Shown one piece after another: positions 1 to 64,000 of a stretch of 64,000 nt of DNA (the first letter of the stretch is position 1; each line of letters opens with the position of its first letter). The translations under genes and the position numbers were made by a program. This stretch comes from Apostichopus japonicus. Lineage: Eukaryota; Echinodermata; Holothuroidea; Aspidochirotida; Stichopodidae. The notes under the pieces are model-generated. The model was not told the origin of the DNA, did no database searches, and saw only the letters and a list, made by a program, of their open reading frames with translations. Where the stretch lies: assembly GCF_037975245.1 (NCBI RefSeq), contig NC_092571.1, positions 14,689,917-14,753,916 on the forward strand, written 5' to 3'.

Positions 1-171
1 CGGAGGAATCCTTGCGCCTTTAATCTTACTCTTGGACCAGGTCTGGACTAGCCTTCCGATTCTCGTCTTTGGGTCATTTTCCATAACTGCTGGTCTTCTC
101 TGTCTGCTGATGCCAGAGACAAAGGGGAAACCCCTTCCAGCCTCTGTAGGCGATACCAAGTTGCTTTACAA
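1..171 (+). CDS. SLC22-like transporter, penultimate coding exon (partial)
   Basis: The window opens inside a coding exon read from base 2. It encodes a hydrophobic stretch (GGILAPLILLLDQVW, then PILVFGSFSITAGLLCLL), which reads as the last two membrane helices of a major-facilitator transporter. The motif MPETKGKPLP follows directly. In the SLC22 family of organic cation, anion and carnitine transporters, a PET(K)G...LP motif sits at the cytoplasmic end of the twelfth helix, so this is most likely the C-terminal end of an SLC22 member at the plasma membrane. The exon ends at a strong GTAAGT donor at 172 with two bases of a lysine codon, in phase with the next exon at 892. The substrate cannot be deduced, and another MFS sugar/organic-solute family is less likely. 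Confidence 0.85.
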
Positions 172-333
172 GTAAGTTGTGACAAACATTTATCGGATAT
201 ATGATTTCAAGCAGGTTTTCAAGTTTGGTCGCTCAATTACGACAATTTTTACCGCCCAATTGAAAGTTTCTGAGTACAAAACAACTATAAAGAGCATTTG
301 ATTAAACTGGAACAACCGCATATAGATGTTTAA

Positions 334-434
<101 letters not shown>

Positions 435-891
435 GTCGCCCGGACACATCTTTACTTAAGTATCAATCACAAGACGTAAAAGTTGAAATTTGTCAATATA
501 AAAAAAATTTAATTTGATTTTTTTTTTACAATTTGGTTGGAATTTGTCATAATTATTTGATATAAAACTGTATTGGTTAAGCAAATTAATTATCTTCATC
601 TAGAAAGTTGACTTCTAGTACTAACCCAAAAAAGAACTTCTTTAAATAATAAATGGGGTTGTATGGTAGCTGCCAACATGATAGTTATATCCACGCTGCT
701 ACAGTTGAGAACTCATGTTTCAGTATTCAATTCCCTAACTCTATATGGCTGTTCCAGGTAACACTATAGGACTAAAAACTCACCCTTTTCCACCCCACCC
801 CCCCCCCACCGTTTTACTACCCCGCCCTTCGCATCCTGTTATTTTGCCACCGGTACTCATTCACCTTCTGTTGTGTTGTTCTCACTGACAG

Positions 892-982
892 GAAGGCCCA
901 TAAAGCCGAAGATGATGAAGATGGCAAAAACGAGGATAATTACAAGCCTATAGACGTTTCCGAAAAGCCAGCGTTAGCCTAA
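892..982 (+). CDS. SLC22-like transporter, last coding exon
   Basis: This exon follows a CAG acceptor at 889-891. It completes the lysine codon split by the preceding intron (172-891) and reads KAHKAEDDEDGKNEDNYK and then PIDVSEKPALA before a TAA at 980-982. It forms the hydrophilic, acidic and lysine-rich cytoplasmic tail expected after the last helix of an SLC22 transporter. The matching phase and clean splice sites on both sides support the join. The tail has no enzymatic motif. Confidence 0.8.
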
Positions 983-2700
983 TTGACTGAGAAGTATACC
1001 ATTCTTGTCATAGTGTTTTTCTCCCTATTACGGTGAAGGTCCTATAGTTAAAGCTGGAGCCTGGTAGATGTGTGTGTGTGATGACGTAACTCGACAATCC
1101 ACTTAGGTATGGTTTAAAGATATCAAGTTAACTCTGATATTTTGTAGACCGTCTGAAAACACGTTCAGCAGTCCAGGTTTCAAGTATTTCTATAACATTT
1201 TTTTTTCCATTTTTTTTTTTTTCATTTTTGAGAAATTGTTCCTTAAAACATAGGAAGTACACGTTTGTGGTAGTAACCTAAGTCTATATCTAAACTTCAT
1301 GAAAAGAACTTTGTTCTCGTTACCGTACCAAATGACGTGTCTATCAGTGCATTCAATAAGTATGATCATTTTCAAACGTATAAAGGTGTACTTTGGTCTG
1401 TTTTATACCTCCATGGTTTCACTTACATATAATAATATGCAGTATAACAGGCATGAAAGGACATGCATTACGAGAAAACCATTTTACTACCTGAATTACC
1501 CTTCCAATGTTTATTCTACAGTCGTTTTTTTTTTAAAGTTATATTTGCCAGGTGGTGGTGGTCTTTGGTGCTATTTACTGGTGTGGGTTTTTTTTTTCTG
1601 TTTACTCTATTCAGATTTTATGCAAATGTAAATATAATTGGTGGCAAGATCAAGTACTCCAGTTTCCGTTCGATGTGAGGATGGTTCACGTGATCAATGC
1701 GAAATTCTGCCGTTTGTAGTCGTAGAGCGGAAGAAATAATTAGCTAATAGATGCATTGATTCTGAGTAGGGGGAGTGGGTAAGGAGGGGAGGGGTGGGGA
1801 GGAGGAGAATGTGGAGATTTATTGTCAATTGAATATGAAATAAAGACCACTTTCCCTACTGGGAGTAACAGTGACTCAGTTTCGTATTTTCCTGTGCAGA
1901 ATATACGTCTTATTGTACGATAGAATCTAGTCCTGTACAATATAGTAAACACGTTTGTTATATAACTACATTTATTACTACACGTCAGGCGAGGAAACAA
2001 GGTGTCTCCTTCTTTCTTCTTTTTTTCAAATCCTGGATCCCCTGTGCGTAACCAATGACTTTCATACATAGGCTATACAAGCCTAACTAAACTAGCCTAC
2101 TACGTTCTGTTCGAAACTTTGATCTATGTCTGACTGACAACTTGAGAACGAGATGATCAAAACTGTATTGTAAACATTGTACACGAACAATTCTAAATTC
2201 CATAAATACGCCTCAAACGAAGTTTTTACAATTTGTTGCCCTTAAAACCCCAGGCTATTATTGAAACCGAATTATCATCCACAGGGACTACATTTGCCTG
2301 ACGTGTACAGTCGAAACTAAATTCTTTACAGGGTCGGCAGTAGTTACGGAATTTATGATTTGGACAATTTGACCTTTCCAATAGTATAAGACCAACACGT
2401 ACGAATTTGCTTTTCAACACTTTCTTATCTTCGCAGAGAAAAAACAGCTGGTCGAAGTTTTCGACGTGAAATTTTGTTCACTTTATTTCTACCAAGGTTC
2501 TGAAAGATATAAATAAAATCGGTTGCATTGTCTTCGATCTGGTTGTAAACGTACGGGTTATAACAGTTGCTGTTAGGAAACGACTGCATTAGATACCTGT
2601 GATATTTTGTGTAGCAAATTGTACTATTTTCTAGTTGAAAGGATAGTCCATAGGAAACTTTAGTTTCGATAAATGCAAGACGAAGATAAATAAAGCACTA
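983..2700 (+). other. Probable 3' UTR and downstream DNA of the SLC22-like gene
   Basis: No convincing coding exon is seen. The stretch is AT-rich with poly-T runs and a G-rich tract near 1765-1810. An AATAAA polyadenylation-like hexamer lies at 2689-2694, and another candidate sits near 2510. The transporter transcript could end around 2.7 kb, but this is inferred from the hexamer alone. Confidence 0.35.
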
Positions 2701-4123
2701 GGTTGGTGAAATTTGCATGCAATTCATTCATTGCATTTTCGAGATATTGTTAGTTGAAAGTTGTCGCCGTAGTGTTTACCATAATAAACGAACTTGGAGC
2801 AAACATGTATATGTGATATGATCGACGTTTTCATGTTTTATTTATGGGTAACATATTACAGTGTGATTTATAAGCAGTGTATATTTACTTTTAAAATTTC
2901 TCATTTTTCTGTCTCGGTATTTTGGTTGTTTATTACAGTTTAAAGAAGAACGATAGTGACAGAAAAAAATCTCTCATTTTCATATATAATGTAGTTTGTA
3001 AGTTACCAAGCAACATATTTTTTTAATTTTCCAAATAGCACACCGGAAAGTTATAAAAAAGGGAATTAAAACATCGTTTTTTCGCCTCCGTAATTTGGGA
3101 ATTTGCAAACACTGCAACGACCTTGAACAGCCCTCAGGTCAGTGAATGACGTCACTGTGATGATCTTTTTCTGTTGTGAACTGTTCAGTACGGAGCTGTG
3201 CGTGCATTTCGTGTCAGCATCACTGTTATTTTCCGGCGTAATGTTCAAGACATAAATAGATAATGAATATCATAGTGTTTCTTGATTTCTTCACCACGTG
3301 TTTACAAGGGTTTTTTAACGAAATTTGCGGCGATTTCGCAACGATTTCCCAATATCTGAAGAGGTAACTCGCAAGCTGACCCAAAGTAACGTAAATCTCA
3401 AGATCACGTTTTTGGCGGGTTTTATACAGAGTGATGTATGAATGTGCTCACTTACCAGTCAAACTGGCACAATAACAATAGTGATGATAGTCTCAAACGT
3501 AGATTAGTATAACATCCGAAAGAAAATCCAAAGTTCTAAACAAAGTAGATTCGCTTGTATGCACTAGGCCTACTGTAAAACATAAACGTTCCTTGTTCCG
3601 TGCGTCATGAAATCCAACAGAAAGGTTTCATTGAGCTTGAAATACAACTGCATTTGAACTCAATCGAGTTGTTAGTCTAGCTCGAACAATTTTCTCACTA
3701 CATGCAATGCCTATTGCGTTTATTCACATGCATGCCTCGTGGTTTGGGCTTCAGGAGGAATCGTATTCTAGCCCAACTTCACGTAGGTCCGCAAACGGTA
3801 CTTTCACAGGCTGTGCAAACATAAGTGACAGTGTGCTCTACCGTAAGTAATACTTACATGATGTTTTGTTTCGCTCGAGCATACACACATTTCCTATTCG
3901 TATTACATTTAAAGTGGTTTGGAGGGTATGAACACATCTCTGCCCCAAAAAAACTCTGCCTAAGCGACGTCCATGCCCCAATTGAAAATTTGCACGTTGA
4001 TTCTCTCCTCACATACCGTAGTCATTAGGTTGTTCACGTCTGACATGTCTTCCAGTTCCAACACTTACTGTTGCATTTATCGGGATATATATATAAATAA
4101 TGCGGCATAAAAGCATCAATCTT
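2701..4123. other. Intergenic stretch, no supported feature
   Basis: Short reading frames occur on both strands, but none has a recognisable motif or good splice context. If the THAP gene on the minus strand continues, its 3' exons would lie here or further left. I could not identify them. Confidence 0.4.
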
Positions 4124-4393
4124 TCAAACTTTTATTACTTTAGTGACCTTGCCACACGGAAATTTCAATTGGGCCCGAGAAGCATCTTCTGTGAAGTGGG
4201 CAGAACAAACTTTCACATTCTTGCCATGAGAAACTCCTGGAGCGATGAAGTCTTTCCTAGTTCTCCTCACAAATCGTATCCAGAGTTTCCGATATCTCTC
4301 ACTACTTTTTCCGCTTGGAAAATTGAGAAAATTTATTGTAGAGTCCACATTCGTTCTGTTGCATCCCCCTACAACGCAATTTCTTGGATTTTG
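4124..4393 (-). CDS. THAP-type zinc-finger protein, exon with near-complete THAP domain
   Basis: Read on the minus strand from an AG acceptor (plus positions 4394-4395), the exon starts QNPRNCVVGGCNRTN. It continues through INFLNFPSGKSSERY, RKLWIRFVRRTRKDF and KNVKVCSAHFTEDA before TGA at 4124. This matches the C2CH signature of THAP domains: Cys-x4-Cys, about 51 residues, then Cys-x2-His. It also has the conserved FP, Trp and HF positions. THAP domains bind DNA in transcription regulators and in P-element-type transposases. There is no ATG in this frame because an in-frame TAG abuts the acceptor, so the initiator Met must lie in an upstream exon. The C-terminal AVPTIF box is not visible and may be in the next exon, possibly through a GT near LKFPCGK. 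It could be a host THAP gene or a remnant of a P-type transposon; no transposase domain is visible nearby. Confidence 0.82.
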   Translation of the reverse strand, partial: QNPRNCVVGGCNRTNVDSTINFLNFPSGKSSERYRKLWIRFVRRTRKDFIAPGVSHGKNVKVCSAHFTEDASRAQLKFPCGKVTKVIKV

Positions 4394-4508
4394 CTAGTGG
4401 TTTACGTTGTTTGTCGAGTCTAATATAGAGTAGGTTGCAACTAAACTTACACACTAAGTGCACACTGCTGAAGTACACTACGCCGAGCTCACGTTGTTAT
4501 CATCATAA

Positions 4509-4540
4509 TGACGTCACATGTCACTGTAGATCACGTGATC
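4509..4540. promoter_or_regulatory. CRE-like site and palindromic E-box upstream of the THAP exon
   Basis: A perfect TGACGTCA (4509-4516) lies 12 bases from a 12-base palindrome containing CACGTG (4529-4540). Both are about 120-150 bases upstream of the minus-strand THAP exon. They match textbook CREB/ATF and bHLH sites, but promoter function is only inferred from position. Confidence 0.3.
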
Positions 4541-6190
4541 ATCATACCGCTTTTCGCGAAAAGCCCAATTTTTGTTTAAAAATCAACGAGTTTAGGAATT
4601 TTTTTAAGCCTTTCCCAACATCGGATTGACTTGAATTTTCACTTGTGTAAAATGGAAACCAACTAGAATACTCTTGAATAAAATCGTATTTTTTCGTCGA
4701 TGGTGAAAAATCACTATCGTTCATCTTTAATTATATTACATCTGTTCAATATCATTCTTGGTTTCCTTTGTTTACAAATCTGACAAATAAACAAATCTGA
4801 CGGTTAGAATTTAATTTTCCACTTGTTGTCTTGTTGTCTCTTGTCAAATATTGCTGCTACTGGCCGGGTTATCAAGTGCAAATCACGTGTATACTCCTGG
4901 ATGCCGGAGAATTAAAATCGAGGGGGCTGTTGCGAATGGACATTTGCGAGAGGGAAAAAAATGAATTGTTATTGTGAGATAAGGACGGTATGGTGGTATA
5001 CAGTCAAAATAACATCATATTTTGGTTACCATGTGGACAGTTCCCTATATAGATTCACGGCGACTGTGAATATTATGGTTATCATGAGACATAAATATGA
5101 CGGAGTATATATATTCTATTAGACACCTGTTCGAATATTAGCGCGACCTTATGACCTCATGGCTCATGCAATAAATGTTTTTTTTTTTATCTTTTAGTAA
5201 TAAAAAACCACCATTCCCTATATAGGTGAGTTTAAAAAATAGCGACAGGTGCTGGGTCTGATTTAGGAATGGTTTAAACTTTAAAGTCAACGTTTGGGTT
5301 GAATTTAATCATTTTTGCATCACTTTGCCCAACTAGAATTTCAACAACGATACAGTTGATTGGTTTCTATACAATCAATAATATTTTTATATGATATCTT
5401 AAAAAAAAATTCTTACTTTCGTTTGTTGATAGTTACATACGAGTGTATGAAAAAGTGTCTCGGGGTGACAACATTTTTGGGGTTGCAGAAATTGGTGGCG
5501 CTGGTTCGATAAACGCCTGTTGACATCCAAAATCTTGTCTGTTATAGACGCCACCTGAACTGGTCGATATCAACCGAGGCACCTGTCTATTATGCCATGA
5601 TTAGTTACTGTACGTTTACGGGTGAGCGCTATAGAAATAACTGAGAATTTAATTTAAAAAAACGCTACAGTTTCCAGGGCTATGTCTCCTGGACCACCAC
5701 TAGGGCATTCAGAGATACATCCTTTAAATTTTTTAGATCAAATCCTCTTTCTGACAACTTTCTTTTTATATTCGGTCTAAAATGATGCCAGGCTTTCTGG
5801 AACTTCGCCCAACCCCATGTAGGTCCTACTCCAAGCCAACAGCAATGTGCAGGTGTAACTAGTGTAAGCTAAATCCCTGGTTTGGTTACCTTTCGAAACG
5901 TTAAATTTCACGGCCACCCACTGACGTCTGTCTCAAAAATGCTAGTCTGTCTCGAAATCGCTCTACATCCACCTCAACACCTCGAAAAATGGTGAATGTA
6001 TACGTCCATGGGTACACTGAAAGTTCATTCATATCACTAAAATATCCTTTCGAGTATATTCAGGTTTTCAAGATTGTGTATGGTTTTCACAATTTATCCT
6101 TCCCTGACTTTTCATGTTTGCTAATAGTAGTTATACCAGAGGTCATTATTCTCTTAAACTCCAAAAGTCACAAAGTAGGATTAATTTTGT
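4541..6190. other. Intergenic stretch, no supported feature
   Basis: AT-rich sequence with short frames only. No domain, RNA gene or clear repeat could be supported. Confidence 0.4.
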
Positions 6191-6407
6191 TTTTCTAATA
6201 GGGTTGTGAATGAGTGGAACGGTTTGCCTAAGAAAGTTGTACTTGCAAGTAGTGTGAATGGGTATAAGAATGCTTTTGACAAGCACTTTAAGCATTGTAA
6301 TCGGGTCTGAGTGGTTGTTTCTCCAGTTTGTGTTTCTCTCCTATAGGGTTTGACTCGTTTGAGTGTCCCTCCTGATCCTTTTTTCTACTAAACTAAATAA
6401 ACTAAAT
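6191..6407 (+). mobile_element. 3' end of a LINE (CR1/L2/Jockey-like ORF2 tail)
   Basis: An open stretch from 6191 to the TGA at 6308-6310 reads FSNRVVNEWNGLPKKVV then LASSVNGYKNAFDKHFKH. This is the characteristic C-terminal end of reverse transcriptases of the CR1/L2/Jockey group (N-x-W-N-x-LP...FK..LD). It is followed by a short 3' UTR with TAAA-like repeats (ctaaactaaataaactaaata). It is 5'-truncated, as is usual for LINE insertions, and would not be functional. Confidence 0.75.
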
Positions 6408-7279
6408 ATGTCTTTCTATGATCTGTATAGTTCATGTAGCGATACCCTTTTTTAGCTTATTGCATTGCTCTTTAAGGGGAATGCACTCTATCATTCCTCT
6501 TTCCCTCCTCTTACCCACCACCAACTCTCTCATCTCTCCTCTTCTCAGCTAAACCAAATCAACATATCGATAAAGATAATCTTGCCACTAAAAATCCACG
6601 TTGATGAAAGCATACGACGATATGTGTAAAGTGGAAGAGCGACACACTTTGTTGCTCACTAATGTGTAAAGTGGAAGAGCGCTAAACTTTGTCGCTGACC
6701 CTTTTCCCCGCAACGAAAGGAAAGTTTGTTTACAACTGTTGGAGGTGTGTCATGACGTCGCCACGTGACCATAATTTCGTCCAGTCAGTTTTCGGGATGT
6801 ATAGTAAACACAGTCGAGCCCTTCAGAACATCCGCAAACTCAGCCTAGTAGCTAAGTCGAGTCAAAACGTTGTTATCGATCGAACTAGCTGAAGCAAATT
6901 GTCTTCTTCGCTAGATTAGGCTAACCATTACAGCTTTACTCAACTAACCACAATGGAAGACAGCAATATTTCAGGTAGCTAATTTTAAATTTTTAGTATT
7001 TTTAATATCAAAACTGTAGTTGTCCGACTCTATTTGAAACCTAACTCGTAAATTTTAGTCAATAGTCAGGATTGTTTTGTCGTCTGGTCCCAGGCTTAGG
7101 CCCTACGTTAGACCTACATGTAATTTGTAGCTACAGGCGTAAGTTCCATAGCCCTACTGTACACCTTTAGGCTTTACTTAAATTTAGCCCTAAGGCTGGG
7201 ACATTGTACTGATACTTAGTGTGTTCGTGCTTGGCGCAATTTTTGGCGACGGTCAGTATTGTACTTTGTAGGCAACATA
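6408..7279. other. Intergenic stretch, no supported feature
   Basis: Contains a local near-duplication of about 27 bases (aatgtgtaaagtggaagagcg-like, around 6625 and 6661) but no recognisable gene. Confidence 0.4.
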
Positions 7280-7942
7280 TTATTTTAGTGTCTTGGTCTT
7301 GGTCTTGGTGTGGTACTGCACAAATCGCCCCTGATGTGGCTGTTGACGTGCAGTCCTTCGAGTTTTGCTAATGGTGCTGCTGACCAGCATGAACTTGAAG
7401 GAGGCAGTGTTTGGTGCTGATTTCAGTTCAGGTGGGAGTGCTTTCCACTGAGGAATGGTGCGAGGATAAAGCGAATATTTATAACAGTTCCTTTGAGCTT
7501 GAGGAATTTTATAATTCAAACTGTGACTTGTGAGATTGACGTGTAGTTGGTTTGTCTTTGTCTTCAAGAAGGTTATTTATGTTGCTTGGCATTAGGCCAT
7601 GAGTCTCTTTATATATGGTAACAAGTCCTGCTTTGATTCTTCTGTTTTCGAGGGTATCCCAATTGAGTTCTTTTAACATGTCTGTGACACTACTAAAGCG
7701 ACTATAGTCATTTTTGACGAACCTGGCAGCACGTCGCTGAACTTTTTCAAGGATTCTTTGTGGATTTGCTGATGAGGGTCCCAGAATACACTGGCATATA
7801 TTCCAGTTTGGGTCTAACAAGAGCTTTATAAGCTGTTTCTCTTGCCGATGATGCACAATTCCCAAAATTTCGTTTGATAAGACCAAGGATTTTATTAGCA
7901 CTATTTACCGACTGGTTGATGTGTTTTGACCAAGTAAGGTCA
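7280..7942 (-). pseudogene. LINE reverse-transcriptase C-terminal fragment (left part, interrupted)
   Basis: Minus-strand frames read VQRRAARFVKNDYS, SSVTDMLKELNWDTLENR and IYKETHGLMP, then, after a frameshift, NYKIPQAQRNCYKYSL and QWKALPPELKSAP. These are the post-palm and C-terminal regions of CR1/L2/Jockey-type non-LTR retrotransposon ORF2. The reading frame is broken near 7510-7570, so this is a dead copy. It continues to the right of a hAT-type MITE inserted at 7951-8312. Confidence 0.85.
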
Positions 7943-7950
7943 CTTGAAAG

Positions 7951-8312
7951 CAGTGGCGTAGGAAGGTACTTTTGAGTGGGGGGGCTGAAGACTGATGGCC
8001 GGCCTGGGGGAGGGGTCTAAGGGGAGGGGGTGTCCCCCTCCCCTTTGGATTTTTTTGCATTTCCAGGTGGCCTCAGATGCAATTTGGTGCAATATAGCAC
8101 ACTTCAACACCCACTCCATTTTGTAAAGAATTTTGCATTTTCACCTGGCCTTAGATGCAATTTGGTGCTTCAAATGAGATTTTTTTCTCATTTGGAAATG
8201 AAAAAGGGGTTTTCTGACTTGCGGAGCGGGGGGGCGGAACGATACTTCCGCCCCCCCATATTTTTCACTGGGGGGCTGGTGCCCCCCCAGCCCCCCGGTT
8301 CCTACGCCCTTG
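7951..8312 (+). mobile_element. hAT-type MITE, copy A, with 8-bp target duplication
   Basis: A 362-bp element begins CAGTGGCGTAGGAA and ends TTCCTACGCCCTTG, which are imperfect terminal inverted repeats. It is flanked on both sides by CTTGAAAG (7943-7950 and 8313-8320). An 8-bp duplication with CA-starting termini containing a GGCGTAG core is the hallmark of hAT transposition. The interior is G- and C-rich with short open frames and no transposase, so it is non-autonomous. It sits inside the minus-strand LINE, and removing it restores LINE continuity. A second copy in inverse orientation is at 30291-30667. Confidence 0.92.
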
Positions 8313-8320
8313 CTTGAAAG

Positions 8321-8725
8321 TTCGACTCCAAGGTACAGTAGGGATGGTGTTTAACCTCAGTCACCCATTGAGTACTCATGATTTGGAATATTCTTCTTGT
8401 GAGTCATCCGCATAATGAAGCATTTTGATTTGTTGAATCTCATCTGCCATGCTGACTCCCAGTTACAGAGTGAATTTATGTCTTTTTGAAGATTGTCACA
8501 ATCACTACAGGAATTTATTTGTCGGTACAGAATTTAATCATCTGCAAACATTCTTACATCAGAAGCGACACAGTCAGGTAGGTTGTTTATGTAGACTAGG
8601 AACAGCAGGGGACCCAAAACTGTTCCCTGTGGGACTCCGGAAAATACAGGAGAACTTGTTGATGACTCCCCGTAAATAATGACATTTTGAGTTCTGTTGG
8701 ATAGAAAATCCTCAATCCTGTAAAT
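8321..8725 (-). pseudogene. LINE reverse-transcriptase palm fragment (right part)
   Basis: The minus-strand frame contains IEDFLSNRTQNVIIYGESS, then SGVPQGTVLGPLLF and VRMFADD. These are the motif B (GVPQG) and motif C (ADD) blocks of a non-LTR reverse transcriptase. It is the upstream part of the same element as 7280-7942, separated from it by the hAT MITE. Upstream of IEDFL the coding sequence dissolves into the 43-bp minisatellite at 8726-9470. Confidence 0.88.
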
Positions 8726-9470
8726 TATCTTGCATAGTCTTTCAAAAGTCCTGTACAATCCTGCATATTATCTTGCATAGTCTTTCAAAAGTCCTGTACA
8801 ATCCTGTATATTATCTTGCATAGTCTTTCAAAAATCCTGTGCAATCCTGTAAATTATCTTGCATAGTCTATCAAAAGTCCTGTACAATCCTGTAAATTAT
8901 CTTGCATAGTCTTTCAAAAGTCCTGTACAATCCTGTATATTGTCTTGCATAGTCTTTCAAAAGTCCTGTACAATCCAGTATATTATCATGCAAAATCTTT
9001 TAATAATCCTGTGCAACCCTGTAAATTGTCTTGTATAGTCTTTTAAAATTCCTGTAAAATCTTGTAAATTTTGTTTGCATAATCTTTTAAAAGTCCTTAA
9101 CAATCCTGTAAATTGTCTTGCATTGTCTTTTAAAAGTCCTGTACAATCCTGTATATTATCTTGCATAATCTTTTAATAATCCTGCACAATCCTGTAAATT
9201 GTCTTGCATACAGTAACTAGTCTTTTAAAACTCCTGTAAAATCTTGTAATTTTTCTTGCATAATCTTTTAAAAGTCCTTTACAATCCTGTAAATTGTCTT
9301 GCATTGTCTTTTAAAAGTCCTGTATATTATCTTGCATAACATTTTAGTAATCCTGTACAATCCTGTAAATGATCTTATAGTCTTTTAATAGTCCTGTATG
9401 ATCCTGTAAATTATCTTGCATAAACTTTAAAAACAATCATGCACAATCCTGTTAATATCCATGTTTATTG
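8726..9470. repeat. 43-bp minisatellite array
   Basis: About 17 degenerate copies of a unit of roughly 43-44 bases, of the form CTGTAAATTATCTTGCATAG plus TCTTTTAAAAGTCCTGTACAATC. The first copies (left end) are closest to the LINE sequence next to them; copies on the right are more divergent. The adjacent LINE frame reads through the first unit, so the array may have grown out of the element. Confidence 0.93.
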
Positions 9471-9681
9471 ACTCCAGAATCCTTTACAATCCTGCAAAAT
9501 ATCTTGCAGAGTCTTTTAAAAATCATGAGTACAATGTAAATATATTTTCGCATATTTCTAGTAAACAACGTAATGGGAAGCCTCTATTAATTAATAGAGG
9601 GAGAGAAAATAATAGAGAGATAAATTTCTGTAAATTTCAAAACTCATACATGTACAACAAGAATGAAGGCTGCATGCATAC

Positions 9682-10095
9682 AGTTTGAAGGATTCCTGCA
9701 TGTATATGAAGGATTCCTGTGTGCATATGTGAAGGATTTTTGTATGCAGGATAAAAGATTCCTGAATGCATATGACCAATTATTTTGTATAAAGGATTCC
9801 TACATGTGTATGAAGGATTTCTGCATGTGTATAGACTGAGTGAAGGATTCCTGCATGTGTACGAAGGATTCTTGTACATGTATTAAGGAACCCTGCATGC
9901 ATATGAAGGACTCGTGTACGTAAATCAAGGAATCCTGCATGCTTATGAAGGATTCCTGTACAAGCATCATGGAATCCTGCATGCATATGAAGGATTCTTG
10001 TACGTAAATTTATGAAAGAATCCTGCATGTGTTTGAAGGATTCCAGACTGTGGCTGAAGGATTCCTGCTTGCATGTGAAGGATTCATGTTTGTTA
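9682..10095. repeat. ~20-25-bp minisatellite (GAAGGATTCCTGCATG family)
   Basis: Roughly 17-18 degenerate copies built around GGATTCCTGCATG followed by a short T/A/G spacer. They produce repetitive frames (RNPSYTC-like) on the minus strand that are not genes. A 22-base perfect palindrome built from the same words lies just beyond it at 10233-10254. Confidence 0.93.
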
Positions 10096-10276
10096 ATGAA
10101 GAGTTTTTATAGTGAATTCAAGAATCATGTATTTTTGTAAAGGAAAAATTGCTCTACAATGAATAAATCAAGTTTCTAACACTAAGTGGTTTATAGTACA
10201 ATCTCCATTTGGAAGGAATCCTGTTCCATATACAGGAATCCTATAGGATTCCTGCAGGACTTTTTTGTATGGGTCG

Positions 10277-11190
10277 TAACAATAGATGATATCTCTAAAC
10301 AAACTGAACAAAACAGTACTGTCTCCATGGCTTTACTTGATTTCTCTAAAGCTTTTGACAAGGTTCCACACCAACTCCTTTGAGCTAAGCTCTCTGTCTA
10401 GACTACTTATGGCATTAATGGAACTCTTCTGGCATGGTTTGCATCTTTCTTCAGCAACTGCACTCAGCAGTGTGTTGTCTGTGACTGTGAAATATCAAAT
10501 TCTAAACAAGGTTAATCTGGTGTACCCCAAGGCAAATGAATTTTAACCCCTCTAAATTCTGCATTCTCTCAATTTTATTTTCAGTTACAGAGCACCTGTC
10601 TACACCCTGTGCAACCAATCCCTAAAAGTTGTTGACTCTCACCCTTACCTTGGGGTTAAAATTGATAGCAAACTTAGATGGGATAAACATATCAATAACA
10701 TAACCTTTAAAGCAAACCGTGTTCTTGGGCTTCTAAAACGTAACCTCTCAAGCTGTCCCAAAGATGTTAAAACTACAGCATGCAAACCTCTTGTCAGGCC
10801 AGTACTCAAATATGCTTTAGTCTGGGACCCCCTTCACCAGTGTGATGTGGATAAAGTTGAAGCTACTGTATTCAGAGAAGAGCAGCCAGATTTTGTATGG
10901 CAGACTACTGTACTCTTATAAATCCAGTGTGACAAATATATGCTTGAGGAATTAGATTGGCCCCCTGCTGAAAACAAATAGAACACACGTCTACAAATGC
11001 TTTATAAAATCAATAACAATCTTGTATTAATAGATAAAGACAAACTAATCCCAACAAAAAGTGTGAACACAAGAAATAAACATGATCTTAACTTCCAAGT
11101 TCCCTACGCTAGAAATTTGCCAATAACACACTCAGTAGCTGGAACAAATCAATCCATTGGAGCCTTATAACAATGTTGAATGATATTCTC
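10277..11190 (+). pseudogene. LINE reverse-transcriptase fragment, degraded
   Basis: The plus strand encodes VSMALLDFSKAFDKVPHQLL, which is reverse-transcriptase motif A. After a frame break come GINGTLLAWFASFFSNCTQQ and a damaged SGVPQGK motif B. The ADD block is missing, apparently by deletion. The frame then resumes with HPYLGVKIDSKLRWDKHINN and NRVLGLLKRNLSSCP, the thumb/post-palm region of CR1/L2/Jockey-type LINEs. Multiple stops make it a fossil. It diverges from the minus-strand LINE at 7280-8725, with the two minisatellites lying between them. Confidence 0.87.
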
Positions 11191-11223
11191 TGAGCTTTGA
11201 TACACGTTTCTGGTGCTTATACT

Positions 11224-12778
11224 CAGTGTTCGATTTTTTCGGTATCGCATCGCAAAATGCGATCCAAAACGACAAACTTGCGCGACGTTTCCAAATCAGC
11301 ATCGCACATTGTGCCGATTTGTGCGATACAAATTCCTAGTCAGATTTGGGAGCAAACACTCAAACCTTAACTTACGAACTGTCGATCACAATGAAGAAGT
11401 TATAATTTATTGAGTTTATACTCAATGTACAACTTATTCACTTGACCGTATAGCGAAAAAAAAACCTGAAAAAATAATATCCTACCATAGTTAAGTGTAA
11501 AGCAAATAGCCTAACCACCTCGGCGGTTACGGATCTCACGTAACTAAAAGGTTCCCTGGCAACGTGCCAAAAAAATGTTAACAAACAGGTGTTACACAGG
11601 GGATGAGCTCACAGTTGTTGCGAAGGTACCTGTGCAAATTCGCAGCACATATACCGTGGTACAGTAGTTGGGTATAGGGTTAAACACTGCAGTTGTAAAA
11701 ATGTACGCATAATGCACGCTATTCATTGTTAGGCAGTCTAGAAACGGGGCTTTGCTGAACGTTGTTTGTTTCATAATATCCGAAGTTTTGTAAGTTGCAC
11801 TTTTTAAAGATTGAAAGACAGATTAAATCTCTTTTCATTTTATAACATAATATAGCTACTTTAACTTGTCATTTTAAAATTTTCATCAGTTTCGTGACAA
11901 TTTAAATAAAAAAAGTTGTCAGTATTTTGCATCCTCAACTGCGAATTTTTTCATCGCCAGACATCGCAAAAAATGACAACAATTTTCGGGGGCTTTCGCC
12001 CCCAGGATCCCCACGAGGGGTTCTACCCCATGACCCCACCATAGCCCTAAGACGGGCCCCTGGACACCACGCCTTTATGCTCGCACGTTACGCGTGCTAG
12101 GCAGGCGAACACCGGCGGGAAATCGGCTGTGTGTTCGCGGGAAATTGAACAAGGTTTTCCAACACTGCTGAACTGTGCAGTTACTGTATGCATCATGTTC
12201 AAGGTTTTCACGGAGGCCTTTGAGGAAATGAATGGTTAGTACAGTGTATATATGCTGCACTAATGCTGTGTGTAGGCCAAGGTTCACGAAGGTCATTGGT
12301 TATATTTGCGCGCCGTAGACGTGTTTTTAGATGTTACGGAGAATCAGGTTTCCATGGATATTAATAGAAAATGAATCTGAGTTTAACTGACGCTAAAGAA
12401 ATGGATCGTCTTGGGCAGATTAACAAATCATTGCAAGTATCAATAAGTACAGGTAGCTCTGCTGTTAAAAAGAAAAGTTCAATATCGGTTTGCTGTTATC
12501 GGCAATTAGGCAAAATTTTACCGATACCGATATGCTGCCGATATTGCAAATATCGGCCGATACCGATATTGAAAACGATTATCGTAGCAACACTAGTATA
12601 AATAATAACAATAAACAAACATTTTCTAGTTAATACATTAATCGCCAACATTTGGTCCGTTTTGTGGTAATTTCAAAACTGCTATTCAATATTGGGGAAC
12701 TGCTATGCAACAAAAATATTGTATAGCAATTGTCGAAATTTGTTGCTATGCAATTTTTTGGCCATAAGTCAAACACTG
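11224..12778 (+). mobile_element. hAT-type element, 1.55 kb, with perfect 8-bp target duplication
   Basis: The element starts CAGTGTTCGATTTTTTCGG and ends GGCCATAAGTCAAACACTG. The outer bases form a short inverted repeat (CAGTGTTYGAYTT). CTTATACT occurs immediately before (11216-11223) and immediately after (12779-12786), an exact 8-bp duplication typical of hAT insertion. Subterminal regions contain repeated ATCGCA/GCTATGC-like words. A GGGGGCTTTCGCCCCC hairpin lies near 11987, and a cluster of CCGATA/TATCGG words lies at 12484-12590. No transposase frame is visible, so it is non-autonomous or internally rearranged. The CCGATA block could be a nested second element. Confidence 0.8.
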
Positions 12779-12786
12779 CTTATACT

Positions 12787-13729
12787 TATAGTATGCACGC
12801 TTTTGCTATGGTTTTGGCTTTTTTCAAGTCATCAATTATGGCTTTTAAAATGGGAAATCAAGGAAATCAACTTGTAAAAATGATAGATGACAACAACCAC
12901 AAGTTGAGTCAATGTGATACTTGGTAGGTACATGCACCATGATGTATAGTTGTGCCCAAGTTCTATTGGTTCCCATATCTTGAATATTAATGAGTGGACA
13001 GGTGCTTAACAATAAATTCTGTATGTCTGATTTAGATACTCTTGGTATGGTGATGTAACTACATAGTATGTACATGTTCTTTCAAATAACAATTAGGCCG
13101 ACACTTTTTGGAATCATCTGAGGAAAATTAATTGGGACCCCTAAGCAGGTAAAGTGATAAATCTTGCTCCATTACTTTGGAGATACTTAAAAAAAGAAAA
13201 CTAGTGGTAGGCATGATAATGCTGATAGTCAACTCTTTCTTTTGTAATCGATTAATCGCATAGCTCTTCTCGCGATTACTCGGTTACAGTTATGAAGTCA
13301 TCACTGTCATTTTTACATTGCAGATATACAGTCAAAACAAATCTTTCTCCATGGTGCACTGTCTTTATTTGTTCTTTCTTGTCTTAACCTGTTGTTGCTA
13401 AATCATGTTAAAACATCTACCAAACAAAACTGTGAACAGCATTCAATCCACAACATTTCTTAAAATCCTTCATAGTAAATCAAATACTTTTGAATGAATA
13501 TAAACAAGGCTTCTACCACTACTAGCAAACGTGTAAACAATGAATAGATATAACACCTTGTAGATAATAATGTGATGATAAGTATGCAAGAGTTTTCTGT
13601 CAAAGGAAGTTCTAGGCTCTAGCCTAGCACAATACAGTATCAGGAACATATGTTGCACATTAAAATTAAACAACACTGCAATAGCACACTGAATAAGACA
13701 TCTGATAAACGTGAATTGTAAAAATGCTT
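12787..13729. other. Intergenic stretch, no supported feature
   Basis: AT-rich. Short frames on both strands lack motifs. Confidence 0.4.
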
Positions 13730-14088
13730 CCGGGGCGTCGAAGCTGGTAGGCAGGTCTGGCGAACGACGAACCAATATTCATGGCGGAAAAAAAAAGAAA
13801 AAAAGTAGGACTAAGAAAAAAAAATTGCAAAATATAAAGAACCAAAATGAAACAAGCAAGTATGCAAAATGTGACTACTCTGGCATGGCAGGGGTCTTGT
13901 TTTCAAGCTCGGGAAGTGCCATTTCCTGCAATCTGGGAGGCATTTTTTCAAAATTTTCTCCATTACGCTACGCGCCAACCATGGTGGTGCGTACCGTATT
14001 TGACCTACCAAATGTCCCCCCGATAATTATGATAGCTGGCCACACTCTGATCTGCCGTACCAATCCCAAATAGCTTGCGACGCCCCTG
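13730..14088 (+). mobile_element. TIR element (hAT-like MITE), about 360 bp
   Basis: The left end CCGGGGCGTCGAAGCTGG and right end TAGCTTGCGACGCCCCTG are inverted repeats sharing GGGGCGTCG and AAGCT. The form resembles hAT MITE termini (CAGGGGCG...). No clean 8-bp target duplication is visible, so it may be old. Its interior block TTACGCTACGCGCCAACC followed by ATGGTGG resembles a block inside the hAT MITE at 46271-46754, suggesting related families. Confidence 0.6.
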
Positions 14089-14682
14089 TGTTTAAAGAAA
14101 TGACAAATACTTTGGCAAACATAAAAGACTAATAACTTACGAATTTGTGATTATGCCAACTGATTAAACATTGGTACAGTAGGACTGAATGTTGCACTGC
14201 AGAACAATGGTAATACTGACAAATAAATGCATGAATCTAACCCGAGCAGGTGCGAGCCTTTTAACATTGCACAGTGCTAGTGTAACATTGTGAGAACCTG
14301 TACTTTTGCGATATTTGCTGACAAACTGCATAGTGTTGTTTTTTATAGGTTAGGCTATTTTTCAAAAGCAGATTATGCGTTGTGCTAGCTTAGTCGAGTA
14401 ATCACAACTAAGGTTTTGAGCGCTTTTAATAGAACTTCCAGTCACGACTACTGGCCATTAATCAATTACGTCTATCAGCTCTAGCATATGATCCACCTGA
14501 AGGGGAGTTTCAGTAACCCAAAGCTGGTTCTATATCCACCAAACCCATGTACAGCTCTTCTACAGTGTGCAAACGGCAATATTAGTAACTCTTAATTTGG
14601 CTACATATTTTCAGGCAAACAAATAATTCGCTGTTCAAATGCCATTGCCAGAACGTGTCCATATTTTAGACATTTCTAACAG
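14089..14682. other. Probable upstream region of the cytidine deaminase gene
   Basis: No gene or repeat could be supported. It lies immediately upstream of the candidate first CDA exon, so a promoter could be here, but no TATA or Inr element was convincing. Confidence 0.3.
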
Positions 14683-14734
14683 ATGTCTGCTAGTGTAGGG
14701 GAAATGTCATCCCCCTCTCCCCTCCATTACACAG
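14683..14734 (+). CDS. CDA: Candidate first coding exon of cytidine deaminase
   Basis: ATG at 14683 opens MSASVGEMSSPSPLHYT and reaches a GTAATG donor at 14735, leaving one base (G). The next CDA exon at 17287 begins AT, so the join gives GAT (Asp) and continues DKIREMMAKSVEAKSHAY in frame. The resulting N-terminus (YTDKIREMM) aligns sensibly with the KPECVQQLL segment of vertebrate CDA. With this exon the whole spliced reading frame is 468 nt, or 155 residues, against about 146 for human CDA. Phase match, length and position support it. The sequence itself is not diagnostic, and another upstream exon, or initiation at the Met codons at 17301, remains possible. Confidence 0.45.
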
Positions 14735-15784
14735 GTAATGACATCCGAAAGTTTGTTCCGATCTATGGTAAATCTCCAGCAAATTTATGCAAGGAGTCCC
14801 TTATGTCCCTGAAATTTGAATCTAAGAAAATTTATCCCCCTTGCCATTCTGCCCCAAAAAAAATTCATCTCTTGTCATTTAGGAATGGTTCCAAAAGTTT
14901 GTGGTAACTAAAAAAATACTGAGCTTAGTAGTTTTTGGCATGTACAGTAGTCAGGCACTGCAATGTGACATTAAGCCACATCAATATTGTACCAAACTTG
15001 TTAACTTGACCTAAAACTGCTAGATATTTCCAAACCTATTTTTACTGGATGTTCTTCCAGAGTTTCTTACTGTAGTGAGTCCTCATTAAATTAAAGGGAG
15101 TGATTGAACAGGGATTAAATTAAGAGATCTACTCTATGTGTATACTGTATGAATGATTACAGCCATTTTGGTTGTATCTAATCAGTGAGTTAGTTCTGTT
15201 TAAAGGTCACCAGTTAATGGTCCCATATCTTTAGTATGCTGTAATTTGCTTAAATTGTTTTGAGGAAAACTACTGAACTCACTGACCTGGTTCTGAATCT
15301 CCAAACTACTTATGAAGTATGAGTGTGAATGACTATTATTTGACTTCCTAGCATATTTGGGGTCAATACTGATGACTCATAAAACATTGTCATGATTTCT
15401 TCTTTTGTCTTTCTCTATTGTCAAACCTTTTGACATTTGTGCCCCCAACTTCCATCAATTACCTGTATCAGTACAAGTTTAGAGAACAAAAGTAAACAGA
15501 TTGTGCTTCCAGGTAGAGCCCCTGTTGTAACCCATACAGTACTTCTTCCTCCCCATCTCCCCCCCCCCCCTTTCCTCCCACAATGACCCAGCTTTATTAC
15601 CAACTGTGAGATTCCACTTATTGAGCTAAAACAGGTCTTGTTGGACACCAACGTCAACCTTGTTGCAGCCAATTTCTCCTTTATTGTAATTGCTCAGTCA
15701 ATTAATTCTTTTGAGAGGAAACTGAATGCAGAACTTGCAAGCAATTACTTGTACTGTAAAGGTACATTTCTATCCTTCCCACCT

Positions 15785-15915
15785 TAATCTGTTTGTTTCT
15801 CATATTGATCCGTTTCTTTCTCATGTTAATCTCTTCTTTTTCATGTTAATCTCTTCTATCTCATGTTTATCTACTTTTTTTATGTAAATCTGTTTCTTTC
15901 TCATGTTAATCTGTT
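15785..15915. repeat. Short tandem repeat, TCTCATGTTAATCTSTTTCT family
   Basis: About five imperfect copies of a unit near 24 bases (AATCTGTTTCTTTCTCATGTT) in the CDA upstream/intron region. Confidence 0.8.
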
Positions 15916-16237
15916 CTCTGTTTTGTTCAATAATGCATTCCTCACTCTTCTCTATCTATCCCTTTCTCAAGTTCTCTTTTTCCTTTTCTTTCCTCTCTTT
16001 TTCTCAGTTTTCTTCTGCCCTGTCTCTTTCTAGTCTATAATCTGTCAATTATCTTTGTTGAATTGAAATCTTCTTCTCCATATTGCCTCTGTATGGTGAT
16101 GGTCGCCATATGTAGCTCATTATAATAGTAATTCTGTGTCCTTCATTTTATGCTATACTGTAGTGTGTGTTATGTTTTCTTCTTTATGATAATACGAGAA
16201 ACAAATTTGAATCGAATTGAAGTTCAAGCTTGCAATG

Positions 16238-16371
16238 GACTCTTCAGTGTACGTATTGTAACTAACACTGAGGAACCTTCTGTTGCTGTTACAATTTGAG
16301 AGGGACTCTTCAGTGTACGTTTTGTAACTAACACTGAAGACCCTACTGTTGCTTGTACAATTTGAGAGGGT
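16238..16371. repeat. 67-bp tandem duplication
   Basis: Two adjacent copies start GGACTCTTCAGTGTACG, contain TTGTAACTAACACTGA and end CAATTTGAGAGG, with a few substitutions between copies. Confidence 0.88.
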
Positions 16372-17286
16372 CAGGTGACTCTTGTTAGTGCTTGTTTTAA
16401 TTCTGTCTCATATTCTACATCGTACATGTTTGGTGTTAAAATTATTGACGTGTTGGAAACTTCCCTAATGATGCAATAACCAATACGATGATTGCGTAAC
16501 TCACAAGTGAACTGGACTTTCCAAAAGCTTTAAAAAATTATGCCATAAAAATCTTTCTATGATATGGCTGTGTGTATATTTGGTAATCATTGCAGTGAGA
16601 GTTGCATCACAGCTTGAACCAAATTAATAGAATGTTGCAACAGCCAATGACTAGACCTGAAGGACATACCTGAAGGACATTCTTGTTTTCCTGGAAGCAA
16701 TAATAGATCAGTTTTTATATCAAACAGTCAAAGTCAATATGAAATAGATAACCACCCAACTATGTAAACCTACAGTACTGGGCATCATTTCGGGGAGTTT
16801 CAGTACAAAAGACTTAAAGGGTATCGTGTAACCTCCTGCATCTAGATGTGTGAGGGCAGGGTTATGGGTGGTGGCAAGGTGTTATTGGGGAAAGGGGGTT
16901 GGATGGGCACCAAGTTTTCACCCTGAATTATCAATGTATACCCTTTCTTTAAAGTTCCCTCATCATCACCTACCCCAAGCCACTTCTTTGTCACAGAAAT
17001 GTATGACAGGATAAAGCTTTATGATTAATTTAATTAAAGGTCGAGCTATAAAGTTGTATTAATGACCTGTACAGTATGCACATCCTGCTATGAACCATAT
17101 TCAGTGAATTCCTAATATTGTAAGTTATAGATAGTAAGTCTTCCATTTATAGATGTCTCTCACTTTCTGTTGCAGTAAATAAATTTGAATAAAATTCAAT
17201 ATTTGATAGTTTTTTCTATTTCTTTAGACGTACAGTAAATGTAATGAAATTATTATTACTATTTTTTTTAAAAATTTTTATTCCAG

Positions 17287-28069
<10,783 letters not shown>

Positions 28070-30290
28070 ACAGAAAATAAAAGAATTCCAGTAAGGCATT
28101 TCACACAACTGCAATAAATACTTGAATTTAACATTGGACAGGGTTTGTTAACATTTTCAGGAATTGTTATTGCAATACTAGAGTCTAAGGAGTGAAATAT
28201 CTGATTAAATGCTGCTAGTATGTAAAAACAAAATTCCACAGGTAGCATAAACATGAAGTGATCATCATAGTCAGACAAAAAAAAAGCAATAAAACCAAGG
28301 ATGAAAAGTTCGGGTCACAGACTATGTCCCCCCCCCCCCAACCATCATAACATACCAATGAATCCACTAACATCCCTAAGTAAATAATGCCATGATCCAT
28401 TTTCTAAATCTCAACAGTGCCCCCTGACGTACAATCAGCCACTTACGGACAGTTCTCCTTACTTTATCAAAGGAAAAGTAAACAGCGAAAGCTGGGGGAA
28501 AAACTAAATCCTAGTGTGACACTTGTTGTTGCATGAGTATGGTTTCTAAACATCAACAGAAGTATAGAATAGATAATGCCATATGCCCTTTAGTTTACAT
28601 TTTGGCTCCCCTGATCCACGTAGCTGTGGAAAGTGGAATGTTGATTTTAGTTTCACTCTTGAAAGCTGTTAATCTGCTAACAGTGTACTACATTAGGAGC
28701 GTGATCAGGCTGTTTTCCATCCATAGGACAAAGGCATATTAATCATCATCGAAATGTGAACTTTTGCCTAAGTAAACCCCCCTCTAACTAATCCCCCTCC
28801 TCCCTTCACTTGAATTAACAGGAGATAAATATCTAAGTTTTTTATTTTCCTATTTTAGGTAAATCGTGACATATGGCCTTCTGAAGTTGTGCACCAAGAG
28901 TGGATTGAACGATTGGCTTTGCAGCATCTACTGGCCTTGCTCCCTAAGAACGCATTATTCCATCTATTCCATCCAAATGGTTCCTCTTCTTGGTTTGCCA
29001 GGGCCCAGTGCCCTCCTCCCTCATACTTCTTCTACTGGTCACTTTACCCGACCTTCTTACTCGTATGTGCCTTGCCGATTGGCCGAGTTATTGATCAGCA
29101 TCCAATTGTAACATGTTGATGTCTAACTGACATCACCTGATGTTAAAGTTAATATAATGGTAACTGAAAGTCCCTCTTCAGTTGTCTATTACATTTTTCC
29201 TATAATGAGATGAAATTACTTTTAGATACTGAAATGTATATTTTGTGATATTCAAAAACTTTTTAAATTTCTTGTCCCCTACATTTATTATTCTTGTATC
29301 TGAGACAGGAAACTACACCAATCATGTACCTTAGCGTAATCGCAACTAAATCATTTCTTTCATAATATTTGAATCTGTGATTACACAAGCAAGCATGTGG
29401 AATTTGCTACAACATTTAAGAATATTCAGAGGTATCATTCCAGTTTAGGTACCCCAAAAAATTGTTTTGCTGGTTTAAATTTGATTGCTGCATATATTGA
29501 AGATTTTTGGTATGAAATCACTTTGAAGGTTTTATTATTTATTTATTTTTATCATGTTTTATCCAGTTAGACAAGAAAGTTAAGACAAAAGAATCTAACT
29601 GAAGAAATAGAGTGATAAGAAGTTTTTGAGATGAGTTACAAGATTTATAAATGAATCTCTTTCATAGTTTTGTCTGAAGATTATTTTGAATTCTTATGTA
29701 GAACTTTTTGATCTTATTTTATGAATGTAATTTTAGCAAAATGTAAACACAGACCTTATATGTGTACAGATAAATTTAATTGGTATGTCAGTGGGAAGAA
29801 CTTGGAACTTAATGTTGGAGTTGAATCGCTCCTATCTATTTCAAAATGTTAAATTTGAAAAGATGGGGAAACAGTTTAAGATTAAGATACAAGCTTCAAT
29901 GCACTTTTCTTCAACTGAGTTTGTTCTGTGACTTTCATTTATTTATTGTATTTTAATATTTTGATTAACTATCTTTTTCTCACCTTGTTTGTTTTTTGGT
30001 TGTTGCTATTTAAAGAATACAATCCTCATTGAAACATGTATTAATTTTAAAAGCAAAAATTGACAGAAGAGAGGGACATACAAGGGTGGGGGATGGGTCA
30101 GTTGGGGGAGGGGGAAGCTTTAGTAGCCCCCTACATTGACTGCAGGATTTGTTCCATTCCCTTTGAATAACTGTGTACAAAGAAAAATATATTTCCTGCA
30201 AAAGAAGATATCCTATTTTTCTGAAATTTGTTTGATAAAAGTTTACTGCCCAAATTTGGATTTGCTCCCTTTACTTTCTAGACAAGAAAC
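28070..30290 (+). other. CDA 3' UTR and downstream DNA; possible alternative last exon
   Basis: AATAAA hexamers occur at 28076 and 28113. At 28859 a T-rich tract and TTTTAG acceptor precede a frame open for about 86 codons (VNRDIWPSEVVHQEWIERLA onward) to a TGA at 29117. It is phase-0 compatible with the PCGAC exon donor, so it could be an alternative terminal exon, but it shows no CDA similarity. The rest is AT-rich and featureless. Confidence 0.3.
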
Positions 30291-30667
30291 CAAGGGCGTA
30301 GGAACCGGGGGGCTGGGGGGCGCCAGCCCCCCCCCAGTGAAAAATATGGGGGGCGAAAGTATCCCCCCCTGCTTCGCAAGTCAGAAAACCCCTTTTTCAT
30401 TTCCAAATGAGAAAAAAAAAATCTCATTTGGAACCCTAAAATTGCATCTAAGGCCAGGTGAAAATGCAAAATTATATACAATTTGGAGTGGGTGGGTTGA
30501 AGTGTGCTATATTGCACCAAATTGCATCTGAGGCCACCTGGAAATGCAAAATGGAGGGGGACACCCCCTCCTAAGGGGAGGGGGTCTCCCCCTCCCCTTA
30601 GACCCCTCCCCCAGGCCGGCCATCAATCTTCAGCCCCCTCACTCAAAAGTACCTTCCTACGCCACTG
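30291..30667 (-). mobile_element. hAT-type MITE, copy B, with 8-bp target duplication
   Basis: A 377-bp element, CAAGGGCGTAGGAACC ... CCTTCCTACGCCACTG, is the reverse complement of copy A at 7951-8312. CAAGAAAC flanks both sides exactly (30283-30290 and 30668-30675). The interior shares TTTTCATTTCCAAATGAG and GGCCACCTGGAAATGCAAAA with copy A. It is non-coding, and the reading frame across it is incidental. Confidence 0.93.
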
Positions 30668-30675
30668 CAAGAAAC

Positions 30676-31469
30676 ATACAGGAAAAGATGCGAGACTAAT
30701 AAAAGAATTAAGTTATATATAGTCCAGCCTGAAAAATCATGAAGAAGAAATTTATTGGAGATGGGAAGAAGTACAGGGACATATTATATTGCAAGGTTTA
30801 AAGTTCATTGAAATTTGGCTCAATACCTCTGTATTCGTTAGGCTCATTAAATATGTCAAATGCCATGTTCATTACGACTCAGGGGACACTTAGTATAATT
30901 AAATTAAAGGTAAATAATTAAAGTTGCGACCTGCAGTCCAGTTAATTAAAGCATCAAGTTAAGTTGAAAACTAGTACTTTTAGCGACCCTGTTGGCCCAG
31001 TTGCTGCTTTGTTATTTTATTTGGTTTGGTTTTGGTTTATATCTAATTTACATGTTGTTCTTCTGCAGTCTCCCACAAAAGGCAAAACAAGACAGTTACA
31101 ATTATTTTTGTAATTATAACTAAACTAGTCTTGTTTTGCGTGTGTATAGTACGTTGTGTAGAAATTGTTTGCCTCAGATGAGATCCTTTGGAGGAAGTCA
31201 ATGTCGGATATACTTTTTAACTGTTTAGGTGGTTGTACATAATTATTTATTTAAGTTAAAAAAAACGGTATATTGCGACTTTGAAATGCTTCAAAAGCAT
31301 TATAGATTTGCGTAAATCTATAGAAGACCATTTCACGGCAGGATTATAGGTCATGTGACCCTGCTACAGATGTAAACACGTCACAAAACATGAAACTCCA
31401 TCAACTGCTTGTATTAAAGCTGTTAATGCCATTACTGTGTAGAAGTTTCTTATAGTGTAGTGTGCTGTT
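30676..31469. other. Intergenic stretch, no supported feature
   Basis: AT-rich with only short frames. Confidence 0.4.
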
Positions 31470-31494
31470 TTGTTTTGCCTCTAGGCTATGGCAG

Positions 31495-31709
31495 TAGCTG
31501 TAAATATGTATGTATTTTAGATCCGCCTGCAAGCAGGAACTCGCAAGCTGACCGAAGTCAGTCTCTTACATTCATATTTAACGTCCATGATTATGAATTG
31601 TCAATTGTCAACAACTCTGTAACTGGGCGACATACATTAATCTTGGAGTGACTCGAACTCGGGACCTTATGATTGGAAGGCACCGGTGTTAACCACTGAG
31701 CTAACACTC
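31495..31709 (-). mobile_element. tRNA-derived SINE, copy 1
   Basis: Read on the minus strand, the 5' head (31709 to 31643) has GAGTGTTAGCTCAGTGGTTA (A-box-like), GCCTTCCAATC (an anticodon-loop-like CTTCCAA, resembling tRNA-Gly UCC) and CCCGAGTTCGAGTCACTCC (B-box-like). A tRNA-unrelated body follows (TTGACAATTGACAATTCATAA, GACTGACTTCGGTCAGCTTG, GAGTTCCTGCTTGCAGG). The same head and body occur at 38367-38673, confirming a family. The cloverleaf is degraded, so this is not a functional tRNA gene. Confidence 0.78.
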
Positions 31710-31710
31710 C

Positions 31711-33376
31711 ACTGTACCTTGACTGTAAGTACCTTGACTGTTCAGAATGCACTGGGCATGGAGAACCGGAGAAGGATGGAACCATTTCTGTGAAGTTGGA
31801 AACCATTGCAAAGTCATTAGTATAGTGATGTTAAATATGATACATTAAATATGCTTCAGTCTAATAAATGTTCATTCATGCATGTTCAAATTTTAACCAA
31901 TCTTTCTTTTAACACCCTATATTTTGGGAGGCTCATGACCCCCCCCCCCTCCTCCCCATCTCCCATCGATATTTTGGGGGGGAATGCTTCAGTCAGGAGA
32001 CATTTATCATTCCGCAGGGAAAGAATTATCGGCCACTGCTATGGCTATTTCAACCTCACACAAAAATAATCCTGAGTATGAAGCTTAACTTTGTGTATAG
32101 GCCAGAGCTAATTTATAGACGTACCGTAAGTCACGTAATGTATAGTCTCAATATGCCTCATAATGAACCATTTGAAATCTAAATTTTCAAGTCATTTATG
32201 GTGGAGGAACTTCAAATCCCACTACATGGGAGTCGCCTTCAAAATACCCAAGGTTAACACCCGCCCCTTTATGGAATCCTCCATTTGCCCTTCCGTTATG
32301 CATCAACTACCTAAAACCCCCAGTCTTTGAAATTATGTGCATGCCACTGCTGGGCATATACATTCATAAAAGATTAAATCAGACACATTTTTCATTGTTT
32401 TGTTGGATCTCGTTTAATTAAAGTATTGTTAATTATTTTTAAATATAACTGACACTGTCCATCATGTAGGCCTAGACACCATATATAAAGTTTTTAAGTT
32501 TAAACTAAACATCTCATGTATTATGGCCCAGTTCTTTTTGGCCCAGTATTATGGCCCAGTTCCTTTTATCCGTTTACCTTTCCTCTTTGTAAAAACATTT
32601 TCTGGTGACAAACAGTATGAAACATATCTTGAAGAGAAAGATATTCCACACATCTAGCTGAAACACTCATCTTTAAAACAGTTGGGAATCTGACCTCCCG
32701 AATCGACCGTTATTACGTAACCGGAAGTGTCAAAACACACGACATGGCACGAAAATACGCCGAGCAGTTCCGTTCCGCTGCTGGAAAATTGCGTGTTACG
32801 GTGTTACATGCTCAGTGTGCTATCGAGAACTTTCATTTATGGATGTAGTGTTGCCTGAAAAACCTCGGCAATTGTTCGGAAGTTTTCGTTGAAGTTCGTC
32901 GCTTCATCGGCTTTGAGCAGGCAGTTCTTCGGCGATACAGAATGCAAGATGGTGGTGATGAGCATTAACGCACTGTAAGGGGTTCCGTATTAGGCTATGT
33001 TTCACCTTCCTTTTCTTTAATGTTTGATGGGCAAAACCTTCAACTCTACTCCAGAGTTGGATCACAGTAGGGGGTCTGTGATGCCAATCGTCTGGGCAAA
33101 CACTCTTCAAATGCTTTACTTAGGCTACTGTAATCTTGTTTATCCTTGAAACCTGATACATTTGCTAAGCTGTCAAAGTACATACTTAAGATTTCAGAAG
33201 AAGTGTACACGCTATGAGGATGTGGTTTACATCTAAATGTACAGGAAATGTTTGCCAATTGTGCTACACAATTACAGCCACCAGTTAATCTTTTTCATCT
33301 CTGATACATTCCTTTTGAATTCCTTCCCAGTGGCAAAAATGAATCTATGCGCTTATGATGGCGTGAATTGCGCGCC
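31711..33376. other. Intergenic stretch, no supported feature
   Basis: C-rich run near 31940. Minus-strand frames at 32904-33258 have no motif or convincing splice sites. Confidence 0.35.
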
Positions 33377-33702
33377 TGGTGTTATATAAGTCCTGAAATT
33401 GACATCTGTCGAATTAAATTGACATAGGCTATGTAAGTTTCTCGTGCTCTGATTGGATGAAATCATTGACATATGTAAGTTTCTCGTGTTCTGATTGGAT
33501 GAAATCGACGGCTTGTGTGCCATAAGTCCTGAGATCGACATATGACTAATTAAACTGACATATATAAGCTCGTTCTCTTATAGGATGATTTCGACCAGAG
33601 CACAAGTATACGACATGTGACAATGATCGTCCAATGAGAGCACGAGGAACCGATACGTCAATTTCATTGGAAATATGTCGGTTTCAGGACTCATGGCGCA
33701 CC
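33377..33702. mobile_element. Small inverted-repeat element with internal 40-bp duplication
   Basis: The left arm TGGTGTTATATAAGTCCTGA and the right arm TCAGGACTCATGGCGCACCA are imperfect inverted repeats about 30 bases long. A related half-arm (GTGCCATAAGTCCTGAGATC) occurs internally near 33519. The segment GTAAGTTTCTCGTGCTCTGA plus TTGGATGAAATC is tandemly duplicated at about 33434 and 33475. The composition resembles a MITE, but the class is unknown. Confidence 0.6.
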
Positions 33703-33718
33703 ATAGGCTTGTGTGTGA

Positions 33719-33989
33719 GGGCCGCGTATTTTTTTCCCCAGGACGAACGTGGGCATCGGCCAATCAATTCCCTGGATTCCAAACATGTGACGCTTTTTCA
33801 AAAAACATGTTCTGAATCTTTTTTCCTAGTTTTGACCCCAGATTATGAACGACAATCCTTCATATTCGTTGAGAGAGGATCCTTTACCCACTTTCTAAAC
33901 CCTAACTCTGATTTCAAAGGAATTTGTAAATTCCTGAAAAACCTGAAACCCACGTTCGTCCTGGGAAAAAAAAATACACGTGAAGGCCC
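33719..33989. mobile_element. MITE with roughly 35-bp terminal inverted repeats
   Basis: GGGCCGCGTATTTTTTTCCC then CAGGACGAACGTGGG (33719-33753) is mirrored by CCCACGTTCGTCCTGGG then AAAAAAAAATACACG and GGCCC (33949-33989). The 271-bp element directly abuts the preceding inverted-repeat element and contains no gene. Confidence 0.78.
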
Positions 33990-34194
33990 TGGCTTTTAAA
34001 CACGATAACTTAACAACTGCATTGTGGTTGCACTTCTTATTTGGTATGTGGATGCACCTTATAGAGTAGAAGATGCGTATTGTCAAAGATGCATTAACTC
34101 AGCAAAATGGAGACTTATTTAAAGGTTGACGACATTATACTAGATATTTGTTATTTTGGAGACGTGGATTAGTGCAAGTAGGTAATTTTCTTGT

Positions 34195-34495
34195 TTTTGT
34201 GGCATTTTGACGAATTGATGTACCTCAACAATACACCATTTTGGTAGATTTCCATCATTTTGACGAGTTGGTATGTTGTCGTCAAAACGTCAATATCAGA
34301 TTTTTGATGATTTGGTATGATTGTCGTCAAAATTTCAATTTTCATATTCTTGTTATCATGACAAGTTGATACATCTCGACAATATGTAAAGTTTCAGATT
34401 TTTGACGATTTAGAATGTATCGTCAAAACGTTCATTTTCAACTTCTTGTCATAATGACGAGTTGTTAGCATCTCATCAAAACGTCAATTTACATG
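34195..34495. repeat. Minisatellite with GTCGTCAAAACGTCAATTT units
   Basis: About five degenerate units of roughly 55-65 bases, each combining TTTTGACGA(A/G)TTG(A/G)TA with CGTCAAAACGTCAATTT. The words GACGAxTT and CGTCAAAA alternate, so each unit is also weakly palindromic. Confidence 0.75.
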
Positions 34496-35067
34496 TCCCT
34501 TTTGCGCTCCCGCACAGAATACTTTTTGCACTGTCCCTTCAACGAGATTACTTTGACGTTTTTCGTGTTAAAACTTGCATTGAGAATGAAGATGTATACA
34601 GCAACTTCCTTATAAGTGCCTGGCCAAATCTGGCAGGCCTATTATAGCATACTAAATATGTACTGCATCGCAGGTAGTGACTTTTATGGAGGACGGTGCG
34701 CGAGGTCACGCCGAAGAGAAACTCGAAAACAGACAGTTTCGGTGCGGTAAAATAATTATAAGATTGCATTGGTGATAAGGTCAAGAGCACGGAAGTGAGT
34801 CCTTGATCGTGAAACCGGCGCACTTATAAGATAATAATGCCAACACCTGCATTAACAGTGTATAAACCTTCACATCCGGCTCCGTCCGTTGTAATAATTA
34901 TGTATGTAACCGACCATATTGAAACATAATCGATGCCTGCATTTTATTACCATATTCTGATATAGTAGACTAGCGCCCTCGCTTCGGATAGTTTCAAAAT
35001 TTAAATAACGCTGTTTTAATATTGAGGTACAGTATATTTACTCTTTGATTCAGAATATGTTAGGACC

Positions 35068-35349
35068 CAGGTATTCAAAACATTTTTGCTCGGTGCAACC
35101 CCGCTTTTCACTATGAACATGCATTGGTGACCCCTTCAGTTGCGGATTTTTTGGCTTATGAACGGGTTTACCGGAGGAGGTAACCCCGGCTCCCATTTTA
35201 TATGATTACGGGGGCATAGTTGCGAAATGATGTTCTATTTCGGAACTTTGGAAGTGATATATTCCAAGGTTGTTACCACTTTTTTGTTTAAAAATTGTCT
35301 GCAATTTGCTTTGTTCCAAATTTGTTGGCGACCCCAGTTTGAATACCAG
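35068..35349. mobile_element. Possible MITE with CAGGTATTCAAA termini
   Basis: CAGGTATTCAAAACATTT at the left and CAGTTTGAATACCAG at the right form short imperfect inverted repeats 282 bp apart. No target duplication is evident, so this is tentative. Confidence 0.35.
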
Positions 35350-38300
35350 AGCATAATGACACTGTATTTTGGTAGTTAATTAGTACCGATATTGTGTAAC
35401 AGAGACATACCAACTTACCTTACTACCTTCTTGGCCCCTCCCCCCCCCCCCCACACACACACACCCACACAGCCGTAAAGGGGGTGAAGCTACTGGCCAG
35501 GACAAGTACCCCAACCAATGCGATAGTCTCCAATCTGCCACCGTCCTACATACACGTCCCGATCAACCGATCAAATCATGATTTTATTTGTGAAAGAGCG
35601 CTACATAAACTTCAAAAGTATCTGTGAATCTGGCATCAGCTTTTGTCGCATCGTGATATGGATGAACCAGAGCCTGTCGTTCATGATGTACAAACGTATT
35701 TAGATTGGACACATGTAGACGGCTGGGGACAATGGACGCAACCACATATACTTTTGATGGCTTTATCTCCCCAGAAAATAAACCCTCAAACATCTCACCG
35801 CGCGCAACCCCCTGGCAGGCAAATTATTACAAAATTCCTTTTGTAAAGTAAACAAATATATCACATATATTTGCGGTAGAACCTAAACTGTCGAAAATTC
35901 TTCAACAATGTTTCAAATATATATATATAGCACCATTTTGTATCAAAGCAGCTTCCAGTCTATCAAAATTTTGTCCCCTCAGTGAAGCCCCGCCCCCCCC
36001 CCCCCACAGACCTTCAACATATTAACCTTCCCGTTGCGCCCCTGGGGAACAACAATCATTGCATATGTAGCCTACGTTTGAACAGCAAAATCCATGCTCT
36101 TCTTGGTGAAGGTTAACAATAACATGTGTTGCAAAACTCGGCGGCAGTGAGCTATTGTAGGTATTAATAATTTGATAACATCTATAAATCGGTGGCATAT
36201 GAAAGGCTCTATAAATGTACGGTGGGGACGGGAGAAGGGTGGGGAGAGAGAAAACTAGCAGGAAGTTGGTGATTAGCCCCCCAAAAATGTTCAGTGTTGT
36301 AGATTCTATACGGTGGCCACGGTGAGACGTTTGGAATTTTGACTTTAGAGCTCAAAATTTCGAAATGTAACCTAAAAACTTCGAACACTTCCTTGGAATT
36401 TTTAAATTTCGAAATTTTAATGTCTTATTTCCATATTTGTAACTTTCTCTCACAGTTTCGAAAAACAGTTCCGATTTCGACGGATTGTGAGGTATAGGAA
36501 ACTAAGCTAAATATGAAACTACAATTCGATTGCCTGGCACTCTTTCTTACTATACATTTGAATCAAGCTAAGTGTTTCATTAAATGTTTTGAGTGGGGGA
36601 GGGGAGTGGAGGGAGAAAAACCATTGTGCCTTCCCACTTTTGAAAATGAGGGGTATCTGCTCCTCCCCCCCCCCCCCCCTTGGCTACGCCTATTTAAAGT
36701 GGGTAGATCACTCATCCTTTGTGCTATCAAGTTATGGTTATTGAACACGGCAGGATCGATGACAAGGGATTATGAACAACAAACAAAAGTATCAGATTGA
36801 CGCCGTCACGTGCACCGATGTCCTATCATGACGGATATGTTCACTTCCTTATTATCGTTTTACTTTCTGTTAACATCTTTATGTTGCAAATATTAAGTAA
36901 AACCCTGCTTTAAATTAATATGTATGATAGGTTCCAGTCCATACTGAATATGCTTATATCTACCAGTTTAATATCACTGGTTTCATTTGTATCACAGCGT
37001 GGGAAAGGCTATATACAAATATACCCGTTGTTGATATAAACGGTTTGTATATTGTATGGGTAGACCTCCAGTTTGTTCTGTTGGTGTTTCAGTGTCCCTA
37101 ATTGTTTGTATCTCTGTAACTGAAAAAACATATCTGGTGGAATAGGTGTGATTTAGTTCTAGGGGAACATATTCCCCTTGCGGCAGGCAGCCCTGGAGGG
37201 GGTGAAGTGTGATATTCGCCTTCAGGTTGAAGGTGATTTTCGCCGTTTGCCAGGGGCTGCCTTCTACGGGCGCTGGTGTCGTGGGGGGGGGGGGGGAGGG
37301 TGTTTTCGTTTGTGGCATTTTGAATGTTCAAGAGGGGGTGGTGGGATTTGTTTGTCTCCGCCGGTCGGTGGGCCTTTTTATTGTTACGTGAGAATCCAGG
37401 TAGGTTAGGCTATATTGTGTCTAAAGTGGGACAATTTGATTTACTCTTACACTGGAATAATTGTTCCATTTTTACTTTCATGTACTATACTGGCCATGGA
37501 AAACATATCCCTGCATACAGCCTGTATTTTCTCATTCGCTGTGGCAACGTTGACATTTGATGTCGATATTTATGCTCAAAAGGCAGAAATTACGATGAAC
37601 AAATAAAAAAAAATAGATTTGGAATTCAAACATCAAATATCTAGATAAAACATCAAATACTGGAGATAAACTACTTAATATCGATATAAATGTCGAAATT
37701 TGGTGTTAAATCATGGAATTCCAAGATAAGATCTCTATATTTCGGTACGAAACGGTACGCTGGTTGTACCGATCGATGCCATAAATTACGGCAGCTTGTC
37801 GATTAGAAATGAAGTGCTCTGCCATATTAAGGGTGAGGGGAGTAGGGGGGGGGTACTCCCGTCGTAAGAGTTATTCTTTCACCTTGTCCTCAGCTTCCTA
37901 ATAGTTAACCAAAACACCCCCCCCCCCACACCAGATCCTAATTAACGTTCTGATCCTTTTGTTGTTGTTTTCACAAAATGATCGTTTTAAATTATAGGGA
38001 AGTAACTTAATAAATGATTATCTTCAATTCGCATAGACGCTTGCTACGATGATGTTGCTGACATTATATTATATGAATGCAATTATTAACAACTTAGAAA
38101 TTCTCAAAAGTTCTCAAAGGCCGAAGACTTGATCAAGTCTAGTTATGACGTCATCGAGTCATTTGCTAGCATTATTTTCCTTAAGATTTTCTTTATTTAT
38201 ATCAACGTGTTCTTGTTGTTGTTGCATTTCTTTCCGTTTTTATCGTGGAGATTGGTTTTACAGATGCTGAATTTAAAATATTGAAGATTTTGCATGAACA

Positions 38301-38366
38301 AATGATGGCAGGGCGGGTTTCTGCATGTGCCATCCCCTGTTGACATTTTACTTAGTATGTATTTAG
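35350..38366. other. Stretch without supported gene
   Basis: Several poly-C and poly-G runs (35441, 35992, 36666, 37285, 37917), AC/CA repeats near 35452, and G-rich segments that create long but motif-free frames around 36560-37400. No gene is supported. Confidence 0.4.
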
Positions 38367-38673
38367 ATCCTCCTGCAAGCAGGAACTCGCGAAGAAACCA
38401 TCATTGGCTTGTCAAAGCCGCAAGCTGATCGAAGTCAGTCTCTTAGATTCATATTTAACGTCCATGATTATGAATTGTCAATTGTCAACAACTCTGTAAC
38501 TGAAAACATTTTGTTTTTAGCCTCTGAAGAAGATCCTGCTAGGTTCGAAACGTCAGCCAACTTACTTTTACACAACTATGTAACTGGATGACATACATTA
38601 ATCTTGGATTGACTCGAACTCGGGACCTTATTATGATTGAAAGGCACCGGCGTTAACCACTGAGCTAGCACTC
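38367..38673 (-). mobile_element. tRNA-derived SINE, copy 2 (longer)
   Basis: Shares the head (TGAGCTAGCACTC end, CGAACTCGGGACC B-box complement) and body with copy 1 at 31495-31709. It carries an extra roughly 85-base block ending in a repeated AACT(A/C)TGTAACTGG word. That block contains CCTCTGAAGAAGATCCTGC followed by TAGGTTCGAAACGTCAGCC. Its 5' tRNA-like end continues into the 14-bp satellite at 38674-38827. Confidence 0.75.
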
Positions 38674-38827
38674 GTGAGCTAACACTCATGAGCTAACACT
38701 CTTGAGCTAACACTCCCGAGCTAACACTCACGAGCTAACACTCACGATCTAACACTCACGAGCTAACACTCCTGAGCTAACACTCCTGAGGCAACACTCC
38801 TGAGCTAACACTCATGAGCTAACACTT
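38663..38827. repeat. 14-bp minisatellite derived from the SINE A-box region
   Basis: About 11 copies of GAGCTAACACTCNN in a row, with variants GATCTAACACTC and GAGGCAACACTC. The unit is identical to the end of the adjacent SINE's tRNA-like head (GAGCTAACACTC in copy 1), so the array grew from the SINE terminus. Confidence 0.93.
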
Positions 38828-40645
38828 TGAAATAAGAACAGAAGACAAAGAGAAAGTGAAAGGTTACAGATCCTATTGGCACTATACTATATGACATCAT
38901 AGATTTACAAAACTAAACAAGGATATGGCGGGGGAGTCATGAAAGGAACAATACTTTTCGCACTTTCACAAAGATCTCTGTCACATATATGCTTACAAGA
39001 TTATGATTGGCTTGTGTATTCTTTTAACATATTGGGAGAATGGACATGCCTGTAGTATTTAAATGACAACTTAGAGGAAATCAGCTAACTTGGGAATTGG
39101 TTGATCACGGGCGTCGATTAAAGGGGAACGTTTGTGTGTTGTGTATCGGTAGGGAGACATCATTCCCCATCCTAGTTTTGTAATATGGCGTCTTCCATGA
39201 GCCAGTTTACGCCAAACAATGTGTATATAGTACCGAGCCAGGCTGGGGCAGGAGTAGGGGATCCCCCCTGTGCAAGACTAATGTACCCCAAACTGCATAT
39301 ATAATTGTGCTTCCCAATATTTATTTTCAACTTTTGAACAGGTACCGGTATAGTTTACGGTACTGTGATGGTGATGGTTTCCATACATGATAGAGTAGGC
39401 TACAATACCAGTAAGCAATACCGACGATCTGCTATAATATCGGCTATGATTCATGATAACTCTATATCAATGTAACAGACTTTTCATTTTCTTGAATATT
39501 GACACACTATTGGATGAGTTTCACCGCAAGTTACACGAATATTGTGCCTCTCTATAAATATATGGTATCCCTCCCCCACCCTTCTCCCCTTTAGAACTTC
39601 CTGTCCATGTGTCTGTCTCTAGATACTCAAACGCGTCATTGTGTTTTAACACCGTCGGTTCTCTAAGCTCAGCTTCAACAAATCACAAAATGCGATATGC
39701 GTTATTATTATTATTATTATGATTTTTATGATTTTTATTGTTGTTATTATTATTGTTATTATTATTATTTTTTATCATCATTATCATTATTATTATAAGT
39801 AGTAGTAGTATAGTATAGTAGTATTAGTAATGTTACTTGTTGTAGTTTTATTATATTATAATTATTATTATTATAATTGTAATTATTGTTATTATTATTA
39901 TTGTTGTTATTATTTTTATTATTTTACAGCTACTCAATGACCATGGGTGAGTGGACGTTCGTGCTAAAGACAGCGGAACCGATTGCTGATTAATAACCCT
40001 ACCAAATTTAAGATCACAGGAAACACTCTCGCGCTAAGCATTGGGATTGTTATCATGATGTGTGTTTTGCTTTAGTGCAGCATCATCTACGGCCAAGTAT
40101 CGGAAACACAAAGATATGCCTATACTAGTCCCAAAGATCAAATATCCCTGAATTAAAATCGAAATCATTCCTACTAGCACAACTTACAGACATGGCCTTA
40201 CACACACGCAAAACTCAAATGAAGAAAATACAAATGATAGATCAGTTTACTAGTCTTCTTCGCTGCAATAAACCAGTTCGACTCACCGTCGAAACCGGTC
40301 ACCATGGTAACTATTACGTCGACATTCCTATCTGTCGGTCGTGCTGATTACACATATTGTCCGCATGGGAAGTGTTTAGTTCTGATGATTAACGCAACTC
40401 CATGCTCCGACCAATCACAGTCGACTTCAGTGTTGTAGGCCGACAGCCAGTATAGATACAATGCAAATATACAGCTGTGCTTTTATGCATCCAGTGCAAG
40501 TTATAGCACGGACGGTTTGATGTCTTTTACACGTAGTTGGCAGTGTAATTGTGTTCCGTATGTAAAAGCGTGTTCGTTCAGTCGGCCAGACTAGATTGTC
40601 GCACTTAAAGATTGTGATCTTGTGTGAGAAATATTTCTACAACAA
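38828..40645. other. Stretch without gene; simple repeats at 39700-39930
   Basis: The region 39701-39930 is a long imperfect (TTA)/(TTG)/(ATT) microsatellite. The rest is unremarkable. Confidence 0.5.
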
Positions 40646-40810
40646 ATGCGCCGTATATCATATAATACAGAGTACAAATTAGCAGTGATTGCCCGCGTTC
40701 GTTTCTTACAAAGTCGACAGGCAACTTTCCCAAAGACTATAGATGACTGTCTCGTGTTCATTAAGGTCGAAATTTGTGACTTGTTCGGTTGGAGGAACAA
40801 ACATTGGTAG
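40646..40810 (+). CDS. Short ORF with a hint of a Tigger/CENPB-type N-terminal motif
   Basis: ATG at 40646 opens a 54-residue frame beginning MRRISYNTEYKLAVIARV and ending FGWRNKHW before TAG at 40808. The first 18 residues resemble the SYTxEFKLxVV start of Brinker/CENP-B-type DNA-binding domains found in Tigger-like transposases and derived host genes. The rest does not fit the family pattern. It lies about 390 bases upstream of the FLYWCH exon on the same strand. It could be an upstream ORF of that transcript, a transposon fossil or chance. Function is unknown. Confidence 0.25.
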   Translation: MRRISYNTEYKLAVIARVRFLQSRQATFPKTIDDCLVFIKVEICDLFGWRNKHW

Positions 40811-41197
40811 AAAACTGGAATTTTGTATAAAGATCTAAAAGAAGTGTTTCGTTCTTGCTATTTTTTCTTTCGTGGCATCGTGTAATATGTGATACAAGCT
40901 CTGTTTTTTGGATCAATGTGTCTTCTACACTGAGCTAGCTATAACTGCTACGGTACGTTGATTACTATGAACAGAGTATAATTGGACCATACTCATTCCA
41001 GGGTGCGCCGTGTGCACACGGAATACGTCAATGTTGAGATAGCACACTGCGCAGAAGCAAATTACTCTGCACGATAAAATCATTACGGTGTTCAAAGCTA
41101 GACATTTCTGCGAATGCGGTGAAAGTACGGATCTGACCTTCACTTTATACAGAAGTTTGACAGAATTTTTATTTATCACCCAAGAGAAGGATATACG

Positions 41198-42000
41198 ATG
41201 AAAATGATGAATGCAACACTATATGATGTAGAAGAATTAGCACTTTCATCCAGAGGGCGAGGCTATTACATAAATAAATATGTTTACGTTCGAGATAAAG
41301 AACGCCAGGGAAAAATTTACGTTCGCTGCCAAGAGCGTAAGATATGCCAAGCTAGAGCTGTTATTTTCCCAGATTTGAAAAAGGGGCGTCTTATGCACAC
41401 ACCTCACACCCACGATCCACCGGAAGTTACCCAAATGAGCAATAAAATTCGCCTTTTACTTCCACCACGAAAACGCGGACCCGTGAAGGGGACCATTCGT
41501 ATGTTCCGCAATGGAGCACCGTTGAACGCAGGGAGAAAACAACCAAGAAAACGTGCCGTAGAAAAGGCATTCGCATCGAGAGTAGTACCCATGTCAGTCT
41601 CAAATGCTTACTTGCCCGCTGATGTCCAGCTTGAGGAACAGCAGCTTCTTGAAAGTTTCAGACAAAACGCTTATACGGCGTCCACTTCTCGAGACAGTGA
41701 CGTCACGGTCAGTTTTCCTGTCCCCGACGATGAAAATGACCCAATCGAAGAGGAGAACTACGGTGGTGGCTTTGAACAAGAATTTGCAGGGCCAAGTACT
41801 TCCACTGATGAAGGGGAGAGCTTTTACGTAGTCAATGTTGATGAGGATGGTTTCATCCCGGAAGTCGAAGAGGCTGGGCTTGAAGATCTCGAGTCATCAA
41901 AACAACACGTTGTGATTAAATCTCAAACAGAGGACTCTGAGGAAAAGGAACTACGGGTACCAGACGAACGCAAACGCCCTGGTGGTTGTCGAGAATTTCA
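41198..42000 (+). CDS. FLYWCH-type zinc-finger protein, first coding exon
   Basis: ATG at 41198 opens 267 codons that end in a strong GTAAGT donor at 42001; unspliced reading meets TAA at 42002-42004. Residues about 17-73 form a FLYWCH-like zinc finger: GRGYYINKYVYVRDKERQGK, YVRCQERKICQARAV and HTPHTHDPP. The ligands would be C44, C50, H70 and H72 (Cys-x5-Cys ... His-x-His), and the usual Trp two residues before the first Cys is Val42 here. A basic stretch (PPRKRGPVKG, GRKQPRKRAVEK, about 89-124) looks like a nuclear-localisation or DNA-contact region. The remainder is strongly acidic and Ser/Glu-rich, as in activation domains. FLYWCH domains bind DNA and occur in regulators and in some Mutator-like transposases. 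No transposase domain is present, so a host DNA-binding regulator is favoured. Confidence 0.75.
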
Positions 42001-42496
42001 GTAAGTATATATCTTTACATAATAATTGTTTAATTCGTTCGCAGAAGAATAACTTCGTCCCTCCTTATTCACTCTTTACGCCATAGCATTTTCTTCCACC
42101 GTTCCGGGCTGTACTGACATGGGAATTAAGAAATACTTGGAAATGAAATACCAGCCTCTGTAAAAGCCCTCGGATTTGGGTTATCCCGGAACGATTACGT
42201 CATCACTTGACGTTTGTATTTCTGACCGTGTCAACACTCTACTTTCAGGTCAACTTACATACGCTGTATTGTTGCGACTAGTGTAGAAGTTGCTGATACA
42301 TACACATGCGTACCAAGGTATAATACAAACTCACCGGTGTCTGTACTGCTCTGATTGGGAGAATTTGTAATGAGAAAGTTGCTGCAGGTGGGAAAGTTTC
42401 GTGGCGAACCATAGCTAGCTAACTTCGTCAAGAAAGGAACATCTTTTCCTTTTCCGTTCACTTACACTGGCAAAGACTTAGTTTAATTGTTACTAG

Positions 42497-42783
42497 GATT
42501 TATTTACGAAAATTACGAGGCAATGGACCGCAGGCAACGTTTACAAGATGTCGGCGGGTACTCTTTGGACGAGTTAGGCGAGGACTTTAACAGCAAATTT
42601 CACATAGAGTCTGGTGTCCTGTCCAGAGAGCCACTTGAAGATTTGCCGGAAGAAGATGTCTCCTCACCTGACATTGACAGAGTTAAAAAGACAAGTTGCC
42701 CAATTAAAGGTGGATGGCGTCGACAAAGCGATACAAATCGAAGAAAGGGTTTTTTGAGGCAAGACATAACATCTCCGGTTTAA
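42497..42783 (+). CDS. Possible second exon of the FLYWCH gene
   Basis: After a TTACTAG acceptor a frame stays open for 95 codons to TAA at 42781: FIYENYEAMDRRQRLQDVGG, YSLDELGEDFNSKFHIESG, then LPEEDVSSPDIDRVKK and a basic tail. Composition (acidic, then Lys/Arg-rich) resembles the preceding exon. The phase is wrong for a direct join from the donor at 42001. That join would instead read IYLRKLRGNGPQ and stop at TAA after about 31 codons. The long frame would need another donor, or an acceptor inside this exon (CGCAG near 42532 gives a matching phase). The exon is plausible, but its translated frame is unresolved. Confidence 0.35.
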
Positions 42784-42950
42784 TGAGGTCTAGCCTAGGC
42801 CTATGACGTAGGTTAGTTAAGCCACAATAGCCTAGTCCTAGCACTAGTAACAATAGTAGCACTAAAAGTGAGTAGGCTAATGGGCCTAACTTAGGCCCAA
42901 CCCCATTTCTAGAAGGCCTGCGACCACTAACGCTAAGACCAGTATAGTAA

Positions 42951-43535
42951 AGGCTTCATAATTGACGCACCCCCGTAATTGACGCACCTTCAATTATTAC
43001 TAGCAACGATACAGCAGGCCACCTAAACTTTTTGCAGTCAAGCAGAATGACATATTTTATGATTTTGAATCCATTTCAGCTATTTGCTGACCATATTGTG
43101 GTATTTTTTAAGCTTTTAACACCCTCCGACCAGTTTTGCACATTTTTTGGTCATTTGGAAATCTTACTCCCTAAAAATAATCAACATTACCTCAATATGA
43201 TAACACTGCTCTCTGGAACCTGACCAGTCTGAGCTTAGAGGCTCAGAGCATAGCAAACAGCATCTAAAGTCAATGGATGTATACCAAGGCCTACACTACA
43301 GTTAGCTTTACAACGAATGTGTCAATTTAGGGGTATGAAAGAACTTGACACGGCAGACATTTTGTGGTTAAATTCTGCTCAATTGTACGGTGCATAAGCT
43401 CAGAACATTAAATATTTTGAGATCATAACATTTCTGAGGAACTACACATATGAAAAACATATACAGTCGAGTGATTTGGATTTTTCCTTGATAGATTTCG
43501 TTGATCAAATCCTTAAGTGCGTCAGTTATGAGCCC
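42951..43535. mobile_element. DNA element with GGCTCATAATTGACGCAC termini
   Basis: The left end GGCTTCATAATTGACGCAC is repeated once more just inside (GTAATTGACGCACC). The right end GTGCGTCAGTTATGAGCCC is its inverted repeat. The roughly 585-bp body has no transposase. The superfamily is undetermined, because no clear target duplication is visible. Confidence 0.65.
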
Positions 43536-44229
43536 ACCATGCTACTAGTAATAGCCCAATACTCAAACAGGTAGGACCTAGGCCTACAGTCTAATTGGCC
43601 TTTGTTTCATAGGCCTATGACCCAACTACATTTGCTTGCATCAAGGGTAGGCATAATTACTTAGTATTAGTAATACTAACACTTCAGACAGATCAGAATT
43701 TGGCAATTAATCACAACATTGACATTTACAGGTCTGTTAGTGTTACACTTACAGCGCAGGCCTAAGTCAGGTTGCACATAGATGTCACTGATCAATACTG
43801 TGTGTGACTACATAGTATACAATCTAGTACTATTGTAGTGATGTGTGACTGAGTGCATTCCCTTTCTCATTATTTATCTCCATTGCACATGAACAACTTA
43901 TAATACATATTTTATCATAACCTGCAACAAAGTAATATGTTCAGAAAGCAGAAATAATTCATGTTTGCATAAGATGAATTGTCAAAACTGTTTAAATGCA
44001 GTCAAGGAGACCTGACAAAAGCAAAAGTTTTTAAGATCAGGCCACCTTGAAAAACCAAAATAAACTAACTTATAATTCCCACGGTATCCCCTTACCCCAT
44101 TATACTAACTTAAAACTCCACATACCCTCCCTCCCACTCCTGCCGAACTCAATGCCTGACCCACACCCAACCTCTAAGCACAACTGTGGTAGAATAGTAA
44201 AATAGCAAACAGGGAAACAATATGGTTCA
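43536..44229. other. Stretch without supported feature
   Basis: AT-rich sequence between a TIR element and a LINE fragment. Nothing recognised. Confidence 0.4.
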
Positions 44230-45140
44230 ATGATCTAATAAATATTCTTTAAGGGCTGTTTTGAAGAAATGAAGGCTAGTTGACAAGCGATAAATTATTA
44301 CAAATTTAGGACCATTTCAGTTCGTTGACTTGTAGAGGATTTAACAATGTTAGGGTAGAATTTCCCTTTGCTTTGTGTATCATATATTTGTCATTTATCA
44401 TTGTGAAGTGAGTAGAAAACTTGAGAGGAATTAAGTTCCTATAAAACTTGTCCATAAAGGTTCCTAGCTGTTATTTTTAAATGTCAAAAATACTGAGTGA
44501 TACGTAGTGCTGAAAAAAGAGCTGATGTGTGGAGGTCACAGTATCCTGTATTCACAATAAACCTTGCAGGATGCTTTTGAATAATAGAAAGGCGATTAAT
44601 AATAGAAGGATAAATGATAGCCCAAACAATAGCACAGTAATTTAAATAAGGCAAAGCCAACATGTTATATAAAGATAGAAAGAATGTGTCGAGGGAAAAG
44701 GAAGTTTAGTCTATTGATAACGCCTATGTTCCTTGATATTGTACTAGCTACCTTTTGAACATGAGAAATCAAGCTAAGGTTCTTATCAATACCTAGAAAT
44801 TTTGTTTCTCGAACAGAAGAGATCTTCTCATATTATCAATGAAAATTTCAATATTGGGAACAGTCTACTGGTGGGTATGCAATCCGATAAAGTTAGTTTT
44901 ACTCGCATTCAAGGAGAGTATAAATTTGCTTTAATCCATGTTGAAATATTTCTTAATGCAATGTTAATTTATACTGAGGCCACCTTAGAGGGATCAGAAT
45001 GTTTATAAAAAGATTGGTATCATCTGCAATGAGAATGCGTGACAGATAATTAGACGTAGCATTTATATAATTTACATACATGATGAATAAAATAGATCCC
45101 CGGGGGACACCACAAGAAATATCTAAGTACTTTGAGTGAG
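44230..45140 (-). pseudogene. LINE reverse-transcriptase fragment, degraded
   Basis: Minus-strand translation from about 45125 leftward gives GVPRGSILFIMYVNYI and RILIADDTNLFINI, which are motifs B and C of a non-LTR reverse transcriptase. It is followed by SLNASKTNFIGLHTHQ, LPYLNYCAIVWAI and INRLSIIQKHPARFIVN, the downstream thumb/post-palm region. Several stops and frameshifts show it is dead. It is a CR1/L2/Jockey-group element distinct from the copies at 7-11 kb, truncated 5' of motif B. Confidence 0.85.
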
Positions 45141-46270
45141 TGAAAGTTAATAAAACGTATTGCTGGTGCTTTCAATGCTTGTAAACGATCGTTAGGACAG
45201 ATGAACGGCAAAACATGTAAATCGTATGCACAGAACGTCTGCTGTTCATTGAACAGTTATATTGATAGTTTGTACTGTTATCTGCCAGCAGTATGGTTAA
45301 TCCAATGCCTATAATTGCACTAGCTGTTAAAATGACGGTTACAACTTTAGTATCCACTGTCCCATCCTCCCTAATCTTCCATTTTCAAGAAGATAAAAAA
45401 AGGCAGTGCGGTACTTCACTTAGGGCATGGGAACATGAAAGTAAGTTTAATAAAATTTGGTGTCAAGTAAAATATGGCCTGTGATCTAAGTAATATATAA
45501 ACCAAAGACTCAACCAGCACTTTTAAGGACATTCACTGGTCTCCCAGCGCTCCCCCCTCACTCCCCTCATCCTTTTGTCATCCATGTAACAGACCTTCAA
45601 CACATACTTCACATGAGAAAGCAAGGTATATAGGTTAACATATAAACCACTTTCATATGTAGTACTGTAGCTTTCAGTGATATGCCCATCTTTGAATTAA
45701 TAATTATTTCCTTTAAAATCTAATGTAAATTAAGTAGATATTACATGGATGTCTATGTGCTTAGTGCTAGGAAGATACATTACCTTAAAGGCAAAGAGAA
45801 AGAGCAATTAGTTTTTTAAAAAAAAAAAATCAAATTGACTTGGTCTTCTTAATCTCATAATTTCATGTTTCCTGTAAACAAGCCTGTAAATTCAATCCCT
45901 TGGCTTTTCATCAAAATCAGATAAGATGTATACTGTGTGTATGGAGATGATATTCTGTAGCACATTTTTAGGTTTTGTATCTCATAGTGTATATTTTCTT
46001 ACCCAACAAATATTAAGCTAGTCTAGATTTAAAGCAGTAATGTTGAATTTAATCGGTTTAATGATCATGGCTGTCTGGTGGTCTGAAACAACCGAGACAA
46101 CAACCTCTATATTGTTTTCTAATATATCAGTTTCGGTATCTAGTAGTGTTTCATCAACATTACAAGCTGCTGTTACTGTAATCATGGAGCTAAAAACAGC
46201 TCCATGTTGTAATCATCTTCCATAGAGTAAATTGAATTACAGTGACAATGTGAAAACACACAGCATATAT
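45141..46270. other. Stretch without supported feature
   Basis: AT-rich with an A run near 45821. No gene recognised. Confidence 0.4.
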
Positions 46271-46754
46271 CAGTGCTGCCAAGTCACCCGCTTTGGGCGG
46301 GTGTCACCCGCATTTTCGGGTCGTCTCCCGCTCACCCGCCCACCTGTCCGAATCTCCCGCATTTTCCAAATAACTCCCGCGTTTTTGAAGAATCTCCCGC
46401 ATTGTGGGCCCACAGAGTTTTTCCTGTGAAAGTAATCATTGCTAGCGTGAAATTCATTTCATCACACCAAAATGCGAATTATCTCAGAACCGCCAGGATC
46501 GGAAATAACTCAAAGCCGATCGTGCTAAATATGCCCGGCTGAAAGCAACGTTACCGATACGATTGAGACAGTATAGATTCAGCTTAGATGACCCGGGAAG
46601 TGATGTTTCCGGCCATCTGAGGGGCCGTAAGATCCCAAAATTTTCTTGTACGCTTCGCGCCAACTCATGGTGGCGCTCCGCTTAGATGGTGTAAGTAACC
46701 AACAGCACCAGACAATTTTCACCCACCTAAAAAACATCTGACCTTGGCAACTCT
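46271..46754 (+). mobile_element. hAT-type MITE, with 8-bp flanking duplication
   Basis: Starts CAGTGCTGCCAAGTCACCCG and ends ACCTTGGCAACTCT(G). The termini are inverted repeats (CAGWGYTGCCAAG). GCATATAT occurs immediately before (46263-46270) and again at 46755-46762, an 8-bp duplication expected of hAT. The final G of the element could be shared with the duplication. The interior has a run of TCTCCCGCATTTT-like words (46310-46400) and a GCGCCAACTCATGGTGGCGC segment near 46650. There is no transposase; open frames across it are artefacts. Confidence 0.85.
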
Positions 46755-46762
46755 GCATATAT

Positions 46763-49635
46763 ATGTAAGCTTCCTCAAGTGTTATGTATTACAGTACCTA
46801 CATACTGTATATTAGTGTATACCTAGACTTCCATCCTGTTGGCATCAAACAGTACATCCTAGTTGAAATGTAATTTCATTGGTTAACAGCTTTTGTATAA
46901 CAGTTCCTGAGTACAATTTTATGTAAAGTTAAATATTAACAGTTCAAAGTATTGAAGTGTGTACTACCTGTACAGTAGTCTAATATGTACAGTAAACACT
47001 TGGTTTGAATATAGGCATTTGCATGTATGAAGTTCATGTCTGCTGCCACCATATTTATTCAGAGGTTTGTAATATGTTGAGACTCAACTGTTTGGTCATT
47101 TAGACAAGAAAGATAAACACTGCAGTGTTTGCACATTAATCAATTCGTAGAATTTATGAAAGAATTCAACAAATCCTGAAAAAAAACTACTGTACTACCT
47201 TCGTGAAATGTTTTATGGCACAGACATTTTGTTTGAATGTTAACGTGAATGATATGCTGAAAATGTCTAGACTGGTTTTGTGTGGAAGTAAAATATATGC
47301 ACACAAAAAAATATATAAAATAAAGGTTTTCTGAAAGCCTTGAAACCTACTGGCACATTTAGAGCTCTAAGCAAACCTTTCAGATATTGATGGATCACAA
47401 TCCAGAATTCATCAAGTTCCATGGAGAAGATAATAAATCATATTTGAAATTTAAATCAAAATTTAAAGGACAGGTACAGTATGTTTGAACCGAACAAAAT
47501 TGACAAATGTTGTAAAGATCAATGGATTCTTTAGATGGTTAATAATAGGTCCTCTTAAATATTAATTGAAGTATGTCAGTAGTCTGCTGCCAAATTAAGA
47601 CAATTTGGACCATCAGGTGTACATAGAGCTTTTAACACTCTCAATTATTTTCTTTCTTTAAGGTAAGACAGTAGTCAAGAATCTCGCCACTCTAATTTTG
47701 CTCTAAAACTTCAGTATCGTGCCTATCACCACTACCATTTCATTTTCAGAACTCCTTTCGTGTTGTTTTTTGGGAAGCTCTCTTTCAATTAAAAGCAGTA
47801 TGTAGAGGGTTGATGACAAAATGTCTTTAAACAATTTGGACTTGCAAATAATTCTTTGGCCATTACAAGTGTGCATTCTCCCTCCCTCCTCCCTTCCCCC
47901 TAGTAAAAAAGCCTTTGCAAATTCAGGTAATAATGTACCGCCCCCTCCTGCTTCCTCCCCTCCGGCCCCCTCCCTCCCCTCCCTCTCCCTCCCCCATTCC
48001 ACTCCCATCAAATAATCCCGGTAAGCTTTAACTATATACTGGAAAAAAAGATAACAAGATTATTGGAGCTAGTCCCCAGTTTGGGTCCCACCTCCCTCGT
48101 TCTCAGCCTGGTCGAATAGGCTGATCTGGGGAGCGATGCCAGCTATGAATAGTTTGTGTCAATAAAGATGGCTGTTATCATAATATCGCCACACCACTAC
48201 CCTGGATGTAATGTAGAACTACTGAATAAGTCCCCATTTATGTGTCCACAATGTTATTTCCATTACCTAGCAATAACATACTAAGTCTCATTTCCTCTTA
48301 ATTGCAATCCCTCAGCAGTTTTTTTATCGTATTTTTTTTGATGTCCTCGGATTTGCCTTTGTTGAACTTCCATTATCCCAGCGGCCGCTTATCCCGTTCA
48401 TTAACGCGACCCGAAGGGAAGAACTGACCCACTATAATTATCCACCGTATATTCATTCAGAGACTTTGTACCTGTACACATAATTGCTGAATCAATGTAC
48501 AGAGAGATTTTTTTAATTAAACATTTACCTGAAAGTGACAATTATATTCGCGGTTACCAAGCGATAGTTTCTGGTGTTGTAATTTGTTTATCTGTACTGT
48601 GCTGAAATTAAAATTGTACATTATGTTGTGATGAACATGAATGAAGAATATTGCATTGGCTTCATTGAATAGCTCAAATCTTGTTTTGAAAATAAAGAGG
48701 ATTCTCTTCTCATGCCTATCTGTAACTTTTAATTTAATCATTGTCTCGCCTCTGTAATTTAGCTCTGGGAAAAGTACAAACTCAACATAAATTTGTAACA
48801 ATTATATAGTCTCTGGCCTCGTGGCGAATCCGTTCCGCTGGTTTTGTGAACTTCATGCCAGCTACTCACAACCTTTCTGTGTAGTATAGTAATCCACACA
48901 GCTATCGAATAGATCTATGCTCAACAGTACAGTACAATAGGCATAGAAACTTCTCCCCAGCTTATTGGTGATGATGATGATATTAATCTAGATAGGGGAT
49001 AGTGGTAATATCGCTACAACAGCAGAAAGAAAGAAAGAAGTCTTTATTATCGCAGATTTATGGAATATTTTGACCAAGCGGGAATGAATGGCAAAAGGGG
49101 AGAGGATTCCCTTTCATTCACCCATGGTATAATTTGCTGTCGGTATTGACAGGAGTTTATTAAAAAATGCGTGCTACAGCGTCAGTGTGGCGGAGTGACT
49201 TTCAGAAAGGGAGTTCTTTTACAGTCTCTACGTATATCGTAGAAACATAGAGGGGGCAAAGAAAAAATAACTGGAATTCTGCAAAGAAGTAGTTGAACAT
49301 GATTTGAAAGGATGATTTGTAAAGGATGAAAATTGTGAGTCCTATATATAGCTTCTGGTGCTTATTCATATATGCATGCATGTAGCTGATTTCAAAGTTC
49401 CTGTGTGGTACAGTAAGGGACAAATAATGACAACATCTCTGTCAGTTTTTATGGAGATGTCCATAAGGAAAGTAGTAAACGTGGATTTTTTATTTGATTA
49501 AACCTTTTATGGAGTGACTTTGCAACCTGAGGAAAACAATAACTTCCTGGTAGGTTCTTGTCAGTTGGATTCTTGTGGGAATATTGTGGAATCACTTTGA
49601 AGTTCTAGGGAAAAACTTTGGACACCAACGGAAAA
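46763..49635. other. Stretch without supported gene
   Basis: Includes a roughly 120-base polypyrimidine (CCT-rich) block at 47880-48000 that creates long motif-free frames, otherwise AT-rich sequence. Confidence 0.4.
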
Positions 49636-49845
49636 ATTGTCATTGGCATACAGTAGTAAGTAATTTTGGTATTCCATTTTTTTAAATTTATATATTTGTT
49701 TTCTGTTTGGAGATTTGTGTTTATTTAAAGGTCCAGTGGTTATACAGTTACAGTGAAAATTGTCATTGGCATACAGTAGTAAGTAATTTTGGTATTCCTT
49801 TTTTTTGTAATGTATATATTTGTTTTCTGTTTGGAGATTGTGTCT
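49636..49845. repeat. Two copies of a roughly 90-bp repeat, 122 bp apart
   Basis: ATTGTCATTGGCATACAGTA, then GTAAGTAATTTTGGTATTCC and ATATATTTGTTTTCTGTTTG, is present at 49636-49720 and again at 49758-49840 in the same order and orientation. Confidence 0.9.
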
Positions 49846-50210
49846 CAATTTCTTTTCAACTACTTAACCATATAGCAAAAGATAGCTGTGTGGATCCCCT
49901 TCCCCACCCCCCCTCTCCATGCATTATAGAGCACTGACAACTATTCAGCATTGACTGACTGAGTCACAATTGAAAGTTTCATTTGATATGCAGCACTGTG
50001 AATCAGTCAGTTAATGCTGAATAGTTGTCAGTGCTCTATACTGCATAGAGGGGGGGGGGGGGAGGGGATCCACACTGCTATCTTTTGCTATATGGTTAAG
50101 TAATAATAATAATAAGACATAATTTTTATTTAGCGCCAAACAAACTATGAAATAATTCTCATAGCGCTTAACATAATCATAATAATAATAGTAGTTTGAA
50201 AAGAAATTAG
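49843..50210. mobile_element. Foldback hairpin (about 110-bp arms) with an insertion in one arm
   Basis: The left arm (49843-49970) and right arm (49996-50102, then 50188-50210) are inverted copies sharing ACTTAACCATATAGCAAAAG, GTGTGGATCCCC, a C-rich tract and AGAGCACTGACAACTATTC. The loop is only about 26 bases. The outermost words (AATTTCTTTTCAACTAC and its mirror) are separated from the main right arm by about 86 bases beginning with TAATAATAATAATAAG. That segment contains TTTAGCGCC and ATAGCGCTTAA and is absent from the left arm. Confidence 0.88.
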
Positions 50211-53200
50211 AATAAGCCTGTTGCATTGAATTTTTTTTTTTTTTAATTTGTTTATTATCAAATTTAGTATCAGGTATAATTAAATGCTTTAATATTTAGG
50301 TCACAAGATTAGCAACTATTTACTTACACCTATAACAAAGACAACAAAATATAATAATAAAACTAGACCTGTAAAACTTCAGTTGTTATGTTAAAGTGAA
50401 GTACTTTTGCTAGTAAATGGATATATTTACTTCACTCGTTGCTCACGTCTCTGTCTACCCACACCAAGTGCATTCTCCCTATGACCTGTTTAAAGCTAAT
50501 TGCAGAAACTAATTGTAAATATACGTATAGTGAACTAAGGTACTCTGCTAGTAAATGATAGCATACGCACATTAAAAGCCCCATTGAGTTACACACTAAA
50601 TCACAAAAGTAATGTGGTCTCTAAGTCTAGATAGAAGTTCTCTCTAGCTAACACTACCCATCACTGGATAGCTGACAAGTTGGCCATCCATGGCACCATC
50701 AATTTTCTGTATCATGACCATGCAGATTTTTTGCTATATGAGAGCCTGAAATTTTCATCATTTGTATACAAACCTCTTTACTCAGCAGTAAACAATTTTG
50801 GTACCACTGCTCCTGGGAAGCCTAAAGGGGTCTAAAATTGCCACAATGTTCCCAATCCTTGTACTTCCAGTCATGCTCATCAACATGCAAGCCCCTTCCC
50901 CGCCCAAAAAAAAAAAAAACCTGATTGGAAAGATGTTCTCCTTCTGCTTGTTGGCACTTTTGCTGAAGGAGAACACTGGGGTGGAACGATATATACTCTA
51001 AAAGTCCTGAGTATAGTACCCCACCAAATGGATACATGACTAATATATTACACGAATACAGATAATCAACAAAAAGAACCAAGATGTCTGTTACTGGAAC
51101 AAATTTTCTACAGTGGTCAAAATATAAATCAATAATTGATCTAAAAAATAAAGTGATTAAAGATAAAATGTTCAAGTAAAGAAGCTCATTTACTATTTGT
51201 AAACATTTACCTTCCTTATACTGTGTTTTGAGGGTATTTAGTCTTTGCTTTAACCCCCTTAAATTTGTACTATCATTATAGCAGGAAGTTTCACACAAAA
51301 TTCAACTTTATTAGCTGTTATGAGCTTGTCCAGGGTGCTTCACCCCTTAAAGAGGTAGTCTGTATAGGGCCCAAATTATAGCATGCTATTATTGCTAGAA
51401 GTTTCCAAAAAGTACTTTCCTGGAGGTCTTTACTCTCCAAATTGTACGGAGACATTCTAAATGAATACACAGGATGTTTGAGTGTCCCAGTGAGGTAAAT
51501 TTCCTCCAGGGTGATAAAAAAATTAGTTTCATAATTTTGACTAAATGTGACCATTTTTGAAAATCTGGCATATTTGGGGCCAATACAGCATACCTTTAAA
51601 ACCTGTAGGTCTTTTCGTCTTGAAGATTACGTTATTTCAACCAGGAAATTGAGCAGGACTTACACCTCTGCCAGGAGGAAGTGCGTTATTCCCAGGATAA
51701 GTTTCACTGGCATCATTGTCTATATAAGCTACAGGATTAAAGTTGAAGCTGCTATCAATGTTTAAATAAAGGAAAGGTAAATAATAAAAAAAAAATCACC
51801 AGCAGTTTTGGATCAGGAAGTAAGTGCATGCAGACCTTAAAGAGGCAAGCTCTCTGCATTTGGTTGAAAATATCTCAATGTTCTGGCTATTTTTCCAAAC
51901 TTTTTAGCATTTTATACTAGTACCAGGGGGGGGGAGGAGGTGGGGAGGGGGCATCAATTGTTCCTGGCAGATTGGTCTAAACAGAGAGGCTCTTGGACCC
52001 TTGAAACAAGTCAGCTCATCGGGCACCACAGTTCTTAGAAAACTATCACCTTTCTGGACCATGAGGAAATTTTAACAATGGTACCTCAAGTTTTCAACCT
52101 GGCTACGAAGTCCAACACTTTGCACCTAGTGATACATCGGCTGCCGAGTTTCACTCAAAAGCCATCCCACCCCCCCCCCCCCCACAGACCAAGGTTCCTT
52201 AGTGAAGGCATCTTTTGCCCTTCCACCTGACCAGAGCTGAGGCCTCTTCCCAGCCAACGAGATCAAATGAGTCTAGAGATGTGTTTATACGGATATTTGA
52301 GTGGGTGGAACAAATGTTCCAGCGATGGTTGCAGATGGGTTTGAAGCTAAGTTGACAAAACTTGTAACAAGATTTTTATTGTGAAATTTCAGGTTCCTTT
52401 TGAAAAGGGCTTTTTCTTTCAGTTTAGATCTTTAAGGTACATATCCTGGATGGTCAGCTATTGTAATTTCAACAAAAGAGGTGGGATCGAGTCTTGATCA
52501 GAAAGCTGGTGCGATTTCATTCAAATTGTTACCATTCTTTGGGAAAAGGGCAGTAATCCTTGTTTGGTATGCTTGGCTGGTCATGACCAAGGTATATAGA
52601 GCTATAACAGGAAGGCGATACACACACAATTCACGAGGAAGGCACTGTAAATTGTGAGCTGGGAATTACTTGAATGTAACAGTGTGGAAAAATGCTTAGC
52701 TCATCTAGTTAAAGAATTTTACAACTCACAAGGAAAATGTGGTATCGTCAGTTGAAATACGATTGTGTATTGAGATCGGTTGAAAAGCAGATCTGAAGGC
52801 TCTTTGTTCATCAGTTGTAATATTGATCACTTGGGACAAGTTTTATATGTCTGATATTGACAGAGTTAAAGTTGACTTTCATAATAATGTTTGCTCTCCA
52901 ATCGACAAGCAAGGTTGACTAAAGGGGATTTTTTTTTTCCCTTGGCAGCCAAATTTCTGTTCCCATACTGAGGTGTTTGTTGCTATGACCAATCATTGAC
53001 ATCCCACAAGTAACTTCTAATAGTTTGCAGTTTACTGTATTGTACAAGACACCAAGAGTTTTAAGCTACCCAGGAGGGAAGTGGAGTAAGTACCAGAAAA
53101 CAAATGCTTGCAGTGCCCTGCACACAGGACATTCAGAATTTTAAACGTCCATGTCGACAATTCAACCGTTTTCAATATGTCACAGGATTCAATTGCCACG

Positions 53201-54296
53201 GACTTAATGTATTTGTGATCAACTGGAGTTGGGAAGAGGAAGTGTTTGAGAAAGGATTGCTTTGAGTATTGACACCTAAAACAGAAACTGCCAAGAATGC
53301 CAGCTAAAAATACAGTATTTCTTGGTGTAATGTATAGACTTTGGTGACTTCTGTTGTGTGGAATTGGATTCATAGCCAACAGTGAACAATTGTTTAAAGG
53401 TATCTTGTAGGGTCAGATTGAAAACTTTTTTCAAATTAAGTTGTTTGACGAGCACATCCACGAATCATCCATTTTTCCGGCTCTCTCTCTTCGAATGCAG
53501 TTCTCCATTAACATTGAGATTGGTTCGACTGTCTTTCGGTGATATTTCTTGATAATTTGAATATTTCTCAAGAGAAATTTACAGTAACTTGCTTCCAGAA
53601 TTAGTCAATTTCCATGCCTTTTGACACAAGCTTCGGTTTCTTCTCAAATACTCTGACCTTTTATATCACCATGCAGAAGCCAGTACCAAACAGCAATGTT
53701 TAGTATCTATATAGGTGATAACTTGTGGCTATCTCTTCCTGTTCAATAACTACTACACAGAAAGAATTTTTTTCTCCAAGTAAGCTGTTTATTTTCTGTG
53801 GAATATACTGCCCTGGTGTGGGTGACAGGATATCCTTCTCTTCATATCTTATTCAGTATATAGCTTCCACACAGATATTTGGTATGGGAGAGTTAAAATA
53901 TGGAAACACACTGTGTGACCGATAAGGAAGGCAAATTTTTATAACCGAAAAAAAAAAAGTAGTGTGTCCTTCACTGTTACAAACTTAGATTTTAAAATTT
54001 GTTTCTTTTATGAAAGTATGACCTTCCCAGGTAAACTGTTGTTTCACCTGTAGCTTTTTTCAAATTTTACTTATAAATGGAAAGCTTGTAAAATATGCTT
54101 GTTGTATTCATAGCAAAAGAAGAAAAGAATAATCTACACACCACTGCAGACAGAACGATGCACCAAGTATCATTCAAACTACTGGAAATTCAAATGAAAA
54201 AAACAAAGATAATTGTAGTTGATTGAGCTTATTGCTAGAGATGCAAAGAATCTGAATTAAAACAAAGGAATATAGACATCACACATACACAAAAAA
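50211..54296. other. Stretch without supported gene
   Basis: Short or motif-free frames only, including a 158-codon minus-strand frame at 50822-51298 that contains homopolymer-derived FFFFGRGRG and no domain. G- and C-runs occur near 51925 and 52168. Confidence 0.4.
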
Positions 54297-54412
54297 ATGG
54301 AGAATGGAAAAATGCTACCACCAAATGCACATCACCTCGGAAAGCATCACCATTCACGATCGTTGTTACAGAAGTACCAGTCGATGGATTTGGAATCTTC
54401 TCTAATGTTGGA
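54297..54412 (+). CDS. Alternative first coding exon A (gene continues beyond window)
   Basis: ATG at 54297 in an A-rich context (AAAAAAATGG) opens MENGKMLPPNAHHLGKHHHS and RSLLQKYQSMDLESSLML. It reaches a consensus GTAAGT donor at 54413 with two bases (GA) left over. Coding quality is suggested by the start context, the perfect donor and the fact that two further ATG exons downstream (59070, 61441) end in the same phase. No known domain is visible; the short N-terminus is His-rich then amphipathic. It is probably one of several promoter-specific N-termini of a gene lying to the right. Confidence 0.5.
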
Positions 54413-56849
54413 GTAAGTAATGTACAAACTAATCAGTTGTTCAAGGAGGTGGAGGGGAGGGAGGGGGAGGGGGTGGTTGGAAAGGCGGATAAAGTTGGAT
54501 AATTTTGTAAGAGAACTTGGTTAAATGATATATGATACTTTCATTATCTTACATATTCTTTGAAAGTATTGCCCACTGGAACAAGTTTTGAATTACTCTT
54601 AGGGTGTTAGATTTCTATACTTCACTCCTCGTTAACATACAGTGTGCACTGTATTGACCTTACAGGCGCTTTGAGGACAGATTTTGAAAATAAACATCTC
54701 TTTTCTTAATTCCTACATTGAGACTCAAATTCTAGCTTGTGTATCATTTGCTTCCTATAGAGTTCTGAAGATAAATGCAAAGTTTGATATCCACGAAACA
54801 GTTGTAAAGAATATCATCTTAGAACTTTATATCACTAAATTTGTGGACGAGTCAATGATTATAAGTATTGTAGGTATATTGCTATATTCATTGATCGTTA
54901 GGGCTGATTGTGTCTGATTTTGAACATCATTTTTAATAGGGATAGCCTCAGTTTTATATTCATGCACCTTCTGGTCATCTAACCCACCCATCCCCATCCC
55001 CTACCACACCATCCTATCCACTCATGTATGAAATGTAACAGCAGAAGAGCTACTTTACCATAGTTGCCTCATGCATCCTTTGTTTGTCTTTAGGGAGGAA
55101 GTACAGAGGATGTTTTGATCTTTGCATTTTGTGCCAACCAATAGTCTAGTACCTTATTGATACAAATTCCCTCCATAGAATGTCTATAGTAAGCACATAT
55201 GTGATGACAACTTTAATTTAAATGCTACAAAGTATGGTTATAAGCCTAGTTTTTAAAATCATCACATTTTTGCACTGTTAAAAATTCTTTTATGGGAAAA
55301 GAAAATAGCACTTCATATGGCACTTAACCTAAGATATGTTAAAAGATGTTTGCTGACATTTAGAAGCAATGTATGAATGAGTCCCATCCAAACCTTATAT
55401 TTGTATTGTATAGGGTCGTGTCTCCCAATTTGCTATTGGGTGTATTGAAATAAAAGTATATCTCTCCGCCCCCACCCCCACCCCCCCAACCTCTCTTCTT
55501 TATTTTGTTATGTCAACTTTTGGAAAATATACTGGCACCGACCGGTTCACTCAGACTTATCAGCAAGTTGAATGACATGAGTGATGAGAAAACTGATATT
55601 GATCACCACCCAGGTTTACCTTGCTTTTCCTTCGTTTTTTTTTATTTATTTATTTAATTTATATATATTTTTTTAGCAATAGTACTAAAAGTGTCCTTCA
55701 AGGGGATCTTCCATACATAATAAGGAATAATCTCTCTGCTATGTTGTGTTAACAGTGTTCTTAGGAGCTGAGGTGACTCATAAATTTTGGAAGTTTACTC
55801 ACAGTCTATATACAGAATTGTGCAATGTACAGTATACTATGGTGCAATGTGTGTGTATTTTATTACGAAGGGCTTTCGGTTGCATGCAAAAGGTTACTGC
55901 AGACACCCCATTGTTTACATTTATGTTAATGCAAACAATAGGTTTGAAAGCAAAGAATAGGGAAAAAACCCCAGATTTGTCGATCTCAGCGTTTGTGGCG
56001 TGAAAAGGATTGGATCGTAAAATTACGCTTTGAATCTGGTAGGCCATTTGCCTTTGAATCGAGACAGCTTTTAAATTTTGAAAATTTTAATAACATAGCA
56101 AAAATCTTTAAAGGTTAACATGATTACTAAGATTGAAATGAGAGATTAAGGTGCTACCTATTGTTTACTACACAAAGTGAACTGTGTGATCCACTGTAGG
56201 TTGAAGCTGTGAAAAAGAAATCTTAATTTAAGTAGTAAATTTGATAAAATTGACATTTTCAGCCCAGCAGGATCTTCTGTAACAGAATAAGATACTGAGA
56301 AAGTTGATAACTCCACCAAGTGACACATAAAGAAGGACAGACTGTTTTTATTGCAAAAAGGGATAAACAGTGAGAAAATATAGAATAGGAAAATAGTGAA
56401 AAAATGAGTAACACTCAACAGATTCACCATTTAGCTAAAGCAATGTTTACATGCAGGCATCTAATGCCACAATATAAATGGCTTAAATACTGTAACTTGT
56501 TTTAAGTGTGTATCATTGACAGTTTCCAGTAATTACAGTGTATCAGTTAAGGGAAATTTGAAGACAGCTACTGAGGTATCAAGTTACCACATGTACAAAA
56601 AGTAATAAATGGTACTCACGTCAAAAATTCCCCTCAATATCTGGTTCCTTGATTGGATGTAACCCATTTTGACTGCCTAAACCAAATTTGACAAATCCAA
56701 ACATTTTTGCCATTCAAAGTGCTACAGTATGAGGGTATTGTTTTGACCTAAAGATGGAGACAATTTCCAGTATTTTTTGGTTTCGATGACAAGAGAAACC
56801 TACACCTGTATGCAGTCACGATAGTGTTTGTGTGAGGCCTTGCTTGTAG
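54413..56849 (+). other. Stretch without supported gene (likely intron)
   Basis: If the exon at 54297 is real, this is intron. G-rich runs near 54445-54475 and AT-rich sequence; frames at 55746-56430 lack motifs. Confidence 0.35.
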
Positions 56850-57790
56850 GGTAACTTGGATGAATGTCATACTTGATGTGTCCAATATTGAGTAGAAGAA
56901 CTTATTTTCTTGGAGTTCATAGGTCATTTGAGGTCACCAGATGTCAAGCTGTTAAAATTTTGTATAACACCATATCTCAAGATTGGCACTTGATGAAACT
57001 CATACTTGGTATGTAAATGTTCTTTATTATATAAGTAGAAAGAATCCTATTGCTGTTGGTTGATTTCAAAGGTCATTTAAAGGTCAAACTGAAAAGTTTG
57101 TAAACAGGATATCCCCAGATGGGAAACTAACAAATCTCATGCTTTGCATGTGGATGCTGAGATCAATATTAAGCACAATAACCCTATCAAGGGTCATTTG
57201 AGGTCACCAAAGGTGAAATTATGAAACCCTTGTAAACACAATTTCAAAAGATGAAAAACTTTTGACAGATCGCATACTTAGCATGTGTATGTCCTATATT
57301 GAGTAGAAGAACCCTATTGTTTTTTTGTGGAGTACAAAGGTCATCTCAGGTCACCAGAGGTCAAACTGAAAACTTTGTTATCTCTCAAGTTAGGAAGCAA
57401 GGTTAATTTTCATACTTAGAATGTAGATACATTATAGTGGGGTAGAAGAAACCTATTGTTGTTATCTGAGGTTAACAGAGTTCAAGCACTAAAAATCTTG
57501 TAAACATATCACATTACAACAAGTATGAATACTTTTCACACTTAGCAGGTCTGTGCATCATATTAAGTATAAGAACCTTATTGTTTTTGGTAGAGGTCAT
57601 CTGAGGTCACCAGACTTCAAATACTGAAAAGTTGTAAACACTTTATCTGAAGATAGGAGACAGGATACTCATCATACTTATTGTGTGGAATTGTTATATT
57701 AAGTAAAAGAAATGTCTTATCAGTGGAGGTCAAAGGTCACCAGAGTTCAAATATTGGAAACCTTGTAACACAGGAATAGCTCTGTTAGGA
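56850..57790. repeat. ~130-bp minisatellite with AGGTCA direct repeats
   Basis: About seven degenerate units of roughly 130 bases. A typical unit contains AGTAGAAGAACCCTATTGTT, AGGTCATTTGAGGTCACCAG, then CTTGTAAACAC, ATATCTCAAG and CATACTTAGCATGT. Within units AGGTCA half-sites recur at 10-base steps (6 + 4 spacing), for example 57338-57363 (three perfect copies), 56921-56946, 57191-57216 and 57594-57609. Confidence 0.9.
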
Positions 57791-59069
57791 AGACCTGCCT
57801 TAATCCCTATATAACATAATTTTCCCATTGAAATGCTACACTATCAGCACTCATTTGTATATATGTACAGTCATACTGTAGTGCATATATGGTATCGCTC
57901 GTTAGAATTTTGCATCTCTACCAGCATAACAGTTGAAGTACTTCAACCTCTCTCAGTGGCATGTGCTCTACCCTCGCACCGGAAACAGTGAATTTTCTGT
58001 ACATTATTGGTACAAATCTTATACCTGCTTAATTTGTCACTACAGTCAATAATCTAGTTTCTCAGCTTGTTGTACTGGTAACATCTTCCTTCAGTCCCCT
58101 GTGGAGATAAAAGGGATATAATGAGCAAGATAGATAGAGAGAGCGACTCTAATCCAGACAGCCAAAGGTTTTGTTTACTTCTGCCACGCATATAGAATGG
58201 TTGCATGTACATGTGGATTCAGTTCAGTGTACAGCAGAACTGTTTACAGTACCCATGGAGAACCCATGGCCGCCAGTACAAAGTCCTCACTTAGCAAGGT
58301 GTTAAACAACAACCCTCTTCACTGGAAGGTTTCATTTATTAACAGTGGTATCATGACTCTGCATTTATCCAGACCTATACAGTATATTAACCACACAGGA
58401 GGCACGGTTCAGTGAACGTTCCATGTAAAACATTTCTTTCAGATGCAAACCGAGGACTTGTGACAATTTCTTTCTTCTTTTGGTAACTCGGTGGATGTTT
58501 GTTTTCAAGATGTTAGCCCTGATGAATTCTTTCTTAATCGGACTGTGGTAAATTGGATCTGTGTCTGTTTTCTTTCAGCTCTTTTAAGCTGTTAATGTTT
58601 TTGGTATTAGGGCAACCATAGTGTAGGAAGGAAGACGCTCAGAGTTATATATTTTGAGTGTTAATATTATCGTTTCTAGAATGTCAAGCAGAACAGGAAG
58701 ATTTTTCTCCTTGAACAAATATACATGGAAATTCACACTTTCATTCTCTCATTAGGATCCGTGGATATTTGCTGCTCCAGCATGGTTTGACACCAATGTT
58801 ATAAAGAGAGAAATGAGCCCCGCTTTCAGTTTTCTGTTTGGATGATGAGTGCTACAGTATTACTGTAAATTTTGTTTCCTGGAACTTGTGTTTTTATTGC
58901 AAGGTTATCAGCCTCGGAGGATATTTTGGGGCTCAGGTTTATCAAGTTTTATATTTTAACCTTCTCAGTTGTCAAGTCATTGTTGATTTTGAAACATTTC
59001 AAGAGTTTAATTTAGAATGTTAATTTGCTAAAAAGAGAGGATATCGGAACTACCAAAAAATACAGTAAA
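57791..59069 (+). other. Stretch without supported gene (likely intron)
   Basis: A 72-codon ATG frame at 58197 (MVACTCGFSSVYSRTVYS) has no consensus donor. It is not called as an exon. Confidence 0.35.
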
Positions 59070-59176
59070 ATGCCTTCAACAACATATCCGGGAGATTTGC
59101 ACCACCGGCTTTGCAATGGCCCGAAAAAGCTGTATACTAAAGATCTTTGCAAGGGTCTGAGTGATTCTTTGGACCA
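59070..59176 (+). CDS. Alternative first coding exon B
   Basis: ATG at 59070 (GTAAAATGC context) opens MPSTTYPGDLHHRLCNGP and KKLYTKDLCKGLSDSLD, then a GTAAGT donor at 59177 with two bases (CA) left over. This is the same exit phase as the exons at 54297 and 61441. It has no recognisable domain. The likely role is an isoform-specific N-terminus. Confidence 0.5.
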
Positions 59177-59715
59177 GTAAGTAAAACCAGTGATTTTTTA
59201 AGTTGGCCTGGTCATTTCTGAATACAGTACATAATTGCTAAGAACTGTATTGATCATGCATATTAGACACAGGTACCTATAGCTGTTCATGCTTTGAATC
59301 CTGGTAAGGTTTTGCTCCAAGCAGTTTTTTATTTACTTCTTCTTTCAGGAAGTGAGCTGTAGCGTGACATAATTCTAGCACTGTATATTTCTTGTTATAA
59401 TTGTTACCATTCTGAAAAGGAGTATAAAAGGGCCTATGATGTCAAGCGCTGTCGCTTTTATACAGGTAATCTGTACACGGTAGAGAGCGGTTTGTTATTA
59501 GTTTGGCTCTGGATTTTAAATGGCAACTAACTCATATTTGTAGTTGTGAGTCATATATTACTCAATAATAGTCCAATTCCCTCTCCTCCCCCTCCCCCCT
59601 TCCCCCACTCCCTACCATTTCTAAATGATTAGTTGAAAATTTATTAAGGTGGTGACACACTGATCAATGCATCTGCCACAACCTTTATGTAATGTATGAA
59701 TATTTTCATCTGTAC

Positions 59716-59777
<62 letters not shown>

Positions 59778-60803
59778 TACTATATTCTACTATATTCTAC
59801 TATATTATGTACTGAGACTGGTTACATTATGGACCCCACTTCCACTACCCTCTATTTTTCACAGATAATATATTGTTAAATACCTGAAGGCCATTACACT
59901 CTACCATTTACGGATTCCTCACCCCAATGAACATCTACGTTATATAATTGGTGGTAAGCTTCCTCTTCCAAAATTCCACTATGCCGTTCAAAAAATGAGA
60001 AATGGGATTTGGGGAGGGGGAAGGCTAGGTGACTATCTGGACCACACCCTATTAGACCCTCTTCTACTTCATGGGTATAATATATTACCTTTCTTCAAAT
60101 ATCTGTCATTAATTCTGATGATGCGAATGTTTGGCAGAGGGAGGGGATTTATTACATTCCATGGCTGTTGTGAGAAATATTGTCAATTCGTCAGGGATTA
60201 TTTTAACCTAAATACACTTCACTGACAAACCCCCCCCCCCCGACCTACAAACATGACTCCCTTATTTTATGGCTCTATCATCGACCATAATTTTCCCGTT
60301 TCATAATTATATACGCCTGACGTTTTGATCCTAGCAGTATCTTCTTAACCTCATAGGCTCAACATTCAGGAAGGACATATATAACCTTTCTTCTGCTCCC
60401 CCCCCCCCTTTCCCTGTCACCCCTCTTCCCCTAGCTCTCTCCCACCTCATATCTCCAGTGCACTTTCCTGTTTTTTATTTTTTTTTTATTTCACAATTAT
60501 AATATACAATATTCTGAAAAATATTACCCCAGAATAATCTATAGCTAGTATAGAACAGTAAGTATATATGTGTCAAAGGAAGCATAGATGTCCTGTTCAT
60601 AAATGTGTTTTTTCCTTCCTAGAGGTAAACAAGAAATGCCTAATTACCCCCCACAGCGAGAAGCTTTCACTTACAGTACTTACATAATTATCAAAATGCT
60701 GTTATGCGAAGCTCTTAGCTTTCCATGCAGGCAGTTAACACATCTGCAAGCAGACAAAATTGTTGAAAATACGGATCTGAACCGTCGTAAAATTTAACTT
60801 GTT
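59177..60803. other. Stretch without supported gene; (AT)n at 59715-59776
   Basis: Contains a 60-base AT dinucleotide tract followed by three TATATTCTAC copies, and C runs near 60228 and 60399. No exon is supported. Confidence 0.45.
59715..59776. repeat. (AT)n microsatellite
   Basis: About 60 bases of AT dinucleotide with a single interruption. Confidence 0.95.
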
Positions 60804-60991
60804 TCATTTGTTTATAAATAGCACATGACATTCACTATGCATCATCCATGTTCCGGAATATTTTAAAAAACCTTTCTCCGAATTCGCATCATGAGTTGGC
60901 TTTAAATCATCGTCCACAATGTTTTCACTGTCTACGTGTATATTGATTAGCTCACAGCCATGAATCGTTTCGAAAGGGAAGATTCCATAAA
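60804..60991 (-). CDS. Possible terminal exon of an unidentified minus-strand gene
   Basis: On the minus strand a long pyrimidine tract and ACATTTTCAG acceptor (plus 60992-60993) lead into VYGIFPFETIHGCELINIHV, DSENIVDDDLKPTHDANSE and KGFLKYSGTWMMHSECHV, stopping at TGA (60804). The exceptionally good acceptor and balanced amino-acid composition favour a real exon, with one base supplied by an upstream exon. TTTATT-rich sequence about 320 bases further on could supply the polyadenylation signal. I do not recognise the protein. It would be antisense to, and nested within, the plus-strand gene with alternative starts. Confidence 0.35.
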
Positions 60992-61440
60992 CTGAAAATG
61001 TAGATAAGAAAAAGAGGGGAAAAAAAGGAAGAAGAAGCAAATATAAAAAAAAAATCATCCCCATCAATCATAGTTAAGAGCATTGCTTAAAGTGTAAACA
61101 AGAGGGTGGCTATAGATACTATTAGTGATTGCAATGGAATTGCACAAGAGCATTTCTGAAAATGGGAAGTTACATATGGACTGATGAGTAATGATATTAG
61201 TTGTTTGCCACCTCCACAATACATCGAAGAACTCTAGTACTAATATATTTGTATACGTTCAACCACGACTTATGGGCTGTAATTCTGTACGTTGGCTCTT
61301 AGCTCAGTTAATTAATGGAAGCTCTGTTCTGTGACCTCACACTGGATTCATAGTATTTTATTGTATGTAGACTCCTTTTATCGTTTACGAGGATGTATTT
61401 TGAACACAATTTGTGGAAAAGGTGATTTCGTTTCGAAAGT

Positions 61441-61700
61441 ATGAAATCTAATGCTGGAACTACTAAGATGATGACTACACAGTATAGCCCTGCTGGTATG
61501 TGTGTGCCTAACATGAAGCCTGCATCTAAACCCAGTGCTACTAGTGTGTACGTTAACAGCCTGTGTTGTGGCATGAATAACTTACTGCTGACTGACGTCG
61601 TTGAAGATGAATCCTATGTTAGGCCGTCTGATAAATTGAGGCATTTGAACGGTTTGATATCACCCCCCTGTACCGTGGATCGAGATCCGTTCGAGAAGCA
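61441..61700 (+). CDS. Alternative first coding exon C
   Basis: ATG at 61441 opens 86 codons: MKSNAGTTKMMTTQYSPAGM, CVPNMKPASKPSATSVYVNS, LCCGMNNLLLTDVVEDESYV, RPSDKLRHLNGLISPPCTVD and RDPFEK. It reaches a consensus GTAAGT donor at 61701 with two bases (CA) left over. The phase equals that of the exons at 54297 and 59070. The segment is hydrophilic with no signal peptide or membrane helix, so it is probably a cytosolic N-terminal regulatory segment. Minus-strand frames over the same bases are shadows. Confidence 0.55.
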
Positions 61701-64000
61701 GTAAGTAGTTTTGTAACAAGACTTTGTTGCTTAAGACAGAAATTTTACAAAAAATATATAAAAAATACAAAAAAAAATTAAAATCAGACGAATTCCATGA
61801 AATTTTGCAATGAGGATTTGTGTAAAGGCTTCCTTTTTTTTTTTTTTTTTTTGAGGAATAGGGAAAGAGAGTTAAGATAAATTACTTCTATTGGCCTGCA
61901 TACAGTCAAACCTATCTATTTTTGTGTGTACATTTTCAAGGTTTCAGGTCACCTACTGTATCTAATTCTCACATGGTTTTGGACATACAAGATATAACAC
62001 ATTCGGACAGCCACATGCAATCAAAGCACCAGAGTTATGGGCTTAACCTGCGATGTTAATCTATGAGTACTTTAATATAATAATTGGGATATTTTGACAC
62101 ATCTGTTGAGGGGATGGGGCGGTGTGGGTAGATATTAACATGAATGCTTAGTTACTGTACCATCTATGAAAAAACAGTTTACTGGTTGGTGTTCATGGGA
62201 TTGCAAATTTCTCACCATTGGTGATAGAATAACTGTAGCTCGTTGAAACTGTTTCCTCGGTGGCCATGAGTTGGCACCTTCCATAGCCATCATGATGTAC
62301 AACATTGATGAAAATTATTAGAAGAGACAGATTTCACTGATCTTGCTACTTTTTCGTGTAAAGACACAGGGTTTGGTTTCCATACGTCAGTAAAGTTTGT
62401 CAACAGCTCAACTTGCATGCTAAAAGTGCTCCAGCAACTTGCAAACTTTTCAAAAATTTTCGTGCTGAGATTGGAGACTGGTTGATTTTGGAGTACACTA
62501 GTACAATACTTGTAATAGGTAATGTATTGTGTGTTTGGTGTTTATTGTGGGTTCATTTTTGCATTAGGTTTGTACAATGTTGGTATACGTTTACATCACT
62601 CGTACAATGTGAGTTCATTTTTGCATTAGGTTTTACAATGTTGGTATATGTTTGCAACACTCGTAACAATGTAACGCTTTGTAACAATGTCGGTACAATA
62701 CTTGCGATAATATACTGTAGGTAAAGATTCTTAAACTGGCTTTGTCCATTTTATATTGTTTTCATCTCGTTCCACAAACCTTCTTGGAACATTACTTCTG
62801 TACTCGCTCAAGCAGATGTTTTCAAATTGCCTTAATCGCACATTGTATAAGTTAAGCAAGATTACAACTTTGCAAGTAAGTTAATAATATTTCTACTGCC
62901 AATTTTTACTTGTAGTCATTCTCTCTTTGCTTATTACATTAAATATATAATGTAAGCAATATTTCCACAGTCCTTCAAATTCGTTCTAGATATATGGTTA
63001 CAGTATATGTGAACTTGTGACTGCTAGTTTGTTTGAAACCTGTTTTATCTCGATCAAGAAACCTTTATAAGGAAATAATTTGGATAAATAATAAAGGATT
63101 TCAACACCATTGCTCTCACAGGGTGTACACTGTAGATTGTGGAAGTTTTACTGTACGTAATCTTATATTTGCGGATAAAGTCCAATAGCTTACAGTGGTC
63201 AATCTCTTCAAGCTTATTGCAATAATTGAGTAACGGTCACTCTCAGCGCGGGAGCGACATATGTTGGCAAATCACCCGCAAGGAAGCAAAGGGGTCATCT
63301 TTTCTTCAAAGGGGTCATCTTTTCTTCAAAGGGGAGTGAAAATTATCTAGTAATTGGCTTTCAGAGATAATAAGAATGTAAACAGCTGTTGCCCTGATTC
63401 TTGTATGTTAATTAGGGCTAGAGTATATATATGCTCTTCTACTGTTCCTATATAGTATACAGTGTAAATGCATAGGTATTACAGTATCATAATAGCTTAA
63501 GTGTTGATGTCTCTATCCTGTGAAATGTAATATGTACTGTACGTTCTCAAGATATACTATTTGTGACAGAATTATGCAACATAGTCATGTCACAATTCAT
63601 GTTACTCTAAATGCATGTTTAATTCATGTTATTCTAAATGCATGTTTAATTCATGTTATTTTAAGTGCATGTTTAATTCATGTTATTCTAAATGCATGTT
63701 TAATGGCCAGAGAGTGTATTTTATAAGCAGTTTGTCAATTTTATGCAGGTACTGTACATGTACTGTAGCTCTTGTTTACCAATTGATCGTACTGTGTTTC
63801 ACACTACTAGTTCGGTAGTTTGCACAGAACATGAAGTATTGTGAATATATATATAAGCCAGGCTCAGATATATAACCAACAAAACTGCCCTGAGCAGTCT
63901 GAGCTTATGTGATCATTCCCCAGTAAACATGATGAGGGGTTTTTATTCTGGCTGTGAGGACAATTTAGTGTCAGATTGAAAGATTAAAAGAAGAGTGCTA
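61701..64000 (+). other. Stretch without supported gene; short tandem repeats
   Basis: Probable intron. Contains a roughly 62-bp tandem duplication (62553-62660, GTGxGTTCATTTTTGCATTAGG), a 20-bp duplication (63290-63335) and the 27-bp repeat at 63596-63704. A frame at 62389-62511 (VSKVCQQLNLHAKSAPATCK) ends at a GTAATG and was not strong enough to call. Confidence 0.4.
63596..63704. repeat. 27-bp tandem repeat
   Basis: Four copies of TTCATGTTATTCTAAATGCA plus TGTTTAA with very few substitutions. Confidence 0.93.

Follow-up and report, generated by a model that had tools for sequence, protein, structure and literature searches.

Three candidate alternative first coding exons upstream of an NAD kinase gene in Apostichopus japonicus

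Near the right-hand end of the 64,000-nucleotide stretch of DNA analysed here (the window), three short open reading frames (E1, E2 and E3; Table 1) raise the question of which gene, if any, they serve. Each lies on the plus strand, begins with an ATG, stays open and runs into GTAAGT with two bases of a codon left over (GA, CA and CA, respectively), giving a common exit phase of 2. These strings are exactly as described in an earlier note on this DNA, which took them for alternative N-termini of a gene with several promoters, of the PDE4 type, with common exons to the right of the window. With an exit in phase 2, the TAA within GTAAGT is itself read as a codon; such a reading frame therefore stops exactly at its donor and is easily noticed. 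A guess about splice phase made from the raw sequence pointed to a gene beyond the window, and we consider it likely that E1-E3 are alternative first coding exons of that gene, a cytosolic-type NAD kinase (NADK) gene, furnishing one catalytic body with differing tails.

Table 1. Features of the locus, in window coordinates unless a contig is named; a slash marks the splice junction
Feature	Position	Strand	Description
FLYWCH exon or ORF	41198..42000	+	803 nt; exit phase 2; CA/GTAAGT; absent from the earlier note
CpG-poor domain, left edge	43000..43001		CpG observed/expected 0.88 to the left versus 0.39 to the right
E0, tentative short first exon	43539..43570	+	MLLVIAQYSN plus junction codon AG/A (Arg); donor CAG/GTAGGA, score 5.6
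E1, candidate alternative first coding exon	54297..54412	+	ATG, open frame, GTAAGT donor; 38 aa, MENGKMLPPNAHHLGKHHHSRSLLQKYQSMDLESSLML, plus junction codon GA/A (Glu)
E1 donor GTAAGT	54413..54418	+	preceded by GGA; score 2.1
E2, candidate alternative first coding exon	59070..59176	+	ATG, open frame, GTAAGT donor; 35 aa, MPSTTYPGDLHHRLCNGPKKLYTKDLCKGLSDSLD, plus junction codon CA/A (Gln)
E2 donor GTAAGT	59177..59182	+	preceded by CCA; score 3.3
E3, candidate alternative first coding exon	61441..61700	+	ATG, open frame, GTAAGT donor; 86 aa plus junction codon CA/A (Gln)
E3 donor GTAAGT	61701..61706	+	preceded by GCA; score 2.3
NADK shared exons S1-S9	C11:14756503-14778267	same as E1-E3	translation, alignment, splice sites

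The NADK gene starts on the plus strand 2.6 kb beyond the right edge of the window and comprises nine shared exons, with AG acceptors at S1-S9, GT donors at S1-S8 and compatible phases throughout. The exons are collinear with human NADK. The protein that begins with E1 (the E1 form) matches the N-terminal domain of ATP-NAD kinase (PF01513, 2.9e-16), with the GGDGT of that domain present in S4 (CLGGDGTLLYASSLF), the C-terminal domain (PF20143, 6.7e-37) and, over residues 29-419, the NAD kinase of PDB entry 9cr3 (2.4e-140). The match table gives no species for 9cr3, the letters of which agree with the human NADK sequence. By these matches the downstream gene is an NAD kinase of the animal cytosolic type, with a predicted enzyme activity. 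Its exon S1 is a symmetric phase-2 cassette of 87 nt, equivalent to human residues 61-88, and contains RTRS, the equivalent of human Ser64, a residue linked to CaMKII in a review (PMC6593290). Because S1 begins at the equivalent of residue 61, translation has to start in a preceding exon with exit phase 2. S2 begins at C11:14763139, or 73223 in extended window coordinates, where the acceptor keeps the frame and scores just 1.2. An alternative acceptor 38 nt upstream (73185) scores 6.2 and enters in phase 0, misfitting S1 and E1-E3; 73223 is preferred because of the frame and the human alignment.

The expectation that common exons lie to the right of the window, behind one compatible acceptor, is borne out by S1, which is on the same strand, 4.9 kb past E3, and enters in phase 2, its first base (A) completing the junction codon of each candidate exon. 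Splicing in silico across introns of 12,174 nt (E1), 7,410 nt (E2) and 4,886 nt (E3), all in frame, gives unbroken NADK proteins of 440, 437 and 488 residues, respectively. The three exons are also in frame directly to S2 at 73223, and the first bases of S1 (A) and S2 (G) form sense codons with E1, E2 and E3 alike. The positions and frames, the agreement between splice sites and the nature of the downstream gene as an NADK gene are directly observed; we infer that E1-E3 are transcribed and spliced onto NADK, each from a promoter of its own. Each first exon would be spliced to S1, or past S1 to S2, since a symmetric phase-2 cassette can be skipped. The alternative tails, presumably regulated differently, would put NADP production under different regulation across cells or stages, for instance through tail-dependent autoinhibition, phosphorylation or calmodulin control. 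If this model is true, one NADP-making enzyme probably receives three regulatory front ends, and a tandem row of alternative tails, followed by a common phospho-site exon that can be skipped, would provide a concrete genomic basis for switching the control of NADP supply. Each tail and the S1 cassette can be assayed separately.

The GTAAGT that the earlier note called perfect is exact at the donors of E1-E3; at position -1, A in all three cases holds the full-donor scores to just 2.1-3.3. The base at -1 of a donor is usually G, and A is uncommon there in the animal consensus. In-frame stops lie 24, 57 and 18 nt upstream of the ATGs of E1, E2 and E3, respectively, with no intervening acceptor-like site scoring above 3, an arrangement that favours initiating exons and falls short of proof because NADK acceptors at this locus score down to 1.2 on the same scale. 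The base at -3 is A at all three ATGs, versus 33% among 273 window ORFs, and in GC contrast with their flanks the exons rank 46 (E1), 34 (E2) and 29 (E3) among 273 ORFs. Coding statistics are lukewarm: for composition and NADK-trained codon usage the exons rank between the top eighth and the top third of the ORFs in the window, and the outcome is mixed under a FLYWCH-trained model. Among 280 ORFs, amino-acid composition ranks E3 33, E1 35 and E2 71 in total (33, 35 and 90 per residue), and total codon usage trained on the NADK exons ranks E3 35, E2 44 and E1 51, with scores that are all negative; with the FLYWCH exon and the ORF at 42523 as training set, the totals rank E2 11, E1 85 and E3 186 among 278 ORFs. 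A genome search places the E1 DNA at one location. Tandem duplication was rejected as the origin of E1-E3, their DNA similarity being limited to short weak matches (best E 0.014). Searched by itself, E3 has no Pfam or PDB match, no relatives of it were found among viral contigs, and a literature search for the peptides of the exons found none.

The improbability of such a cluster can be gauged in several ways. Among the 29 GTAAGT strings on the plus strand of the window, 4 close a phase-2 ATG-open stretch of at least 107 nt, versus 1.16 expected (binomial 0.027), and in the final 10 kb three of five carry such stretches (3.4e-4, post hoc). Simulated by an order-3 Markov model, a same-phase cluster of at least three within 10 kb on either strand arose in 3 of 300 windows, a figure that is optimistic because the two strands of the real window together carry 8 candidates versus a simulated mean of 3.1. 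The earlier judgement that the agreement is unlikely by chance agrees with the 3 of 300, and is to be softened in that the cluster alone is just moderately improbable. From 43,000 to S1, E1-E3 are the sole phase-2 ATG-open stretches on the plus strand of at least 100 nt with a donor above 1.5. All candidates of that length and donor score over the same region number 1, 5 and 3 in phases 0, 1 and 2 on the plus strand and 3, 0 and 2 on the minus strand; once any donor above 1.5 counts, there is no enrichment of phase 2, and phase 1 exceeds it by 5 to 3 on the plus strand. The phase fit to S1 has a prior of one in three, which was counted against the main reading.

The CpG profile and the acceptor-like sites bear on where transcription begins, the CpG profile not decisively. 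A change-point analysis in 500-base steps over 32-64 kb places the edge of a CpG-poor domain at 43 kb (log-likelihood gain 52). The domain sets in to the left of E1-E3, extends to about 167 kb (extended coordinates) and spans NADK, and its edge is read as the 5' edge of a methylated gene-body domain containing that gene. Upstream CpG content lies at the 26th, 61st and 87th percentile for E1, E2 and E3, respectively, with no CpG peak of the unmethylated-promoter kind at E1 or E2. E2 is preceded by two acceptor-like sites, one scoring 7.0 at a distance of 491 nt and one scoring 5.8 at 314 nt; E1 has one scoring 4.8 at 440 nt, and within 500 nt upstream of E3 none reaches 3, a threshold to be read against NADK's own acceptors, which go down to 1.2. 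A transcript beginning further to the left could therefore include some of E1-E3 as alternative 5' exons.

These observations bear on several other explanations. It is possible, if on the doubtful side, that E1-E3 are 5' exons chosen from one promoter near 42-43 kb, a reading compatible with NADK first exons and incompatible with the several promoters of the earlier note, under which E1, E2 and E3 would each have a promoter of their own. The CpG edge, the acceptor-like sites that precede E1 and E2 and the lack of a promoter-like CpG peak at these two exons all point to exon choice, and the lack of an acceptor of at least 3 within 500 nt of E3 argues against it, weakly, as four of the nine NADK acceptors score below 3.8. 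Rather unlikely is that just one or two of E1-E3 are genuine NADK first exons, the rest being chance ORFs that end at GTAAGT, with the main start elsewhere, for instance at E0 (43539) or in a non-coding exon near 42-43 kb. Chance yields about one phase-2 candidate of such size per 29 GTAAGT, E1 and E2 are both short and unremarkable in codon score, the CpG edge lies 11 kb left of E1, and E0 has the best score of 15 candidates; against this, three of the five GTAAGT in the final 10 kb carry exons of this form, each having A at -3 and the single phase compatible with S1.

That all three are chance reading frames tied to no gene is quite improbable. The simulated cluster probability of about 1 in 100, before any discount for free choice of pattern, the weak coding scores and the unusual -1 base at the donors are in its favour, but strand, side and phase were predicted blind and are those of NADK S1. 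A PDE4-type phosphodiesterase or other signalling gene as host deserves almost no credence. The long forms of PDE4 have alternative first exons in tandem that share a single exit phase, and the analogy drawn in the earlier note is what speaks for such a host. The human PDE4D sequence, used in a tblastn search, gave a best E of 0.60 in the window and no match at E<=0.1 in 264 kb, and going right along the plus strand, the first recognised gene is NADK; the likely host differs from PDE4 in gene and enzyme. Shared exons inside the window were also rejected. A strict scan of 42-64 kb, at thresholds that several true NADK acceptors would fail, gave one implausible proline-rich candidate, and a looser scan of 43-170 kb gave none before 73 kb among the 45 of 177 candidates listed. 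Pfam found nothing in the plus frames of 44.1-64 kb or the minus frames of 54-64 kb, which is weak evidence, as S1 and S2 escaped it too in the plus frames of the next 10 kb. The PDB search of the three plus frames of 54-64 kb gave weak matches or none (best 0.021 among the 60 of 93 listed); the weak matches among those listed were mostly to antibody linker-like stretches.

To the left of E1-E3, further candidates for first exons can be recognised. E0 has the top combined score among the 15 phase-2 candidates with a donor above 1.5 between 40 and 73.2 kb, and joined to S1 would read RRTRS, as human NADK does. The ORF at 42523-42783 was rejected as an NADK first exon, having no phase-2 donor above 1.5. 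The stretch at 41198-42000 encodes a FLYWCH zinc finger (PF04500, 7.6e-7), and its full-donor score of 0.97 is under the 1.5 that E1-E3 pass; it may belong to a gene of its own or be an NADK first exon far upstream. A repeat-element origin finds no support, as the genome search returned at least the exon itself and one distant match (5.7e-4), and no relatives were found in genome contigs and phages. It would be a long shot that the NADK unit begins near 41-43 kb with the FLYWCH exon as its outermost alternative first exon (CA/A, Gln). If true, a FLYWCH-NADK protein of 669 residues would stand beside three forms with other tails, its zinc finger carrying NAD kinase to DNA so that NADP is made at chromatin.

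NADK isoforms with alternative tails are known from another echinoderm. According to the review, about 90 N-terminal residues distinguish the isoforms NADK-1 and NADK-2 of the sea urchin Strongylocentrotus purpuratus (PMC6593290, citing Love et al. 2015 PNAS). Calmodulin is bound directly by the tail of NADK-2, and Ser18 of NADK-1 is phosphorylated in a manner dependent on calcium/calmodulin kinase (PMC6593290). As there, one NADK enzyme would carry differing N-terminal tails, predicted here from the genome. Unlike in that report, three and perhaps four or five tails would stand in tandem at the genome level, and RTRS lies in a cassette exon usable by all of them, a comparison made by description alone. 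Given the isoforms already reported in the sea urchin, the tandem first exons may be seen as a further case of a known kind. A simple amphipathic and charge scan of E1-E3 gave no convincing calmodulin-binding segment. In human NADK, phosphorylation of the amino-terminal domain by Akt relieves self-inhibition, according to PMC12507031. The catalytic protein predicted here is collinear with that of human NADK, and RTRS in S1 matches the Ser64 region, whereas the N-terminal tails are unaligned, the PDB match beginning at residue 29 of the E1 form. The motif SRSL in E1 also occurs in the human NADK tail.

The window (animal DNA, GC content 37%) lies at C11:14689917-14753916 on the forward strand of a 671.6 Mb genome of 35 contigs, and the 200 kb to its right were joined to it for analysis of the flank, with positions beyond 64,000 numbered onward as extended coordinates. 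CpG is distributed in patches, which points to an invertebrate source. In a splice-site and composition scan, exons encoding NAD kinase peptides appeared from 73 to 89 kb, and a query with human NADK found the same exons, collinear, with one more at 66.58 kb. Boundaries of these shared exons (S1-S9) were set by hand from the splice consensus and the alignment to human NADK; the introns are GT-AG, with phases consistent from exon to exon. The S4-S5 junction carries one glutamate more than solved NADK. The acceptor chosen for S2, at 73223, scores only 1.2, whereas the alternative at 73185 scores 6.2 but is entered in phase 0 and would add residues without human counterpart and break the frame after S1.

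Coordinates of NADK exons and candidate start exons (extended coordinates beyond 64,000)
Feature	Position	Strand	Remark
FLYWCH exon	41198-42000	+	803-nt ORF with FLYWCH zinc finger; CpG-rich stretch; CA/GTAAGT end
E0	43539-43570	+	candidate start exon; donor CAG/GTAGGA; junction would give RRTRS as in human
E1	54297-54412	+	ATG exon
E2	59070-59176	+	ATG exon
E3	61441-61700	+	ATG exon
S1	66587-66673	+	shared NADK exon
S2	73223-73352	+	shared NADK exon
S3	76540-76648	+	shared NADK exon
S4	81978-82063	+	shared NADK exon
S5	83465-83567	+	shared NADK exon
S6	85335-85580	+	shared NADK exon
S7	86840-86997	+	shared NADK exon
S8	87562-87644	+	shared NADK exon
S9	88147-88351	+	shared NADK exon; contains stop codon

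Farther right, exons resembling coding sequence at ~119-150 kb (+) belong to what we take to be a condensin subunit D2-like gene, and those at ~154-167 kb (-) presumably to a TTI1-like gene.

The anatomy of the three ATG exons E1-E3 is exactly as the earlier note described it. An in-frame stop precedes each ATG by 18-57 nt, and at none of the three does an intervening acceptor-like site score above 3, which favours initiating exons. Each donor has the perfect GTAAGT hexamer, but an A precedes it, and full-donor scores are consequently low (2.1 to 3.3, standard donor matrix). Exit phase 2 puts the TAA of GTAAGT in frame, and is thus the phase most likely to catch a reader's eye. Phase-2 open ATG stretches of at least 107 nt precede 4 of the 29 plus-strand GTAAGT sites (1.16 expected). 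Among 300 simulated windows, 3 contained three clustered candidates of one phase within 10 kb, a figure that is somewhat optimistic since the real window holds 8 candidates and the simulated ones averaged 3.1. The coding scores of E1-E3 are intermediate or mixed. Judged on the window sequence only, the case for E1-E3 would have stayed open.

The common exons had been predicted to lie right of the window, and S1 there takes E1-E3 in frame; the gene reads as NADK, however, and not as the PDE4-type phosphodiesterase of the proposed analogy. S1 begins with A and needs two bases from the preceding exon, giving the junction codons GA/A (Glu) for E1 and CA/A (Gln) for E2 and E3. Spliced in silico, the frames run without internal stop for 440 (E1), 437 (E2) and 488 (E3) residues; both Pfam domains of NAD kinase are present in the E1 form, whose residues 29-419 match solved NAD kinase chains (up to 2.4e-140). 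Between 43,000 and S1, the only plus-strand phase-2 stretches that are ATG-open for at least 100 nt with a donor above 1.5 are E1, E2 and E3, with one in phase 0 and five in phase 1 (minus strand, phases 0/1/2: 3/0/2). Thus, size and donor alone are insufficient to pick phase 2; the NADK acceptor picks it.

As described in PMC4378273, oyster CpG methylation climbs sharply past the transcription start to a plateau along genes. Depletion of CpG can therefore be a sign of a gene body. Here, CpG o/e falls from 0.88 to 0.39 at 43,000 and stays low until ~167 kb, a stretch that also contains genes right of NADK. Since NADK is the first plus-strand gene recognised inside its left edge, NADK transcription may have its outermost start around 42-43 kb, at a distance of 11 kb to the left of E1. 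E0, a tentative short first exon, ranks top of 15 phase-2 candidates. The FLYWCH exon is another candidate start exon near this position, sharing the exit phase of E1-E3 and a CA exit; its full-donor score is poor (0.97), and it may be no more than an independent gene ending at the TAA. A genome search with it returned at least one distant relative, and no near copy among the matches listed. Acceptor-like sites occur upstream of E1 and of E2, and none of score 3 or more within 500 nt upstream of E3. Nearby, an 86-codon ORF at 42523-42783 (+) is strongly protein-like in composition (rank 3/280), with a basic stretch near WRRQSDTNRRKGFL that by eye resembles calmodulin-binding sequence; it has no Pfam domain and no phase-2 donor above 1.5 toward NADK.

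The S1 peptide RTRSINAPIPAPSFGPKAC aligns with RTRSLHGPCPVTTFGPKAC of solved NADK, in whose chain numbering the RTRS serine is residue 64. According to a review (PMC12507031), Akt phosphorylation at the amino-terminal domain removes NADK self-inhibition. Another review (PMC6593290), recounting Love et al., describes two sea urchin NADK isoforms with about 90 differing N-terminal residues: the tail of NADK-2 binds calmodulin directly, and NADK-1 undergoes Ser18 phosphorylation dependent on calcium/calmodulin kinase; it also links human Ser64 to CaMKII. On the basis of these two reviews, E1-E3 would exchange a regulatory tail ahead of a common phospho-site and enzyme. S1 (87 nt) is in phase 2 at both ends and hence skippable; S2 starts with G, and the skipping junctions (E1 Glu, E2 Gln, E3 Gln) keep the frames open, so that inclusion or skipping could add or remove the RTRS site. 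A simple scan of E1-E3 for a calmodulin-binding segment gave nothing convincing. E3, with 87 unique residues, would be nearest in length to the sea urchin isoform difference reported in that review of Love et al. This type of arrangement, including alternative NADK tails, is already known; E1-E3 would be a new instance, its predicted tails outnumbering the two that PMC6593290 reports for sea urchin.

Elsewhere in the window, an exon at 17193-17643 (+) resembles cytidine deaminase (PF00383, 1.3e-5) and is partially repeated ~150 bp downstream, a 13-residue peptide being present twice. An open frame at 4124-4393 (-) has a THAP domain (PF05485, 9.4e-11), and 8713-10101 holds long arrays of diverged tandem repeats with 43- and 21/42-bp units.
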